Part shown: one piece after another, positions 1-64,000 of the stretch
How positions within the stretch are numbered: position 1 is the first letter of the stretch
Layout: each line of letters begins with the position of its first letter
Origin: Bacteroidales bacterium
GTDB taxonomy: Bacteria > Bacteroidota > Bacteroidia > Bacteroidales > GCA-2748055
Direction of reading: 5' to 3'
Length of the DNA: 64,000 bases
Assembly: GCA_029931975.1 (NCBI GenBank)
Contig: JAOZQY010000005.1
Span: forward strand, 1 to 64,000
Made by a program: the position numbers and the translations under genes
Notes under the pieces: generated by a model
Databases searched by the model: none
What the model was told of the DNA's origin: nothing
What the model saw: the letters and a program-made list of their open reading frames with translations, nothing else

Positions 1-151
1 TATCAACAGTATTGGCTTGATTTATAGATAATTGCAAGTTTTCTTAGAGGCACTATATAAGTCTATTCGGATACTTGTGTTGACCTACTCCCAAATTTCC
101 AAGAAGCTTTGTTGTTTGAACTTTGTATTTAGCCTGTTATCTACTTAGAAA

Positions 152-331
152 TCAACCTTTAATGAAATATCTTACTCCAAGCCACAACTCATAAAGTCCA
201 AAAGCAATCAACCCAACAACCGATATCCGGGCAGCTATACGGGTTACTTTAGAACCTAGTTTACGCGCACTTGCGAAGATAAAAATGATACCTGAGAGGC
301 TAATGACCAAGGTTGTATAAAAAGCTGCCAC
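152..331 (-). pseudogene. C-terminal remnant of a membrane protein, LysE-translocator-like
   Basis: An open frame on the minus strand encodes about 60 residues from a possible GTG at 331, and stays open to a stop near 382. It contains two hydrophobic segments separated by a basic loop (KLGSKVTRIAAR), and its end (GLIAFGLYELWLGVRYF) resembles the last helix of LysE/RhtB-family exporters. There is no ATG and no room for the first four helices, because the upstream bases already belong to the 3' end of the next gene. I infer a gene whose 5' part was lost at the junction with the GH127-like gene. The LysE assignment rests on weak similarity; membrane character is clearer. Bases 1-151 are AT-rich with nothing recognisable. 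Confidence 0.4.
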
Positions 332-374
332 TAAAACAACTCCATTAATCGGCGCCAGAATAATTATTGGGCCA

Positions 375-2474
375 TCACTTTACAATGTTTATAGTTGGGA
401 ATTCAGTAATTCGAAGCGTCGTACACCCATAAGGTATAAGTTCTATCTCATGAAGATGCAGGTTCTCATTTTTCAGATCTTTCGGGCTCCATGGTATAGA
501 TAAGGGGATACCTGTTATCTTTCGCCATCCCGGGGTAATCGCAGCTCTGGCCTTAATTGCAACAGGGGAATTTTTTATATTCCATGGATAAGCTGAATTG
601 TTATGGAGAGAAACGAATTTGAAGTTCTTCTCCAAATCCTGCAGATCGTCCTCAATCAGAGAATAATTCCATTGGCTCGCGGGGTAGACTTCATAATAAT
701 CCTTAAACTTATCCTTATTCTCAATGAATTTCCAGGATTCCTCTATTTTCAATGAATATACCAGTGGCCCTCTTTCAACTGCCACTGAGAAATCATGCCA
801 TCTGCTCGTTTTCAGTTTCATAGGCAACACCAATTCAAGCACATCACCATCAGACCATTTCCTGTCAAGAATTAAAATTTTGTTGCCCTGTTCCTCTGTG
901 AAATCATGCTTATTAGTGATCACTGTTGCTTGTTCACACCAGGCTGGTATTCGCAAATGCAGGGGAAAAGAGATATCCTGATCAGTTGTACAAGTAAACC
1001 GAATTGTATCGTTAAACGGATAGTTAGTCTCCTCTAAGAACCTCACGGTTATCCCATTGCCAACCTTTGCGGTCACTTCACTGGAAGAATAAACCAATGC
1101 TGCAAGACCATGATCAGCAGTAGCATACCACAAATTTTGAGTAAACTTCGGCCATCCCTGGTGCATATTGCATAAGCAACAGGGGTATCCTGAAACTGTT
1201 CCAAAGCAGCTTCCTGTATAATCATGTTCAACATCCTGATAGAAGTTATTCGGATTTCTTGAAATTTCGACCTGGTTTGCTGCCTGGAAATACTGTTTCA
1301 TCATATAATCATCCATTACCTGGGTTGGCAAAGCATTGAATGCTAATTTCTCCAAATGATCGGCGAACCCGATATCACTGGTAATTTTTAACATTGTTTC
1401 AAGAGAATACATCATTTCAACAACTGAGCAAAGTTCTATTCCCTGAGTTGGGTCTGTACCATGAAGGGGCTCGTCACCCCCAAACATACCCTGAGCTTGT
1501 CCATGATAGGTTTTCAAATCATAAAACGCTCTTTTTACAGCTTTTACAAGGGAACTATCCCTGTTTTGCTGAAAATAAACAAGCGGTTCCTTGATACCCT
1601 GTGCCACATTCACACAGTGAAATCCTCCGAAATGCTTGAGAGAAAGATTGTCCAGCTCATTCTCATCAAAAGGATATTTCTTTATTTCAAAACAGTGCCA
1701 GGGAGTTTCTGCGCTTTTAGTGACATCATCGTTTAAAAAGACTGTGCCCCATGGAAATGTTTGTTCATGAATGAGTTCCGCCAATTCCAATAGATAATCC
1801 TCACCTGTTATATTATAGAACCAGTAGACGATCATCAGATTATCTCCCCCCCGCCTGTTTCCCCAGAATGTCAGAAAATCAAGTGGTTCTTCCGGTAATT
1901 GTTTCAACTGGAACCGGAAGTATTTATCCATTAGAATTAGAACTCGCTGATCATTAGTGGCATTATAATATTGCTGCAATACTTTCAGCATTACCATTTT
2001 TGGCCACCAGTCCTGACGCTTTGTTCTTTGAACTCCAGGTATCTTTTCCACCTTCTTTTTGAAGGGTACCGGGCCAAAATAGCCATTTTCTTGCTGGTTA
2101 TTTAAGGACCAATCGACCCATTCCAGCGCTTTTGCTTTAAGTGTGTCATCATTCAGAATATAAGCCAGTGGCAGCAATCCGTCAATCCAGTATGGACCTC
2201 GTTCCCAGCCATCACCATCACCTCCCAGCCATCCGTTATTCTCTCCGACAACTTCGGGGTATATTTCATCAAGATGCCCTGTTAATCCATCCCGCATCAG
2301 GTTCAATTGATCCAACAACCACCCTTCCGGTTTTATCGCCCCAAGCGGAAGTTCCATGTATATGTTTTCCTTCAGGGGGGCACGGTTATTTTGATACAGT
2401 TGTTTAGATTCCTGTGAATAGAGAGAAACAGAAAAACAAAAACTTACTGAAATAACGACTAATCTGATCTTCAT
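375..2474 (-). CDS. GH127-family (DUF1680) glycoside hydrolase, probable beta-L-arabinofuranosidase
   Basis: A 699-residue protein with a Sec signal peptide (about residues 1-20, ending LYSQ), so it acts in the periplasm or at the surface. The family (DUF1680/GH127/GH146) removes beta-L-arabinofuranose using a zinc-bound cysteine nucleophile. The matching residues are visible: Glu346 and Cys348 in IELCSVVE, and the Cys432-Cys433 pair in GYPCCLCNMHQGW, spaced much like the E-x-C...CC zinc site of HypBA1. An all-alpha barrel fills the N-terminal two thirds and beta-rich segments the rest. It stands alone, 20 nt downstream of the DUF1846 gene. The gene looks AT-richer than its neighbours by eye and abuts a truncated gene, which hints at a recombination junction. 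The exact substrate is uncertain. Confidence 0.82.
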   Translation of the reverse strand: MKIRLVVISVSFCFSVSLYSQESKQLYQNNRAPLKENIYMELPLGAIKPEGWLLDQLNLMRDGLTGHLDEIYPEVVGENNGWLGGDGDGWERGPYWIDGLLPLAYILNDDTLKAKALEWVDWSLNNQQENGYFGPVPFKKKVEKIPGVQRTKRQDWWPKMVMLKVLQQYYNATNDQRVLILMDKYFRFQLKQLPEEPLDFLTFWGNRRGGDNLMIVYWFYNITGEDYLLELAELIHEQTFPWGTVFLNDDVTKSAETPWHCFEIKKYPFDENELDNLSLKHFGGFHCVNVAQGIKEPLVYFQQNRDSSLVKAVKRAFYDLKTYHGQAQGMFGGDEPLHGTDPTQGIELCSVVEMMYSLETMLKITSDIGFADHLEKLAFNALPTQVMDDYMMKQYFQAANQVEISRNPNNFYQDVEHDYTGSCFGTVSGYPCCLCNMHQGWPKFTQNLWYATADHGLAALVYSSSEVTAKVGNGITVRFLEETNYPFNDTIRFTCTTDQDISFPLHLRIPAWCEQATVITNKHDFTEEQGNKILILDRKWSDGDVLELVLPMKLKTSRWHDFSVAVERGPLVYSLKIEESWKFIENKDKFKDYYEVYPASQWNYSLIEDDLQDLEKNFKFVSLHNNSAYPWNIKNSPVAIKARAAITPGWRKITGIPLSIPWSPKDLKNENLHLHEIELIPYGCTTLRITEFPTINIVK

Positions 2475-2494
2475 TTTTTTTGCATCAGTAAGTA

Positions 2495-4033
2495 TTAGTT
2501 TCCCGTAAACAGGTTGTCTGAAGAATACTCAGGATCGCAGGTAAGGTTTACATGCAATTTTCTGAGTCCCGCTTCATCACCAGGTGTAGGAATATGAGTC
2601 AGATGGACCTCACAGTTCCGCAATTCGGCCAGTTTTTCAATGGCCAGCTGTGCTGCTGGATTTGAGATGGCTGAGATCCCAAGCATAATCAGGGTTTCTT
2701 CCACGTCAAGGCTTAGCATTTTTCCGGTAAGAATTTCCTTCTTGAGAAAGGTAACTTTTTCAACCATGTTTGCCGGGAGAAGATACATATGATCCGGAAG
2801 TCCGGCCAGATGTTTGGAGGCATTCAGAATCAGGCTCGAAGCCGAATGCATCAGTTGGGAATTCTTACCGGTAATCAGGGTGCCGTCCTTCAGCTCGATG
2901 GCAGCCCCGCAGAATATTCCGTTGTTCCCGGTTCCCGATTCTCTGGCGTCCATGGCAGCCTGTCTGGAAGGCTGCACCACTCTCCTGTCCTCTATCCTGG
3001 CGTTGACCTTCTTCATAATCAATTCGGCCCTGTCAAGGGTATCCCTGTTCACCAGTCCCATGGTATATTCTACGGCACACCGGAAATACCTGCGGATGAT
3101 CTCCTGATGGGAAGCCTCAGTGATTACCGCATCATCCACTATGCCTGCACTTGCCCTGTTAACCCCCATGTCGGTGGGACTTTTATAAATGGATTCCTCC
3201 CCAGTTATCTTTTCTAGTATCCTTCTTAGCAAGGGGAAAGCTTCAACATCCCTGTTGTAGTTTACAGTTTTCTCATTATAAGCTTCCAGGTGATGATGAT
3301 CGATCTGTACAATGTCCTTCAGATCGACGGTGGCTGCTTCATAGGCGATATTCACCTTGTGTGAAAGTGGAAGGTTCCAGATGGGAAAAGTTTCAAATTT
3401 GGCATACCCGGCTTTCACACCCTGCTTGTATTCATGATACATATTATTAAGACAGGTAGCCAGTTTCCCACTGCCCGGTCCTGGTGCAGTCACAACCACG
3501 ATAGGTTTTTTTGTTTCTATATAAGGATTGGCTCCATATCCCTGATCACTGACAATCAGGTCCACATCCATGGGGTAACCCTTTGTGTATCCATGGGTAT
3601 ATACTTTGATACCATTTCTCTCAAGCTTGTTTTTAAAAGAGCTTGCCTGCGGCTGTTCATTATAACGTGTTATTACCACTGCCGTTATTTCCAGTCCCCA
3701 CTCCTTGAATTCATCAATAGTTCTTAATGTATCCGAATCATAAGTAATACCAAAGTCTGCCCGGATCTTCTTCTTTTCAATATCTCCTGCATGTACACAT
3801 AGTATGATATCGATTTTATCTTTCAATTCTTGAAGAAGTCGCATTTTTACATTCGGATCGAATCCGGGAAGCACCCTTGCAGCATGGTAATCGTACATGA
3901 TCTTCCCCCCAAATTCCAGATAAAGTTTTTCTTGAAAATAATCCACACGCTCAAGGATAGAAGTGGTTTGTTCTTTGATATAGGCTTCATTATCGAATCC
4001 TATTTTTTGAACATTTTCAGCATGATCATACAT
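2495..4033 (-). CDS. DUF1846 family protein
   Basis: 512 residues, close to the roughly 500 of the DUF1846 (UPF0371) family. The N-terminal part contains the family hallmarks KIGFDNEAYI, YLEFGGKIMYDYHAARVLPGF split over residues 40-60, and a later glycine-rich VVTAPGPGSGKLATCL segment that resembles a nucleotide-binding loop. Structures of the family exist but no reaction is established, so no function is assigned. There is no signal peptide, so it is presumably cytosolic. The start is slightly longer than usual for the family: MYDHAENVQ precedes the normal beginning at KIGFDN, and no better start is evident. It lies upstream of the GH127-like gene on the same strand but has no obvious functional link to it. 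Confidence 0.85.
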   Translation of the reverse strand: MYDHAENVQKIGFDNEAYIKEQTTSILERVDYFQEKLYLEFGGKIMYDYHAARVLPGFDPNVKMRLLQELKDKIDIILCVHAGDIEKKKIRADFGITYDSDTLRTIDEFKEWGLEITAVVITRYNEQPQASSFKNKLERNGIKVYTHGYTKGYPMDVDLIVSDQGYGANPYIETKKPIVVVTAPGPGSGKLATCLNNMYHEYKQGVKAGYAKFETFPIWNLPLSHKVNIAYEAATVDLKDIVQIDHHHLEAYNEKTVNYNRDVEAFPLLRRILEKITGEESIYKSPTDMGVNRASAGIVDDAVITEASHQEIIRRYFRCAVEYTMGLVNRDTLDRAELIMKKVNARIEDRRVVQPSRQAAMDARESGTGNNGIFCGAAIELKDGTLITGKNSQLMHSASSLILNASKHLAGLPDHMYLLPANMVEKVTFLKKEILTGKMLSLDVEETLIMLGISAISNPAAQLAIEKLAELRNCEVHLTHIPTPGDEAGLRKLHVNLTCDPEYSSDNLFTGN

Positions 4034-4114
4034 TATTTGAAAGAATTAGAAAGGATTAGTTTTCAAGGTGAAATAGAGTTTCAATATAGGAAATATCCTG
4101 CTCAGTTCGCCTAT

Positions 4115-4816
4115 CTAGACAGGATCAGCCTGTTTTAATGCCGCAACGGCCAGCAACACACCAAGAACGATGCCCAGGAAGGCAGCAAACAGCACCCTGA
4201 ACCCCTCTGGCAAAAGGAAAGTGATGGTTTGAGCAGGGATCCAGAACAATGGGATAGTCCGCTTAAACACAAAGTTCCACTGCACATCCCAGTTGATCTC
4301 CTTAAAAATCCGAGCAAAACCTATGGGTCTGAAAAATCCCCGGAGTGTTCCACCATTCTCCAGAATATGAATATCCGTAATTTTATGGAAAGTCATCATC
4401 ACCGGCGCATAGAAAAGATTTAGCGCCGTTGAGATGCTGAATGAAACAACTACCTTCTTCCAACCCAGGTCCGAATGCAGGATACCTGCCGCATTTTCAA
4501 AGCCCACCTTCTCCAAAAAAACAGGGGTACCGTTTGAAAAAATAGCAAAGGCACCATAAATGGTCGTTCCAAGAAATCCCCAGACCAGAGCACGCGGAAG
4601 CAGTCCAAATCCCTTATAATGATAAAGGCCCGTCTTAATCCTGAGTCCAATCACTTCACCCAGAGTAGCCAGGAAGAAGAATTTGATAAAGCTCATCAGC
4701 AGGCCATGCTCCAGGTTGAACTGGTAGTAAGCATCAAATAAGCTTTCAATTAAAAAAAATGGCAGAAAGAATACGAGCACTCCAAATATAAAGAACAGAT
4801 CTTTTCGTGAATTCAT
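4115..4816 (-). CDS. Conserved multi-pass membrane protein, unknown function
   Basis: 233 residues with about five to six hydrophobic segments: residues 8-27, a segment around 40-60, one around 70-95, one around 130-150, and two near the C-terminus. There is no signal peptide other than the first helix. The C-terminal part (NWDVQWNFVFKRTIPLFW followed by two hydrophobic stretches) faintly recalls Mpv17/PMP22 proteins, but this is not strong enough to name it. It sits 81 nt upstream of the DUF1846 gene on the same strand. The 212-nt region beyond its start (4817-5028) separates it from a divergent secreted protein and probably holds promoters for both, though no clear consensus element was seen. 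Confidence 0.65.
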   Translation of the reverse strand: MNSRKDLFFIFGVLVFFLPFFLIESLFDAYYQFNLEHGLLMSFIKFFFLATLGEVIGLRIKTGLYHYKGFGLLPRALVWGFLGTTIYGAFAIFSNGTPVFLEKVGFENAAGILHSDLGWKKVVVSFSISTALNLFYAPVMMTFHKITDIHILENGGTLRGFFRPIGFARIFKEINWDVQWNFVFKRTIPLFWIPAQTITFLLPEGFRVLFAAFLGIVLGVLLAVAALKQADPV

Positions 4817-5028
4817 TACTTCGTATTATAAAACCATTATACTTCAAAAAGGGATTAACATAAACCGATCCCTCCCGGAACACGCCATCCAGAAAATAAG
4901 ACTGAATTTCAATCAGCGCACTAAAGATAGCTTTTGCACTAGTTTTTCTTATCAATTTTCACTTATTTCACTACCGGATTCAGGTTAAGGCTCTATCCTG
5001 TTATATATTCCCTTATTCATACACATCC

Positions 5029-7239
5029 ATGCGCAAAATTTCTACTCTCATCCTATTATCCGCTCTGACAAGCCTGCTACATGCCCAGGTACACTGGGAA
5101 ACCATGGTAAAAGCCGATCACAACTGGAACTATTTCATTGGAGATTCCGAACCTGCATCTGGATGGTTTACCTCAGAATATAACGATGATTCCTGGCTGA
5201 CCTCCAGGGGCAGCTTTGGCTTTGGCGATGAAGATGACACCACAGACCTTTCCATCACCCATTCATTATATATCAGACATGCTTTTACCATAAGTGATGT
5301 ATCCCAGATTGACAGATTGCTACTGGACATTGACTATGATGATGCCTATGTGGCCTACCTGAACGGCACCATTATCTCCAGATCCTTCAATGTGGAGACC
5401 GATTTTCCGACCTATGACTACACTCCCACTATCGACCAGGAGGCCACTATGTATACCGGCGGGCAACCTTCCCGGGTATCGGTTCCAGAGAGTCTGCTCC
5501 TTGATGGCGAGAACGTCTTAGCCATACAGGGTATTAATGTGAATATAACCTCCAGTGATTTCTCTCTGGCTCCCTTTCTCCAGGTGAGGCTTGATGCAGC
5601 AGGCATTGTCTATAACCAGGTTCCCGACTGGTTCCGGGATCCGGACGCTCCACTTGAAAGTAATCTGCCCATCATTGTCATTTCGACGGAGAACGGTCAG
5701 AGCATACCAGATGAGCCAAAGATAACGGCCCATATGGGTATTGTTAATAATGAATCGGGCCTTAATCAATTTCCGGGCACCTTCAACGACTACGATGGAA
5801 AAATCGGGATTGAACTCAGGGGAGCAAGTTCGCAGGGTTATGCCAAAAAAGGATATGGACTGGAAACCCGCCTGGAGAATGGTGAAAACAACAATGTTTC
5901 CCTGCTGGGGATGCCCGTGGAAAATGATTGGGTTCTTCATGGACCCTACTCCGACAAGTCCCTGATCAGAAACATTCTGGCCTATCATTTTGCAGCTGAA
6001 ATGGGACAGTACGCCCCAAGGACCAGGCTATGCGAACTTTTGGTAAACAACAACTATTCCGGAGTCTATGTCTTAACTGAAAAAATCAAGAGAGATACCT
6101 TCCGTCTGGATATTGGAAAACTTACAGCAGATGAAGTATCGGGCCGGAATGTAACAGGCGGATATATCTTTAAACTGGACAAGGGCGAGGAGTGGGACGG
6201 GGGTCTTCCGTCAAATCACTGGGTTTCCCCCTATCCGGCCATTGATGGCAATGATATCAGGATTCTATATCACTATCCCAAACCAGAGGATATAGCCACA
6301 GAACAAAAAACGTATATTAAGAATTTCGTGAGCGGTTTTGAAGATGCCCTGGCAGGAGATCAGTTTTACGATCCCATATTGGGTTATAAACCCTATATCG
6401 ATGTGCAATCCTTTATCGATTTTTACCTGGTCAACGAGCTTGGAAAAAATGTTGATGGTTTCCGGATCAGCACTTTTTTACATAAAGATAAGGACAAACT
6501 GGACCACGTGAGTCCCATAAAGGCCGGACCCGTTTGGGATTTTAACTTTGGTTTTGGAAATGCCGATTATTATGATGCTTCCCTGGCATCGGGCTGGCAA
6601 AGCGAGTATAAGCTTCCCAATGATTACTGGTCAAATCCTTTTTGGTGGAAGAAGCTCAAAAAAGATCCGGAGTACTTCAACCGGATGGTGGATTCCTGGA
6701 AAGCATACAGAACTACTATTCTGTCCGATGTACGGGTCGAGGAGGTCATCGATTCGCTGACGACCTTGCTGGCCGACGCCCAGCAAAGGAATTTCGAGGC
6801 TTTTCCCGTGCTGGACCAGTATATCTGGGCGAATAATTATGTGGGAGGCAGCTATGAAAATGAGATTGCCTACCTGAAAAACTGGATCTTTGACCGGATG
6901 GACTGGATGGATCTCCACCTGGCTTCCTATAAGTATCCTGTCTCCAGTCCCCAGACTACCGGCTTAGACCAGATGGATGTGCAAATCTACCCCAATCCGC
7001 TGGAAGATCAGTTCAGCCTCTACCTGAATGTGGACCGAGCCTCTGAATTGGGTATTGAGATCCTCAATATACTTGGACAGCACATGTATCAGGCAAACTA
7101 TGATCTTTATGATGGAGCTCAAACACTCTATTTCGGAACCGAGGTGGTCAATGAGGCCATGAAAGAATCCGGAATCTACTTCATTAACCTGAGTATAGAC
7201 GGAAAATTCGTCGGAGCACGGAAAATCGTGAAACAGTAA
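5029..7239 (+). CDS. CotH-type protein kinase with type IX secretion signal
   Basis: 736 residues in three parts. A Sec signal peptide (1-19, ending LLHAQ) is followed by a beta-sandwich domain (about 25-190) of the kind often found in front of secreted enzymes, with the sequence DIDYDDAYVAYLNG. A CotH kinase domain follows (about 205-600), with GASSQGYAKKGYGLETR, a KSLIRNILAYHFA segment and the conserved VWDFNFGFGNADY metal/active-site region. The last 90 residues (about 645-736) are a type IX sorting domain: VQIYPNPLEDQF, IEILNILGQ, GIYFINLSIDGKFVGARKI. CotH proteins are secreted atypical kinases of spore-coat proteins and relatives. I infer a cell-surface or released kinase-like protein of unknown target. 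It is followed 57 nt later by the U32 gene. Confidence 0.83.
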   Translation: MRKISTLILLSALTSLLHAQVHWETMVKADHNWNYFIGDSEPASGWFTSEYNDDSWLTSRGSFGFGDEDDTTDLSITHSLYIRHAFTISDVSQIDRLLLDIDYDDAYVAYLNGTIISRSFNVETDFPTYDYTPTIDQEATMYTGGQPSRVSVPESLLLDGENVLAIQGINVNITSSDFSLAPFLQVRLDAAGIVYNQVPDWFRDPDAPLESNLPIIVISTENGQSIPDEPKITAHMGIVNNESGLNQFPGTFNDYDGKIGIELRGASSQGYAKKGYGLETRLENGENNNVSLLGMPVENDWVLHGPYSDKSLIRNILAYHFAAEMGQYAPRTRLCELLVNNNYSGVYVLTEKIKRDTFRLDIGKLTADEVSGRNVTGGYIFKLDKGEEWDGGLPSNHWVSPYPAIDGNDIRILYHYPKPEDIATEQKTYIKNFVSGFEDALAGDQFYDPILGYKPYIDVQSFIDFYLVNELGKNVDGFRISTFLHKDKDKLDHVSPIKAGPVWDFNFGFGNADYYDASLASGWQSEYKLPNDYWSNPFWWKKLKKDPEYFNRMVDSWKAYRTTILSDVRVEEVIDSLTTLLADAQQRNFEAFPVLDQYIWANNYVGGSYENEIAYLKNWIFDRMDWMDLHLASYKYPVSSPQTTGLDQMDVQIYPNPLEDQFSLYLNVDRASELGIEILNILGQHMYQANYDLYDGAQTLYFGTEVVNEAMKESGIYFINLSIDGKFVGARKIVKQ

Positions 7240-7296
7240 TTCATCCATAAGAAACGGGAGTTCCAGGCTTACAACATTCCTGGAATCCATGAACAG

Positions 7297-9477
7297 ATGA
7301 GCAAGATTGAGCTACTCGCACCAGGTGGAGATGTGGATTCCATTAAGGCTGCCATTGCAGCAGGAGCAGATGCGGTCTACTGCGGGGTAACTAAATTCAA
7401 TGCCAGGAACCGGGCATCCAATATCTCTTTCAAGGACTTAAGCGGGGTGTTGCGATTGGCTCACAACCATGATTGCAAGGTCTTTCTGACCCTGAATATC
7501 CTCATAACAGAAAATGAGATTCCGGATCTCCTGCGCCTGCTCAACAAGCTTGTCAATACCAGTATCGATGGGATCATTGTCCAGGACCTTGGATTACTTT
7601 ATCTGCTCTCTGCATATTTCAAAGGTCTGGATCTTCATGCCTCCACCCAGCTCACCACCCACAATGAGGGTCAAATCAAATTCTTAAGCAAGCTGTCCGT
7701 CACCCGGGTGAATCTTTCGAGGGAGATAAATCTGGAGGAGATCAAAACCTTAAGCGCCAGCGCTCATGAAAACGGGCTCCTAATTGAGGTTTTTGTTCAT
7801 GGCTCCTACTGCATCTCCTTTTCGGGTCTCTGTTACATGAGCTCTGTGCAGGGAGGAAACTCCGGGAACCGCGGCAAATGCAGTCAGCCGTGCAGAGACC
7901 AATATGAATTGACTCCTGCAGGCAAGCGCTACCCGCTGAATCTGAAAGATAATTCTGCCTGGGCTGATTTGGAGGAGCTAAGTGAGGCAGGTGTAGACTC
8001 CATGAAGATTGAGGGAAGAATCAAGAAGTTTCACTATGTATATACGGTGGTGGAAGCCTACAGAAAGCAGCTTCAGCGTCTTAATGAGGGGATAAACCTG
8101 AGTACAGATAAGGGAAGCCTCAAAAAGACTTTTAACCGATCTTTCTCCAATGGATTCTTAAAGGGAGATATAAATAAGGATATGTTTGTTGACAATCCCC
8201 GGGATATTTCAGCGACCGATCTGGCTGAATTTACCGAGATCAGATCAAAGGTGAAAAGCATCATTGATCCCTTAAGTATCGCTAAGGTCCCTCTTACAAT
8301 CACCATATCGGGGCGAAGGGATGAAGCGCTCCATATTGCCATCAATACCTCCGATTCATCATTTGTAATCTCTTCAGAGAAATATCTAACAAGCAGTGGC
8401 AAATCGCCATTGAATGAGAATGAATTATTAAAAAGATTCAAAGCACTCAATGAGACGGAGTATTTCATTGAAAAGCTGGACATAAAAAACCTGTCCTCCG
8501 GTCTCCACCTCCCTTTCAGTGAACTAACCCTCCTTAAAAACAGGATCCTCTTCATTTTAAATGATTCCAGGGCACAAGTGGCCCCGGTGAAGCTTCCGGT
8601 CCTACTCAGATCGGATCAACGATCCACTCCCCCTGCCCTTTCGGTATTAATCTCCTCCGAGAAAGATCTTCACCTATGTGAAAAAACAGCTGTTCACATC
8701 TACTTTCAACTTCCCGATTCTCCTTCAAATAACCTGGCAGAGTGGATAGTCCTTTTTAAAAATAACAGCAGCCTAATTCCCTGGTTCCCCCCAGTTTTAA
8801 TCTCTAAGGAGTACCATGCTGCGGAGCAATTCCTGAAGGAGGTGCAACCCGAACAGATCGTAACAAACAATACGGGAATAGCCTTTAAGGCCAATGAAAT
8901 GGGGATCCCCTGGATTGCCGGTCCCTTTCTCAATATGACTAACTCTTATAGTCTCCTTGCCTTGAAAGAGAGTTCCAACTGTGCAGGAGCATTTATCTCA
9001 AATGAGCTCAGCCTCCGGCAGATCAGGGGAATCAAGAAACCTGAAAATTTCGATCTCTTCTTCAGCATCTACCATCCCATTGAGCTGATGACAAGCAGAC
9101 AGTGTCTGCTTCAGCAGGTAAGCGCATGTGAAAAAGAGCAGATAGATGAAACATGCATCCGAAGCTGTCAAAAATCCGCTTCCATACGCAATCTGAAACA
9201 GGAGACGCTCTTTATTGATAAAGGAGCCGGAAACTATTGCCGGATCTACAATGAAACAAATTACCTGAACACAGAAATTGTAGCGGATGTGCCAGATCTT
9301 TTCAGCAGATTTCTTATTGATCTGAGGGACATCAGGACCGAAACCAGGCTGGAGATGGATAAATCAAAATGCATTCAACTGTTCGCTTATCATCTTCAGG
9401 GAGATCCCCACGCAACATTACAACTCAGGGGGGCAATTCATCCCACAAATAACAAGCAGTATCAAACTGGAATCTGA
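7297..9477 (+). CDS. U32 family peptidase / RlhA-like RNA hydroxylation protein
   Basis: 726 residues. The N-terminal half is a classic U32 domain: ELLAPGGDVDSIKAAI at residues 5-20, GADAVYCG, and the cysteine-rich signature HGSYCISFSGLCYMSS followed by GNRGKCSQPCRDQY at about 169-205. Further cysteines near the C-terminus (DETCIRSCQKS; GNYCRIYNETNYLN) match long U32 proteins. Family members characterised in Escherichia coli (RlhA, TrhP, UbiU/V) hydroxylate RNA or ubiquinone precursors, probably through an iron-sulfur cluster held by these cysteines, rather than acting as proteases. The length is closest to RlhA, which modifies 23S rRNA, but I cannot distinguish the substrate. Cytosolic, no signal peptide. 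Confidence 0.85.
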   Translation: MSKIELLAPGGDVDSIKAAIAAGADAVYCGVTKFNARNRASNISFKDLSGVLRLAHNHDCKVFLTLNILITENEIPDLLRLLNKLVNTSIDGIIVQDLGLLYLLSAYFKGLDLHASTQLTTHNEGQIKFLSKLSVTRVNLSREINLEEIKTLSASAHENGLLIEVFVHGSYCISFSGLCYMSSVQGGNSGNRGKCSQPCRDQYELTPAGKRYPLNLKDNSAWADLEELSEAGVDSMKIEGRIKKFHYVYTVVEAYRKQLQRLNEGINLSTDKGSLKKTFNRSFSNGFLKGDINKDMFVDNPRDISATDLAEFTEIRSKVKSIIDPLSIAKVPLTITISGRRDEALHIAINTSDSSFVISSEKYLTSSGKSPLNENELLKRFKALNETEYFIEKLDIKNLSSGLHLPFSELTLLKNRILFILNDSRAQVAPVKLPVLLRSDQRSTPPALSVLISSEKDLHLCEKTAVHIYFQLPDSPSNNLAEWIVLFKNNSSLIPWFPPVLISKEYHAAEQFLKEVQPEQIVTNNTGIAFKANEMGIPWIAGPFLNMTNSYSLLALKESSNCAGAFISNELSLRQIRGIKKPENFDLFFSIYHPIELMTSRQCLLQQVSACEKEQIDETCIRSCQKSASIRNLKQETLFIDKGAGNYCRIYNETNYLNTEIVADVPDLFSRFLIDLRDIRTETRLEMDKSKCIQLFAYHLQGDPHATLQLRGAIHPTNNKQYQTGI

Positions 9478-9512
9478 TTCCTTTCAATTATTCGGCTGTA
9501 CTGCTGACAGAT

Positions 9513-10847
9513 CTACACTTCAATTTCCCAGCCTTTTTCGTAGGTTCTGCTCCACAATTTCATGGCGTCTGCATCCAGCATCTTACCTGAACTGTCAATG
9601 TCAAATCCCTTGTTGATACGATAGGCCACATTCGCATAATGCACCAAAGCCATACTGATTGATGCATCATTAATGGGGGCACGTAATTCTTCTTCCCCGC
9701 GAATGGTATTAAAGAAATTCTCCGCATGGATGGTTGTTGCTGAGCCTCCGCCTCCTAATGCTATGCCAGCTTCTTTTGATGCAGATTCAAAGTCTTTTAC
9801 CACTTTTCCGGCTCTGTCGTATACGATGTATTTATTCCTGTTCACAAACACACTTCCTTCGCTGCCATATATAATCGTACCCCGGTCATATCCATAAGTG
9901 TCATAGCCATTGCGGCTTCTTCCATCCCATGTTATCGACTTATTGTCATCGAATTTGAAGTTTGCTTCCATGGTATCGTACATCTCCCATCCATCGTCAA
10001 GGAACTGGCCTTTCGCAGCGTCCACTTCAACATGCTTAGGAAAATCAACCTGCAAAGCCCAGCGCGCAATGTCCATTTCGTGTGTGCCATTGTTGCCAGC
10101 CTCTGCCGTTCCATAATCCCATCCATACCAATGCCAGTTGTAATTCCAGGTTTCCGAAGTATATGCTCTTCGTGGCGCCGGTCCCTGGAACAGATCCCAA
10201 TCCAAACCACCGGGAACTTCAGATGGTTGCTGGTTGGGTACCCGACCACGTTTGTTGGTATAAAACGCTACGGCTTTATAGGGAATCCCAATTAATCCAC
10301 TATGTATTTCTTTTATTATCTCCATGCTATGGTATGATGAGCGCTGTTGATTTCCCATTTGTACCACACGGTCATATTTATCTGCAGCAGCTACAAGCAG
10401 CTCATTCTCACTCATGTTGTGACTACACGGCTTTTCTACATACACATGTTTACCTTCTTTCAAAGCCATAATTGAGCCTGGCGTATGCCAATGGTCGGGC
10501 GTGGCATTAAATATGGCATCAACCTGTTTGTCCTCCAATATTTTTCTGATATCATTCTCCAGCCTGGGTGCATAATCAATCAAATGAGAAAACTGTTGGG
10601 CTGCCTTTTCCCTTTGACTGGGCATGACATCGCATAGGTAAGCAAGGTTCACATTATTCAATTTCTTACTTATAGGCTCCGCATAACCACTTAGCCTGCG
10701 TCCCAAACCAATAACAGCTATATTAAGTCTGTCGTTTGCGCCAATAATTTGTTTGTAACTTTTTGCGGAAAGGGATGCACCGCCCAGCATCATCCCGGCT
10801 GTTCCAATTGTGGTTTTCCGTATGAAATCTCTTCTTGAACTTTTCAT
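9513..10847 (-). CDS. Gfo/Idh/MocA family oxidoreductase, Tat-exported
   Basis: 444 residues. It starts with a twin-arginine signal (SSRRDFIRKTTIGTAGMML), so it should be folded and exported with its cofactor. The Rossmann domain (about 40-160) has NIAVIGLGRR for NAD(P), TPDHWHTPGS and the catalytic Lys in YVEKP (residues 138-140). The C-terminal domain carries YGWDYGTAEAGNNGTHEMDIARWAL, typical of this exported subgroup. The family oxidises or reduces sugars, sugar acids or cyclitols; the substrate here is unknown. It is the last gene of a probable three-gene unit with the ROK gene (12-nt gap) and an MFS transporter, which suggests use of one imported sugar. Its stop faces the U32 gene across a 35-nt gap. 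Confidence 0.88.
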   Translation of the reverse strand: MKSSRRDFIRKTTIGTAGMMLGGASLSAKSYKQIIGANDRLNIAVIGLGRRLSGYAEPISKKLNNVNLAYLCDVMPSQREKAAQQFSHLIDYAPRLENDIRKILEDKQVDAIFNATPDHWHTPGSIMALKEGKHVYVEKPCSHNMSENELLVAAADKYDRVVQMGNQQRSSYHSMEIIKEIHSGLIGIPYKAVAFYTNKRGRVPNQQPSEVPGGLDWDLFQGPAPRRAYTSETWNYNWHWYGWDYGTAEAGNNGTHEMDIARWALQVDFPKHVEVDAAKGQFLDDGWEMYDTMEANFKFDDNKSITWDGRSRNGYDTYGYDRGTIIYGSEGSVFVNRNKYIVYDRAGKVVKDFESASKEAGIALGGGGSATTIHAENFFNTIRGEEELRAPINDASISMALVHYANVAYRINKGFDIDSSGKMLDADAMKLWSRTYEKGWEIEV

Positions 10848-10859
10848 CTCTTTATTGTT

Positions 10860-11963
10860 TTATGACTCTATTTGTTGAAGTGCAAAAGCATATGCTCCCA
10901 GAGCAATGGACTCACTGGCTCCCCTGGAAGAGGTAGCTAGGGCCAACCTAGGAAGGGGATCGTATGAAATGGACCGGTCCGTACCAGGTATGGGGAGGGT
11001 TTTGGAGTAATCCTTAAAGAAACCTTCCCGGTCCTGTGCATCATCCAGGTTAAATACTTTCTGCACCAATCGGGGCATTTCATCTGCATTGGAAGGATGA
11101 AACTTAAAATTCAGCTCCTCCATCACTGCTGGCATATATAGATCGCTGGCACCGGTGATTCCTCCACCGATAACTGCTATGCCATCCGTAAAAGTGAGGA
11201 TGTTAGCCACTGTATCACCCAGAGCACGACCAGTCTGTTCATAAGCCTTCAGGGCAGCTTTCTGATTCCCTTCCCTTTCTCCTTTGGCAATCTCGTAAAT
11301 ATCTTTGGGCTCCAATTCATTGGGATAGGCAATACCCGCCTCCACAGCATAGACACGTTGCACAGATCGGATGCTGACCACATCTTCGGCATTGACATCC
11401 GGACTGTGCCTGTTGCTGAAAAGCCAAACTTCAGCAGCGGTCACATTGTCGCCGGTAATGAGTTGACCATTGGAGACAAAACCACCGCCAAATCCGGTGC
11501 CCAGGGTAAAACCAAAAAGGTTCCTGTATCGCTTAGGGCTTCCGGCTGCTTCCAGTTGGGCATTGATCTCGGGCAGAATTCCTCCCAATGCCTCACCATA
11601 GGCAAAGAGATCCCCATCGTTGTTAATGAATACCGGCAGTCCGAATTCTTCCTCCAGGATGCTCTTCAGCGGAACACCTCCTTTGAAAGCAGGTAGGTTA
11701 TTGGAATTATCAATGATGCCATTGCTATAGTCGGCCGGACCTGGAAAAGCAAAACTTATGGCCACAGGCGATACCCCGATCTCCTGCATTACCTCTCGGA
11801 AGCCGGCTTTCATATTGGCCAGGCATCGCTCCAGGTGATCTGCATTGGCATCCTTTCTGATCCCCTTTGAGATGGCCTTTCCACCCCTAAAAGCATTGAA
11901 TACAAAATTTGTTCCGCCAGCATCCAGGGTCAAAACCACTCGATCGTCTTGATAAATGCTCAT
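10860..11963 (-). CDS. ROK family sugar kinase-like protein
   Basis: 367 residues. It has the ATP-binding start LTLDAGGTNFVF (residues 11-22), a second phosphate loop FTLGTGFGGGFV, a possible catalytic aspartate in FINNDGDLFAYGE and the adenosine motif AVIGGGITGASD. The ROK zinc motif (CxCGxxGCxE) is absent: the corresponding region reads SNRHSPDVNAEDVVSIRSV, and there is no N-terminal winged helix, so this is an enzyme rather than a repressor and belongs to a zinc-less branch. It is probably a hexose or amino-sugar kinase. It lies between an MFS transporter (3-nt gap) and a Gfo/Idh oxidoreductase (12-nt gap), so import, phosphorylation and oxidation appear encoded together. Sugar specificity cannot be read from the sequence. 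Confidence 0.82.
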   Translation of the reverse strand: MSIYQDDRVVLTLDAGGTNFVFNAFRGGKAISKGIRKDANADHLERCLANMKAGFREVMQEIGVSPVAISFAFPGPADYSNGIIDNSNNLPAFKGGVPLKSILEEEFGLPVFINNDGDLFAYGEALGGILPEINAQLEAAGSPKRYRNLFGFTLGTGFGGGFVSNGQLITGDNVTAAEVWLFSNRHSPDVNAEDVVSIRSVQRVYAVEAGIAYPNELEPKDIYEIAKGEREGNQKAALKAYEQTGRALGDTVANILTFTDGIAVIGGGITGASDLYMPAVMEELNFKFHPSNADEMPRLVQKVFNLDDAQDREGFFKDYSKTLPIPGTDRSISYDPLPRLALATSSRGASESIALGAYAFALQQIES

Positions 11964-11966
11964 TGC

Positions 11967-13124
11967 TTATGCTTTTGAAGTACGTAAAGAGATATATAGA
12001 ATATATACCATACAGAGACCCGGAACGACAAATCCGGCCATCAATCCAAAGAGGTCGGCCACGCCACCAAAAACAATGGGCACAATGGCTCCTCCGATGA
12101 TGGCTGTCACCATCAGCCCGGAGATTTCATTACTCCTATCCGGAAGGGCATCCACTGATATGGAAAAGATCAGCGGGAAGATATTGGCAAAACCCAGTCC
12201 GATAATGAATATAAAAACAAAAGCCAGCACCTGGCTGCCAAGGATATACAGTCCGACTATCCCGACAATGGCCAGTATACTGCTGGAGACAAGGAATATC
12301 TTAGGTGAGAGCCAGTTCAAAATCACCCCACCAAGGAAGCGACCTGTCATTAGTGAAACAAAGAAGAAGAGCGTTCCAAACAATCCTTTCTCCTTAATAT
12401 CATAATCAAATTTTGCCTCCAGGAAGTTAGGTAGCTTGGCGCTCATGCTCACTTCAGAGCCCACGTAGAGGAAGATGCCAATGACCATCATCAGCACATA
12501 GGGATTCTTCAAGAGTCCAAAACAGGATTTTAGGGTAGCTGGCTTTTCACTTACTGCCTTCTCTTCGATACGCGTCGCAAGGAGGATCACCACCACCACC
12601 AGCATTACTCCGCCATATATGGGAAACAACAATTTCCAGTCCAGGCCCCAGTATCGGGCCGCCACAATGGGAATCAGCGAACCTGACAAGGAGCCAATGG
12701 CCTTCACAAACTGTCCGAAGGAGAGGTTTCTGGAATATTTTCCTTCGGGAGACACATCCCGCATAATGGGATTCCCGGCAACCTGCAACAGCGTGGCCCC
12801 TGTTCCCAGAAACAGCAGTCCGCCCAATATCAAAATGAATGACTCATAATGACCAAGAATAGGCAGGATCATGCCCACAAGTGCGGAAAAAAGCCCCAAC
12901 AAAAGCACATGCTTTCTTCCTTTACGGTCCTGGTAAAGCCCCATGGGGACAGAAAGCAGTCCGAACATGATAAAGGCCATAAAAGTGACCAGTCCGGCTT
13001 GAAAATTGTTCAGGCTGAAATCAGTCTGCAGTTGACTAGTAAGCGGTCCGGATACATCGCCAAAACCCATTACCAGGAAGGCCAGGAATATGGGTGTTGA
13101 CTTCAGATAGTTGTTTTTTGTCAT
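11967..13124 (-). CDS. MFS transporter
   Basis: 385 residues with twelve predicted membrane helices in two six-helix halves. The loop between helices 2 and 3 carries the MFS signature as MGLYQDRKGRKHVLLLGL. The first helix (FLAFLVMGFGDVSGPL) and the overall length resemble the FHS sugar transporters (fucose/glucose permeases) and related Bacteroidota sugar porters. It begins a probable operon with the ROK kinase-like gene and the Tat-exported Gfo/Idh protein, so I infer sugar uptake across the inner membrane. The 189-nt region to the divergent Gfo/Idh gene (13125-13313) must hold both promoters; it is AT-rich and shows no convincing palindrome. Confidence 0.85.
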   Translation of the reverse strand: MTKNNYLKSTPIFLAFLVMGFGDVSGPLTSQLQTDFSLNNFQAGLVTFMAFIMFGLLSVPMGLYQDRKGRKHVLLLGLFSALVGMILPILGHYESFILILGGLLFLGTGATLLQVAGNPIMRDVSPEGKYSRNLSFGQFVKAIGSLSGSLIPIVAARYWGLDWKLLFPIYGGVMLVVVVILLATRIEEKAVSEKPATLKSCFGLLKNPYVLMMVIGIFLYVGSEVSMSAKLPNFLEAKFDYDIKEKGLFGTLFFFVSLMTGRFLGGVILNWLSPKIFLVSSSILAIVGIVGLYILGSQVLAFVFIFIIGLGFANIFPLIFSISVDALPDRSNEISGLMVTAIIGGAIVPIVFGGVADLFGLMAGFVVPGLCMVYILYISLRTSKA

Positions 13125-13313
13125 GCTGAGTTAAATTTTCAATCCCAATATTACCATTAATTATGCTTCTATCATTTAAATCGCTCTTCCAATATCTGAA
13201 TATACCCTCTCCCTGATAATGTATGACGTGCTGGATGCGGTGCTATAGTCTTTTAAAAATATTTCCTTGATCGCATTTTTTTTTCTACTTTGACAAAAAC
13301 TACTAACCATACT

Positions 13314-14702
13314 ATGAACAACTCAAGAAGATCATTTCTCCGAAAAGCGGTACTTGGTACTGCAGCAGTCTCCTCGGCACCCATGGTACTGTCCGGAAGT
13401 TATAAGCAAGGTCTGTTGCTGGACCCCCGCTCCTATTCTACTGCAGCTTTTGCAGCCAATGACCAGATCAACCTGGCACTGATTGGCACAGGGATCCAGG
13501 GCATCTACGATACTACTACTGCACTACAGGTACCCGGTGTCAAACTGGTTGCGACCTGCGACCTTTACAAGGGAAGGCTCGCCAGGGCAAAGGAACTCTG
13601 GGGAGATGGTATTTTTTTGACCAGGGACTACCGGGAGATCCTGGACCGGAAAGATGTGGATGCGGTGATTATCGCCACTCCGGATCACTGGCACAAGCGG
13701 ATCAGCATCGAGGCGCTGAATGCGGGGAAAGCAGTCTACTGTGAAAAACCCATGGTGCAGAAAGCTGAAGAAGGTCATGAACTGATCGCGGCCCATCAAA
13801 AGTCCGGAAAGATCATGCAGGTAGGAAGCCAAGGCATGTCGTCGCTGGGTAACGAGAAGGCCAAACAGCTCTATGAGGATGGAGCCATTGGTCAGATTGT
13901 TATGCTGGATATGTACAACGACCGCTATTCTTCCGAAGGAGCCTGGAACTATCCCATTCCTCCTGATGCTTCGCCCGATACGGTAGATTTTGACACCTTC
14001 CTGGGCAGTGCACCTAAAGTTCCTTATGAACTGAAGCGCTTTTTCAGGTGGAGAAACTACAAAGATTATGGCACCGGTGTTGCTGGCGACCTCTTTGTTC
14101 ATGCCTTCTCAACCCTGAACTTTGTCATCAGCTCTCATGGCCCCAACCGGGCGCTGGCCACGGGTGGATTGCGTTACTGGGACGACGGGCGGGATGTGCC
14201 CGATGTAAGCATCACCCTTTATGACTATCCAGAAACCAAAACCCATGCGGCCTTTAATGCCTCTTTCCGGGTGAACTTTATTGCCGGGAGCGGTGAAGAT
14301 TATGGGTTCCGGCTGGTGGGAACCGAAGGAGAAATGCACGTGGGAACGGACCAGGTGAAGCTTGTCCGTTCGAAGCTGGGAATGAAACCCGGTGGATATT
14401 CATTGATCTCCCACACCGAAGAGAACCAGAAAAAGATTGTAGCTGCCTATGATAAGAAGTTTGCCAATGAGAGGTCCAAAGACCTGAATATCGGTGAAAC
14501 GCTCTGGGAAGCACCCGAAGGTTATAAGGGCAGTCACTATGACCACTTCAATAACTTCTTCGAGGGGATACGCGGAACCAAGGAGATCATCGAGGATCCT
14601 ACTTTTGGATTACGCGCCGCCGGAGCTGCCCTGCTGGCCAATGAAAGCTACTATAAGGGACACCCCGTGCAGTGGGATCCTGAAGCAATGAAACTAATCT
14701 AA
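13314..14702 (+). CDS. Gfo/Idh/MocA family oxidoreductase, Tat-exported
   Basis: 462 residues from the ATG at 13314. An upstream in-frame TTG at 13290 is rejected because it would bury the twin-arginine signal (NNSRRSFLRKAVLGTAA), and because it overlaps a near-consensus -7 element (TACTTTG). The Rossmann domain contains INLALIGTGIQGI at about 52-64, ATPDHWHKRISIEAL and the catalytic lysine in YCEKP (144-146). The C-terminal domain has YGTGVAGDLFVHAFSTLNFV. It belongs to the exported Gfo/Idh group that is expanded in Bacteroidota and Planctomycetota, with unknown substrate. It is 17 nt upstream of a PIG-L deacetylase and then a truncated NIPSNAP gene, so the three were probably one operon. 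Confidence 0.87.
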   Translation: MNNSRRSFLRKAVLGTAAVSSAPMVLSGSYKQGLLLDPRSYSTAAFAANDQINLALIGTGIQGIYDTTTALQVPGVKLVATCDLYKGRLARAKELWGDGIFLTRDYREILDRKDVDAVIIATPDHWHKRISIEALNAGKAVYCEKPMVQKAEEGHELIAAHQKSGKIMQVGSQGMSSLGNEKAKQLYEDGAIGQIVMLDMYNDRYSSEGAWNYPIPPDASPDTVDFDTFLGSAPKVPYELKRFFRWRNYKDYGTGVAGDLFVHAFSTLNFVISSHGPNRALATGGLRYWDDGRDVPDVSITLYDYPETKTHAAFNASFRVNFIAGSGEDYGFRLVGTEGEMHVGTDQVKLVRSKLGMKPGGYSLISHTEENQKKIVAAYDKKFANERSKDLNIGETLWEAPEGYKGSHYDHFNNFFEGIRGTKEIIEDPTFGLRAAGAALLANESYYKGHPVQWDPEAMKLI

Positions 14703-14719
14703 CTTAAGAGCTATAATCC

Positions 14720-15598
14720 ATGAGAAGAGTACTTATTTCTTTCTGTTTCCTGCTGGTGGCTGCATTTCTGTTTGCCCAGGAAAGACCCCTGAATGTAATT
14801 GTCATTGGAGCACACCCGGATGATCCCGATGGAGATTTTGGTGGAACTGCTATTCTGCTTGCAGAAATGGGTCATAATGTTAAGTTTGTTTCACTGACCA
14901 ATGGCGATGCTGGCCACCAGAGCCGCGGAGGCGGTGACCTGGCCAGAGTCAGGATCGCAGAGGCACAGGAAGCCGGTAAACGATTTGGTGTGGAATATGA
15001 GGTTCTGGACAACCACGACGGAGAGCTGATGCCTACCCTGGAAAATCGCAAGAAGGTCATCCGCCAGATCCGGGAATGGAATGCAGATGTGGTCCTGACA
15101 CACCGGACCAACGACTACCATCCGGACCACCGTTACACTTCCATCCTGGTGCAGGATGCCGCCTACATGGTTATCGTACCCAATGTGGTTCCTGAAGCAG
15201 CTCCTTTGAAAAAGAATCCTGTTTTCCTTTATGTACAGGATTACTTTCAGAAACCCACTCCTTTCGAGCCCCAAATTGCAGTTGATATCAGCGAGGTATA
15301 CGAGCAAAAAATCTATGGCATGGCTGCCCATGCTTCACAGTTTTTTGAATGGTTGCCCTGGACCTCAGGGAGACTGGACCAGGTACCTGAGGGTGAAAAA
15401 GAAAGACTGGAATGGCTGGGGGCAAGGCGTTATAATGTTCCTACCCCTGAAATAAGAGAATGTCTGGAACTCTGGTATGGAGACAAAGCTAAGGAAATTA
15501 CCCACGCCGAAGCCTTTGAAATCTGCGAATATGGCAGGCAGCCAGACAAAGAAGAAATCCTGAAGTTGTTTCCCATGCTGCCGGGCAGTACAGACTAA
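14720..15598 (+). CDS. PIG-L/LmbE family deacetylase, secreted
   Basis: 292 residues with a signal peptide (about 1-19, ending FLFAQ). The zinc-binding motif of the family appears as VIGAHPDDPDGDFGGTAIL (about 29-47), and a second metal/active-site segment is THRTNDYHPDHRYTS (about 132-146). The family removes N-acetyl or similar groups from sugars such as GlcNAc derivatives. In the usual AHPDDE the Glu is replaced here by Pro, as in other secreted Bacteroidota members, while the His and Asp ligands remain. It lies 17 nt after a Tat-exported oxidoreductase, so the pair probably modify the same carbohydrate outside the cytoplasm. Substrate unknown. Confidence 0.86.
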   Translation: MRRVLISFCFLLVAAFLFAQERPLNVIVIGAHPDDPDGDFGGTAILLAEMGHNVKFVSLTNGDAGHQSRGGGDLARVRIAEAQEAGKRFGVEYEVLDNHDGELMPTLENRKKVIRQIREWNADVVLTHRTNDYHPDHRYTSILVQDAAYMVIVPNVVPEAAPLKKNPVFLYVQDYFQKPTPFEPQIAVDISEVYEQKIYGMAAHASQFFEWLPWTSGRLDQVPEGEKERLEWLGARRYNVPTPEIRECLELWYGDKAKEITHAEAFEICEYGRQPDKEEILKLFPMLPGSTD

Positions 15599-15615
15599 AT
15601 AATACCAGGTATTAG

Positions 15616-16137
15616 TTTTCTATCTTTACTTATGAAACCCCGGAACAGGAAGCTTTTCTAGAAAAGGATGCCGGGTACCAGCAGTCCGCCCAGGCCTATA
15701 CCAATGCTCCCCACGACAATCCACCCTACACAAGAATCGAAAGTATAATCCTTCGTGCCTTTAATGCCACACCCCGAATGGCACTGCCTGAACTAGAATC
15801 ACCAAGAGAGGAACGGGTCTATGAATTAAGAAGTTATGAAGGAGCCACCGAGAAACTCTATAATCTGAAAGTGGACATGTTTAATAAAGGGGAATCGGCA
15901 CTGTTTAAGGAGCTGAAGTTCAACCCGGTCTTCTTCTGCGAGGTGCTCTCCAGTGCACATATGCCACACCTGATGTATATGACCACCCATGCAGATACCA
16001 TTGCACAGAAGGAAAACTGGGGAAACTTTGTCAATCATCCGGAATGGGACAGGATGAAGAACCTGGAGAGGTATCAGAATACGGTTTCGGGCATGACCAA
16101 ATTACTGCTATTCCCTACGGAATACTCGGACTACTAG
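15616..16137 (+). pseudogene. NIPSNAP family protein, 5'-truncated
   Basis: The conserved NIPSNAP domain runs from about residue 12 after the ATG at 15778 (RVYELRSYEGATEKLYNLK ... FPTEYSDY). The same frame is open and clearly homologous for another 54 codons upstream, back to a stop at 15613-15615: TPEQEAFLEKDAGYQQSAQ, then DNPPYTRIESIILRAF. From my knowledge of two-domain NIPSNAP proteins in Bacteroidota, this upstream part is the end of the first domain. The signal peptide and most of the first domain are missing, and no start codon lies in the homologous upstream stretch. I therefore read it as a 5'-deleted gene; a short product from ATG 15778 is possible. It is the third gene after Gfo/Idh and PIG-L. 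Confidence 0.65.
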
Positions 16138-16186
16138 AGATCCATACTCTGCTGATATAAGTGAATACCAGCTCTAAAATAATGAT

Positions 16187-17275
16187 TTATTCGTAGGTGG
16201 TCCCCCGGTGTGATGATCCATCCAGCCTTTGCACAAAAGATTTCAGGATGAACACACGATTCGTTGCCTGGTGATATACATGCAGATTACTGCCATGCAA
16301 TTCATAGATGGTCTCTTTGCTGATATCCACCTTATTTACCCAGAGGTAAAATGTACCAGAAGGGGTAGCCTTCCAGGTAAATGGAACCTTGATACCGCTT
16401 TTTCTGTAAGCATCGCGGGGTATCCCTTCATTCTCCCTGGAAACAGCCTGTTGAACTGTCGGCGTGTGTGTCTGCTGCACCGGCAGTGCAGCAATGGGTG
16501 TATAACCCACACCTGAGCCATTCCGGAAATAGAAATCTCCTACCAGGGAACTGGACTCCCATGGGGTTTGCTGACCATTGCTGCTGGCCAGCACATCGGC
16601 CCTTACGCCTTTAAAAACTTCTTCCACCTTTACTCCTGGTTGTTGCATATGCTCCAGCAGAGCACGGGTATAGAGACCATAATCCTGATCTCCATCCGAT
16701 GCCACGGAACCCGGTGAGGTGGAGTAGGCAATCATGGTACCGGTGGGAGCCACCATGGTAGTGAGGCCCTGTTTGGTATCCCTGAATGAACGTGAAAAGG
16801 GATTGTTCCGACAGGCATCCAGGATCACTATATTTACATTACTTTTTGCACTTTCCATATAGGCCAGGATGAAACCCATATCAAGAGCCTCGTATTCTAT
16901 TTCCTGCTCAATATGCATCACTGCCTGGGTTGGAAGCAAATAGTTATAGCCATTGACCTGCATGCCATGGCCGGAGTAGTAAAAAAGTGCTGTTCCTTCT
17001 GATTTCAGTTTCATTCCAAATTCTCGCACAGCCTGCTTCATCGCATTCTGGTTCTTCACATTCTCCCTCAGGATCACCTCAAAACCGGAGGATTCCAGGA
17101 CCTTTGCCATGGCACGGGCATCATTTACTGTGTTTTTCAGGGGCCCATTCAGGTAGTCTGCATTCCCTATCACCAGTGCCACCCTGTTCTCTGTGGATTG
17201 TCCTTTCAGGGCATCTGCACCCACCAGTGCAAAAAAAACAAGAAGTACTCCGCATCGAATCATGAAAGTTTTCAT
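16187..17275 (-). CDS. Secreted caspase-like (C14) cysteine peptidase
   Basis: 362 residues with a signal peptide (about 1-25). A p20-like caspase fold follows: VALVIGNADYLNGPLKNTVND at the first strand and helix, the catalytic His103 in YYSGHGM, and the catalytic Cys155 in ILDACRNNPFSRSF, followed by APTGTMIAYSTSPGSVASDG and YTRALLEHM. This HG...DACRNNPF pattern is typical of bacterial metacaspase-like proteins (orthocaspases), which cleave after basic residues. The last 110 residues, after GDFYFRNG, form an extra segment of unknown fold. Target and role are unknown. The gene is divergent from a small beta-barrel-like protein, with start codons about 30 nt apart. Confidence 0.85.
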   Translation of the reverse strand: MKTFMIRCGVLLVFFALVGADALKGQSTENRVALVIGNADYLNGPLKNTVNDARAMAKVLESSGFEVILRENVKNQNAMKQAVREFGMKLKSEGTALFYYSGHGMQVNGYNYLLPTQAVMHIEQEIEYEALDMGFILAYMESAKSNVNIVILDACRNNPFSRSFRDTKQGLTTMVAPTGTMIAYSTSPGSVASDGDQDYGLYTRALLEHMQQPGVKVEEVFKGVRADVLASSNGQQTPWESSSLVGDFYFRNGSGVGYTPIAALPVQQTHTPTVQQAVSRENEGIPRDAYRKSGIKVPFTWKATPSGTFYLWVNKVDISKETIYELHGSNLHVYHQATNRVFILKSFVQRLDGSSHRGTTYE

Positions 17276-17305
17276 ATTTTTAAGATAAACAAAAATATCC
17301 TTGAT

Positions 17306-17968
17306 ATGCTTATACGCAAAATATTCCCTAAAGTTTTTCTACTATCTCTCATCTTTATATCGGCTGCTGCTATCGGGCAAAAGCAGGTGGACCTGAATGC
17401 ACTGGAGCAGGAGAATCCAAAACTCTTTTCTGGTCGTTATTTCCGTGGTGGTGTTGGCTTTGCTCGCGCCACTCAGGACTTTGGTAGTGTCTACGACGGT
17501 ATCAGTCTGACCCCGCTTCAGATCAACCTGGAATTTGGCACGAGAATTAAGAGAACCTTCGGGATCTATTTGGGTATGTATCTCAACACCATGTTGAACG
17601 AGACCTATTACGGCATAGGCTATACCGGAATAAGCACCAACATTGAAACATGGTACCAGAGCTCCTTAAACCTGGGTGGACTGTACTACCTGAAGGGAGG
17701 AAACTCCTATTTTGCCCCGGAGGTGGGATTTGCTGTCGGGACCATAGAAACCACGGAATTTTACGAGGAAGGCACCATTGGTATACATACAGCACTTAAA
17801 TATGGATATGACTGGCACATCCTGAGTAAATTTTATTTAGGAGCGCAGGCATATATCAGCTATGACAACTGCAAACACGATGAAGGCCTTATTGATGACA
17901 CGGGTGAGGTCCTGGTTTCAACTACCCTTATGTATGGTGTGAACCTAACCATTAAACTCGGAAAATAG
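17306..17968 (+). CDS. Putative outer-membrane beta-barrel protein
   Basis: 220 residues from ATG 17306. A longer in-frame opening extends back to 17198 but would run antisense through the start of the divergent peptidase gene, while MLIRKIFPKVFLLSL begins a convincing signal peptide ending at AAIGQ. The mature part is rich in alternating aromatic and glycine strands (GVGFARATQDFG, FGTRIKRTFGIYLGMYL, YFAPEVGFAVGTIE, LKYGYDWHILSKFYLGAQAYISY, MYGVNLTIKLGK), which fits an eight-stranded outer-membrane barrel. I do not recognise a named family. Its stop lies 15 nt from the end of the convergent cyclase gene. Confidence 0.6.
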   Translation: MLIRKIFPKVFLLSLIFISAAAIGQKQVDLNALEQENPKLFSGRYFRGGVGFARATQDFGSVYDGISLTPLQINLEFGTRIKRTFGIYLGMYLNTMLNETYYGIGYTGISTNIETWYQSSLNLGGLYYLKGGNSYFAPEVGFAVGTIETTEFYEEGTIGIHTALKYGYDWHILSKFYLGAQAYISYDNCKHDEGLIDDTGEVLVSTTLMYGVNLTIKLGK

Positions 17969-17983
17969 TCAGCTACTCCCGCA

Positions 17984-19378
17984 TCAATCTTCAGTGATCA
18001 GCTTTCGGATGCGTTCAATCTGTTTCTGTTTATTTACTTCGCGAAGACTCCTGGCAGTTTTCGTGAAATAAGAATGCCCGGATATAAATTTCAATTGCAG
18101 TTTGTTCCATTCATTCAGGGTTCCGATCTTATTCTGTTCATGCAGTTCCTTAAACAAGGTATTGGAAACCGGGATCATATCGCTTCTGCCCAGGTAGTCA
18201 AGGTCGGCATCGCAGATAATCTCCTGGTAAATATCCTTGGGTTGTGGAGGTAACTTGGTGGCCATGATAATGTCACAGATCTTTTCGATCTGCTCCTCCG
18301 AATATCCGTAATCCGGAAGAATTTTTTTTACCATCTCCGTTCCGTGATACTCATGCTCATCGTAATCAATGGTATGTCCGGCATCGTGAAACAGGGCTGC
18401 TGTTTTCAGCATCAGGATTCCTTCATCATCAAGTCCTTCGGCCCAACCGATCAGTTCCACTTCTGTAACCACATCCACCGTATGTTTCACATTGTGATAG
18501 TAAAGATAGTCGGGTAGTTCATTTTCCAGCCTGTCGAGAATCAGTTCCTGGATATCGGTAAACTGGATCAACTTAAATTTCGTATTAAACAAAGCATTGG
18601 GCATGACACCTTTGTTCCTCATTGAGAACTCAGGTCTGATCCCGTTCACCACAAACATTTCCAGGTCACCCTTATATTTCACGGGCATCTTACCATAATA
18701 CTCGCATATAAAAAACTCTTTGACCAGTTCATAGGTCATCACCGAGATCAGTATCTTTCCACTTTCTCCCCCTCCCTGCATACGGTGAGCTATATTGACC
18801 GTATCGCCCTTTATATCATAGCTAATCTTCCTCTTTCCCGATACAGTCGCTGTAACTGGTCCGGTGTGAATACCCAGCCTCAGGTTCCAATAGCGTTTGC
18901 CGTCAATTCTTCTGAGCTGGTTCAGAAACAAATTCATCTCCAGAGCTGCCATCACCACATCGATGGGGTTGGTTATATTCTTTTCCGGAATTCCACCTGC
19001 TGCCATATAAGTATCTCCGATGGTTTTAATCTTATGGATCTTGTACTTCTTAAGGATGCGGTCAAATTCAATCAAAACTTCATCCAGCTGGTCCATAGCC
19101 ACCGAAGCTTTCTCTTGGACAGTCAGATGCTTAAACCCACTTATGTAGGCAAAAAGCACCGTAGCCATCGTATACTTCTTCACTCGCTCCCCGGTCTCCT
19201 GATATCGTTCCTCCTTCATACCAAGACGGGCATCCTTCAGGCGTAGCTTCAGGTTTTCATTCTGTTCCGTGATCTGAGCAAGTGCTCTTTGCAACTTCTC
19301 ATTCTTATCATACAGGTCCTGGTTCTGCTTGACCAATTTCTGAATCCGCTTTAACAGTTCATCCTGCTTTTGTCCCAT
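17984..19378 (-). CDS. Class III adenylate/guanylate cyclase-like domain fused to HD domain
   Basis: 464 residues from the ATG at 19378. A further ATG at 19417 is rejected because it would overlap the start of the divergent nuclease gene. Order: a coiled coil (about 5-50, EL.KRI..LV.QN...NEKL), a class III cyclase domain (about 70-245), and an HD metal-dependent phosphohydrolase domain (about 265-455). The cyclase keeps KTIGDTY with metal Asp122, the IKGDTVNIAHRM transition-state Asn and Arg, but the first metal-binding Asp is Tyr78 (VLFAYISGF instead of VLFADI.GF). The HD domain is complete: HNVKHT, His331-Asp332 in FHDAGH, HEYHG and CDADLDYLGR. I infer a sensor or phosphodiesterase with a degenerate cyclase domain. 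Partner signal unknown. Confidence 0.82.
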   Translation of the reverse strand: MGQKQDELLKRIQKLVKQNQDLYDKNEKLQRALAQITEQNENLKLRLKDARLGMKEERYQETGERVKKYTMATVLFAYISGFKHLTVQEKASVAMDQLDEVLIEFDRILKKYKIHKIKTIGDTYMAAGGIPEKNITNPIDVVMAALEMNLFLNQLRRIDGKRYWNLRLGIHTGPVTATVSGKRKISYDIKGDTVNIAHRMQGGGESGKILISVMTYELVKEFFICEYYGKMPVKYKGDLEMFVVNGIRPEFSMRNKGVMPNALFNTKFKLIQFTDIQELILDRLENELPDYLYYHNVKHTVDVVTEVELIGWAEGLDDEGILMLKTAALFHDAGHTIDYDEHEYHGTEMVKKILPDYGYSEEQIEKICDIIMATKLPPQPKDIYQEIICDADLDYLGRSDMIPVSNTLFKELHEQNKIGTLNEWNKLQLKFISGHSYFTKTARSLREVNKQKQIERIRKLITED

Positions 19379-19387
19379 TATGTTTAA

Positions 19388-19395
19388 TATCTTTG
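19388..19395 (+). promoter_or_regulatory. Candidate -7 promoter element for the EEP nuclease gene
   Basis: TATCTTTG matches the Bacteroidota -7 consensus TAnnTTTG exactly and lies 20 nt before the ATG at 19416. A TTTTG at 19368-19372 is upstream but spaced only 15 nt from it, shorter than the usual 19-21, so the -33 half is weak. Confidence 0.45.
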
Positions 19396-19415
19396 TAGTA
19401 TAATATTTATCGCCC

Positions 19416-20444
19416 ATGAAAAACAGAGCTATTCTGACTGCACTTCTTTTTATCGCATTACAGTCTATCTACTCTCAGAAGAACGTAAAATCCTTCCTCG
19501 TGGTTTCATATAATGTAGAAAACCTTTTCGACACTATCAATTCTCCACAATTTGAAGATGACGAATATACCCCTTCCGGGACCTTAGCATGGACCTACGA
19601 ACGTTATGAAAAGAAACTGAAGGACCTGGCCCGCGTGGTGCTCTCATTGCCCGGCAAGGAGCTCCCGGCAGTGATCGGACTTGCGGAAGTCGAGAACAGG
19701 ATGGTACTGGAAGATCTGTGCGCTGTGCGTGGTATCAGGAAGGGGGAATATGAGATTGTTCATGAGGATGGTCAGGATCCAAGGGGGATTGATTGTGCCC
19801 TGCTTTACAGGCCTGATCTTTTCAAATACAAATCCCATGAATATATACCCATTGTCGATCCTGTGAACACCGATTACCTTTACAGGGGAATTCTGCATGT
19901 TCGGGGAAAGGCGCCCGATGGTTCCATGCTACACATCTTTGTAAATCACTGGAAATCGAGGAGTGGAGGAGTCCGGGAGACTGAAAGGCAAAGAATGTTT
20001 TCAGCCATTACACTGCGAAAGGAGCTGGATAAATTGCTGGCCAGGGAATCTGATTTCAAGGTGATTATCATGGGAGACTTCAACGACGAACCTACCAACA
20101 GGAGTATTTCAAGCGGTCTGTCTGCAGGGAACAAACGTCGCAATATCGAAATGGGGGATCACTACAACCTCTTCTATGATCTTCACAATAGCGCCAGAGA
20201 AGGAACTTACAACTATAAAGGAACCTGGAATATGCTGGATCAGATGATTGTCTCCTATAACCTGTTAAACCAGGAGAGGGGACTGAGCACCGGATTTGAC
20301 GGCGGACATATTTTGAAGGAGGAATGGATGCTCTATGTGAGTGAAAAATACGGAGAGAGCCTTCCCTCTTCCACCTATGGCGGGCCTGAATACTTCGGGG
20401 GACCCAGCGACCACCTTCCTATCTACGTAGAATTCACCTGGTAA
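19416..20444 (+). CDS. Endonuclease/exonuclease/phosphatase family protein, secreted
   Basis: 342 residues with a signal peptide (about 1-20, ending QSIYSQ). The DNase I/EEP fold motifs are present in order: VVSYNVENLFDT (about 28-39), VIGLAEVENR with the metal-binding Glu, FVNHWKSRSGG, IIMGDFNDEPTNRS with the Asp-Asn pair, and the final GGPSDHLPIYVEF with the catalytic Asp-His. It is therefore a metal-dependent phosphoesterase acting outside the cytoplasm. Substrates in this family include DNA, RNA, phosphoinositides and sphingomyelin, and cannot be decided here. The uvrB start codon follows after a single nucleotide, so they are probably co-transcribed. Confidence 0.86.
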   Translation: MKNRAILTALLFIALQSIYSQKNVKSFLVVSYNVENLFDTINSPQFEDDEYTPSGTLAWTYERYEKKLKDLARVVLSLPGKELPAVIGLAEVENRMVLEDLCAVRGIRKGEYEIVHEDGQDPRGIDCALLYRPDLFKYKSHEYIPIVDPVNTDYLYRGILHVRGKAPDGSMLHIFVNHWKSRSGGVRETERQRMFSAITLRKELDKLLARESDFKVIIMGDFNDEPTNRSISSGLSAGNKRRNIEMGDHYNLFYDLHNSAREGTYNYKGTWNMLDQMIVSYNLLNQERGLSTGFDGGHILKEEWMLYVSEKYGESLPSSTYGGPEYFGGPSDHLPIYVEFTW

Positions 20445-20445
20445 G

Positions 20446-22470
20446 ATGGAGTACAGGCTCACCTCGGACTATAAACCCACAGGGGACCAGCCTGAAGCAA
20501 TCAAACAGCTGGTGGATGGATTCAATGCCGGTGAGCAGTTTCAGACCCTGCTTGGGGTGACCGGATCTGGAAAGACCTTTACGGTAGCCAATGTGATCCG
20601 GGAACTTGACAGACCTGTGCTGGTATTGAGTCACAATAAAACCCTGGCAGCGCAGCTCTACAGTGAATTTAAGCAGTTCTTTCCGGAAAACGCTGTAGAA
20701 TATTTTGTGAGCTATTATGATTACTACCAGCCTGAGGCTTATCTCCCTGTCACAGATACCTATATTGAGAAGGATCTCTCCATCAATGACGAAATAGAGA
20801 AACTTAGACTGAGTACAACCTCTTCCCTGCTTTCGGGACGAAGAGACGTGATTGTGGTTTCTTCGGTATCCTGCCTTTACGGCATCGGAAATCCTGATGA
20901 TTTTCACAGTTCTACCATCAAGGTGAGAAAAAGCGAGATGCTTAGCCGGAATGTCTTTCTCCGAAGACTGGTGGATGGACTCTACTCCCGAAACGAGGTG
21001 GATTTCAAACCGGGAACCTTCAGGGTGCGTGGCGATACGGTGGATATCCGCCTGGCTTATACGGACCTGGCATACCGGGTGGAGTTCTGGGGAGATGAGA
21101 TCGATTCCATTAAATCGATCCACCCGGTGGGCGGACACACCATTGAGGAACACAGCGAGGTAATCATCTTTCCTGCCAATATATTCATCACCTCCAAAGC
21201 ACGTACAAAGGCTGCCATTGAAGAGATCCAGGACGACATGATGAAGCAGGTGGATTTCTTTAAAGAGGAACAGAAACTAATTGAGGCACAGCGGATCGAG
21301 GAGCGGGTCACATACGACCTGGAGATGATCAGGGAACTGGGCTTCTGTCCGGGCATCGAAAACTACTCCAGGTATTTTGATGGCCGTTCGCCCGGAACCA
21401 GACCCTTCTGCCTCCTGGATTACTTCCCCGACGATTTTATTACAGTGATCGATGAAAGTCATGTAACTCTGCCCCAGGTACATGCTATGTATGGAGGCGA
21501 TTTCTCCAGGAAAAGAAACCTGGTGGAGTACGGCTTCCGGCTTCCTGCAGCGGTGGATAACAGGCCGCTGAAATTCAATGAGTTTGAGAATCTTATTGGT
21601 CAAACTCTCTTTGTGAGTGCTACTCCTGCTGATTATGAGTTGGAGCGATGCGGTGGGGTCATTGTGGAGCAGGTAATTCGTCCAACCGGACTGGTGGACC
21701 CGGTCATTGAGATCATGCCAAGTGTAAACCAGATCGACCAGCTGATCGGGGAGATCAACAAGCGCGTTGATAAAAATGAACGGATCCTGGTTACCACACT
21801 CACCAAGCGGATGGCCGAGGAGCTTACAAACTACCTGGTAAAACTGAATATCCGGACCCGCTACATCCATTCGGATGTGATTACCATGGATCGGGTGGAG
21901 ATCCTCGAGGGCCTCCGAAAAGGCACCTTTGATGTGCTGGTGGGCATCAACCTGCTGAGAGAAGGACTGGATTTACCGGAGGTCTCCCTGGTTGCCATCC
22001 TGGATGCAGATAAGGAGGGCTTCCTGAGATCGGAACGTTCCCTGACCCAGACTGCCGGCCGTGCTGCAAGGCACCTGAATGGCAAGGTTATTATGTTTGC
22101 CGACAAAATTACCGGATCCATGCAGCGAACCCTGGACGAAACCAAACGCCGAAGAACAAAACAACTGGCATATAACGAGCAACATCAGATTATACCCACC
22201 CAGATTTTTAAAACAACCCACAGCCTCTTTGACAAGAGCCTGGATCAGCTAAGCCTGGAGAGCGCCTATGCCGGACAGGCCAAAAGTGATATAGCAGCCG
22301 ACCCGATAGTCAAATATATGGGCAAGGAGGAACTGGAAAAAGCCATAGATAAGGCGAAAAAGCAGATGGAAAAAGCAGCCAGGGAGCTGGACTTCATCGA
22401 AGCTGCCCGCCACCGGGACGAGATGTATGCCTTCCAGGAGCTGCTGAACAAGCAAAAGGAGGCTGGTTAA
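20446..22470 (+). CDS. uvrB: Excinuclease ABC subunit B
   Basis: 674 residues, the usual length for UvrB, the damage-verifying helicase of nucleotide excision repair. Seen: Walker A in LLGVTGSGKTFTVANV (about 36-50), the beta-hairpin region YFVSYYDYYQPEAYLP that inserts into the DNA, DEXX box around VIDESH, helicase motifs V and VI (VGINLLREGLDLPEVS, QTAGRAARHLNG), and the C-terminal UVR domain (KQMEKAARELDFIEAARHRDEM) that contacts UvrC and UvrA. It acts in the cytoplasm with UvrA and UvrC, neither of which is in this window. The ATG starts one base after the stop of the nuclease gene. A stem-loop terminator follows. Confidence 0.98.
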   Translation: MEYRLTSDYKPTGDQPEAIKQLVDGFNAGEQFQTLLGVTGSGKTFTVANVIRELDRPVLVLSHNKTLAAQLYSEFKQFFPENAVEYFVSYYDYYQPEAYLPVTDTYIEKDLSINDEIEKLRLSTTSSLLSGRRDVIVVSSVSCLYGIGNPDDFHSSTIKVRKSEMLSRNVFLRRLVDGLYSRNEVDFKPGTFRVRGDTVDIRLAYTDLAYRVEFWGDEIDSIKSIHPVGGHTIEEHSEVIIFPANIFITSKARTKAAIEEIQDDMMKQVDFFKEEQKLIEAQRIEERVTYDLEMIRELGFCPGIENYSRYFDGRSPGTRPFCLLDYFPDDFITVIDESHVTLPQVHAMYGGDFSRKRNLVEYGFRLPAAVDNRPLKFNEFENLIGQTLFVSATPADYELERCGGVIVEQVIRPTGLVDPVIEIMPSVNQIDQLIGEINKRVDKNERILVTTLTKRMAEELTNYLVKLNIRTRYIHSDVITMDRVEILEGLRKGTFDVLVGINLLREGLDLPEVSLVAILDADKEGFLRSERSLTQTAGRAARHLNGKVIMFADKITGSMQRTLDETKRRRTKQLAYNEQHQIIPTQIFKTTHSLFDKSLDQLSLESAYAGQAKSDIAADPIVKYMGKEELEKAIDKAKKQMEKAARELDFIEAARHRDEMYAFQELLNKQKEAG

Positions 22471-22492
22471 CTATAAAAACAGGCCTAAACAA

Positions 22493-22522
22493 AAACGGGG
22501 CTGCCTTTCGACAACCCCGTTT
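22493..22522. terminator. Bidirectional stem-loop terminator between uvrB and rpoD
   Basis: AAACGGGG at 22493-22500 pairs perfectly with CCCCGTTT at 22515-22522 around a 14-nt loop. A-rich sequence on the left and T-rich on the right lets it serve both convergent genes. Confidence 0.75.
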
Positions 22523-22541
22523 CACGATAAAAATTATGTTC

Positions 22542-23402
22542 TTACCCCAGGTAGGTCTTCAAGAGTTTACTTCGGGAAGTATGGCGGAGTCTGCGTATCG
22601 CTTTTTCCTTGATCTGACGCACGCGTTCGCGGGTCAGTCCGAATTTTTCGCCAATCTCTTCCAAAGTCATCTCTTGAGTTGCAATTCCGAAGAAAAGTTT
22701 AATGATATCTCTCTCCCTTTCGGTAAGCGTGGCCAGAGCCCTGTCCACCTCACGGGATAAAGATTCATTGATAAGGGTGTTGTCTGCATTGGGTGAATCA
22801 TTGTTCACCAAAACATCCAGCAGACTGTTGTCTTCACCATCGACAAAAGGTGCATCAACGGATACATGCCTTCCCGAAACACGGAGTGTGTCAGCCACTT
22901 TCTCCTTGGGAAGATCTAAAGCCTCAGCGAGCTCCTCTGGTGTGGGTTGTCTTTCATTCTCCTGCTCAAACTTCGAAAACGCCTTGTTGATCTTATTTAG
23001 CGAACCAACCTGGTTCAGCGGAAGGCGAACGATCCTTGATTGTTCTGCCAGGGCCTGAAGGATCGATTGTCTGATCCACCAAACGGCATAGGAAATGAAT
23101 TTAAAACCTCTGGTTTCATCAAATTTTTCAGCAGCTTTAATCAGGCCCAGATTTCCTTCATTAATTAAGTCGGGAAGACTAAGTCCCTGGTTCTGGTACT
23201 GTTTTGCCACAGAAACGACAAACCTCAGATTTGCCCGAGTGAGTTTTTCAAGAGCGGCCCGGTCGCCCTTTTTGATCCGTTGAGCTAATTCTACCTCTTC
23301 CTCAACAGTGATCAGTTCTTCCTTACCAATTTCCTGTAAATACTTGTCCAACGAAGCACTTTCCCTGTTGGTAATGGATTTTGTGATCTTTAATTGTCTC
23401 AT
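22542..23402 (-). CDS. rpoD: RNA polymerase primary sigma factor (short Bacteroidota type)
   Basis: 286 residues. It has regions 1.2 to 4.2 but lacks region 1.1, which is the normal form of the housekeeping sigma factor in Bacteroidota. Seen: [16 protein letters not shown] (region 1.2), region 2 with [30 protein letters not shown] split over two segments and [15 protein letters not shown] (promoter melting and -10 recognition), region 3 ([17 protein letters not shown]), and region 4 with [23 protein letters not shown], the helix-turn-helix that reads the -33 element. It should recognise the TTTG/TAnnTTTG promoters seen elsewhere in this window. It has its own well-spaced promoter and ends against uvrB. 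Confidence 0.96.
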
Positions 23403-23441
23403 GTACTACTTCTCAAATCAAATTAGAATTATAAAACTTAG

Positions 23442-23472
23442 CAAAGGTACCTTGTTATCTATCTTTAATCAA
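23442..23472 (-). promoter_or_regulatory. Promoter of rpoD (-33 TTG, -7 TACCTTTG)
   Basis: On the minus strand TTG (23472-23470) is followed after exactly 20 nt by TACCTTTG (23449-23442), matching the Bacteroidota TTTG-N19-21-TAnnTTTG architecture. The predicted start leaves a leader of about 36 nt before the rpoD ATG at 23402. Confidence 0.7.
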
Positions 23473-23511
23473 TTTAAATAAGGATAATCTTCTAAGGAAG
23501 TGAGAGGAATG

Positions 23512-24948
23512 TTACATTCCAAAAGCATAATAGGACTTCGAGCCATTCCGGTCCATACCTTCAATAATAACTCCTCCTTCAGATTCTTTCAGAATAGATG
23601 CAATATCATTAACGCAGCCAACAGGCTTTTTGTTTACCGAAGTGAGGATAAATCCTTCCCGAATTCCCACCTTCATAAACTTGCCTTTACTGACAGAGGT
23701 AACTTTTAGTCCGCTTTTTAAACCAAGAGCGTGCTTTTCTCTTTCAGTGAGTGGTACAAAGCTTGCTCCCAGAATATTCAGCACATCATCTTTCTTAACA
23801 ATTTCCGTACTGCCCTGAAGGTTACGTAGAAGCAGATCAAATTGTTTCAATTTCCCGTCTCTTTTAACTACTACCCTCACCTTCTGGCCCGGACGGTACC
23901 TGGAAACCACTTCCTGCAAGGCTGCAGAACTGTTCACCCGGTTATCATCAATGGAGATAATGATATCGCCCTTTCTAATTCCAGCCTGTCTGGCGGCTCC
24001 TTCCTCGCGAACCGAACTCACATAAACACCTTCAATCTCGTCAATATTCTTCTCACTGGCCAGTTCGGCTGTCACGTCTCTAATCTCAACCCCGAGTATG
24101 GCCCGTTGAACTTCTCCATATTCTATTAAATCCTGTACAATCTTTTCCACAATGCTCACCGGGATCGCAAATGAATAACCTGAAAATGCACCGGTACGTG
24201 AGGCGATGGCCGTATTGATACCCACCAGTTCGCCTCTTGTGTTTATCAGGGCTCCACCGCTGTTCCCTGGATTTACGGCAGCATCGGTCTGAATAAACGA
24301 CTCTATACTAAACTCCTGTGATCGAAGGATATTGATATTACGGGCCTTGGCACTCACGATCCCCGCGGTGACAGTACTTGTAAGGTTGTAAGGGTTCCCG
24401 ATGGCCAGCACCCATTCGCCCAGGCGAAGTGCATCGGAGTTTCCGAATTTCAGGTAGGAAAGTTCATCGGCCTCCACTTTCAGCAGGGCCAGGTCGGTCG
24501 TAGGGTCAGTGCCTATCAGCCGGGCATTGTATTCCTCCTTGTTATTCAGAACAATCACAATTTCGTCAGAACCATCAATCACATGGTTATTGGTCACTAT
24601 ATATCCCTTATCGGAAATGATCACTCCACTTCCAAAACCCAATATCGGAGGAGCTTCGCTACCGGGTTGATCCCCGAAAAAGAATTCATAGAGGGGATTA
24701 ACCTGGTACTCCCTGAAGACCTTGGTTTTCACGTGAACAACTGCATCCATGGATTGCTCAACTGCTCCCGTAAAATCAAGGGCACTCCCAGATGCCGCTC
24801 CCGGCAAATTAACATACTGGACCTTTTGCTCAGCTGGAACTTCAACGATGGTTGCCTCGGGTTGAAACACCCTTGAATAAACAATAATGGCTACCATTGC
24901 TCCAAGAACTGCTACCACAAACAGTCCCACGAATCTCCTCGCTTTCAT
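23512..24948 (-). CDS. Do/DegQ-family periplasmic serine protease (HtrA)
   Basis: 478 residues with an N-terminal membrane anchor or uncleaved signal (about 7-25). The trypsin-like domain has the full triad: His122 in TNNHVIDG, Asp152 in PTTDLALLK and Ser230 in NPGNSGGAL. Two PDZ domains follow (about 290-380 and 395-475), the first with GVYVSSVREEGAARQAGIRKGDII, the second shorter. This arrangement is that of DegP/DegQ, which degrade or refold damaged envelope proteins. The gene is alone on the minus strand between rpoD and the divergent dapF. Whether it is the DegP or the DegQ counterpart cannot be told in this phylum. Confidence 0.93.
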   Translation of the reverse strand: MKARRFVGLFVVAVLGAMVAIIVYSRVFQPEATIVEVPAEQKVQYVNLPGAASGSALDFTGAVEQSMDAVVHVKTKVFREYQVNPLYEFFFGDQPGSEAPPILGFGSGVIISDKGYIVTNNHVIDGSDEIVIVLNNKEEYNARLIGTDPTTDLALLKVEADELSYLKFGNSDALRLGEWVLAIGNPYNLTSTVTAGIVSAKARNINILRSQEFSIESFIQTDAAVNPGNSGGALINTRGELVGINTAIASRTGAFSGYSFAIPVSIVEKIVQDLIEYGEVQRAILGVEIRDVTAELASEKNIDEIEGVYVSSVREEGAARQAGIRKGDIIISIDDNRVNSSAALQEVVSRYRPGQKVRVVVKRDGKLKQFDLLLRNLQGSTEIVKKDDVLNILGASFVPLTEREKHALGLKSGLKVTSVSKGKFMKVGIREGFILTSVNKKPVGCVNDIASILKESEGGVIIEGMDRNGSKSYYAFGM

Positions 24949-24968
24949 CTTTCTATACTTTAAATTTA

Positions 24969-24976
24969 TAACTTTG
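24969..24976 (+). promoter_or_regulatory. Candidate -7 element upstream of dapF
   Basis: TAACTTTG matches TAnnTTTG exactly and points toward dapF, 126 nt downstream. No -33 element is visible at the right distance, so the long leader and promoter are tentative. Confidence 0.3.
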
Positions 24977-25102
24977 TTGATGCGAAATTCCTTATTTGAA
25001 TTCCGTGACTTTAAACAGGCAATTTACTATCATAACAGCTTGAATTGAAAAAAAAATTGGTAATCAACTCTGGTTTTAACCTTTTTTAACGCGAAACCCT
25101 AT

Positions 25103-25891
25103 ATGCTTGTTCACTTTTCGAAATATCATGGTACCGGGAATGATTTTATTATGATTGATGGACGGCATCAGGATTGCTCCTATTTTGATACCAAACATAT
25201 CAAGCAACTATGCGACCGAAGGTTTGGAATTGGGGGAGATGGATTGATTATCCTTCAGGAGAGCAAGAACTTTGATTTTAAAATGTCGTACTACAATGCA
25301 GATGGCGGTGAGGGTACCATGTGCGGGAATGGGGGACGTTGTATTACAGCTTTTGCCCATAAGCTGAGAATTATTAGCCGGGAAACTACTTTTGAAGGCA
25401 TCGACGGTTCGCATGCTGCCAGCATACTTTCCGGGGAAGTGGTTCGTCTGAAACTGGCGAATGTTACAGGAGTAGAACGATTGAAGGATGGCTACCTGCT
25501 CAACACAGGCTCTCCTCATTTTGTAAGTTTCGTAGAGAACCTGGATGATCTGGATGTGGCACACGAGGGAGCAAAGATACGGCAGCAGTCCAGGTTTGGT
25601 AAAGGAGGAGTAAATGTCAACTTCACAGAAGTCACCTCCGGAACGATTGCCGTAAGAACCTTTGAACGCGGTGTGGAAGGTGAGACCTGGTCATGTGGAA
25701 CAGGTGTGACAGCAGCTGCCATATCAGCAAGGATTCACCTTCGATCTGACAGTCTTTCCTATACTATTCAAACCAGGGGTGGAATGCTGAATGTCAGCTT
25801 CAGGACCGTGGATCAAAAACAGTTCTTTGATATCTGCCTCAGCGGTCCGGCATTACATGTGTACGATGGGGCCTTCGAAATTATCATCTGA
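25103..25891 (+). CDS. dapF: Diaminopimelate epimerase
   Basis: 262 residues, typical for DapF, which converts LL- to meso-diaminopimelate for peptidoglycan and lysine synthesis in the cytoplasm. The two catalytic cysteines are Cys74 in GTMCGNGGRC and Cys198 in WSCGTGVTAAA. The N-terminal FSKYHGTGNDFIMID and GGDGLI segments are also typical. The 3' end overlaps the end of the convergent flavodoxin-like gene by 39 nt. No other lysine-pathway gene is nearby. Confidence 0.96.
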   Translation: MLVHFSKYHGTGNDFIMIDGRHQDCSYFDTKHIKQLCDRRFGIGGDGLIILQESKNFDFKMSYYNADGGEGTMCGNGGRCITAFAHKLRIISRETTFEGIDGSHAASILSGEVVRLKLANVTGVERLKDGYLLNTGSPHFVSFVENLDDLDVAHEGAKIRQQSRFGKGGVNVNFTEVTSGTIAVRTFERGVEGETWSCGTGVTAAAISARIHLRSDSLSYTIQTRGGMLNVSFRTVDQKQFFDICLSGPALHVYDGAFEIII

Positions 25892-26368
25892 TCCCAGTTC
25901 GTAAATCTTCCTGGCAAATTCGAGAATACGCTCAAAATCAATATCGGGTTCCTTCTTCAGGCGGGCCGCCTTTCGGGTCATGATTTTCTGCAGAAGATTC
26001 ATCTTTTTAATATTCAACTCACCCCCAAAGAATCCGCTTGCCAGGGCGTGCTCTATCAATTGATCCGGGAATGCCTGGGCTATAAGTTCCTGCTCGTTGG
26101 CATCCGAATCCATACAGCAAATAAAGAGGCCAATCTGTTTCTGCATCAGAACCGCCAGGTTGCTATCACAAAATTTATGAACTGAACGCTGGATCATTCC
26201 CTCATGAATGGAACCGCCAACGATGATGGTATCGTATTGCTGGAGGTTGAACCTGCGCCGCCTGGAGATGCGAACCATCTCCACGTCTTCGCCAATATCT
26301 TCTTTCAGTTTTGATGCACACTGTTCAGTACATCCCAGTGTGGTTGAGTATGCAATCAGGGTTTTCAT
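25853..26368 (-). CDS. Flavodoxin-domain protein (HemG-like)
   Basis: 171 residues. The first strand and FMN phosphate loop read MKTLIAYSTTLGCTEQCA, where flavodoxins have T-x-T-G-x-T; strand 3 gives YDTIIVGGSIHEGMIQRS and strand 4 LFICCMDSD, as in the flavodoxin-like protoporphyrinogen oxidase HemG and related Flavodoxin_5 proteins. FMN-dependent electron transfer is likely, but the haem link is not proven, since such proteins in Bacteroidota are often isolated. The last 13 codons lie antisense to the end of dapF. The upstream 144 nt to the next gene are AT-rich. Confidence 0.72.
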   Translation of the reverse strand: MKTLIAYSTTLGCTEQCASKLKEDIGEDVEMVRISRRRRFNLQQYDTIIVGGSIHEGMIQRSVHKFCDSNLAVLMQKQIGLFICCMDSDANEQELIAQAFPDQLIEHALASGFFGGELNIKKMNLLQKIMTRKAARLKKEPDIDFERILEFARKIYELGSDDNFEGPIVHM

Positions 26369-26512
26369 ATATTTGATTCGATTCAGGGCGTGTTAAAAAT
26401 ACACTATATTGTTAATAAAACCTTCCAGTTCTGGTTCTATTTTTTTTCTTAAATTTAACGCTGGCATAACAATTTGATATACATTTACGTATTAGAGTTA
26501 AAACCTTTCCTA

Positions 26513-26830
26513 ATGTCGGGTAAACCAGCGAATGTCAGAACCGCTCCCATAATGAATGAAGGAGCCAAGAGAAAAAGAGCCCAGAAAAAATACTCACTTC
26601 CCGTGATTGGACATTTTGCCGACAGGAGCGTGGAATTCAAAAGTATTCTGGAAGCCGAACAGATCACCGGGATCAGCTACACACTGATCTTTGAAGCATG
26701 CATTGGTAAGATTTTCAAAGCCAAGAATGTGCACTGGGAGTTCAAAAAAGGAAACCACTATATCAAATACAAAGCATTCTATATCAACGCCCAGTCAAAC
26801 TACACCCGTGTGGGAGGTTTTAATGGTTAG
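26513..26830 (+). CDS. Small NUMOD1-like DNA-binding protein
   Basis: 105 residues from the ATG at 26513. An upstream TTG (26474) would add 13 residues and is less likely. A basic N-terminus (GAKRKRAQKKYSLP) precedes a segment at about 37-77 (VEFKSILEAEQITGISYTLI ... GKIFKAKNVHWEF) that fits the NUMOD1 pattern: a phrase like F.S..EA...TGIS...I...C.GK....K...W.F. NUMOD modules normally occur as DNA-binding repeats in intron-encoded homing endonucleases. Here there is no nuclease domain attached and none next to it. I infer a small DNA-binding protein of unknown role. It lies alone between the flavodoxin-like gene and gnd. Confidence 0.6.
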   Translation: MSGKPANVRTAPIMNEGAKRKRAQKKYSLPVIGHFADRSVEFKSILEAEQITGISYTLIFEACIGKIFKAKNVHWEFKKGNHYIKYKAFYINAQSNYTRVGGFNG

Positions 26831-26869
26831 AAGCTTCGCTTTCACCCTTTATAACAGTGCCCGGGACTA

Positions 26870-28324
26870 TTACACTTCATAGGTGGAAGAGCTGGTATCT
26901 CCTCCCCTTCCGGTCCAGTTGGTATGAAAGAACTCACCCCTTGGCCTGTCAACACGCTCATAGGTATGCGCCCCGAAATAGTCGCGCTGTGCCTGCAACA
27001 TATTGGCCGGAAGACGTTCTGAACGGTAGCCGTCAAAATAGTTCAGCGCTGTGGTAAATGCCGGAACAGGAATTCCGTTCACCAGTGCCGTGGCAACCAC
27101 TTTGCGCCAACCCTCCTGTGCAGCTTCCACCTTCTCTTTGAAGAAGGGATCGAGCAAGAGGTTGGGAAGAGCCGGATTCTGATCAAAAGCATCCTTAATC
27201 TTGGTCAGGAATACCGAACGGATAATGCAACCACCTCTCCAGAGCAGGGCAATACCACCATAGTTCAGTTCCCATCCATACTCTTTTGAAGCTTCTCGCA
27301 ACAGCGTATATCCCTGGGCATAAGAGACGATCTTTGAAGCGTAAAGGGCATTTTTGATATCATTGATAAACATCGCCCTGTCACCTCCATAGGATGGTAC
27401 CGGACCTGAGAGAACCTTAGAAGCTTCCACACGTTCCTCTTTTATGGCCGAAAGGCATCTGGCAAATACAGACTCCCCGATCAGCGTCAAGGGGATCCCC
27501 AGATTAAGTGCCTCAATACCGGTCCATTTCCCTGTTCCCTTCTGTCCGGCCGTATCAAGGATCTTCTCAACCAGCGGCTCACCGTCCTCGTCGCGGAAGC
27601 CCAGGATATCTCTGGTAATCTCGATCAGGTAGCTATCCAGTTCCCCTTCGTTCCACTCCTTAAAGACTTCGTACATCTCGTCGGCACTCATTCCCAGGAG
27701 GTTCTTCATCAGGTTATAGGCCTCACTAATCAGCTGCATATCACCATATTCTATACCGTTGTGTACCATCTTTACAAAATGACCTGCGCCATTATCACCC
27801 ACCCAGTCGCAACAGGGTGTTCCATCTTCAACCATTGCTGAAATGGCCTGAAAAATATCTTTCACATGCGGCCAGGCCTTTGCCGATCCGCCGGGCATAA
27901 TGGAAGGACCCATCAGGGCACCCTCTTCTCCGCCTGAAACACCAGTCCCTATAAAAAGCAGTCCCTTACTCTCCACATATTTAGTGCGTCGGATGGTATC
28001 CGGAAAATGCGAGTTCCCGCCGTCGATAATAATATCACCCTCTTCCAGGTGAGGAAGTACCATCTCAATAAAATCGTCCACAGGCTGTCCGGCCTTGACC
28101 AGCATCATCACTTTTCTGGGACGCTCCAGTGACACTACAAATTCCTCAATGGAATGCGCTCCAATAAAATTCTTATCCTTGCCTCGGCCATTCATGAATT
28201 TATCTACCTTCTCAACGGTGCGATTATAGACTGCAACGGTAAATCCGTTTCGTTCCATATTCAGCACCAGGTTCTCACCCATAACGGCCAAACCAATCAG
28301 TCCGATATCAGCTTTTGTTTTCAT
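26870..28324 (-). CDS. gnd: 6-phosphogluconate dehydrogenase, decarboxylating
   Basis: 484 residues, the usual length of the long-form NADP-dependent 6-phosphogluconate dehydrogenase of the oxidative pentose phosphate pathway, which forms ribulose 5-phosphate and CO2. Seen: nucleotide-binding IGLIGLAVMGENLVLNM (about 7-23), the substrate-binding FIGTGVSGGEEGALMGPSIM, catalytic Lys/His region HFVKMVHNGIEYGDMQ, and the C-terminal tail YFGAHTYERVDRPRGEFFHT that closes the partner's active site in the dimer. It is the last gene of the minus-strand unit running from lacI, 46 nt after pdxB, so expression may partly follow the hexuronate genes. Confidence 0.96.
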   Translation of the reverse strand: MKTKADIGLIGLAVMGENLVLNMERNGFTVAVYNRTVEKVDKFMNGRGKDKNFIGAHSIEEFVVSLERPRKVMMLVKAGQPVDDFIEMVLPHLEEGDIIIDGGNSHFPDTIRRTKYVESKGLLFIGTGVSGGEEGALMGPSIMPGGSAKAWPHVKDIFQAISAMVEDGTPCCDWVGDNGAGHFVKMVHNGIEYGDMQLISEAYNLMKNLLGMSADEMYEVFKEWNEGELDSYLIEITRDILGFRDEDGEPLVEKILDTAGQKGTGKWTGIEALNLGIPLTLIGESVFARCLSAIKEERVEASKVLSGPVPSYGGDRAMFINDIKNALYASKIVSYAQGYTLLREASKEYGWELNYGGIALLWRGGCIIRSVFLTKIKDAFDQNPALPNLLLDPFFKEKVEAAQEGWRKVVATALVNGIPVPAFTTALNYFDGYRSERLPANMLQAQRDYFGAHTYERVDRPRGEFFHTNWTGRGGDTSSSTYEV

Positions 28325-28370
28325 TTTTGTTATTGTTTTGTTTATTGTTAAAATTCAATTCTTTATGTTT

Positions 28371-29513
28371 TCACATACACTGGTCCGACAGCACATCGAA
28401 ACCCAGCTTCTCCAACATGACCCTGAGCTCCGGATATCCCTGGAAAAGTCTGACCACAAATGCTGCGGGCTCCCTTCGAAAGGGGTAATCTCCCCTGAGC
28501 TTCTCAAAGCTTTCCGGATTGCTGCGAAGGCGATGGTCGTCGGAACTTACATCATAGGTCTGACGAAACACCTCCCATAAAAGCTCATAAAGCTTCTGGT
28601 CAGCTGTGTCAATTAGTATTTCAGAAATCTCTGGAGCAGGCATGGATACAGGGGACCATTGGTCGAGTCCCAGTCCGAAAAAGCGGCTCACCGCCTGCAC
28701 CGACATGGTGGTTCCATTGGCCTTTCCATCCAGGGAATAGCCTGCAATATGGGGAGTAGTCAGCGTAAGGGCCTCCATGAAATCACTACTTATATTCGGT
28801 TCATTTTCAAACACATCCAGCACCACATTTGAAACATAAGCTCTCCGGATCCCTTCCAGAAGCGCTACTTCGTCTACCACAGCTCCGCGAGAAGAGTTGA
28901 TCAGAATGGCCCCCTTCTTCAAATGAGTAAGAAATTCCCGATCGACCAGGTGGTGAGTGTTATCTATTCCCCCTCTGTTTAAAGGAACATGCAGAGTGAT
29001 GATATCTGACTGCTCCTCCAGCTCCTCCAGAGTGACAAATTCAGCAATGCCCTCCGCCCTCGCACGGGGGGGGTCATTAAGCAGGACCCTCATGCCCAGT
29101 ACCCGTGCAGCTGCAGCCACTTTACTCCCCACATTTCCCACACCAATCACTCCCAGTGTGCTATTGGAAAGATCCAGCTTTCTGTTCACAGTCAGCCAGA
29201 GCAGTGTGGAAACAATATATTGTTCAACGGAGGAGGAATTGCATCCTGGTGCATTGGTCCAGCTGATTCCCCGCCCTTCACAGTATCCGGTATCAATGTG
29301 ATCGTAGCCAATGGTAGCTGAAGCGATAAAGCGAACGGTGGTCCCTTCCAACAGGTCCCTGTTGCACTTCGTGCGTGTCCTGGTAATCAATGCATCTGCA
29401 TCCAACAGGTCGCTTTTTGAAATCTCTCCTCCGGGAAGATAGACCACTTTGGACACACTCTCCAGGGCACCCTCCAGGAAGGGAATCTTGTTGTCGGCTA
29501 CTATCTTGATCAT
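28371..29513 (-). CDS. pdxB: 4-phosphoerythronate dehydrogenase
   Basis: 380 residues in the D-2-hydroxyacid dehydrogenase fold. Rossmann loop LGVIGVGNVGSKVAAAARVL (about 122-141), NAPGCNSSSVEQYIVS, catalytic Arg/Glu/His regions (NSSRGAVVDE, VFENEPNIS, TPHIAGYSLDGKANGT) and the PdxB-specific C-terminal dimerisation domain of about 100 residues (SDDHRLRSNPESFEKLRGDY) support PdxB over other family members. PdxB oxidises 4-phosphoerythronate in the DXP-independent branch of pyridoxal phosphate synthesis. It begins 5 nt after the larA-like gene, so it shares a transcript with uronate genes, an unexpected neighbour for a vitamin B6 gene. Confidence 0.9.
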   Translation of the reverse strand: MIKIVADNKIPFLEGALESVSKVVYLPGGEISKSDLLDADALITRTRTKCNRDLLEGTTVRFIASATIGYDHIDTGYCEGRGISWTNAPGCNSSSVEQYIVSTLLWLTVNRKLDLSNSTLGVIGVGNVGSKVAAAARVLGMRVLLNDPPRARAEGIAEFVTLEELEEQSDIITLHVPLNRGGIDNTHHLVDREFLTHLKKGAILINSSRGAVVDEVALLEGIRRAYVSNVVLDVFENEPNISSDFMEALTLTTPHIAGYSLDGKANGTTMSVQAVSRFFGLGLDQWSPVSMPAPEISEILIDTADQKLYELLWEVFRQTYDVSSDDHRLRSNPESFEKLRGDYPFRREPAAFVVRLFQGYPELRVMLEKLGFDVLSDQCM

Positions 29514-29518
29514 CTTGT

Positions 29519-30793
29519 TTATGATTTAAACTTATCCTTCCAGGACCATAATCCCAGGGCAGGATTCGATATATAATAGATTTCCTCCCCGTCTGGCAGG
29601 GTATTGAAACCTTCTTCCAAGTACTCCGGATTGTACGAGTACAACATTTCCTGAAGGTCGCCATACTGGTAATGAACCGACTCGATCTCCTCCCTGGAAA
29701 GCTGACCCGGACAATAGGTAACGCTGAACCGTCCCTCCGTAGAACCATGTATCAGGTGGGCCGCCGCACTGAGATTCTCCTGCAGATCCTTATTCTCCTC
29801 CACCGCTTTCAGAATCTCCGGGGTAGTCAGATAGCCATATTTTTTGATAAGCCGGTCGATCTCCCCATCCTCACCAAACTCTTTAAGTCCAGGTGCCAGC
29901 ACCACCAGCTCCCCTCCATCAGCAATGGCCATCCGGGTTCTGTATATACTCTTATTACCCAGCCAGGTACTCTTAAATTCCTCCGGTTCCAGGTAGACCA
30001 CCACCTTGTGCAGGGGCTTCTCCAGCATCTGGAAATTCACCTTAAGGGATAATTCAGCAGCTTTAAGAAAACACTCCTCATCATCCCCGATGTATAGTCC
30101 CCGGACAACCAGCTTACCCTGCTGGTTACGTCCAATCACAGTCTGGATATAAACAAATGGAAAATCCGCAGCAAAATGCTCAGAAGCATAATTTAGTACG
30201 TCCCTGACGGGCGTCGATGCACGTCCCATTATACGTTCCAGGCCATAGACGGCACCCAGAAAATGGCTCTTATTTATCCCTTCGGGTCCGCCGGTCCCCA
30301 CAAAAATATTCTTATTGTAATTGGCCATCCCGACCACCTCATGGGGTACTACCTGCCCGATGGAAAGAATCAGGTCGTGTTGGCCCTCTACCAGAAGCCT
30401 GTTGACCTGGGCGGGCCATGAATAATCGACCCTGCCTTCAGAAACCTTTTCAACATAGGATGCAGGCACCTCTCCCAGGGACACCACATCATTCCGCCAG
30501 TCATGCACCCTGAACAAGGACCGGGGAACCGCGCCAAACATTTTCCCTATCTCCTCCCCGGTCATTGCCGCATGGGTGCCAAGAGCAGGAAGCACATCGA
30601 TCAGTTTCTCACCATAATACTCCCAGGCCAACTCGGTCAGTCGCCCGGCCATACTGTGGAACCTGGTCATATCCGGAGGAATGGCAAGCACCCTGTTTCT
30701 GGTCCCGATTTTCCCAAGGGCTTCCTTAAGCCCCCTGTTTATGTCCTGGTCATTCAACTCGGCATTTGCCGCACCCTGTTCAAAATATATCAT
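29519..30793 (-). CDS. LarA-family nickel-pincer hydroxyacid racemase/epimerase homologue
   Basis: 424 residues from the ATG at 30793, one base after the preceding stop; an ATG 33 nt further upstream would overlap that gene. It is a DUF2088/LarA protein: THAAMTGEEIGKMFG, His97 in RVHDWRND, then His151 in VVPHEVVGM, Lys161 in NYNKNIF and His177 in NKSHFLG. The last three have the same 10 and 16 residue spacing as His174, Lys184 and His200 of lactate racemase, which bind the nickel-pincer nucleotide and catalyse hydride transfer. LarA homologues racemise or epimerise various 2-hydroxyacids, including sugar acids. Sitting between a fructuronate-reductase-like SDR and pdxB, it probably acts on a hexonate. 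No larB, larC or larE is seen here. Confidence 0.78.
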   Translation of the reverse strand: MIYFEQGAANAELNDQDINRGLKEALGKIGTRNRVLAIPPDMTRFHSMAGRLTELAWEYYGEKLIDVLPALGTHAAMTGEEIGKMFGAVPRSLFRVHDWRNDVVSLGEVPASYVEKVSEGRVDYSWPAQVNRLLVEGQHDLILSIGQVVPHEVVGMANYNKNIFVGTGGPEGINKSHFLGAVYGLERIMGRASTPVRDVLNYASEHFAADFPFVYIQTVIGRNQQGKLVVRGLYIGDDEECFLKAAELSLKVNFQMLEKPLHKVVVYLEPEEFKSTWLGNKSIYRTRMAIADGGELVVLAPGLKEFGEDGEIDRLIKKYGYLTTPEILKAVEENKDLQENLSAAAHLIHGSTEGRFSVTYCPGQLSREEIESVHYQYGDLQEMLYSYNPEYLEEGFNTLPDGEEIYYISNPALGLWSWKDKFKS

Positions 30794-30794
30794 C

Positions 30795-31646
30795 TTATAC
30801 CCCTCCATATGCACTGTAACCACCATCCACCGGTATACATATTCCGGTGATAAAATTGCTCATATCCGACAGGAGGTAGAGCACGGTCCCATTCAGGTCC
30901 TCCGGCTCGCCAAACACTCCCATGGGCGTATTGGCAATAATCTTCTCGCCACGGAGGGTCAGCGCCCCGGTCTTTTCATCGGTGACCAGGAAACGATTCT
31001 GATTGGTCAGGAAGAAACCCGGTGCTATGGCATTGACCCTGACTCCCACTTTGGCAAAGTGTACCGCAAGCCATTCGGTGAAGTTATTAATGGACGACTT
31101 GGCCGCAGAATAGGCGGGAATCTTGGTAAGTGGCTTATAAGCATTCATGGAAGACACATTCAGGATTACCCCTTTTTGCCGGGCCACCATATCCTTCGCA
31201 AAAACCATGGTGGGTAGCAGGGTACCGTTAAAATTAAGATCGAAGACCTTCTGGAAGCCCTCCAGCTCCAGTCCAAAGAATCCATCTTCCAATTGATCCA
31301 GATTCTCCTCTGTAATCTGTTCCAGTTTTGTTGTAGCTTTGGGAGAGTTCCCGCCAGCGCCGTTGATCAGCATATCTATTTCGCCAACTTCCCTTAGTAT
31401 CTTTTCCCGGACCTCTTCCAGGGAGGATCTGTCCAGGACATTGGTCCTGAATCCAAAGCTCCTCACACCATAATCGGAGGCGACCTCAGTAGCGACCTTA
31501 TAAGCTGCCTCCTCATTGATATCCAGGATGACCGTAATGACCCCTTCCGAAGCCAGTCCCCTGGCCATGGAGGTACCCAGCACACCGCCACCACCTGTGA
31601 TCACACATATCTTTCCCTTTATTAATTCAATTGCCCTGTTTCTCAT
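30795..31646 (-). CDS. SDR oxidoreductase, probable fructuronate reductase (D-mannonate oxidoreductase)
   Basis: 283 residues. Classical SDR motifs are present: cofactor loop VITGGGGVLGTSMARGLA (about 15-32), NGAGGN, catalytic Ser in ILNVSSMNAY, and Tyr/Lys in PAYSAAKSS. The insert SPKATTKLEQITEENLDQLE and the C-terminal FITGICIPVDGGYSAYGGV match the SDR-type UxuB of Bacillus and Bacteroidota that converts fructuronate to D-mannonate. That reaction follows directly on those of the divergent uxaC and uxaE. It starts immediately after the lacI stop and ends one base before the larA-like gene, so all three are co-transcribed. Confidence 0.82.
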   Translation of the reverse strand: MRNRAIELIKGKICVITGGGGVLGTSMARGLASEGVITVILDINEEAAYKVATEVASDYGVRSFGFRTNVLDRSSLEEVREKILREVGEIDMLINGAGGNSPKATTKLEQITEENLDQLEDGFFGLELEGFQKVFDLNFNGTLLPTMVFAKDMVARQKGVILNVSSMNAYKPLTKIPAYSAAKSSINNFTEWLAVHFAKVGVRVNAIAPGFFLTNQNRFLVTDEKTGALTLRGEKIIANTPMGVFGEPEDLNGTVLYLLSDMSNFITGICIPVDGGYSAYGGV

Positions 31647-32708
31647 TTATTTGTATGTATTTGGTTGATAGTAAGGTAGATTTTCCGAGGTAATAATGTC
31701 AATGGGAATCCACAACCTCTCCTGTGGTTCCCTGTTAAAAACCACCAGGTTATAAAGGGAGCTCAGTCCCAGAAAAGCCTGCTCTTCTGGTTTCTGTGAA
31801 AGTAGAAAATCGATACGTTTCTCTTTCAACAATTCAATGTTCTCAGGAAGCAGGTCATACCCGATGAGCCTGACCTTCTCCCTCCCTGTTTCAGACAGAA
31901 AACGGGCCACCTTATGCACCCTGGAGTTGGTCACAAAAAGTCCGGCAATATCAAAGGAGCTGCAGATTTCATTCAGTTTTTCCTTCAAAGAGTAATCCTC
32001 CGCTCCATTCAAATCAATGGTTATCAAATGATTCAAACGGTTTTTTTCATCTGCAAAGTAGGCTCTGAAACCCTTCTCCCGCTCTATAATGTGGGCATAA
32101 TGATCCTTCCGGGCCGACATATTTACAATGGCCACGTCCTTACCCTGCTCAAGACCGTAATCAATCAGCCTGGCAGCAACATAACCACTTTGGAAAGCAT
32201 CCTGACCTACGAAACTGCTTACAGAAGGAGATTCCAGAAGAGAGTTAAACAGGACCACCGGAATGCTCTCCCGAGCACAACGTTCCAAAAAAGCCATGGA
32301 TTCATCCTTAAATACCGGGGCAAACAGCACACCCTCAAGCTCTCCAAAAGGGAAATCTTCAAACATTCTATTAAATCCCCGGCGATCCAACTGGTCAAAA
32401 TAGAAGCGCTGAATGCTTACATGATCATGATCCAGTGAATCAAGAGCCTTTTGAATACCCAGCTGGGGAAGCTCCCAAAAGGTGTGGTTGTTTACAACCC
32501 GGGGCATTACCACTGCAAATTGTATGTGCCGTTTTAATGCCAGAGAACGTGCCGCAATATCGGGCTGATAATTGTACTCCCGCAACAGCTTCAGTATCTT
32601 TTCGCGGGTTACTTCAGAGACCTCACCCCGATTGTGAATAACCCGGTCCACCGTCCCAATGGATACAGAAGCGATTTCGGCTATATCCTTGATTCTTATT
32701 TTACTCAT
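31647..32708 (-). CDS. LacI family transcriptional regulator of hexuronate genes
   Basis: 353 residues from the ATG at 32708; an ATG at 32714 adds two residues. The N-terminal helix-turn-helix is IRIKDIAEIASVSIGTVDRV, with hinge helix PDIAARSLALK, followed by a periplasmic-binding-protein-like sensor domain (about 65-350). The recognition helix reads GTVDRVIHNRGEVSE, a Bacteroidota LacI variant. It is the first gene of the SDR-larA-pdxB-gnd unit and divergent from uxaE-uxaC, so it most likely controls both sides in response to a uronate intermediate. A candidate operator lies between the two units. Confidence 0.88.
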   Translation of the reverse strand: MSKIRIKDIAEIASVSIGTVDRVIHNRGEVSEVTREKILKLLREYNYQPDIAARSLALKRHIQFAVVMPRVVNNHTFWELPQLGIQKALDSLDHDHVSIQRFYFDQLDRRGFNRMFEDFPFGELEGVLFAPVFKDESMAFLERCARESIPVVLFNSLLESPSVSSFVGQDAFQSGYVAARLIDYGLEQGKDVAIVNMSARKDHYAHIIEREKGFRAYFADEKNRLNHLITIDLNGAEDYSLKEKLNEICSSFDIAGLFVTNSRVHKVARFLSETGREKVRLIGYDLLPENIELLKEKRIDFLLSQKPEEQAFLGLSSLYNLVVFNREPQERLWIPIDIITSENLPYYQPNTYK

Positions 32709-32819
32709 ACACACCTCATCTCCTGATACTTATAGGTTTTAACCGTCATATATAAGCATTAAATTCTCAAACAAAATTAAGCAAAATATCTAGGAAAGAG
32801 TCATAAAATTGTTTAATTT

Positions 32820-32833
32820 CGTGTCCGCACACG
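32820..32833. promoter_or_regulatory. Candidate LacI-type operator between lacI and uxaE
   Basis: CGTGTCCGCACACG is an inverted repeat with 5-bp arms (CGTGT/ACACG) and a CCGC centre, flanked by TTT and GAAA. It ends 16 nt before the uxaE start, and a weak -7-like TAATTTCG just before it would place the site over the transcription start, a repressor position. Confidence 0.45.
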
Positions 32834-32849
32834 GAAATACATCAATCAC

Positions 32850-34091
32850 ATGAAATTAGAGAAATACTCTTTGGGGATCGGCGACAGGTTCGGACAGCAA
32901 GGTATAGCACAGCTTGAGGCACTGATCAAAGCTAAAAAGGATGGGGTCGAATTTGTCCCTGTCTGGAACAAATCAAATCGGGAACACCAGATCATCCACT
33001 CTGAGCCCAAAGACACAAAAGTTGAAGCTGATGCAGCTGTAAAAGCCCTGCAATGGGATAAGCCCTATTATGTGGATGCGGACCATATCAACCTGAATAC
33101 GGTGGACCCTTTCCTGGATCACTCCAATTTCTTCACCCTGGATGTGGCCGACTACATCGGCTCCGAATCAGCTGATGGCGACTTAGAGGAATTTCTGAAA
33201 CAGGCTTCTCCCTATGAAGGAGAACTGCAGATCCCGGGCATCAGTAAGCCTTTCGAAATAACACACCAGATGCTTGTCACCATAGCCCGGAATTTCCTGG
33301 GTGCGGTGCGTGAAGCGGCAAGCATCTATCAGCATATTGCTGAGAAAAAGGGAGCAGGAAACTTTGTTGCCGAGATATCGATGGATGAGGTTGAAGCAGC
33401 GCAAACACCTGTTGAACTCTTCTTTATCCTGATGATGATTAAATACTATGGAATCCCTGCTCAGACTATAGCCCCCAAATTTACCGGCCGCTTTAACAAG
33501 GGGGTTGACTATGTGGGCGATATTGCGCGCTTCCGAAAGGAGTTTGAAGAGGACCTTCTTGTCATCGATTTTGCAGTGAAGACATTTGACCTTCCCGATA
33601 ACCTTAAATTAAGCGTACACTCGGGAAGCGACAAGTTCACCATCTATCCCATTATGGGCGAACTTGTCAAGAAACATAATAAGGGTTTGCACGTGAAAAC
33701 AGCAGGAACCACCTGGCTGGAAGAAGTGATTGGTCTTGCCATGGCCGGAGAAGAGGCCCTTCAGATGGCAAAAGAAATATACAGGCGAGCCTACGAGAGG
33801 AGGGATGAACTATGCGCCCCTTATGCCACAGTTATTGATATAGATCCTGCCAACCTCCCCATACCCTCAGAGGTGGAACAGTGGACCGGGAAAAAATTCG
33901 CCAACACCCTTCGAAATATCCCCGGTCATCCCGATTACCACAGTGGATTCAGACAACTGATTCATGTGGGCTATAAGGTAGCAGCTGAAATGGGTGAATC
34001 CTACCTTGCCATGGTCAGGAAACATGCTGACGTAGTGGGTGATCAGGTGCGGACTAATATTTACGAGAGGCATATACAACGATTGTTTTAA
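32850..34091 (+). CDS. uxaE: Tagaturonate epimerase family protein
   Basis: 413 residues, a member of the UxaE family, which interconverts D-tagaturonate and D-fructuronate and so lets galacturonate enter the glucuronate branch. Family-like segments: KYSLGIGDRFGQQGIAQL (about 5-22), FVPVWNKSNREH, YYVDADHINLNTVDPFLDH (metal-site candidates), KLSVHSGSDKFTIYP (about 251-265) and HVKTAGTTWLEE. Cytosolic. The gene precedes uxaC by 11 nt and starts just after the candidate operator. In this pathway it replaces the UxaB reductase route. Confidence 0.86.
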   Translation: MKLEKYSLGIGDRFGQQGIAQLEALIKAKKDGVEFVPVWNKSNREHQIIHSEPKDTKVEADAAVKALQWDKPYYVDADHINLNTVDPFLDHSNFFTLDVADYIGSESADGDLEEFLKQASPYEGELQIPGISKPFEITHQMLVTIARNFLGAVREAASIYQHIAEKKGAGNFVAEISMDEVEAAQTPVELFFILMMIKYYGIPAQTIAPKFTGRFNKGVDYVGDIARFRKEFEEDLLVIDFAVKTFDLPDNLKLSVHSGSDKFTIYPIMGELVKKHNKGLHVKTAGTTWLEEVIGLAMAGEEALQMAKEIYRRAYERRDELCAPYATVIDIDPANLPIPSEVEQWTGKKFANTLRNIPGHPDYHSGFRQLIHVGYKVAAEMGESYLAMVRKHADVVGDQVRTNIYERHIQRLF

Positions 34092-34102
34092 AGCGAACTC
34101 CC

Positions 34103-35503
34103 ATGAAGAAGTTTCTTGATAAAGATTTTTTACTTGAGAATGATACTGCCAGAAGGCTCTACCATGAGGTGGCCGCTCCTGTGCCCATTATCGATTATCA
34201 CTGTCACCTGGACCCCGCTCTTATTGCTGAGGATCACAACTTTGAAAATCTGACCCAGGTGTGGCTGGCAGGTGATCACTACAAGTGGAGAGCCATGCGA
34301 GCCAATGGCGTAGTTGAACGGTTCTGTACCGGAGATGCAAGCGATGAAGAAAAGTTTATGAAGTGGGCAGAAACAGTGCCCGACACCCTGCGTAACCCAC
34401 TATATCACTGGACTCATCTTGAGCTTCAGCGTTATTTCAATATCCATGAATTACTGAATCCGGAAAGCGCACAGAGAATCTATCAAAGGGCCGGTGAACT
34501 CTTACAATCAGAAGGCTTCAGTGTACGCAAGATGATCCGAAAAATGAATGTGGAGGTGATCTGTACCACCGACGACCCGGTGGATTCGCTGGAATATCAC
34601 CAGAAAATCAAGGAAGATGGATTTGAAACAAAAGTGCTGCCAGCCTGGAGACCGGATAAAGTTATGGCGGTGGAGGATCCCGATAAATACAACCAGTACA
34701 TCCATCAGCTTGAGCAGGCTTCCGGCACCTCCATCTCAAGTCTTATGGACCTGCTTACAGCGCTCCAGAACAGGCACGACTTCTTCCACCAGATGGGTTG
34801 CAGGATTTCCGACCATGGCCTGGAAGGATTCCTTGCGGAAGAGTTTAGCTACCTGGATATTGAAAAGATTTTCCTGAAAATAAGGAAGGGTCGAATGCTG
34901 AACAAACAGGAAATTAGCCTTTTCAAATCAGCCATGTTAGTGGAACTTGCCGTGATGGACCATGAGAAAGGATGGACACAGCAGTTTCATGTGGGAGCCA
35001 TCCGGAACAACAATTCCGGCCGCCTCCGTAAACTGGGTCCGGATACGGGATTCGACTCCATTGGAGATTTCAAGATGGCCAGTGCCATGTCACGTTTCTT
35101 CGACCGGCTTGACACCCAGGACCAGTTGGCCAAAACAATAGTATACAACCTCAATCCGGTGGACAATGCTTTGATTGCAACCATGGTCAATAATTTCAAT
35201 GACGGCAAAACACCAGGGAAAATGCAGTTTGGATCTGGCTGGTGGTTTTTGGATCAGAAATATGGGATGACCGAGCAGATGAATACGCTCTCCTCGTTGG
35301 GACTGCTCAGCCGGTTTGTTGGCATGCTGACCGATTCACGCAGCTTTCTATCCTACCCCCGGCATGAGTATTTCCGCAGGATTCTCTGTAACCTGGTGGG
35401 CACCGATGTGGAGCATGGTGAGATTCCGAATGAGCCAAAATTAATAGATAAACTGGTTCAGAATGTCTGTTATTACAACGCAAAAGAGTATTTTGCATTG
35501 TAG
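34103..35503 (+). CDS. uxaC: Uronate (glucuronate/galacturonate) isomerase
   Basis: 466 residues, the normal size of UxaC, an amidohydrolase-fold enzyme that isomerises D-glucuronate to D-fructuronate and D-galacturonate to D-tagaturonate. Seen: metal-binding PIIDYHCHLDPALIAEDHNF (about 28-47), VICTTDDPVDSLEYH, the substrate-binding FHVGAIRNNNSG and the C-terminal GMLTDSRSFLSYPRHEYFRRILC. It pairs with uxaE in a two-gene unit, and its product is reduced by the SDR encoded divergently. A DUF5686 protein gene begins 14 nt later on the same strand and may be read through. Confidence 0.96.
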   Translation: MKKFLDKDFLLENDTARRLYHEVAAPVPIIDYHCHLDPALIAEDHNFENLTQVWLAGDHYKWRAMRANGVVERFCTGDASDEEKFMKWAETVPDTLRNPLYHWTHLELQRYFNIHELLNPESAQRIYQRAGELLQSEGFSVRKMIRKMNVEVICTTDDPVDSLEYHQKIKEDGFETKVLPAWRPDKVMAVEDPDKYNQYIHQLEQASGTSISSLMDLLTALQNRHDFFHQMGCRISDHGLEGFLAEEFSYLDIEKIFLKIRKGRMLNKQEISLFKSAMLVELAVMDHEKGWTQQFHVGAIRNNNSGRLRKLGPDTGFDSIGDFKMASAMSRFFDRLDTQDQLAKTIVYNLNPVDNALIATMVNNFNDGKTPGKMQFGSGWWFLDQKYGMTEQMNTLSSLGLLSRFVGMLTDSRSFLSYPRHEYFRRILCNLVGTDVEHGEIPNEPKLIDKLVQNVCYYNAKEYFAL

Positions 35504-35517
35504 TAAACAATTCAAGC

Positions 35518-38148
35518 GTGGGTAAAAGATTTCTTAGAGCACTGTCTGTTTCCCTGTTTCTGACTGCTTACCTGAGCAGTGTTCATTCCCAGGGTATCAG
35601 TGGAAAGATACTGGATACCAATGGTGAACCGGTCCCTTTTGCAGCTATCTTTATAAAAGAGCTGACCAGGGGAACGACCTGCAATGCGCTTGGTAGCTTT
35701 TCTCTTCCCCTGCCCGAAGGGATTTATAATATTTTCTTTCGCAGCCTGGGATATACCGAGGTTAATCGCACCATTGAGGTGGGTTCCGATTACACCGACC
35801 TGGAAATTGTGCTTCCACCCCAGATGTATATAATCCCTGAAGTCAGGATCAGCGCCTCCGGTGAGGATCCAGCCTACTGGATCATGCGCAAAACCATCGG
35901 CCTGGCCAATTACCACCTGAATGAAGTTCTGAATTACAACGCGGAGATCTATATCAAGGGTACAGCCATCCTTGAAAAACTGCCCAGGGCCATTGCCAAA
36001 AGAATCCAGGTGAATCAGATCAAAGTAGAAGAGGGTGAAGCCTACATGCTTGAATCACTTAATAAAGTAAAATTTACTGCTCCTGATAAATATGAGATGC
36101 GGGTGATTGCCTCCCAGAATACCCTGCCGGGCTATACCGAGAATGTAAATCCCATGGATTATATCAATGCCAGCCTCTACCAGCAGCAAATAGAAGGGAT
36201 CATCTCTCCCCTGGCAAGGAATGCCTTTACCTACTACCGTTTCAAATTTGAAGGAACCTTTATGGAAGGTACTTATATCATCAATAAGATTAAAGTGGTT
36301 CCTAAGAGGAAGAGTCAGCAGATGTGTAAAGGCTATCTTTACATTGTAGAAGATCTTTGGTGCCTTCACTCGGCCCAACTCTCTGTCAACTCCATAGCAG
36401 GGACCGTGTCACTGGAGCAACTCTTTGCCAATGTCATGATGGATGCCTGGCTGCCTGTCAATCACAAAATAGGCGTGAATGTAGATATAGCCGGTGTTCT
36501 GGCCCAGGTAAGCTACGTATCTTCGCTGGAATACTCCGATGTAACCCTTAATCCAAATCTACCGGAGACCTATTTTGTTTCCATGAACAAGGTGGAAGAG
36601 CCTGAAGATCAAGCTAAAGAAGAGGTTCCCACCAGGGATCAGGAAAAGATCAAGGAATTGTTGAAGAAGGATGAACTGACCAACCGGGATGTGCAACGGC
36701 TCTCCAAACTGATGGAGAAAGAAACTGAGAAAGCTGCCCCGGAACAAAAAGGAGAAAACCTGAATCAGACAGGAACTACCTTTTCCGTGGCTGACAGCGC
36801 CGTAAAGAATGATTCCGTCTACTGGAACAAAGTTCGCCCCATCCCCCTGACCCCTGAAGAGCATACCACGCTGACGGAGAGGGATTCCATTATCGGTGCC
36901 CGTGCCAGCTCAGCTGTAGCGGCCGATACACTAAAGACTACCAGGCACAGACAAGGCCGGGCTCGGGGCATTCTCATTGGACGCTCCTATACTATGAGCA
37001 GGGGCAAGTTCAGGTTTACACATGATGGATTGATCGATCTGGACCGGCTGGGATATAATACGGTGGACGGACTCTCCTATGGACAGTCCTTTAGTATTAA
37101 TTGGAAAACAGACTCGGTGCATACCCTTCGTTCACACCTGGTGACAGACTACGCCTTCCACAGGAACGCGCCAATGCTTACCTGGAACACGGACCTGTTG
37201 TATGCGCCCATGGCTCGTGGAAAGGTGGCACTCTACCTCAACTACACTTCCTCCGACTTCAATGGTTCCACAGGTATTCCAGGCTTCACCAATATGGCTT
37301 ATACCCTCTTCCTGAGAGAGAACTACCTGAAAAAATATGAACATATCGATGCTACCCTCTACAATCGCATCGATGTAAGCAATGGATTCGTGCTGACCAC
37401 CTCGGCCACCTATGGCCGGCAGAATAATCTGGTCAATACGACCGACTTCTCCTTCTTCTTCAGCAATGAAAGAGATTTCACCCCCAACACACCCGGGGCC
37501 CTTGCTTCGGATGATCCTTCCCTGTCAGGGTCTCAGAAACTGATGGGAGTGATTCGGATCGATATCACTCCCAATCAGCCCTATAGGGTAAGAACCTACC
37601 GAAAGGACCTGCGTGAATCAAAATGGCCAACCTTCTCGCTGGAGTACCGACATACTTTCCCGGTGGAGAATACAGGGTGGTCAGACTTCAGCCTGTTTAC
37701 CCTGGGTATCAGACAATCCATGGAAGCAGGATTGCTGTCAACTCTTGACTGGTCGGTGGAATCGGGATATTTCCTGAACAACAGCGCCCTTCACTATTCA
37801 GACTTCCACCATTTCAAATCCAGTCCCCTCTACATCGATATGGCCGGATTTGATAATGCGCTGATGCTGATGGATTACTACGAGGCAAGCACCTCCGATT
37901 ACTGGGTCACCGCCGATGTAAAGCTTAATGCCTCCTACCTGCTCATCAAATTTCTACCCTGGTTCAGTGAACGACTATGGAAAGAGTCCATAGGAATTAC
38001 CTACCTGTATACACCCCAGACTCCGCACTATGTGCAAGTAGCTTACAGCCTGGATGAGGTTTTCTTCCTGATGGATCTGGGAGTCTATATGGGATTTCAG
38101 GAGGGTAGCTACAAAGGATTCGGTGCCCGGCTCAATTTCAGATTCTAA
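35518..38148 (+). CDS. DUF5686 family outer-membrane protein with carboxypeptidase-regulatory-like domain
   Basis: 876 residues from a GTG at 35518; no in-frame ATG lies before the signal peptide, which ends at VHSQ (about residue 25). Residues 26-105 form a CarboxypepD_reg-like beta-sandwich (GISGKILDTNGEPVPFAAIF ... FRSLGYTEVNRTIEVGS). The rest matches DUF5686: RISASGEDPAYWIMRKTIGLA, a charged low-complexity linker near 365-415, and many antiparallel strands in the C-terminal half ending YKGFGARLNFRF, a beta-barrel-like terminus. Likely an outer-membrane protein of unknown role, common in Bacteroidota. It is only 14 nt after uxaC but unlikely to share its function. Confidence 0.75.
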   Translation: MGKRFLRALSVSLFLTAYLSSVHSQGISGKILDTNGEPVPFAAIFIKELTRGTTCNALGSFSLPLPEGIYNIFFRSLGYTEVNRTIEVGSDYTDLEIVLPPQMYIIPEVRISASGEDPAYWIMRKTIGLANYHLNEVLNYNAEIYIKGTAILEKLPRAIAKRIQVNQIKVEEGEAYMLESLNKVKFTAPDKYEMRVIASQNTLPGYTENVNPMDYINASLYQQQIEGIISPLARNAFTYYRFKFEGTFMEGTYIINKIKVVPKRKSQQMCKGYLYIVEDLWCLHSAQLSVNSIAGTVSLEQLFANVMMDAWLPVNHKIGVNVDIAGVLAQVSYVSSLEYSDVTLNPNLPETYFVSMNKVEEPEDQAKEEVPTRDQEKIKELLKKDELTNRDVQRLSKLMEKETEKAAPEQKGENLNQTGTTFSVADSAVKNDSVYWNKVRPIPLTPEEHTTLTERDSIIGARASSAVAADTLKTTRHRQGRARGILIGRSYTMSRGKFRFTHDGLIDLDRLGYNTVDGLSYGQSFSINWKTDSVHTLRSHLVTDYAFHRNAPMLTWNTDLLYAPMARGKVALYLNYTSSDFNGSTGIPGFTNMAYTLFLRENYLKKYEHIDATLYNRIDVSNGFVLTTSATYGRQNNLVNTTDFSFFFSNERDFTPNTPGALASDDPSLSGSQKLMGVIRIDITPNQPYRVRTYRKDLRESKWPTFSLEYRHTFPVENTGWSDFSLFTLGIRQSMEAGLLSTLDWSVESGYFLNNSALHYSDFHHFKSSPLYIDMAGFDNALMLMDYYEASTSDYWVTADVKLNASYLLIKFLPWFSERLWKESIGITYLYTPQTPHYVQVAYSLDEVFFLMDLGVYMGFQEGSYKGFGARLNFRF

Positions 38149-38170
38149 ACAATCATGACCCCGGATTTGT

Positions 38171-38178
38171 TATCTTTG
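38171..38178 (+). promoter_or_regulatory. Candidate -7 element for the Cys-rich small protein gene
   Basis: TATCTTTG is an exact TAnnTTTG match 8 nt before the ATG at 38187, implying a leader of only a few bases. No -33 element is seen at the standard distance. Confidence 0.45.
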
Positions 38179-38186
38179 TAGCAGAA

Positions 38187-38528
38187 ATGAAAGGAATCAC
38201 AATCATATTGATCGGCTGCCTGCTCTTCCTGGGTGCGGAACATCTTTGGGATAGCTTTCACGAAAGCGTTATAAGCACGGCCATGATGTGTAATTGCGGA
38301 TGCTGCAACATCCCGGGTGAACCTCAGGATAAGGAGGGACCATGCGATGAAAATCATAATTGCCTTCCCGATTGTGACTGTCTCCATCCCCTGCAGGTAT
38401 CTGCAATCGAATACAAGTTAATTGAGTTACCCACTATTGTGGTACAATCCTATAACTATAGCCACTATATGAACAGCTATACCTACGAGTATAGCAACAA
38501 CTTTCTTCAACCACCCCGTTTTGCTTAA
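38187..38528 (+). CDS. Cys-rich small exported protein, possible metal-binding partner of the next receptor
   Basis: 113 residues with a hydrophobic N-terminus (about 3-18) that could be a signal or anchor. A cysteine cluster follows: Cys35, 37, 39 and 40 in MMCNCGCC, then Cys53, 59, 63 and 65 in CDENHNCLPDCDC with nearby His, ending in HPLQ. The tail is Tyr-rich (SYNYSHYMNSYTYEYS). I do not recognise a named family; it resembles in spirit the small Cys-rich proteins found next to Bacteroidota metal TonB receptors. The following gene is such a receptor with an HMA domain, 46 nt away, so binding or delivery of copper or a similar soft metal is inferred. Confidence 0.6.
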   Translation: MKGITIILIGCLLFLGAEHLWDSFHESVISTAMMCNCGCCNIPGEPQDKEGPCDENHNCLPDCDCLHPLQVSAIEYKLIELPTIVVQSYNYSHYMNSYTYEYSNNFLQPPRFA

Positions 38529-38574
38529 CTGAAGTCCTTACAAGTTCTATTCAGTTCATCAAAACGTATTTCCA

Positions 38575-41121
38575 ATGAAAATTAAAGTAACAGTGCTTTT
38601 ATGCATGCTCTTAGCTGCATACAGTCAAAACGTGGTGGCAGGCACAGCACCACCAGCCGATTCGCTCTCCCTATGGGTCAACGGAGCCTGCGGGATGTGC
38701 AAGACCCGTATCGAAGCCACTGCACTTAAAGTGAAAGGTGTTAATAGCGCTTCCTGGGACAGGGAGACACATATGCTCACCCTGAGCACTGATCCTGAAA
38801 AGTTTAAATCACATAAACTGCATTATAAAATTGCCAGTGTGGGTCACGATACCCGTGAGATGCTTGCCCCCGATCCGGTGTATAATGCCCTGCCCCAATG
38901 CTGCAAGTACAGGGATCATATTCAGGAACTCAACGATGATGAAGGTAAAGGAGACATCACAGGCAGCGTCTTTGAAAGTGGTGATGACAACATCACCATT
39001 CCTTTAACAGGAGCCAATATCTACTGGGCGGGGACCACCATCGGGACCAGCTCCGATGCTGACGGAAATTTCTTCATCGATCTGATGGAGGGGGCCCATT
39101 TTCTGGTGGTAAGTTTCGTGGGATATCCAAATGATACCCTTCATGTTTCGGAACCATCAGAAGTAGAGGTAGAGTTTTCCAGGGCGGTGATGCTCGAAGA
39201 AGTACAGGTGGTACACCGGATCAAGTCCACTTCTGTGGCTTTCAACAGTGCCTTCCATATCCAGAACATTCATGAAAAGGAGCTGACCAAGGCAGCCTGC
39301 TGCAACCTCTCTGAAAGTTTTGAAACCAACCCCTCGGTGGATGCCGGATTTACAGATGCCGTTACCGGCACCAGAAAGATTGAGATGCTTGGACTGGCGG
39401 GACCCTATGTGCAGATTACACGCGAAAACATGCCTGACGTAAGGGGTCTCTCGGCCCTCTATGGCCTCACATATATTCCCGGGACATGGATCGAGGGAAT
39501 ACAACTGAATATGGGAGCAGGCTCTGTGGTCAATGGCTTTGAGAGTATCACGGGACAGATCAATGTGGAGCTCCGTAAACCTGAAAATAGTGACAGACTC
39601 TATCTCAACGTGTATGGCAACAGCGATGGAAGAATGGAAAGTAATATCCTTAGCGCTTACCTGATGAATGAAAAATGGAGCGGCAGCCTGCTGCTTCATG
39701 GGAACAGCAGACCCTTCCAACAGGACCACAATCAGGATGGTTTTGTGGACCATCCCACAGGAAATCAGCTGGTGGCGCTAAAGCGCTTCAAATACAGCGG
39801 GGAGAACGGTGTGCAGAGTCAGCTGGGAATAAAGGTGGTCTGGCTTGATCACCTGGGTGGACAGCTGGACTTCGATCCGGAAACACCCCGTGATCAACAA
39901 TCCTACTGGGGGTCGGGAAATATTACCAAACGTCTGGAAGGCTGGGCCAAGATTGGTAAGGTTTTTGAAAATAAACCATTTGCCAGCATGGGCTTCCAGC
40001 TATCAGCCTTGCTCCACAGTCAGGATGTCTATTTCGGTGTGACCGACTACCTGGCAGAACACCAGTCGCTGTACGCCAACCTGATCTACCAGTCAATCCT
40101 GGGTTCTACCAACCACCAGTACCGGACCGGACTTAGCTTCCAGGCCGACACATATGATGAAACCGTAGGGGCAACTCAATACCTGAGGAGGGAGCTGGTC
40201 CCGGGAGCCTTCCTTGAGTATACCTTCAACCACCTTGATCTTTTTACAGCGGTGGCAGGTATCCGTGCCGACTACCACAATAATTATGGTGCCTTTTTTA
40301 CGCCCCGGCTTCACCTGAGATATGAACCAATAGAAAAAACCGTATTCAAAGCTTCAGCAGGAAGGGGACAGAAAACGGCTTCAGTTTTTGCTGAAAATAT
40401 TGGCATCTTTGCCAGCTCCAGAAGCCTTTTCCTTGACAATAATAGCGATGGCAAGCCCTATGGACTTGAAGCAGAAGTGGCATGGAGCTACGGGCTCAAT
40501 TTCGCCCAGGGATTCAGCCTGGGAACCAGAGAGTCGGTCTTCAAAATTGATTACTACCATACCCGCTTCCAGAACCAGGTGGTGGTTGACCTGGACCGTA
40601 ATCCCCGAGAGGTCCATTTCTACAACCTGGAGGGAGATTCCTGGTCCAACAGCATGCAGGTGCAGCTGGATACGGAGCCCCTTGAACGTTACGATATCAG
40701 GATCGCCTACCGCTTCAACGACGTACAAACCACCTATGGAGATAAATTGAGGCCCCGGCCACTGGTCGCAAAGCACCGGGCCTTTATCAACATGGCCTAT
40801 GCCACCCTTAAGCAGTGGAGCGTTGATCTGACCTGGAGCTGGCAGGGTCCCAAGCGCATTCCCGGTACTCAAAGCAATCCGGCACCCTACCGACTTCAAG
40901 AATATTCACCGGCTTTCTCCCTGGTAAACCTCCAGCTGGGAAAAACCCTCTTTGAGCGACTCGAGCTTTATGCAGGAATCGAAAACCTGCTGGGCTTTGT
41001 ACAGGAAGATCCTATCCTGGCCAGTGAGGATCCCTTTGGACCATGGTTTGACAGTTCTATGATCTGGGGACCTGTTTATGGAAGGAAGTTTTACGGGGGA
41101 CTCCGTTTCCGGATAAACTAA
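38575..41121 (+). CDS. TonB-dependent receptor with N-terminal HMA metal-binding domain
   Basis: 848 residues. After a signal peptide (about 1-23) comes a heavy-metal-associated domain (about 30-105) with the metal motif GACGMCK (Cys39, Cys42) and a second QCCKYRD pair, then a carboxypeptidase-like domain (about 123-205, GDITGSVFES ... LVVSFVGYP). The plug begins near 225 and includes AACCNLSESFETNPSVDAGF and VNGFESITGQINVEL. The remaining 500 residues form the barrel, ending KFYGGLRFRIN. Receptors with this plug and HMA domain are usually linked to copper or other metal handling in Bacteroidota, inferred here rather than shown. It follows the Cys-rich small protein. Confidence 0.85.
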   Translation: MKIKVTVLLCMLLAAYSQNVVAGTAPPADSLSLWVNGACGMCKTRIEATALKVKGVNSASWDRETHMLTLSTDPEKFKSHKLHYKIASVGHDTREMLAPDPVYNALPQCCKYRDHIQELNDDEGKGDITGSVFESGDDNITIPLTGANIYWAGTTIGTSSDADGNFFIDLMEGAHFLVVSFVGYPNDTLHVSEPSEVEVEFSRAVMLEEVQVVHRIKSTSVAFNSAFHIQNIHEKELTKAACCNLSESFETNPSVDAGFTDAVTGTRKIEMLGLAGPYVQITRENMPDVRGLSALYGLTYIPGTWIEGIQLNMGAGSVVNGFESITGQINVELRKPENSDRLYLNVYGNSDGRMESNILSAYLMNEKWSGSLLLHGNSRPFQQDHNQDGFVDHPTGNQLVALKRFKYSGENGVQSQLGIKVVWLDHLGGQLDFDPETPRDQQSYWGSGNITKRLEGWAKIGKVFENKPFASMGFQLSALLHSQDVYFGVTDYLAEHQSLYANLIYQSILGSTNHQYRTGLSFQADTYDETVGATQYLRRELVPGAFLEYTFNHLDLFTAVAGIRADYHNNYGAFFTPRLHLRYEPIEKTVFKASAGRGQKTASVFAENIGIFASSRSLFLDNNSDGKPYGLEAEVAWSYGLNFAQGFSLGTRESVFKIDYYHTRFQNQVVVDLDRNPREVHFYNLEGDSWSNSMQVQLDTEPLERYDIRIAYRFNDVQTTYGDKLRPRPLVAKHRAFINMAYATLKQWSVDLTWSWQGPKRIPGTQSNPAPYRLQEYSPAFSLVNLQLGKTLFERLELYAGIENLLGFVQEDPILASEDPFGPWFDSSMIWGPVYGRKFYGGLRFRIN

Positions 41122-41122
41122 T

Positions 41123-41130
41123 TATATTTG
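41123..41130 (+). promoter_or_regulatory. Candidate -7 element upstream of the S41-like gene
   Basis: TATATTTG matches TAnnTTTG and begins directly after the receptor stop codon, 17 nt before the ATG at 41148. No clear -33 half. Confidence 0.35.
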
Positions 41131-41147
41131 GATTTGAAAATGTAAGC

Positions 41148-42410
41148 ATGAAGATGTCCCGGACCCTCACCCTGCTGTTTCTGATGCTTCTCCCTGCACT
41201 CAACGGCCAGGAGGTTGAGCTCATAGACTGGGACTATGAAATCGATCTGCTGGGCCGGGAGCTGGCAAAGAAACACCCCGATCTGTTCTTTCAGACCGAT
41301 TCAACCTGGTTCTTTCATGAAATGAGACAGCTTGCGGCGCAAACTGCCGGAAAAACCACCTTTCAGATATCGGTCAGACTACAGCAGGTGCTGGCCTTAA
41401 TGGGCGATGCTCAAACCCGGATCAATTATCATTATATGATCGAAAAATCCCAAATCCTCCCCTTTAAGTCTTACTGGTTTGAGGATGGAATATACATGAT
41501 GGAAACGGACAGGATGTACGAGGCGCTGCTTGGTAAAAAACTAATTGCTATAAATGGGGTTTCCATTGAAGTAGTGATTGATTCGCTGGCCACCTTGCTG
41601 GTGAATAAGAATCCATCGGTAGTGAAAAACAGCATCCCCCGCATGCTCACCTGGTTTCAACTGCACGAATACTTTGGATTTGCCACAGGCGATGATATCT
41701 CCTTAACACTTAGGAAGTCATCCGGAGAAGAGATTGAAGTTGTAATCAATTTGCCCGCAGAGCCGGGAGAAATGCTTGCCCTCCAACCGAAACCTATGCC
41801 CCTGGGATGGCAGGATCAAAAATCGTTCTTCTGGGATCACTATCTGGAAGATGAGCATCTTTACTATATCCAGTATAACCGTTGCTGGAGCCGCGAGGTA
41901 GAAGAGGAACATGGTTCTGGTGCCTCGGCCCTGTTCATGCCCTCTTTCAAGGATTTTGAAAAACAGGTACTCCCGGTGTTGAGAAAGAAGAAAATTGACA
42001 GACTGGTTTTCGATATGCGCTTCAACAGGGGTGGATATGCACCCCAGGGAACTGAATTTATCAGAAAAATCTGCAAATCACTGCCCAGGGAACATGGTGA
42101 TATTTTTGTACTCATAGGGAGAACGACACGGGCATCTGCCATCATTAATACGGTGGATCTTATTAATAGTGCGGAAGTTGTGCTTGTAGGAGAAGAGACC
42201 GGCGGAAAACCTAACTTTTTTGGAGAAGTCAGGCGATTCGTACTGCCTGAATCCAGGATTATAGTCTCTCACTCCACGAAGAGCTTTCGCTTGCTGGACG
42301 AGGATCTTCCCACCATCGCACCCGATTTGATGGTGCCAATCGATTATGAAAGCTACATGAAAGGGATAGATCCGGCCATTGAAGCCGTCCGTCACCACAT
42401 GGACCCCTGA
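41148..42410 (+). CDS. Secreted S41-like (tail-specific) peptidase
   Basis: 420 residues with a signal peptide (about 1-20, ending LNGQ). The C-terminal S41 core shows LVFDMRFNRGGYAPQGTEFI (compare the family D-x-R-x-N-x-G-G) and the nucleophile region IGRTTRASAIINTVDL, where the serine of the usual S-S-A motif is kept as A-S-A, then VVLVGEETGGKPNFFGEVR with the conserved Glu-Glu/Gly-Gly. The usual PDZ domain is replaced or degenerate (KKLIAINGVSIEVVIDSLATLL). Probably a periplasmic peptidase-like protein of unknown substrate. Its stop codon abuts the convergent YhhN-like gene with no gap. Confidence 0.74.
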   Translation: MKMSRTLTLLFLMLLPALNGQEVELIDWDYEIDLLGRELAKKHPDLFFQTDSTWFFHEMRQLAAQTAGKTTFQISVRLQQVLALMGDAQTRINYHYMIEKSQILPFKSYWFEDGIYMMETDRMYEALLGKKLIAINGVSIEVVIDSLATLLVNKNPSVVKNSIPRMLTWFQLHEYFGFATGDDISLTLRKSSGEEIEVVINLPAEPGEMLALQPKPMPLGWQDQKSFFWDHYLEDEHLYYIQYNRCWSREVEEEHGSGASALFMPSFKDFEKQVLPVLRKKKIDRLVFDMRFNRGGYAPQGTEFIRKICKSLPREHGDIFVLIGRTTRASAIINTVDLINSAEVVLVGEETGGKPNFFGEVRRFVLPESRIIVSHSTKSFRLLDEDLPTIAPDLMVPIDYESYMKGIDPAIEAVRHHMDP

Positions 42411-43088
42411 CTACTTCTCCAGGATAAGACCCTGCACAATCAGGTATTGGGCCGCAATATAAGTAAGCATAATCAGGAAGCCCGCCAGCGGAATCGCGCT
42501 GTGGAACTTGTTGAATGCAATCATGCTGTCGGAAAGCAAAAACAGCAGAGAACCAAAAAAAACCAGTTTGAAGCTGAGGTCCCCCACTCTTCCCGAACGG
42601 TTCAGGGCCATCATGGACATAGCTATAAGCGAAAGGGCATAGACAGCAATAATTGGTCTCATCATCCCCTCCATACCCGGGAAAAGAAGCATGAGCATTC
42701 CTGAAATATAGGCCAGGAAAAAGATGGATATCCAGGGGTTTTTCTGCACAAAACCCTTTCCCCCATACTCTCCAAACTTCGAGTAGATATATATATAAGT
42801 CACCTGGGCAAAGAAAAAAGCTCCCACACCGGCAAAGAAGAAGAGTTCATTATTCCCGGAGAACATCAGGAAGTTATCTCCCAGCCAGGAGAAGAAAAAA
42901 GCGATCAGTACCACGACTGTAAAGGCAGTTTTCTGTTTGTTCTGCAAGAAATAAACCGCGATCCAGATCATGATTAGTGGTTTCACCGCATACTCCATCT
43001 GAATATAGTCCAGGAGCCTGCCTGTTAGCTCAATTATAACAATAAGAGCAAAGATCAGGTGCATTAAAAGGGAAGTGTTCTTCTTCAT
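42411..43088 (-). CDS. YhhN-family membrane protein (lysoplasmalogenase-like)
   Basis: 225 residues from the ATG at 43088; a longer opening to 43172 is rejected because it runs into the regulatory region of the divergent lacI. About eight membrane helices, with the YhhN features FFFSWLGDNFLMFSG (about 62-76), FFFAQVTYIYIYS and FFGSLLFLLSDSMIAFNKF, where acidic residues sit in helices. YhhN/TMEM86 proteins hydrolyse the vinyl-ether bond of lysoplasmalogens. Bacteroidota that make plasmalogens could use this activity, but it is family inference only. The stop codon lies back to back with that of the S41-like gene. Confidence 0.76.
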   Translation of the reverse strand: MKKNTSLLMHLIFALIVIIELTGRLLDYIQMEYAVKPLIMIWIAVYFLQNKQKTAFTVVVLIAFFFSWLGDNFLMFSGNNELFFFAGVGAFFFAQVTYIYIYSKFGEYGGKGFVQKNPWISIFFLAYISGMLMLLFPGMEGMMRPIIAVYALSLIAMSMMALNRSGRVGDLSFKLVFFGSLLFLLSDSMIAFNKFHSAIPLAGFLIMLTYIAAQYLIVQGLILEK

Positions 43089-43152
43089 AGCAGCAGGGTT
43101 TAGAAGGGTAAATATAATAAATGACTTGAATGGAGCATATTTTTTCACTGGT

Positions 43153-43172
43153 TTGCGCAATCGATTGTACAC
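43153..43172. promoter_or_regulatory. Palindromic operator upstream of lacI-kduI-kduD
   Basis: TTGCGCAATCGATTGTACAC contains the perfect palindrome CAATCGATTG at 43158-43167. The same sequence, 17 of 20 bases identical, lies over the predicted transcription start of kdgK (59037-59056). It sits between the -33 region and the -7 element of this lacI, the expected position for autorepression. Confidence 0.65.
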
Positions 43173-43178
43173 TTTTTA

Positions 43179-43186
43179 TAACTTTG
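43179..43186 (+). promoter_or_regulatory. Candidate -7 element of the lacI-kdu unit
   Basis: TAACTTTG matches TAnnTTTG exactly, 9 nt before the ATG at 43196. A TTTG at 43152-43155 lies 23 nt upstream, slightly longer than the normal spacing. The operator occupies the spacer. Confidence 0.55.
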
Positions 43187-43195
43187 TCTGAAACC

Positions 43196-44224
43196 ATGTA
43201 TAAAAAACAGCACGTTACCATCCATGATATTGCCAGGGAGCTGAATGTTTCAGCTTCAACTGTTAGCCGTGCACTTCAGGATCATCCCAGAATCAGTGAA
43301 TCGACCAGAGAAGCTGTAAAAAAAACCGCAAGTCGGCTCAATTACCAGCCCAATGTGATGGCCTCTTCCCTAAGAAGAGGGAAAAGTAAAACTGTAGGAG
43401 TGATCGTTCCAAGGATCAACCGGAATTTTTTTGCCAACGTGATTGGTGGAATGGAGGAACTCCTGGCCACTTCAGGATATCACCTGATAATTTGTCAGAC
43501 GAAGGAAAAGCTGGAAAATGAGGTGGCAGCCATCCAGACCCTGATTAATGCACGTGTAGATGCGGTTCTGCTCTCTATCTCCATGGAAACAACCCGGAAC
43601 GATTATATGCACATACTCACCGAACGTGGGATCAGGCTTTTCTATTTTGACCGTGTACCCGCCGGCACCAAGAATGGATCAGTGGTGGTGGATGACCACC
43701 TGGGCGCTTACTTGAGTGTCAAGCACCTGCTGGGACAGGGTTACAGGAAGATCCTCCATGTTTCAGGTTCAGAACATATCAATATCTACCGTTCCAGGAA
43801 AGAGGGATACCTGCAGGCCATGCATGAAGCCGGCATGGATGTGCCCCAGGCCTGGATATTACACAGGGACCTGGTGCAGGAAGGCGGTGAATCTGCCTTT
43901 CTTACTGGAATGAAAATGAAAAAGAATCCGGATGCCTTCTTCTGTGCAGGGGATTTTGCGGCCCTTGGTATAATGCGGGCTGCAAAACGAGCGGGAATTT
44001 CCATACCGGGCAACCTGGGAGTAAGTGGCTTCGCCAATGAACCCTTCACTGCCTTCCTGGAACCTTCCCTGACCACCGTTGACCAACGGGGGAGCGAAAT
44101 GGGCCGGATGGTTGCTGAAATGTTCCTCAAATGCGTGGAAGAGGACAGTGTATCAAGCACATGCAGGCAGACAATTTTAAAACCCCAGCTTATTATACGT
44201 GACAGTTCACTCTTAAACAAATAA
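43196..44224 (+). CDS. LacI family regulator of unsaturated-uronate catabolism (KdgR-like)
   Basis: 342 residues from the ATG at 43196. An in-frame ATG at 43130 would add 22 residues but would run through the operator and -7 element, so it is rejected. Helix-turn-helix VTIHDIARELNVSASTVSRAL (about 5-25), hinge helix PNVMASSLRRGK, then a sensor domain with VGVIVPRINRNFFANVIGG and DAFFCAGDFAALGIMRAAKR. The canonical hinge Leu-x-Arg (SSLRR) predicts binding to a palindrome with central CG, consistent with the site at 43153. It heads kduI-kduD. The ligand is probably KDG or an unsaturated-uronate derivative; this role is inferred from context. Confidence 0.88.
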   Translation: MYKKQHVTIHDIARELNVSASTVSRALQDHPRISESTREAVKKTASRLNYQPNVMASSLRRGKSKTVGVIVPRINRNFFANVIGGMEELLATSGYHLIICQTKEKLENEVAAIQTLINARVDAVLLSISMETTRNDYMHILTERGIRLFYFDRVPAGTKNGSVVVDDHLGAYLSVKHLLGQGYRKILHVSGSEHINIYRSRKEGYLQAMHEAGMDVPQAWILHRDLVQEGGESAFLTGMKMKKNPDAFFCAGDFAALGIMRAAKRAGISIPGNLGVSGFANEPFTAFLEPSLTTVDQRGSEMGRMVAEMFLKCVEEDSVSSTCRQTILKPQLIIRDSSLLNK

Positions 44225-44235
44225 ACAGATATATT

Positions 44236-45075
44236 ATGGAAGTCAATTATGAAGTAAGATTTTCCAACCATCCCGACGATGCCAAGCATTATGGGACGGA
44301 CAGACTTAGAAAGGAATTCCTGGTAGAGAAGCTAATGATACCCGGAGAGATCAACATGGTCTACTCCATGAACGACCGATTTATTGTGGGCGGAGCTGTT
44401 CCAGACACAGAACTGGAACTTATCTCCATTGACCCCCTTAAGTCAACACATTTTTGCGATCGTCGCGAACTGGGAATCATCAATGTGGGTGGCGCAGCCA
44501 TCATCCGTGTGGATGGCACCGATTTTAATCTGAATTTCAAGGATGCACTCTATGTGGGTGCGGGATCAAAGCAGATTCTTATGATAAGTAAAGAGAAAGC
44601 AAATCCTGCACATCTCTATTTCAACTCTGCACCTGCCCACCAGGCCTTCCCCTGTAAAAGAGTAAGTCTGGCCGATGCAGATGTGGCTGAGATGGGTGCC
44701 CCTGAACAGTCCAATGCCAGGACAATCAATAAACTGCTGGTCAACTCGGTCATTGATACCTGCCAGCTGCAGATGGGAATGACAGAGTTAAAACCCGGAA
44801 GTGTATGGAACACCATGCCTCCCCACCTGCATGACCGGCGTATGGAGGCCTATTTTTATTTTGAAGTTCCAGATGGTCAGGCCATCTGTCATTTTATGGG
44901 CGACCCCAAAGAAACCAGACATATCTGGATGCAAAACGAGCAGGCAGTTATTTCACCTCCCTGGTCGATCCACAGTGCCGCCGGCACAAGCAACTATATC
45001 TTCATATGGGGCATGGCCGGTGAGAATCTTGATTACGGGGATATGGACCTGATCCAGCCCGATGAAATCCGATAA
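44236..45075 (+). CDS. kduI: 5-keto-4-deoxyuronate isomerase
   Basis: 279 residues, the normal length of KduI, a cupin that isomerises 4-deoxy-L-threo-5-hexosulose uronate (released from polysaccharide lyase products) to 3-deoxy-D-glycero-2,5-hexodiulosonate. The zinc ligands are in place: His197 and His199 in PPHLHDRR, Glu204 in RMEAYFYFE and His246 in PWSIHSAAG, matching His196, His198, Glu203 and His245 of the E. coli enzyme. Cytosolic. It lies 11 nt after the lacI gene, and the end is 10 nt before kduD, so the three form one unit. Confidence 0.96.
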   Translation: MEVNYEVRFSNHPDDAKHYGTDRLRKEFLVEKLMIPGEINMVYSMNDRFIVGGAVPDTELELISIDPLKSTHFCDRRELGIINVGGAAIIRVDGTDFNLNFKDALYVGAGSKQILMISKEKANPAHLYFNSAPAHQAFPCKRVSLADADVAEMGAPEQSNARTINKLLVNSVIDTCQLQMGMTELKPGSVWNTMPPHLHDRRMEAYFYFEVPDGQAICHFMGDPKETRHIWMQNEQAVISPPWSIHSAAGTSNYIFIWGMAGENLDYGDMDLIQPDEIR

Positions 45076-45085
45076 AAGCTATAAG

Positions 45086-45877
45086 ATGTCACAACAACTA
45101 TTTGATCTGAAAGGCAAAACTGCCCTTGTTACCGGTGGAACGCATGGTCTTGGGATGGCCATAGCTACGGGACTTGCCAATGCAGGAGCCACCATTGTTA
45201 TCAATGATGTATTCGCAGATAAACTTGAGGCTGCCAAAAAAGCGTATGCAGAGAAGGGAATCCATATCCAGAGCTATGTGCTGGATGTCACCGATGAAGC
45301 TGCAGTTGAAAAGACTATTCCTTCCATAGAAAAGGAAGTTGGTCCCATCGATATCCTGGTCAACAATGCGGGGATTATAAAGCGGATCCCCATACTTGAG
45401 ATGAAAGCAGAAGAGTTCAGACAGGTACTGGACGTGGACCTTACCGGACCTTTTATTATGGCCAAGGTAGTAGCACGGGGAATGATGGAAAGAGGCCAGG
45501 GCAAAATCATCAATATGTGTTCCATGATGAGCGAGCTGGGAAGGAATACCGTATCGGCCTATGCAGCTGCCAAAGGGGGACTGAAAATGCTCACCCGAAG
45601 CATGGCCACCGAATGGGCCAGGTTCAATATTCAAACCAATGGTATTGGTCCGGGTTACTTCGCCACTGCCCAGACAGCACCCATCCGTGTGGACGGACAT
45701 CCGTTAAATGAATTTATCATAAACCGTACACCTGCCGGTCGCTGGGGTGATCCGGAGGATCTGGCTGGCACAGCTGTATTTCTTGCGTCAAAGGCCTCCG
45801 ATTTTGTAAACGGACAGGTGGTCTATGTGGATGGAGGCATCCTTGCTACCATTGGAAAACCCTCCAATGAAGAATAA
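45086..45877 (+). CDS. kduD: 2-deoxy-D-gluconate/2-keto-3-deoxygluconate dehydrogenase
   Basis: 263 residues from the ATG at 45086; an ATG at 45062 would overlap kduI by 14 nt and precedes the SDR fold by an unneeded stretch. SDR motifs: LVTGGTHGLGMAIATGLA (about 14-31), NNAGIIKR, catalytic Ser in INMCSMMSELG and Tyr-Lys in SAYAAAKGGLKML. KduD reduces the product of KduI to KDG, the substrate of KdgK, using NADH. The next gene is a DUF4861 lipoprotein, 28 nt downstream. Confidence 0.95.
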   Translation: MSQQLFDLKGKTALVTGGTHGLGMAIATGLANAGATIVINDVFADKLEAAKKAYAEKGIHIQSYVLDVTDEAAVEKTIPSIEKEVGPIDILVNNAGIIKRIPILEMKAEEFRQVLDVDLTGPFIMAKVVARGMMERGQGKIINMCSMMSELGRNTVSAYAAAKGGLKMLTRSMATEWARFNIQTNGIGPGYFATAQTAPIRVDGHPLNEFIINRTPAGRWGDPEDLAGTAVFLASKASDFVNGQVVYVDGGILATIGKPSNEE

Positions 45878-45905
45878 AAGATAGACAACATACAAATTTG
45901 AAATC

Positions 45906-47159
45906 ATGCAAAGATCATTCATCATATGCCTGTTTGTGGGAATACTAACACTATCCTGCAGTTCAAATCCCAAAATTACACTGCGTATTTCCAATCCCAT
46001 GGATCAGACCCGCAGTGATGCGATCGTTTTGCTGTCCAGAGGAGAGATCAGTAGTTGGACCAGCATTCCTGAATTGCAGCTACCTGTGCTGAAGGATGCT
46101 CGCGGCGAATTCATCCCCTGTCAGGCAGATGATCTGGATGGTGACGGAGACTGGGACGAATTGTTTGCCCTATGTGATCTGGAAGCAAAGGAAAGTAAAA
46201 ACCTCGTACTGAGCTTTATCTCCCCGAAAAAGTATCCTGTTTTTCCTGCCAGGACTAACCTGCACCTGGGTGATGCCAAAGATAATTACCGTAAACTGGA
46301 GCGGGCCGACAGACTGGAAGGAGTCTCCTTTCATAATTATTCAGGCCGCACGGCTGCCGCCTTTCAAATGGAGGGACCCGCCTGGGAGAACGATCTGGTG
46401 GGTTTCAGGAACTACCTGGACCAGCGCAACGGACTGGATATTTTTGGAAAAACCACCACTAAAATGGTACTGGACAGTGTGGGCATAGAAGGTGGTCCCA
46501 GCTACCATGAACCGGGCTGGTGGGGATCTGATGTGCTTAAGGTGGGAACCAGCCTGGGTGCCGGTGCCATAGGCTATATGTACAGGGACTCTATTTATAG
46601 GGTGGGTGACAATGGATCGGGGACCTATGAGGTAATGTTCCGGGGATCGCAACGTAGCCGGTTCAATCTGAATTATACAAACTGGATGCTTGAGAATGAG
46701 GTACTTAATGTGCATCACCAGGTAGAAATTACAGCTGGACGCCATTACTACCATGGTCTGGTAACATACTGTGGGACGGAAGAGAGCCTCTCCCTGGTTG
46801 TGGGCATAGTGAACATGAAAAGCGATAAGCTTCATGTCATTAAGCTAAATGATCACTATACCGGACTCTATACCCTGGACCATCAGGCAGAAGATAGTAC
46901 CATGCTGGCCATGGCCCTGGTGGTTCCCAGCAGCTGCCTGAAACTGGCAGGGGAGACCAGGGATATGGGTAAGGGTGTTATACAGACCTACTACGCACTA
47001 TTGGATGCGTCTCCGGGCGATCCGGTTCCCTATCGCTTCTACTCCCTATGGGAGAAGGAAGATCAGAAGTGGAGCTCCCCGACGGAGATTGAAAATCTTC
47101 TGAAAACTGATGCTGAGCGATGGACCCAGTCTGTGGTTTATCCAGGTCAACACCACTAA
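45906..47159 (+). CDS. DUF4861 domain lipoprotein
   Basis: 417 residues with a lipobox (LTLSC, Cys about residue 18), so it is a lipid-anchored envelope protein. The DUF4861 family is found near pectin, alginate and other uronate-polysaccharide loci in Bacteroidota. Features: ADDLDGDGDWDELFALCDLEA, WENDLVGFRNYLDQRNGLDI and GPSYHEPGWWGSDVLKVG, with several conserved Asp, Glu, Tyr and His residues that could form an active site. Catalytic function is not established to my knowledge. Lying in the kdu unit ahead of a TRAP transporter, it probably handles uronate-containing oligosaccharides in the periplasm. Confidence 0.77.
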   Translation: MQRSFIICLFVGILTLSCSSNPKITLRISNPMDQTRSDAIVLLSRGEISSWTSIPELQLPVLKDARGEFIPCQADDLDGDGDWDELFALCDLEAKESKNLVLSFISPKKYPVFPARTNLHLGDAKDNYRKLERADRLEGVSFHNYSGRTAAAFQMEGPAWENDLVGFRNYLDQRNGLDIFGKTTTKMVLDSVGIEGGPSYHEPGWWGSDVLKVGTSLGAGAIGYMYRDSIYRVGDNGSGTYEVMFRGSQRSRFNLNYTNWMLENEVLNVHHQVEITAGRHYYHGLVTYCGTEESLSLVVGIVNMKSDKLHVIKLNDHYTGLYTLDHQAEDSTMLAMALVVPSSCLKLAGETRDMGKGVIQTYYALLDASPGDPVPYRFYSLWEKEDQKWSSPTEIENLLKTDAERWTQSVVYPGQHH

Positions 47160-47231
47160 TTTTATTACATTGAATGAACTACGAGCACCATAAAAATTAT
47201 TTCGGAATTAAAGCAATAATTCATATAGCAT

Positions 47232-48209
47232 ATGCAGATCAGATCGCTTCTCCTTACCACGCTTTTTATTCTCTTGCTTAGTGGCTGCGCACAAGAAAAG
47301 CAGGGTACAGTTCTGAAACTGGCCCATGGGCTTGATCCCTCCCACCCGGTTCACCAGGCCATGGTTTCCATGGCCGACCGCTGCAAAGAAATTTCAGACG
47401 GACAACTAAGCATTGATATCTATCCAAGCGGTCAGCTGGGTTCCGAGCAGCAATGTGTAGAACTACTTCAGATTGGAAGCCTGGCCATCACCAAGGTATC
47501 TGCTGCCGTTATGGAGAGTTTTACCGAAGAGTTCAAGGTACTTGGACTGCCCTATATATTCAGGTCCAGGGAGCACTCCTTCAAAGTACTCGACGGGGAA
47601 ATTGGAGATGAACTGCTCCTGAGTACTGAACCCTTCTGGATCAGGGGACTCTGTTTCTATGATGCAGGAAGCCGGAGTTTCTATACCATCGACAAACCAA
47701 TAAATCACCCGGACGATCTGAAGGGGATGAAAATCAGGGTCATGAAAAGTATCACAGCCATGGAGATGGTGAAGGCCCAGGGGGGTTCCCCCACCCCCAT
47801 CTCCTGGGGAGAACTCTATACAGCTTTGCAAAGTGGTGTGGTGGACGGAGCAGAAAATAATCCCCCCAGCTTCTACACCAGTCACCACTACGAGGTCTGC
47901 AAATATTACAGCCTGAACGAACACACCATGGTTCCGGATGTGCTGATTATCAGTCAGAAAATATGGAGAAAGCTAAGCGAGCAGGAAAAACTCTGGTTGC
48001 AACAGGCAGCAGACGAATCGGTAGCAGTTGAGCGAAAGTTATGGGCTGAATCCGAAAAGGAATCCTTGAGGATCGTACAGGAAGCCGGGGTTAAAATCAA
48101 TTATCCTGATAAGGAACCCTTTGCCAAAAAGGTCACAGAATTATTGGAGTCGTATCGTGAAAACGAAAAATTATTTGATCTGATTAACCGTATCAAAGCA
48201 GTAAATTAA
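47232..48209 (+). CDS. dctP: TRAP transporter solute-binding protein (DctP family), lipoprotein
   Basis: 325 residues. The N-terminus ends in the lipobox LLLSGCAQ, so Cys19 should be acylated, unlike most Gram-negative TRAP binding proteins, which are soluble. Family motifs: LAHGLDPSHPVHQAM, the ligand-binding Arg region GMKIRVMKS (about 163-171) and LYTALQSGVVDGAENNPPSF (about 196-215). DctP proteins bind carboxylate ligands such as uronates, sialic acid or C4-dicarboxylates. Because of the kduI-kduD neighbours, an unsaturated or plain uronate is the most likely ligand. dctQ follows after 5 nt. Confidence 0.93.
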   Translation: MQIRSLLLTTLFILLLSGCAQEKQGTVLKLAHGLDPSHPVHQAMVSMADRCKEISDGQLSIDIYPSGQLGSEQQCVELLQIGSLAITKVSAAVMESFTEEFKVLGLPYIFRSREHSFKVLDGEIGDELLLSTEPFWIRGLCFYDAGSRSFYTIDKPINHPDDLKGMKIRVMKSITAMEMVKAQGGSPTPISWGELYTALQSGVVDGAENNPPSFYTSHHYEVCKYYSLNEHTMVPDVLIISQKIWRKLSEQEKLWLQQAADESVAVERKLWAESEKESLRIVQEAGVKINYPDKEPFAKKVTELLESYRENEKLFDLINRIKAVN

Positions 48210-48214
48210 GTATT

Positions 48215-48685
48215 ATGAAATTCCAGAAGAACTTTAACAGGGTATTGGAGGTGTTCCTGGTAATCCTGATGTCAATCCTGGTCGTGGATGTACTATTGCA
48301 GGTATTCAGCCGTTACCTCCTGTCCTCCCCCAGTTCCTTCACAGATGAGCTGGCCGGTTTCCTGCTGATCTGGGTGGGCATACTTGGTTCCGCCTACGTG
48401 GCTGGCAGACATGAGCATCTGGCCATAGATATACTGATTCAGAGGTCATCTCCTGCCAGGCAGCGTAATTTACGTTTTGTCATACATGCAATTATCCTTT
48501 TGTTTGCCCTGGGTGTGATGGTGGTTGGCGGTGCAAGCCTGGTCTACAGCCGCTTTGTATTGGATGTGAAGTCGGCAGCCTTGCAACTACCGCTCGGTTT
48601 CGTATATAGTGTTCTACCCATCAGTGGAGCGATCATCGTCTACTATGAGGTCATCCATATGATTGATATAAAAAAATCCAAGTAA
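48215..48685 (+). CDS. dctQ: TRAP transporter small membrane subunit
   Basis: 156 residues with four membrane helices (about 12-35, 47-66, 90-110, 127-147), the normal DctQ topology. Characteristic Trp-Ala or Trp-Val-Gly-containing segment ELAGFLLIWVGILGSAYVAG (about 44-63) and the following HLAIDIL are present. DctQ is the small integral membrane subunit that with DctM forms the sodium-driven permease, receiving substrate from DctP. The gene lies 5 nt after dctP and 1 nt before dctM. Confidence 0.92.
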   Translation: MKFQKNFNRVLEVFLVILMSILVVDVLLQVFSRYLLSSPSSFTDELAGFLLIWVGILGSAYVAGRHEHLAIDILIQRSSPARQRNLRFVIHAIILLFALGVMVVGGASLVYSRFVLDVKSAALQLPLGFVYSVLPISGAIIVYYEVIHMIDIKKSK

Positions 48686-48686
48686 T

Positions 48687-50144
48687 ATGGAAGTCCTTAT
48701 CCTCGTCCTTAGCTTTGTCATCCTCCTGGTCATAGGCGTCCCCATTGCCTTCAGTATCGGAATCTCAGGTATTCTGACCATGCTCATGTCCATTGACAGT
48801 CTGCCCGCGCTCACCACCTTTGCACAACGCATGGCCACCGGTCTGGATAGCTTTGCCCTGTTGGCCATACCCTTCTTTGTACTGGCCGGTGGTATTATGA
48901 ACAGTGGCGGCATAGCCTTGCGACTGATCAACTTCGCCAGGGTACTTGTAGGCAAACTCCCGGCCGGTCTGGCCTTTGTCAATGTGATTGCCAATATGCT
49001 TTTTGGAGCCATCTCAGGTTCTGCTGCTGCAGCCACCTCGGCCATTGGCAGTATTATGGGCCCGGAGATGAAAAAGGAGGGCTATGATGAAAATTTCTCT
49101 GCTGCGGTCAATATCACTTCGGCCACCACCGGTCTGAGTATCCCCCCCAGTAATATCCTGATCATCTATTCGCTGGCCAGCGGAGGTGTATCCATTACAG
49201 CACTTTTCCTTGCAGGATACATTCCCGGAATTCTTACGGGAGTGGGCATTATGCTGATGGCCATGTCCATGATGATTTTTAAAAATAAGGGTCTCAGCGG
49301 ATTGATGAAGACCCTGGGTACAATACTCCTGATCTCAATTATCCTGGTGGGTGCCGGCATTGGCCTAAAGGCATTGCATGACAATTCTTCCGCCTCCCTT
49401 TTCACTGGTGTTAAATACGGATTGCTTGCCCTCTTCCTGGCTTACTCGGTATATAAGTCGGCCACCAACTGGGTGTTCTTCAAGTTCGCCTTCAGGAAAT
49501 TTATCGATGCCCTGCCCTCCCTGCTGATGCTGGTCATTGTGATCGGGGGGATTGTTGCTGGTTACTTTACCGCCACCGAGGCTTCGGCTGTGGCCGTATT
49601 GTATGCCCTCATCCTGGCACTGATCTATAAGGAGATTACCATAAAAGACCTTCCGGCAATTATCCTGAAATCTGTTCGGACCACTTGCATTGTACTGCTC
49701 CTGGTAGCCACCAGTATCGGGATGTCCTGGATCATGTCCTATGAAAACATTCCCCAGAATGTCAGCACCGGTCTGCTTAGCCTGAGCGATAATCCTGTGG
49801 TAATCCTTCTGGTTATCAATTTCATCCTGCTTTGTGTGGGCATCTTTATGGATATGACACCGGCGGTTCTGATATTTACCCCCATCTTCCTGCCCATTGT
49901 CTCGGCACAGCTAGGAATGGATCCCATCCACTTTGGAATTATCCTGGTGCTGAACTTAAGCGTGGGGCTCTGTACACCGCCTGTGGGCTCAGTGCTCTTT
50001 ATTGGATGCAGTGTGGCCAACCTGAAGATCGAGCAGGTGATTAAACCCCTGCTACCCATGTTTATTGTGATGTTCGTAGTGCTTATGCTGGTTACCTACA
50101 TCCCCTTTCTGAGTCTCTGGCTACCCAATCTGTTGATGAAATAA
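48687..50144 (+). CDS. dctM: TRAP transporter large permease subunit
   Basis: 485 residues, longer than the roughly 425-430 of typical DctM. Family motifs are clear: FFVLAGGIMNSGGIALRLI (about 66-84), NMLFGAISGSAAAATSAIGS, the sodium/substrate hairpins PPSNILIIYSLASGG, and PPVGSVLFIGC near the end. The extra length is an insertion of about 50-60 residues at roughly 200-260 that appears to carry two additional hydrophobic segments before ALPSLLMLVIVIGGIVAGYF. The gene follows dctQ directly and ends about 65 nt before the NUDIX regulator. Function is sodium-coupled import of an organic acid. Confidence 0.93.
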   Translation: MEVLILVLSFVILLVIGVPIAFSIGISGILTMLMSIDSLPALTTFAQRMATGLDSFALLAIPFFVLAGGIMNSGGIALRLINFARVLVGKLPAGLAFVNVIANMLFGAISGSAAAATSAIGSIMGPEMKKEGYDENFSAAVNITSATTGLSIPPSNILIIYSLASGGVSITALFLAGYIPGILTGVGIMLMAMSMMIFKNKGLSGLMKTLGTILLISIILVGAGIGLKALHDNSSASLFTGVKYGLLALFLAYSVYKSATNWVFFKFAFRKFIDALPSLLMLVIVIGGIVAGYFTATEASAVAVLYALILALIYKEITIKDLPAIILKSVRTTCIVLLLVATSIGMSWIMSYENIPQNVSTGLLSLSDNPVVILLVINFILLCVGIFMDMTPAVLIFTPIFLPIVSAQLGMDPIHFGIILVLNLSVGLCTPPVGSVLFIGCSVANLKIEQVIKPLLPMFIVMFVVLMLVTYIPFLSLWLPNLLMK

Positions 50145-50150
50145 ACTATA

Positions 50151-50173
50151 GTTAGCGTATTATTTACGTTAAC
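50151..50173. promoter_or_regulatory. Imperfect inverted repeat upstream of the NUDIX regulator
   Basis: GTTAGCG (50151-50157) and CGTTAAC (50167-50173) form 7-bp arms with one mismatch and a 9-nt spacer, directly against the -7 element. A possible autoregulatory site for the adjacent NUDIX-type regulator. A palindrome AACTATAGTT overlaps its left edge at 50144-50153. Confidence 0.35.
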
Positions 50174-50177
50174 TTTG
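50170..50177 (+). promoter_or_regulatory. Candidate -7 element of the NUDIX regulator/xyl unit
   Basis: TAACTTTG matches TAnnTTTG exactly and lies 33 nt before the ATG at 50211. No -33 element was recognised at standard spacing. Confidence 0.5.
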
Positions 50178-50210
50178 CTTTTGATTGATTTCTTTTCTAC
50201 TTTAGCCAGC

Positions 50211-50954
50211 ATGAACGTGCCTGGTCGAAACATTAATCCTCATATTTCGGTGGACTGTGTGATCTTCGGATTCAGCACCAAAATGCTGAAGGTTCTTTTG
50301 ATAGGGCGGGAATATACCAACCCTGAAGGCAAGCTCCAAAAAGACTACAAACTGCCGGGCGACTTTATTGCCAACAATGAGGACCTGGACCTTGCTGCTT
50401 CACGAACTCTGGAGGAACTCACCGGCTTGAAGGATATTTATCTCCAGCAGTTTGCATTTTTTGGTAAACCCGACCGAATCTCCAGGAAGGAGGATATTGA
50501 GTGGCTCAAAAACAACACCGGACATGATATACATCGTGTGGTAACAGCAGCTTACTACTCCCTGATCAGTGTTACAGTAAGCAGCAGTGAATCGGCCATC
50601 AAAAACAATGCTACATGGATCGATATTCAACATATACCCCATCTTGCTTTTGACCACAGTACCATTATATCCAAAGGACTTGCGCATCTTCAAGGTAAAC
50701 TACGCAGCGAACCCATTGGCTTTGAACTTCTGCCGGAAAGGTTTACCATAAGGGAGTTGCAAACCCTATATGAGGTTATCCTGGGCTGCACCCTGGATAA
50801 CCGGAACTTCAGAAAGAAGATCCTGAAATCTAAATACATGGTCCAGCTGGAAGAAAAGCAAAGTGGCGTGGCCCATAAACCCGCATACTACTATCGCTTC
50901 GACAAAAATATTTATGAGAAATATAAATCAGCCTCACTTGGCTTCAACTTCTAA
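50211..50954 (+). CDS. NUDIX-type transcriptional regulator (XylR/AraR-like)
   Basis: 247 residues from the ATG at 50211; an upstream TTG at 50175 lies inside the -7 element and is rejected. An N-terminal NUDIX domain (about 8-150) is followed by a winged-helix domain (about 160-245). The Nudix box is degenerate: RTLEELTGL at 65-73 in place of RExxEExG, so hydrolysis is unlikely, as in other NUDIX regulators that use the domain to sense sugars or nucleotides. The C-terminal part (RFTIRELQTLYEVILGC, RNFRKKILKSKYMVQLEEKQ) is characteristic of Bacteroidota pentose regulators. It stands upstream of xylB-xylA-xylE, so control of xylose genes is likely. Confidence 0.85.
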   Translation: MNVPGRNINPHISVDCVIFGFSTKMLKVLLIGREYTNPEGKLQKDYKLPGDFIANNEDLDLAASRTLEELTGLKDIYLQQFAFFGKPDRISRKEDIEWLKNNTGHDIHRVVTAAYYSLISVTVSSSESAIKNNATWIDIQHIPHLAFDHSTIISKGLAHLQGKLRSEPIGFELLPERFTIRELQTLYEVILGCTLDNRNFRKKILKSKYMVQLEEKQSGVAHKPAYYYRFDKNIYEKYKSASLGFNF

Positions 50955-51002
50955 TATATTGATTATTAACTTACTAACATATAACTCACTAATTTTTTTC
51001 AT

Positions 51003-52493
51003 ATGTACTTACTTGGATACGACGTAGGAAGCTCCTCGGTAAAAGCAAGCGTGATCAATGCAGAATCGGGACGCTCGGTCGCCTCTGCCTTCTATCCCAA
51101 AAAGGAGATGAAGATAAATGCTCCCAAATCCGGATGGGCCGAACAGAATCCAGAGCAATGGTGGACCAACCTGATACTGGCTACCAATGATGTGATGGAA
51201 GAAGCTGAAATTGATCCTTCCTCAATCAAGTCCATTGGTATTGCTTACCAGATGCACGGACTGGTTCTGGTGGACAAAGATTATAACTTACTGCGCTCTT
51301 CCATCATCTGGTGCGATTCCCGGGCAGTCTCTCATGGCGATCATGCCATGAATAATATTGGCCAGGAGCGCTGCCTGTCTCACCTGCTGAACTCACCAGG
51401 AAATTTCACAGCCTCCAAACTGAGCTGGGTCATTATGAATGAACCGGAATTGTATGAAAAAGCATATAAGTTTATGCTGCCGGGCGATTATATTGCCATG
51501 AAGATGACCGGGGAGATCAACACAACCATTTCCGGTCTCTCTGAAGGGATCATGTGGGATTTCCAGGAGAACTCACTGGCTGACTTTCTGCTGGAGTATT
51601 ACGGAATCCATCAACACCTTGTTCCCGAGGTGGTCCCCACTTTTTCGGAACAGGGACGTCTCACAGCTTCCGCTGCTGAGGAACTGGGACTGGTGCCGGG
51701 AATCCGGATCGCCTATCGCGCCGGCGATCAGGCCAACAATGCATTCTCCCTGAATGTACTGAACCCCGGAGAGATTGCTGCCACCGCAGGAACCTCAGGT
51801 GTTGTATACGGGGTAAGCGATAAGGTAAAGTACGATCCACTCAGCAGGGTCAACACCTTTGCCCATGTGAACCACAGCCCGGAGCTCAACAGGTTGGGGG
51901 TACTGCTATGCATCAATGGCACAGGGATCCAGTATTCCTGGCTGAAAGAACAACTTGCCCATAGTCAGATGAACTACCCTGCCCTCAATGACCTTGCAAA
52001 GGATGCACCCATTGGGTCGGAGGGACTGCTGATGTTGCCCTTCGGAAACGGTGCTGAACGGATGCTGGGGAACAAAGATGTGGGGGCCACAATCAAAAAT
52101 ATCAACTTCAATATTCACAACAGTGCCCATCTGGCACGTGCTGCCCAGGAAGGGGTTGCCTTTTCCTTCCACTATGGCATGGAGATCATGAAAGAGATCG
52201 GCATCAATCCATTGGTGATCAGGGCTGGCATGGCCAACATGTTCCTGAGTCCGGTATTCAGGAATACTCTGGCTGAGATTTCAGGATCCACCATCGAGTT
52301 ATACGACACCGATGGTTCCATAGGTGCAGCCAACGGAGCCGGCATTGGATCGGGCACTTACGGATCCTTCGAAGAGGCTTTTGAGAACCTGAATATGCGC
52401 ATGGTAGTGGAACCCACAAATAGCCATTCAGAACAGTATACCGAGGCATATGACAACTGGAAGAATACACTTATTAAGTGTATATTATCTTAG
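51003..52493 (+). CDS. xylB: Xylulokinase
   Basis: 496 residues in the FGGY kinase family. N-terminal phosphate loop LLGYDVGSSSVKASVIN (about 3-19), substrate-side GIAYQMHGLVLVD with the conserved Met-His-Gly of xylulokinases, SIIWCDSRA, the catalytic Asp in AYRAGDQANNAFSLNVL, and the adenosine loop GTSGVVYG. XylB phosphorylates D-xylulose formed by XylA, yielding xylulose 5-phosphate for the pentose phosphate pathway. It lies 48 nt after the NUDIX regulator, and xylA follows after 37 nt. Confidence 0.95.
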   Translation: MYLLGYDVGSSSVKASVINAESGRSVASAFYPKKEMKINAPKSGWAEQNPEQWWTNLILATNDVMEEAEIDPSSIKSIGIAYQMHGLVLVDKDYNLLRSSIIWCDSRAVSHGDHAMNNIGQERCLSHLLNSPGNFTASKLSWVIMNEPELYEKAYKFMLPGDYIAMKMTGEINTTISGLSEGIMWDFQENSLADFLLEYYGIHQHLVPEVVPTFSEQGRLTASAAEELGLVPGIRIAYRAGDQANNAFSLNVLNPGEIAATAGTSGVVYGVSDKVKYDPLSRVNTFAHVNHSPELNRLGVLLCINGTGIQYSWLKEQLAHSQMNYPALNDLAKDAPIGSEGLLMLPFGNGAERMLGNKDVGATIKNINFNIHNSAHLARAAQEGVAFSFHYGMEIMKEIGINPLVIRAGMANMFLSPVFRNTLAEISGSTIELYDTDGSIGAANGAGIGSGTYGSFEEAFENLNMRMVVEPTNSHSEQYTEAYDNWKNTLIKCILS

Positions 52494-52530
52494 AATATAA
52501 ACAGTTACACCAATTATAAAACATACTGAA

Positions 52531-53862
52531 ATGGACTACTTACTGGGCAACAAAGAGTATTTCCCGGGCATCGGGAGAATCAGATTCGAAGGCAGAGAAT
52601 CGGACAATCCACTGGCCTTTAAATTCTATGATGCAGATAAAATTGTGGCTGGAAAGAGCATGAAAGAACACATGCGCTTTGCCATTGCCTACTGGCACAC
52701 TTTCTGTGGAACAGGAGAGGATCCTTTTGGACCTGGCACCCAGATCTTCCCATGGGCAAGCGGTAACAGCGACATTGAACGTGCTAGAAACAAGATGGAT
52801 GCCGCTTTTGAATTCTTCACCAAGATCGGTGCTCCTTACTACTGTTTTCATGACATTGATGTGGTTTCGGAAGGTGCTTCGATCAATGAATACGAAACCA
52901 ATATGCAGACCATGGTAGCATATGCCAAGAAGAAGCAGGCCGACTCCGGTGTTAAGCTGCTCTGGGGCACTGCCAATGTATTCTCCAATCCACGTTATAT
53001 GAACGGAGCTGCCACTAATCCGGATTTCAATGTACTGCCCTGGGCAGCCACACAGGTAAAAAATGCTCTGGATGCCACCATCGCCCTTGGCGGGGAGAAC
53101 TATGTCTTCTGGGGAGGTCGTGAAGGGTATATGTCACTGCTGAATACAGATATGAAACGCGAGCAGGAACATATTGCCCGTTTCTTCTCCATGGCCAGGG
53201 ACTATGCCCGTAGCAAGGGTTTTACCGGTCCTTTCCTTATTGAGCCCAAACCCATGGAGCCCACCAAGCACCAGTATGACTTTGATACTGCCACGGTCAT
53301 TGGCTTCCTAAACAAATATGGGCTGGCCGATGATTTTAAGATGAACATCGAGGTAAACCACGCCACCCTGGCAGGTCACACTTTCCAGCACGAGCTTCAG
53401 GTAGCCGTGGACAATGGTATGTTCGGATCCATCGATGCCAACCGGGGCGACTACCAGAATGGCTGGGATACCGACCAGTTCCCCATCAATTTGTATGAGC
53501 TGATTGAGTCCATGTTCCCCATCATTGAAAATGGCGGCTTTACCACCGGAGGTATCAACTTCGATGCCAAGACCCGAAGAAATTCCACCGACATGGCTGA
53601 TATCTTCTACGCGCACATCGCCGGTATGGACACCTTCGCCAGGGCTTTCGAAATCACCCTGGAATTACTTGAGAAAAGTGCCTATAAAAAGATGAGGGCA
53701 GATCGCTACTCCTCCTTTGACAGCGGCAATGGAGCAAAATTTGAGAAGGGTGAACTAAAACTGGAAGAGTTGAGCACACTGGCCAAAGCCAAGGGAGAAC
53801 CCAGGCAGATTTCGGGTCAGCAGGAACTTTACGAATCTCTTATTAATCAGTATATCAAATAG
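52531..53862 (+). CDS. xylA: Xylose isomerase
   Basis: 443 residues, class II length. It interconverts D-xylose and D-xylulose in the cytoplasm using two divalent metals. Seen: catalytic His/Asp in [13 protein letters not shown] (about 107-119), substrate Trp in [18 protein letters not shown], metal ligands in [19 protein letters not shown] (Glu), [18 protein letters not shown] (Glu, His), [19 protein letters not shown] (Asp residues) and [13 protein letters not shown]. The order xylB-xylA-xylE with the preceding NUDIX regulator gives a complete xylose uptake and entry unit. The next gene begins 5 nt later. Confidence 0.98.
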
Positions 53863-53867
53863 AAAGC

Positions 53868-55478
53868 ATGAGCTCTCCCACAAAGACCCACTCCATCTCC
53901 CCGGTAATTTTTGCTTTAACCCTGGTTGCCGCGCTGGGCGGACTTCTGTTTGGATATGATACTGCTGTAATCAACGGTGCCACCAATGCCCTCAGGCAGT
54001 TTTTCATCACACCGCTTGAGAGTGATCCGGTCCTGGCCACAGCTACAATTATCCAATTCAAAGGGATTGTTAGCATTTGCCTGGTAATCGTGGTTGCCTT
54101 GATTACAAGCTTCATCGTTAAACTTTTTGGTAAGAAAAAAGGCCTGTTCATAAGCGGAATTTTGTGGCTGGTGGGCATTGTTGTTTTCTATTTCTTCTTT
54201 TTAAGAGGCGAAAATGTACTCACCGAGGGACTGGGTAACTCCATCAAAGGATTCACCATCTCCAGTGCCCTGGTGGGCTGCATTATCGGCGGATCCCTTG
54301 GAGGATATATCAGTCAGGGTATTGGCAGGAAAAAGGGACTCATTCTGGCCGCCATCCTCTTTCTGATCTCAGCACTGGGATCGGCCATGCCCGAAAAGCT
54401 CAACTTCATGGGATTGGCCACCATCAGCTCCTTTATCTTCTACCGGGTGCTTGGTGGAATCGGCGTGGGACTGGCTTCCATGCTTTCGCCCATGTACATT
54501 GCTGAGATTGCCCCTGCCAATGTTAGAGGTAAGCTGGTTTCATGGAACCAGTTCGCTATTATTTTCGGTATGCTTGTAGTCTATTTTGTGAATTATGCTA
54601 TTGCCAGGGGACAAGCTGCTGATTGGATCAATGCCACAGGCTGGCGCTGGATGTTTGGCTCTGAAACCATTCCTGCCACCCTCTTCCTGATCCTCCTCTT
54701 CTTTGTTCCCGAATCACCCCGCTTCCTCGTAATAAAAAAGCAGGAAAATGAAGCCCTGGCCCTTTTAAAAAGGATCAACCCGGGCACTGCCGAACAAGTA
54801 TTTGCGGAAGTGAAACTTTCATTGAAAGAAAAGCGGGCCCCCTGGTTATCATTCGGCGGACTTATTATCGGAATTGGAATCCTGCTTTCAGTCTTCCAGC
54901 AATTTGTGGGTATTAATGTGGTTCTCTATTATGCAGGGGATATATTCAGAAGCATGGGATCGGGAAATGACTCATCGCTATTGCAAACCATCATCGTTGG
55001 AATTGTTAACCTAAGCTTTACTGTGGTTGCCATCCTGACAGTGGACAAATTTGGACGGAAGCCTCTGATGATAATCGGAGCTATTGCCATGGGAGTAAGT
55101 ATGCTTGCCCTGGGACTCTCCTTCTACCTGGATAAATTGGGAATCCTTTCGCTGATCTTCATGCTTACCTACACCGCTGCCTTTGCCATGAGCTGGGGAC
55201 CTGTCACCTGGGTACTGCTATCTGAGATCTTCCCCAACAGTATCAAGGGAGCCATGTCCATTGCCGTAGCCTCCCAGTGGCTTGCAAACCTGCTTATTTC
55301 ATGGACCTTCCCTATGATGAACGAAAGCACGCTGCTGACCAGAATCTTCAATCACGGCTTCTCCTACTGGATTTACGGACTCATGGGATTCCTGGCCGCC
55401 TGGTTCATCATAAAGCTGGTTCCTGAAACCAAGGGCAAGACCCTGGAAGAGATTGAGGGAATCTGGAAAAAGAGATAG
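53868..55478 (+). CDS. xylE: Sugar porter (MFS), probable D-xylose:H+ symporter
   Basis: 536 residues with twelve membrane helices. Sugar-porter signatures: LGGLLFGYDTAVINGA (about 26-41), IGRKKGLILAA between helices 4 and 5, VGLASMLSPMYIAEIAPANVRG, GWRWMFGSETIPA, FVPESPRFLV after helix 6, and the C-terminal PETKGKTLEEIEG. The residue set resembles XylE of E. coli, and its place immediately after xylA (5 nt) supports xylose uptake. A long loop between helices 2 and 3 is somewhat enlarged (FFFLRGENVLTEGL). Specificity for xylose is inferred from context. Confidence 0.9.
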   Translation: MSSPTKTHSISPVIFALTLVAALGGLLFGYDTAVINGATNALRQFFITPLESDPVLATATIIQFKGIVSICLVIVVALITSFIVKLFGKKKGLFISGILWLVGIVVFYFFFLRGENVLTEGLGNSIKGFTISSALVGCIIGGSLGGYISQGIGRKKGLILAAILFLISALGSAMPEKLNFMGLATISSFIFYRVLGGIGVGLASMLSPMYIAEIAPANVRGKLVSWNQFAIIFGMLVVYFVNYAIARGQAADWINATGWRWMFGSETIPATLFLILLFFVPESPRFLVIKKQENEALALLKRINPGTAEQVFAEVKLSLKEKRAPWLSFGGLIIGIGILLSVFQQFVGINVVLYYAGDIFRSMGSGNDSSLLQTIIVGIVNLSFTVVAILTVDKFGRKPLMIIGAIAMGVSMLALGLSFYLDKLGILSLIFMLTYTAAFAMSWGPVTWVLLSEIFPNSIKGAMSIAVASQWLANLLISWTFPMMNESTLLTRIFNHGFSYWIYGLMGFLAAWFIIKLVPETKGKTLEEIEGIWKKR

Positions 55479-55494
55479 TGCCTTGGAATAAGTA

Positions 55495-55520
55495 CCTGGT
55501 GCCTGGTGCCTGGTGCCAGG
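55495..55520. repeat. Three tandem CCTGGTG heptamers with short hairpin
   Basis: CCTGGTG is repeated three times head to tail at 55495-55515 and followed by CCAGG, which can pair with an upstream CCTGG. It lies in the 61-nt gap between xylE and the lactonase gene; it may be a weak attenuator or just a slippage-prone stretch. Confidence 0.4.
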
Positions 55521-55539
55521 AAATTATTAAGTTAGGGGT

Positions 55540-56703
55540 ATGAAAAAACTTAAGCTATCCATAAAGATGTGCCTGGTGGCACTTACAGGAATGACACTGT
55601 TGAGCTGTACTGGAAACAAAGAACTTGCAGAAACCATTAAATTCTATGTGGGATCTTCCAATGGAAGCCTCTCCCACTCCATCTACCTCTGCGAACTGAA
55701 TCCGGCTAATGGGGCCTTTGCGGTGCTTGACTCCTTTGCCGGCGCCAAGGGGGGCTCCTACCTGGATTTTTCACCCGAAGGTAACTATCTCTTTTCCATC
55801 AACCAGGCGCCCCTGGACCAGGAAGGAAAACACGCCAGCGTGACATCCTTTTCCATTGATCCCAGAAGCCTGGCCCTGAGAACAATCAACAGCCAGTCCA
55901 GCGAAGGTGAGGATATTTGTCATATCAACTGCAGCAAAAAGGGCGATTACATCTTTGCAGCCAACTATGGAAGCGGACATGCCACTGCTCTTCCTGTTCG
56001 AGCTGACGGGACGATCGCGACCGCCAGTTCTGTGGTGGTGGGAAGCGGCAATGGCCCGGTCGAAAACCGCCAACAGGGTCCACATGCCCACCAGGTAATG
56101 CTCGACCCCGGACAAAATTTCCTACTGGTCCCCGACCTTGGATGCGACAGGGTGATGATCTACGCCTTTGATTCAGAAAAAGGGGAGCTTTCTACCAACC
56201 CGGCCCAGCCTTTCTTCCCCTTATTAGCAGGTGCAGGACCGCGCCACCTGGCCTTTCATCCCGATGGAAATTCGCTCTATATTGTGAATGAACTGAACTC
56301 TACCATCACCGCCTGCAGATATAATGGTTCTGATGGCACAATCAGGGAAGTGAACACACTGAGCACCGTTGAGGAGGGGCACGAAGGGATGAGATACCCG
56401 GCAGCAGTCAGGGTTCATCCCAATGGCAGATATGTATACGCCTCCACCCGGGGCGAAAATTCTTGCATCACCACCTTTGAGATTGAAGCCGACAAATCGC
56501 TCACACTCATCCAGGTGATGGAGCAGGTACCCAATTGGCCCAGGGATTTCAATGTGGACCCTTCAGGGAAGTTGATGCTTGTAGCAGGGGAACGTTCAGA
56601 TGAGATCAGACTATACAAAATCGATCCGGAAACTGGTCTTCTTTCAGAGACTGAAAGCCTTGTAAAAGTTCCTGCCCCAGCCTCTGTTCTGTTTGTCCAA
56701 TAA
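55540..56703 (+). CDS. Lactonase family protein (6-phosphogluconolactonase-like), lipoprotein
   Basis: 387 residues, seven-bladed beta-propeller of the YbhE/Pgl lactonase family. It has a signal peptide with lipobox LLSCTG (Cys about residue 23), so the protein should be exported and lipid-anchored. Family segments: GGSYLDFSPEGNYLFSIN, GPHAHQVMLDPGQNFLLVPDLG, AGPRHLAFHPDGNSLYIVNE and NWPRDFNVDPSGKLMLVAGE. Because it leaves the cytoplasm, phosphorylated lactone is an unlikely substrate; a free sugar lactone is more plausible. It follows xylE by 61 nt, and its stop converges on the Nramp-like gene with a 3-nt gap. Confidence 0.83.
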   Translation: MKKLKLSIKMCLVALTGMTLLSCTGNKELAETIKFYVGSSNGSLSHSIYLCELNPANGAFAVLDSFAGAKGGSYLDFSPEGNYLFSINQAPLDQEGKHASVTSFSIDPRSLALRTINSQSSEGEDICHINCSKKGDYIFAANYGSGHATALPVRADGTIATASSVVVGSGNGPVENRQQGPHAHQVMLDPGQNFLLVPDLGCDRVMIYAFDSEKGELSTNPAQPFFPLLAGAGPRHLAFHPDGNSLYIVNELNSTITACRYNGSDGTIREVNTLSTVEEGHEGMRYPAAVRVHPNGRYVYASTRGENSCITTFEIEADKSLTLIQVMEQVPNWPRDFNVDPSGKLMLVAGERSDEIRLYKIDPETGLLSETESLVKVPAPASVLFVQ

Positions 56704-56706
56704 GAA

Positions 56707-57921
56707 TCAGAATAGTTTGACAATCCCGTATATACCGACCATAAAAATGGCCAAGCAGCTGATTATCAGAAAGAATTTGTAGATTCTTCCTGGAGGAAGC
56801 ACTTTTTCACCAGGACCGAAGCGGAACCTGATTCCTGCAAACACTACGATAAAGAGCATTACAAAGGTGGCAATCCCCCCGATGGTCACCATCAATACCG
56901 GTAGTTTGATCACCAGGAAGGCAATGGTCCAGAGCGCCGGAAAGATGATGGCCAGCAAGCGGATGGTCCGTAACCTGGTTCGCATATTGCTGAAATCGAT
57001 CCATCCCATCACACCGAAGAGATCCGAGAAGACCCGGGTTCGAATGGCCAGTGCGGCAAAGAGCGTGGAAAAGAGTACCATGAAGGAACCCAACAAAAAG
57101 ATATTCTTGGCGGTGGGCCCCACAGAATCTGTATAGATGCGCGAAATTGTTTCAATCATTTGGTACCCTTCGGGTATCTCTCCACGCTGGTAAAGGATAG
57201 AGGCCCCCAGCAGGAAGAAAGCAGCTGTCACAACAGTGTAGACTATCATGGAGAGAAAGGCATCCATATACATTACCCGAATCCAGCCCTTTGCCCGCTG
57301 TTTCCATATGGCTGAATCCTCCCGTTCTCCGGCATATCGGGCATAACCCTTTTCAATGCACCAGTAGTTATAGGAGAGAATCTCATCCCCTCCTACCCCC
57401 GTAAGGCCGAAAGCAGCAAAAGCAAAACCAACAGTAGCCCTGGGCAGCTTGAAGGAAAGTCCCCCGGCAATATCCGGCCAGCTCACTGCAAATTCCGTAT
57501 TCTGAACCATGAAAAGGGCCAGCAGGGTAAACACAGTAAAGAGTCCCATAAAAACCATGGAAATCTTCTCTATCACCTCGTAGAAACCAAAGAGCATCAC
57601 CGAAATCACCACAAAGGCCACCAGGATGGTCCATACAGCGATGGAGAGTGCCGGAATGGCAATATTAAGGATGATGGCGACGCCTCCAATGATTCCTCCC
57701 AGTTGAAGGGGCTTAAATACCCAGAGGATCAGCCAGAGGGTAACAAATCCAGCCTTGGCTCCAAGAGATGTGGTGGCGATCAGTTCGCCTGAACCCACCA
57801 CCGAAGCAGAGAGGATAAATCCTGGTCCAAGGTACTTAAGTTTTTGTCTGAAGCCATCCGGCGCCGGGGTGATGGATTGTTCATTAAATAGATAGGGATC
57901 CTTCGGAGATTTCTTTTGCAT
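56707..57921 (-). CDS. Nramp-fold transporter lacking the metal-binding signature
   Basis: 404 residues with about eleven hydrophobic helices and clear similarity to Nramp: LKYLGPGFILSASVVGSGEL (about 28-47) in helix 1. Metal-transporting Nramp proteins carry DPGN in helix 1 and MPH in helix 6. Here helix 1 reads VVGSGELIAT (41-50) and helix 6 FGLTGVGGDEILSYNYW (171-187), so neither signature is present. The protein may therefore carry a non-metal substrate. It starts 21 nt after the stop of kdgK and is probably on the same transcript, under the shared operator. I infer uptake of a uronate or KDG-type acid, but a different cation cannot be excluded. Confidence 0.68.
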   Translation of the reverse strand: MQKKSPKDPYLFNEQSITPAPDGFRQKLKYLGPGFILSASVVGSGELIATTSLGAKAGFVTLWLILWVFKPLQLGGIIGGVAIILNIAIPALSIAVWTILVAFVVISVMLFGFYEVIEKISMVFMGLFTVFTLLALFMVQNTEFAVSWPDIAGGLSFKLPRATVGFAFAAFGLTGVGGDEILSYNYWCIEKGYARYAGEREDSAIWKQRAKGWIRVMYMDAFLSMIVYTVVTAAFFLLGASILYQRGEIPEGYQMIETISRIYTDSVGPTAKNIFLLGSFMVLFSTLFAALAIRTRVFSDLFGVMGWIDFSNMRTRLRTIRLLAIIFPALWTIAFLVIKLPVLMVTIGGIATFVMLFIVVFAGIRFRFGPGEKVLPPGRIYKFFLIISCLAIFMVGIYGIVKLF

Positions 57922-57942
57922 AGAGTAAGCTAAGGAAACTAA

Positions 57943-59016
57943 TTATCTTTTCACCCGGGCATTTCCCTGCCAGATGCTCCATACCTGCTCCTCATCGGCA
58001 GGCTGCGCATAGTCGGTCTGCAGGGTAGCCACCAGGGCACCGCTGGCCCATCCAAACTGGATCCACTTTTCGGGCTCCCATCCGCGCAGAATGGCGTAGA
58101 GCATCCCACCTACAAAACCATCGCCTCCGCCAATGCGGTCATACACATAAATATCACGTGGTTCCACCACATGCCAGTTCCCATTCTCAAAAATAATACC
58201 GCCCCACATATGCATGTTTGTGCTGATCACCTGGCGCAGGGTGGTGGCGTAGACAGATACATCCGGAAAAGCGTCTCTCACGCGATTGATCATGCCCTTG
58301 AAACCATCAATCTTGTCTCCAATATCCTTACCTCCTGCTTCAGGTCCCTCAATGCCCAGGCAGAGCTGGAAGTCCTCTTCGTTGCCAATAAGGATATCTG
58401 AGATGGATGCAATTTCAGCAAAAATCTCATGTAGCTCCTTCTCCCTTCCCAGCCAAAAAGAGGCCCGGTGGTTCAGATCAAAGGAGATGCGGGTACCATG
58501 CTTTTTGGCCACCCGTGCAAGCTCAAGGCAGAACTGACTGGTCTCAGGCGAGAGCGCTGCAATCAATCCCGAAAGGTGCACGACCTGGGCTCCCTCTTCG
58601 CCAAAGATACGATCCAGGTCAAAGTCTTTTACATTCAGGGTTCGTCCCACTTCACCTGCCCGGTCATTCTGCACCCTGGGTCCACGCGATCCATAACCCG
58701 AATCGGCAATATTGATCTGGTGGCGGTAGCCCCAGGGATTGTCCTGTTCCACCTCCGGACCCTCATAGTCCATGTGCCGACTGGCCAGGTTGTCCTTTAT
58801 CTTCCTGGCAATGGGGCTCCCCTTTACAAACGTGGACAGAATCTTTACCGGTAAACCCAGGTAAGATGAGGTGGCCCCCACATTGGACTCAGCGCTGGTG
58901 GCATCCATCCTGAACAGTTCGCTGCAATGAACCGGCTGACCATTTATGGGGGTAATCCGGATTCCCATACTGGTGGGAATAATCATGGCATACTTTGTAT
59001 CTTTTCTTAGTTCCAT
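57943..59016 (-). CDS. kdgK: 2-dehydro-3-deoxygluconokinase (KDG kinase)
   Basis: 357 residues from the ATG at 59016. An in-frame ATG at 59097 is rejected because it would run through the operator and -7 element. PfkB/ribokinase fold: ESNVGATSSYLGLPVKILST, FDLNHRASFWLGR, SDILIGNEEDFQLCLG and the catalytic RIGGGDGFVGGMLYA near the C-terminus with its base Asp. KdgK phosphorylates KDG to KDPG, which joins the Entner-Doudoroff route. It is the shared step for products of KduI/KduD and of the UxaC/UxaE/SDR branch in this window. Co-transcribed with the Nramp-like gene. The long N-terminal insert is typical of Bacteroidota KdgK-like kinases. Confidence 0.88.
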   Translation of the reverse strand: MELRKDTKYAMIIPTSMGIRITPINGQPVHCSELFRMDATSAESNVGATSSYLGLPVKILSTFVKGSPIARKIKDNLASRHMDYEGPEVEQDNPWGYRHQINIADSGYGSRGPRVQNDRAGEVGRTLNVKDFDLDRIFGEEGAQVVHLSGLIAALSPETSQFCLELARVAKKHGTRISFDLNHRASFWLGREKELHEIFAEIASISDILIGNEEDFQLCLGIEGPEAGGKDIGDKIDGFKGMINRVRDAFPDVSVYATTLRQVISTNMHMWGGIIFENGNWHVVEPRDIYVYDRIGGGDGFVGGMLYAILRGWEPEKWIQFGWASGALVATLQTDYAQPADEEQVWSIWQGNARVKR

Positions 59017-59036
59017 AATTCCATTTCTGATAAATA

Positions 59037-59056
59037 TTGCGTAATCGATTGCACAA
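59037..59056. promoter_or_regulatory. Palindromic operator upstream of kdgK
   Basis: TTGCGTAATCGATTGCACAA is the partner of the site at 43153-43172: 17 of 20 bases are identical, and the differences at the two inner flanking positions keep the near-palindrome. It lies just downstream of the kdgK -7 element, across the predicted transcription start, and 20 nt before the ATG. Confidence 0.65.
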
Positions 59057-59059
59057 CTA

Positions 59060-59067
59060 CAAATATA
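59060..59067 (-). promoter_or_regulatory. Candidate -7 element of kdgK
   Basis: On the minus strand TATATTTG matches TAnnTTTG exactly. The predicted start falls in the operator at 59037-59056. No TTTG is seen 20 nt upstream. Confidence 0.5.
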
Positions 59068-59097
59068 ACTCTTTTTAATAAATGTTATGTCTGTCAC

Positions 59098-60220
59098 CTA
59101 TAGCTTAAAGCCATCCAGACACAGAGTATCACCCATCTCCACCTGGAGTTTCTCCAGTTTCTGAAACATGCTGCCAAGGCGATCCTGCTGTCTTGATGCT
59201 ATTGCCAGATTATGCATTTCCAGGGGATCATTGACCAGGTCAAACAATTTTACTACCCCAGCTTTCGGATAAACAATCAATTTGTACTCGTCTACCCGGA
59301 TCATTCTCTGGAGATCCATATAAGCTCCATATACCTCCGGGTAATTTGAAGCAGAGCTTTCCCCTTCAATAAAAGGTTTAAGGCTTTTGAATTCCACCCA
59401 TTCCGGCACTTCGCCTCCGGCATACTCTATGGTAGTGGGCATGATGTCCTGCAGGTAGACTTCCATATTCTTTCGCTCTCCTGCATAGACTCCCGGGCCT
59501 GCCACCAACAAAGGTGGGCGCATGCTGTGCTCATACATATTCTGTTTCCCCATCAATCCGTGCTGTCCCACTGATAGTCCATGATCGGCAGTAAAAAAAA
59601 TATAGGTATTATCGGCCTGCCCGGTCTCTTCGAGATGCGCAAGGATCCTTCCAATCTGTGCATCCAGATGGGAGATAATGGCGTAGTATTCCTGTCTGTG
59701 CACCTTCACAGAATATTCGGTCCTGGGAAAGGGTGCAAGCTTCTCATCTCTCAATGTGGCAGGACATCCTATCTCATCCTTAAGTGGATATTCCGGGAGG
59801 AAATTCTCAGGAAGTGAGATATTATCCAGGGGATACAAATCCACATACTCCTTTGGTGATTGCCTGGGATCGTGGGGCGCATTAAAAGCCACATACATAA
59901 AGAAGGGCTTTTCTGAAACTGAAGCGTCATCCAGAAATCCCATGCATTCATTGGCCACCACTTCGCTCCAGTGGGTTCCACCCTCCCAGAACCCTCCGAA
60001 AGCGGTGTCCCATGGGGTCCACTCCCAGTCATTCTCGTCCAGCGGCCGGTCGTGCCAATTCATCCAGAGTAGGTGTTATCACCTCCTGATTTCCCAGTTC
60101 GTGAATGGTATTGTAACACTGGTCATCGGCAAAAATAAACAGGATATTGGGTGGATCCTGCTCACTCTTACATGAAAAGAGCAGGGCAATTAGAAGCAGT
60201 ACAGCGGTAATTTTGTGCAT
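59098..60220 (-). pseudogene. Sulfatase with deleted active site and frameshift
   Basis: Two frames must be joined. The first (from ATG 60220) has a lipobox (LLFSC) and the sulfatase start PPNILFIFADDQCYN up to ITPTLDELA, then runs into a stop near 60161-60029. The second, beginning NWHDRPLDENDWEW near 60063, continues as a good sulfatase to 59098: FFMYVAFNAPHDPRQSPKEY, FFTADHGLSVGQHGLMGKQN. Between them about 100 residues are missing, including the C/S-x-P-S-R motif whose Cys or Ser becomes the formylglycine nucleophile. The junction is near 60060-60070. I infer a deletion with frameshift, leaving an inactive gene. It is the last gene of a fucan-related unit, so sulfate removal from fucans was a likely former role. 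Confidence 0.82.
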
Positions 60221-60250
60221 GATCTTTCTATATTTTCCTGGTTTCTTAGC

Positions 60251-61240
60251 TTACCTGGTTTCAATTTCAAATACAACAGCCATATCCTCGGGAACTTCAT
60301 CTGAAATAAGAAGGGAGAAGCCTGTATCTGACTGATTCCATTGAATGTTCTTGTCACATCCCATCAATTCCACGGAGCTTACCTCCAGGGATTCGGGCAG
60401 ACTATCCACCGCAAAGGCAGTGAGTTCGATATTCTTACCTGCCCCCGGCCATCCCAGCAAAGTGGCGTAAATTGTTTTGGATGCTGTGGTGTATCGAACA
60501 TCCTTCCATGAGTATTTGATTTCCAGGAATTCCTGGTGATTCCTGAAATGTCCTTCAGGCTCTTTGGTGGGACCCTCTCCAAAGGTATACCAGGGACGGG
60601 TGTCATAGATGGCCTCACCGTATTTCTCTAACCAGATCCCCATATCCAGCAATACCTGCTGCTGATTCCCGGGGATTGTTCCATCTGCCATCGGAGATAT
60701 ATTCAGCAGAAGCACACCATTTTTACTGCAGATATCAATCAGTACATGTAATACATCAGTGGCTGTCTTGATTTCCAGATTATCGGTATAGCACCAGCTT
60801 CCATTGCTGATAGTCTCATCGGTCATCCAAGGCTCTTCCCCGATCCGGTTCTTCCTTGACTTTTCCAGGTCATCCACGGTACAATTAATGGGCAGATCCT
60901 CATGTTTTCTTACAATAACGACCTCCTTATCCCATTTTTCAGCCTCATTCAGATAATTGGCAGAAAACTTTTGCCGGTAGGCCTCCGGAATCTGGTCCAA
61001 TACATAATCAAACCATATGATATCAGGAGAATACGGGTCAATAACCTCCTTCAGTTTAGCAAACCAGACCTCCTCCAGCCACACATCGGCGGGCATGTTG
61101 CCATATAGCTTCTGGAGCTTTGGATCATCAGAAGAGGTGGGCATTTCCCTGTAGAGGTTTCCCAGGTAACTGGTCCCGTAAACCACCTCCGGCACCAGCA
61201 GTCCGGTGCGTCCCAAGGGCTTTTTAGAAGTGAGTTTCAT
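60251..61240 (-). pseudogene. In-frame chimera: aldo/keto reductase start fused to alpha-L-fucosidase (GH29) C-terminal part
   Basis: 329 codons, open throughout. Residues 1-34 (KKPLGRTGLLVPEVVYGTSY, LGNLY) are the beginning of an aldo/keto reductase, with the first beta strand typical of L-fucose dehydrogenase-like members. From about residue 40 the sequence is GH29: DPKLQKLYGNMP, the nucleophile region PDIIWFDYV with Asp78, NGSWCYTDNLEIKTATDVLH and KNGVLLLNISPMADGTIPGN, then C-terminal beta domains. The rest of the reductase, any intergenic DNA and about 200 N-terminal residues of the fucosidase, with signal peptide, are missing. I infer one deletion that joined two neighbouring genes in frame, near 61120-61141. 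The product is unlikely to work as either enzyme. Confidence 0.78.
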
Positions 61241-61261
61241 CTGGTATTCAGTAAATTATTT

Positions 61262-62562
61262 TTAGTGCGCAAAAGTCCTTGTTCTGTACCCGTAAGCGGC
61301 AATCACCACAAAACAGATCAGAGGAATGATAAATGAGAAGTTCTCAGCCGGAATGGAGAGAACCGTTCCTTTTTCTATGATTACGGCCTGCAGAGGGGGC
61401 ATCACCGATCCGCCCAGAATGGCCATAATCAATCCGGCGGCACCAAATTTCGCGTCTTCACCCAGCCCTTTAAGTGCTATTCCATAAATGGTTGGGAACA
61501 TCAAAGACATGAATGCGGAAGTAGCTACTAGGTAGTACATGCCCATGATTCCCTGTGAAAGTATCACACCTGCTACGCTGACAAAACCTCCAATAGCAAA
61601 AAACATCAGGAGCTTTCCAGGCTTTACATAGCGCATCAGGAAGGTGGCAATAAATCTACTGACAATGAAGATGGCCATGGCCACTTTATTGTAATTCTGA
61701 GACAGTATTTCGGCATCCTGCTCTCCCATTCCCTGACTCATAAAGAAGCGGGTACCGTAATGAATAATAAAGGTCCAGCACATGATCTGAGCACCCACAT
61801 AGAAAAACTGGGCCACCACACCTTCCCTGTAGCGGGGGATCTCAAAAATCCGTTTCAGGGTTGGAAGTAAATCTATCTTGTGATTCTGATCCGCATTCTT
61901 CGGCATTCGCACCGCGGCCACAATCGCAAACATCACCAGGATAACGATTCCAATGATTACGTAGGGCGACGCAAGAATGTCCAGATCACTCATCTTCATG
62001 GCCTCAAACTCTTCCGGTGACAGTAAAGAACGCGTGGCTGTATCAGCTTCATTGATTCTAGCCTGGATGAAAGTGCTGGCAATATACATCCCTGTGATGG
62101 ATCCGATGGGATTGAAAGATTGAGCCAGGTTAAGCCGCTGGGTGGAAGTCTCCTCCGAACCCATGGACAAAATATAGGGATTGGCACTGGTTTCAAGGAA
62201 AGACAGGCCGCAGGTGAGGATGAAATAGGCGATTAAAATGGGGCATAGTATCCCATGGCACTGGCAGGGATGAAGAGAAGGGCACCCGTGGCATAAAGCC
62301 CAAGTCCCACCAGGATCCCGGACTTGTAAGTGAACTTACGAATAAACATAGCTGCAGGGAAAGCCATGGCAAAGTAGCCCCCGTAAAAGGCCACCTGCAC
62401 CAATGAACCCTGGGTGGTGCTCATCAGGAATATTTTTGAAAAGGCCTTGACCATGGGATTGGTAATGTCATTGGCCAATCCCCAGAAAGCAAAGCATGAG
62501 GTGATCAGTATAAAAGGAACCAGATATTGCTTCTCCAGTATCTTGAACTTTCTCTTCTCCAT
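61262..62562 (-). pseudogene. fucP: L-fucose permease (FucP-like MFS) with one-base frameshift
   Basis: The N-terminal frame from ATG 62562 gives VPFILITSCFAFWGLANDIT, typical of the FHS permeases, through helix 4 to MGYYAPF, followed at once by a stop. The other frame continues with LIAYFILTCGLSFLETSANP, YILSMGSEETSTQRLNLAQSF, GSITGMYIAS and on to the C-terminus at 61262. Adding one base in the A4 run at 62235-62238 (T4 on the coding strand) restores a normal 433-residue FucP-like protein. Everything else looks sound, so this may be a recent mutation, phase variation at a short run, or a sequencing error. It lies 7 nt after the lactonase gene. Confidence 0.85.
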
Positions 62563-62569
62563 TAGTTCT

Positions 62570-63167
62570 CTATTTTAGTTTGTAACAATCAATGGCATTC
62601 TGATATAATATTTTTTCTCGCTCTGACTTCTCCAGAGGCTCAATAAATTTCGTGACAATCTCAATCACATCGTCATATTCACCTGCCAGCCTGCAGACAG
62701 GCCAATCGCTCCCCACCATAATCCGCTCAGGTCCGAATGCCCTTAGTACTACTTGCATATAGGGCACAAAATCCTCCTGCTTCCAGTTGTGCAATCCCCT
62801 TTTTAAATTCGGGTTGCAACATAAAATTATCATCCGCCTCATCATGAATCACATGCCTTACCCCCACCAGTTTTGGATGAACAGCAAATTCTTTCAACTC
62901 TTGTCCCAGCTTCGGGGAGCAAAGATCAACCCAGCCAACCACACCTTTGATAAAAGGGTTCGCTACTGCCTGTCCCAACAACCAGCGCGTCTCCTCTATA
63001 CTCTGATTTGTCTGAACCACCACAGTTCCTTTGACCCTGGCCTTCTGAAGTTCAGGTTCCAGATTGGCCGGAAGGTAATCCCGCTTCAGTACAGACATGG
63101 TGTGGTCCATCCATCCATACTCTTCTGGCTTGTACTTCCAGAGGTGGTGATGTGCATCGATCATCAT
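62570..63167 (-). pseudogene. Amidohydrolase, probable L-fucono-1,5-lactonase, with internal deletion and frameshift
   Basis: From ATG 63167 the frame encodes MIDAHHHLWKYKPEEYGWMD, the metal-binding H-x-H start of the family, up to DDNFMLQPEFKKGIAQLE, then drifts out of homology to a stop. Another frame resumes with WKQEDFVPYMQVVLRAFGPE and IMVGSDWPVCRL to 62570, the C-terminal end with the conserved metal/catalytic Asp. About 100 residues between them are missing, including further metal ligands. The break lies near 62780-62790. Intact relatives of about 280 residues hydrolyse L-fuconolactone. The start overlaps the stop of the mutarotase gene (TAATG), indicating translational coupling. Confidence 0.8.
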
Positions 63168-63544
63168 TACAATCTGTCCAGCTTGTAGATTCGCTCCATC
63201 AACTGCCACTTCTCATCGGCTCTGGCTTCAGAAGAGGTCTTCTGAAAGCGGGAGACAAAGGCCTCCCACTCCGATTGGCGGGGCTTCCCTGCCAGTTCTT
63301 TCATGTCACGATCGTGATCAAATTCCGGGATGGTATCCATAATCATGAACAGATGATTTCCCAGAATGTAAATCTCCATATCGATAATACCAACTTCGAT
63401 CATCCCCCGGGTAATCTCCGGCCAGGAATTTCCTTGTGCATGCACTTTCTTATACTCCTTAATCAGTTGTGGATCATCCTCCAGGTTCAGTGTCTTGCAA
63501 TAGCGCTTGTAGCAAGTGTAGTCTCTTTTTGAAATAACGGTCAT
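63167..63544 (-). CDS. L-rhamnose mutarotase family protein (L-fucose context)
   Basis: 125 residues from the ATG at 63544; a longer opening to 63592 adds 16 unneeded residues. It belongs to the RhaM family (PF05336-like), ferredoxin-like fold: KKVHAQGNSWPEITRGMIEV (about 32-51) with the catalytic His, MEIYILGNHLFMIMDT and the C-terminal KWQLMERIYKLDRL. RhaM interconverts alpha and beta anomers of deoxy-sugars such as rhamnose; Bacteroidota members of this subgroup often accompany L-fucose genes. It is the first and only intact gene of the unit, whose next genes (lactonase, FucP, reductase/fucosidase, sulfatase) are all broken. The stop shares a base with the following start codon. Confidence 0.82.
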   Translation of the reverse strand: MTVISKRDYTCYKRYCKTLNLEDDPQLIKEYKKVHAQGNSWPEITRGMIEVGIIDMEIYILGNHLFMIMDTIPEFDHDRDMKELAGKPRQSEWEAFVSRFQKTSSEARADEKWQLMERIYKLDRL

Positions 63545-63622
63545 TTGAAATATATATTTATATCGACAAATCAGGCATTTGAAGATAATCAAAAAAAGGA
63601 GGCTGAGTAAATTGTTTCAGTA

Positions 63623-63758
63623 TTGAAAAAGCCACGGAACAGATATATCAATAAGGCCATTGATTTCTATAATAAGCTTCAAAAAGAGCCACAACAAGTT
63701 AAAGGGAGATTCCATAAATATTCTTCGGGATTTTGAGGAGATCGATTATGGAGCTTAA
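63623..63758 (+). pseudogene. Remnant of a MazE-like antitoxin
   Basis: The first frame (from TTG 63623) reads KKPRNRYINKAIDFYNKLQK, which resembles the ribbon-helix-helix start of MazEF-type antitoxins. A different frame (63711-63758) gives SINILRDFEEIDYGA and a stop, a typical antitoxin C-terminus that overlaps the toxin start by 11 nt. The middle of the protein is missing and the frame changes, so the gene is broken. An AAGGAGG at 63596-63602 may be the old ribosome binding site. Confidence 0.6.
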
Positions 63759-63926
63759 ACAATTTGATATCTGGCTGGCAGATCTGAAGCAGGACTGTGA
63801 TATACAAGTTGATCAATTTAGGGCAATTGACAACAAACGCCTGATAAAAAAGATCGGTGAGCTACCCTATGCATCTATAAAGACCACCATGAGAACCTGA
63901 AAATCATATTGGACCTGGATAATTAG
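63748..63926 (+). pseudogene. Remnant of a MazF-like toxin
   Basis: ATG 63748 starts MELKQFDIWLADL, the opening strand of MazF/PemK endoribonucleases. It jumps directly to IQVDQFRAIDNKRLIKKIGE, the C-terminal part of the family (V.Q.RAID..RL.KKIG.L), without the central strands that carry the RNA-cleaving Arg and Thr. The frame then stops at 63900, while another frame continues with HENLKIILDLDN and TAG at 63926, a normal MazF end. There are thus an internal deletion and a later frameshift, and no active toxin. It overlaps by 4 nt the end of the minus-strand gene to its right. Confidence 0.62.
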
Positions 63927-64000
63927 TCAATGGCCTCCATTCGGAAACGCTCCAGTTCAGCCGTTGTATGGGCCTTCTCCATGATCAGCTCCAAATTACG
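63923..64000 (-). CDS. Partial gene, C-terminal 25 residues, unknown
   Basis: A minus-strand frame open to the window edge encodes the last 25 residues of a protein, ending LERFRMEAID and a TAA at 63925-63923. It is charged and probably helical. Too short to assign a family. Its end overlaps the toxin remnant. Confidence 0.4.
   Translation of the reverse strand, partial: RNLELIMEKAHTTAELERFRMEAID

Follow-up and report, generated by a model that had tools for sequence, protein, structure and literature searches.

A tyrosine-bearing class III cyclase-HD protein of a Bacteroidales bacterium and a longer paralogue with the mirror-image loss

In the bacterial GGDEF-EAL phosphodiesterases Caulobacter CC3396, RbdA, RmcA, and Shewanella PdeB, a degenerate cyclase domain of a related fold, without catalysis and with its nucleotide-binding residues kept, is joined to a hydrolase that is intact and acts on the cognate messenger, and GTP binding to such inactive GGDEF domains controls the EAL phosphodiesterases (PMC9061725). 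Within the class III fold, the C2 half of mammalian adenylyl cyclases keeps the Lys/Asp and Asn/Arg residues and has Ser in place of the first metal Asp; it has lost the second metal Asp as well and acts in a C1/C2 heterodimer. In basal land plants, a single polypeptide named CAPE (combined AC with PDE) carries both a class III cyclase and a cyclic nucleotide phosphodiesterase (PMC5159850). Mycobacterial cyclase-like DUF2652 proteins (e.g., Rv2561) are class III-like with a single metal Asp (PMC4886424). Pycsar systems link pyrimidine cyclases with effectors of the pore or TIR kind (PMC11224242). In Bacteroidota, cyclic mononucleotide signalling has received little study; a census of 2005 found no adenylate cyclases in the four Bacteroidota genomes then available (PMC1183210).

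Here, we analysed a cyclase-HD gene in a stretch of 64,000 nucleotides from a Bacteroidales genome (the window). Its features are collected in Table 1, and its product is called the short protein. An open reading frame of 477 aa (17984-19417, minus strand) begins at an in-frame upstream ATG at 19417, but its Met14 (19378) is the more likely start codon; residue numbers below follow the resulting 464-aa protein unless stated otherwise. Pfam assigns the two parts to Guanylate_cyc (E = 2.8e-40) and HD (E = 2.7e-7). Membership of the class III cyclase fold family is supported by both profile and fold, with Foldseek matches to class III cyclase structures at E values down to 5.9e-18, and the HD part scores 31.3 bits against a cut-off of 22 for the HD superfamily (PF01966), with the H...HD...D ligands invariant in 66 sequences.

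Table 1. Positions in the window of the short cyclase-HD gene, its functional residues, and its divergent neighbours
Feature	Position	Strand	Basis or remark
Short cyclase-HD coding sequence	17984..19378	-	464 aa; full-length homology to loci of the GTDB scan
Long N-terminal helix, residues 2-52	19223..19375	-	AlphaFold2 model, pLDDT about 72-88 over most
Class III cyclase domain (PF00211), residues 67-245	18644..19180	-	Pfam and Foldseek
Tyr78 codon (TAC), first metal-Asp position	19145..19147	-	464-aa numbering
Lys118, purine-selecting Lys (KTIGD motif)	19025..19027	-	Alignment and tree
Asp122, second metal Asp, family-invariant	19013..19015	-	0 changes on tree
Asp188, adenine-selecting Asp	18815..18817	-	Alignment and tree
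Asn195, transition-state Asn	18794..18796	-	Alignment and tree
Arg199, transition-state Arg, invariant	18782..18784	-	Alignment and tree
C-terminal HD phosphohydrolase domain, residues 251-464 (Pfam HD 298-392)	17987..18628	-	Profile and fold
His295 of YHNVKH; by analogy, place of the class I PDE general-acid His	18494..18496	-	
His299, HD metal ligand	18482..18484	-	
His331-Asp332, HD doublet	18383..18388	-	
His335 (HDxxH)	18374..18376	-	H in 57/66 family sequences, otherwise Q or L
Asp392 (ICDAD), last HD metal Asp	18203..18205	-	
Endonuclease/exonuclease/phosphatase family gene, divergent neighbour of the short gene	19416..20444	+	
uvrB, part of the conserved derived neighbourhood of the short gene	20446..22470	+	

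An earlier note on this sequence had read a Tyr in place of the first metal Asp of a cyclase site that otherwise keeps its second Asp, Lys, and Asn/Arg pair, joined to an HD domain complete with His331-Asp332. Our analysis agrees on each of these points. Of the two metal-binding Asp residues of a competent class III cyclase, only the second is present (Tyr78, Asp122), while the purine-selecting pair (Lys118, Asp188) and the transition-state pair (Asn195, Arg199) are both in place, and the HD domain also has His295, His299, His335, and Asp392. The architecture and the residue pattern are analogous to those of the degenerate GGDEF-EAL proteins, but the short protein belongs to the Guanylate_cyc and HD families, and for it the inactivity of the cyclase domain, nucleotide binding, and control are putative. 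It differs from mammalian C2 in its invariant Asp122 and its attached HD domain, and from CAPE, which has both activities and an N-terminal class I phosphodiesterase, in having an N-terminal cyclase domain that lacks a metal ligand and a C-terminal HD domain. The DUF2652 proteins are single-domain proteins without HD, and no mirror-image paralogue has been described for them. A Pycsar locus would have PycC beside PycTM or PycTIR; no PycTM was found in the short protein or in the three neighbours scanned. The open-access literature searched contained no description of a class III pseudocyclase controlling an HD domain, which is not proof of novelty.

Relatives of the short protein were collected by a search of 100 related genomes and by a scan of GTDB genomes (47 loci), a sample based on metagenome-assembled genomes and spanning about 40 to 88% identity. 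Within the window's clade, 17 relatives can be read at the position of the first metal Asp (D1), and every one of them has Tyr there, as does one distant lineage (L033). The alignment of homologues that the earlier note had proposed thus shows Tyr78 to be conserved, and Asp, which in close homologues would have spoken for a sequencing error, is first met in a different genus of the same family (G018, 64% identity). The sister genera (L022-L025) have Asn, as does the L054/L055/L057/L068/L027 group; the remaining relatives have Glu, His, Ser, or Asp, and some have Asn. Sequencing error and recent pseudogene formation are ruled out by the presence of Tyr in every readable clade member and by a low dN/dS.

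On a tree of 66 sequences of the short family (about 470 aa), built without the trait columns, D1 changed at least 15 times among the states D, Y, N, E, H, and S. On the same tree, the second metal Asp and the catalytic Arg did not change at all, nor did the HD positions His295, His299, His331, Asp332, and Asp392; the other cyclase sites changed 2 (Asn), 7 (Lys), and 10 (adenine-selecting Asp) times. The D1 replacements N, Y, E, and H lie a single base from Asp codons, and S occurs once. Because Ala, Gly, and Val, which are equally near to Asp codons, occur in none of the 66 sequences, the site is not simply free. Asp is still present in about 38% of the short family (25-26 of 66-68 sequences), so its loss is tolerated rather than required. 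The Tyr clade differs from the Asp consensus in only three cyclase columns (F82Y, D91Y, and Y255F in the 477-aa numbering).

The genome of the window encodes five Guanylate_cyc proteins, of which the closest to the short protein is a protein of 1086 aa on another contig (C24) with Guanylate_cyc and a sub-threshold Y_Y_Y match. This long paralogue has no Pfam HD match, yet its HD region can be aligned, and the result is the mirror image of the short protein: the cyclase site reads D-K-D-D-N-R and the HD site HYLFLR. The HD residues are destroyed in 22 of 22 genomes of the window's family in which the long protein could be read, while D-K-D-D-N-R is found in the long paralogue of nearly all compared genomes (G062 has E for the adenine-selecting Asp). 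What is new here is a long paralogue that combines intact cyclase residues with an HD site destroyed in the window's family. In none of the genomes compared has the short protein lost its HD site or the long protein either of the cyclase metal Asps; hence, each genome has at least one intact copy of the site for each activity. The two proteins look like a split maker/breaker pair that has degenerated reciprocally. In distant genomes (L103-L106), the long protein is intact at both sites, which suggests that the ancestral cyclase-HD protein was probably bifunctional. A strict coupling of D1 loss to loss of the long HD site is ruled out, since in G018, G064, and G069 the long HD is dead and the short protein still carries Asp.

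The two genes also share a locus of origin. The ancestral order in relatives is recO-short-porZ-rdgB-long, with both genes seen in L059, L062, L066, and L081. In Asp-bearing relatives and in the Glu-bearing pair L053/L056, recO and porZ flank the short gene, and the long gene adjoins rdgB in further relatives too (and porZ, where the locus reaches that far). This linkage shows that the short and long genes come from one locus. In the window's own genome, contig C24 has the order long-rdgB-porZ-recO with no room for the short gene, which lies at a derived site, divergent from the endonuclease/exonuclease gene and uvrB. The move beside uvrB is not supported as a cause of D1 loss: G018, whose short gene has moved to the uvrB site, retains Asp, which shows that the loss was not forced by relocation, and L053/L056, with the gene still at the ancestral site, carry Glu. 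In the window's genome, the genes around the long paralogue lie at 5495-13418 of L181 (G000:C24:54000-67602), and porZ encodes a component of type IX secretion; a link of cyclic nucleotide signalling to type IX secretion is possible.

Rates of evolution were compared by the NG86 method in 16 genomes with both paralogues. Because dS is saturated for most pairs, the argument is carried by the comparisons of dN. In the short protein, the median dN/dS is 0.061 for the cyclase domain (38 unsaturated pairs) and 0.050 for the HD domain, while in the long paralogue it is 0.035 and 0.136, respectively. The shift is thus crossed, with a dN(cyclase)/dN(HD) of 1.15 in the short protein versus 0.24 in the long one, and the short value exceeds the long value in all 120 pairs, which are non-independent. 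Protein distances agree. The cyclase/HD ratio in the long family is 0.80 where HD is live and 0.27 where it is dead, and in the short family it is 1.04-1.42 in the Tyr/Asn clades and 1.30-1.74 in the Asp clades, i.e., no higher after the loss of D1, which therefore did not loosen the cyclase domain. The short cyclase domain is under strong purifying selection; the part that is decaying is the long HD.

What the HD domain hydrolyses has to be judged from its relatives and its context. By sequence profile it is best matched to 2pq7 and YedJ, and by profile and fold its nearest neighbours in the HD superfamily are uncharacterised HD hydrolases and YpgQ. The modelled fold matches many HD hydrolases, with YpgQ of Bacillus subtilis and further hydrolases at the top (TM about 0.6-0.7), but these scores are modest and do not decide the substrate; genomic context tells more. 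The stretch YHNVKHTVDV...HDxxH resembles phosphodiesterase motifs, and in the YHNxxH...HDxxH region PDE9A and PDE5 are matched by profile and fold, weakly and with low significance. Assignment to the class I phosphodiesterases (PF00233) was rejected, as PDEase_I scores 14.8 bits against a gathering score of 24.8 and the PDB sequence match is sub-threshold as well. The nearest folds being those of YpgQ and other hydrolases rather than of phosphodiesterases, and the nearest profiles those of 2pq7 and YedJ, the domain might be an NTP/dNTP pyrophosphohydrolase or another phosphohydrolase that is regulated or localised by the cyclase domain. We consider this unlikely, however, because members of the family adjoin class III cyclases or are fused to cyclases or to PycTM, and because a mirror-image loss in the paralogue suggests that both proteins serve the same pathway.

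In a phylum-wide sample gathered with the family profile, 18 relatives were short stand-alone HD proteins, and for four of them a class III cyclase gene lies no more than about 1.5 kb away. The cyclase match is strong in L132 and L154, where the two genes share a strand at distances of 36 and 211 bases, and weak in L137 and L139. In two further loci, chosen since both parts matched (L179 and L180), the cyclase and HD genes are 3 bases apart or overlapping. The HD genes of L132, L154, L179, and L180 encode stand-alone proteins of about 200 aa, and the cyclases in L132 and L154 are TPR-cyclases. All four HD relatives of about 400 aa that were tested (L151, L152, L156, and L159, from other Bacteroidota and likewise found with the family profile) carry the Pycsar effector domain PycTM (E = 1.8e-28 to 5.2e-35), and an HD hydrolase on such an effector might have a role in switching it off. 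No description of HD-PycTM fusions was found in the open-access literature searched, which does not prove novelty. Together with the fusion to a cyclase in the short protein, these neighbours and fusions point, short of proof, to cyclic mononucleotides as the HD substrate. The maker/breaker pair described here also suggests what a widespread HD family, one that occurs in fusions with PycTM effector domains, is likely to do. The Lys/Asp pair of the cyclase domain suggests adenine, by a purine-selection rule restated in PMC4886424. The window's genome encodes 11 cNMP_binding proteins; a crude regular expression for the phosphate-binding cassette of a cAMP receptor, applied to the genome's own proteins, gave nothing usable.

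The strongest evidence beyond the single sequence is the paralogue with the mirror-image loss, the shared ancestral locus, and the links of the HD family to cyclases and PycTM. On this evidence, we see about an even chance that the short protein is a dedicated cyclic-nucleotide phosphodiesterase, the breaker half of the pair, with a cyclase domain that binds a nucleotide without cyclising it. It would be a soluble and probably dimeric HD phosphohydrolase, its substrate most likely a cyclic mononucleotide, with cAMP as the best guess. The cyclase domains are predicted to dimerise via the class III fold and the helix of residues 2-52, in the monomer model a likely coiled coil or dimerisation segment. 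A purine nucleotide (ATP or a related one) and a metal would be bound through Asp122 and the Lys/Asp/Asn/Arg residues of the partner. With only one metal Asp left of two, the domain has presumably lost cyclization, so that the nucleotide would stay uncyclised, and the bound state would be passed to the HD domain and alter its activity, much as GTP bound to inactive GGDEF domains acts on EAL phosphodiesterases (PMC9061725). The maker half would be the long paralogue, whose HD is dead in the window's family, both halves deriving from two linked cyclase-HD genes. Only tentatively do we propose the fuller scenario, in which a cyclic-nucleotide pathway arose by reciprocal decay of two linked bifunctional genes and the decayed cyclase came to act on the HD phosphodiesterase as an allosteric switch that depends on ATP, a class III/HD equivalent of the control exerted in degenerate GGDEF-EAL proteins.

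The earlier note had suggested that the cyclase domain has become a nucleotide sensor controlling the HD domain. In favour of this are a conserved and recurrent substitution, the retention of the second metal Asp, Asn, and Arg, a constrained cyclase domain (median dN/dS 0.06), and an intact HD domain, the combination to be expected where a cyclase part has a function that relates to nucleotides but not to catalysis, next to an HD enzyme that works. A sensor is, however, one of several possible non-catalytic roles, the others being a dimer scaffold and half of a heterodimer. Universal ATP sensing is weakened by four members without D1 (L093, L097, L102, and L108) that have lost Lys and/or the adenine-selecting Asp.

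In the heterodimer, the cyclase domain would still take part in catalysis in a C1/C2-like manner, with the long protein giving both metal Asps and the short protein giving Lys, Asp, Asn, and Arg, so that HD breakdown is brought to the maker. The long metal site is intact in all genomes compared, the genes share an ancestral locus, the Lys, adenine-selecting Asp, Asn, and Arg are conserved in the Tyr clade, and in the PDB the best sequence matches are AC8 and AC5, mammalian C1/C2 enzymes with Ser at D1 in their second half. Mammalian C2 does without both Asps, with Ser at the second, though, and a purely C2-like role would leave the second one dispensable, which the absence of any change at Asp122 among 66 sequences argues against; the loss of Lys or the adenine-selecting Asp in some members without D1 likewise does not fit, and we regard the heterodimer as quite unlikely.

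The cyclase domain could instead be a dimerisation scaffold without nucleotide binding, in which D1 drifted once the long protein had made cyclization dispensable. The repeated independent changes at D1, some with loss of Lys too, and a mean cyclase dN about twice that of the long paralogue would suit such a scaffold, which is nevertheless improbable: what speaks most strongly against it is that Asp122 and Arg199 are invariant, as a mere scaffold needs neither residue, and replacements restricted to N/Y/E/H/S and a dN/dS of about 0.06 are also out of keeping with it. That the cyclase is active despite Tyr78, by way of one metal or another carboxylate ligand, is hardly credible, for although the purine and transition-state residues are kept and the Glu at D1 in some relatives could bind metal, the metal-binding Asps are described as indispensable for nucleotide cyclases (PMC4886424) and the comparison with the Asp consensus showed no acidic residue specific to the Tyr clade.

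As a putative phosphodiesterase with a nucleotide-binding cyclase domain, the short protein forms with its long paralogue a testable model for the balancing of cyclic mononucleotide signalling in Bacteroidota by a maker/breaker pair with mirror-image losses, as well as for the reuse of a class III cyclase domain without catalysis. A few members of the family and its surroundings deserve separate mention. In L093, L097, L102, and L108, the purine-selecting Lys is replaced by N, S, R, and N, respectively, and two of the four lack the adenine-selecting Asp too, while the equivalents of Asp122 and Arg199 are kept in all four; these proteins are possibly sensors of another ligand. In L121 (G055:C10:127700-129700), which has Ser at D1, the cyclase and HD parts lie in two frames, an apparent frameshift or split. 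A gene for a caspase-domain (Peptidase_C14) protein lies near the short gene in the window (16187-17275, minus strand), and this neighbour is kept in some close relatives (L037 and L048).
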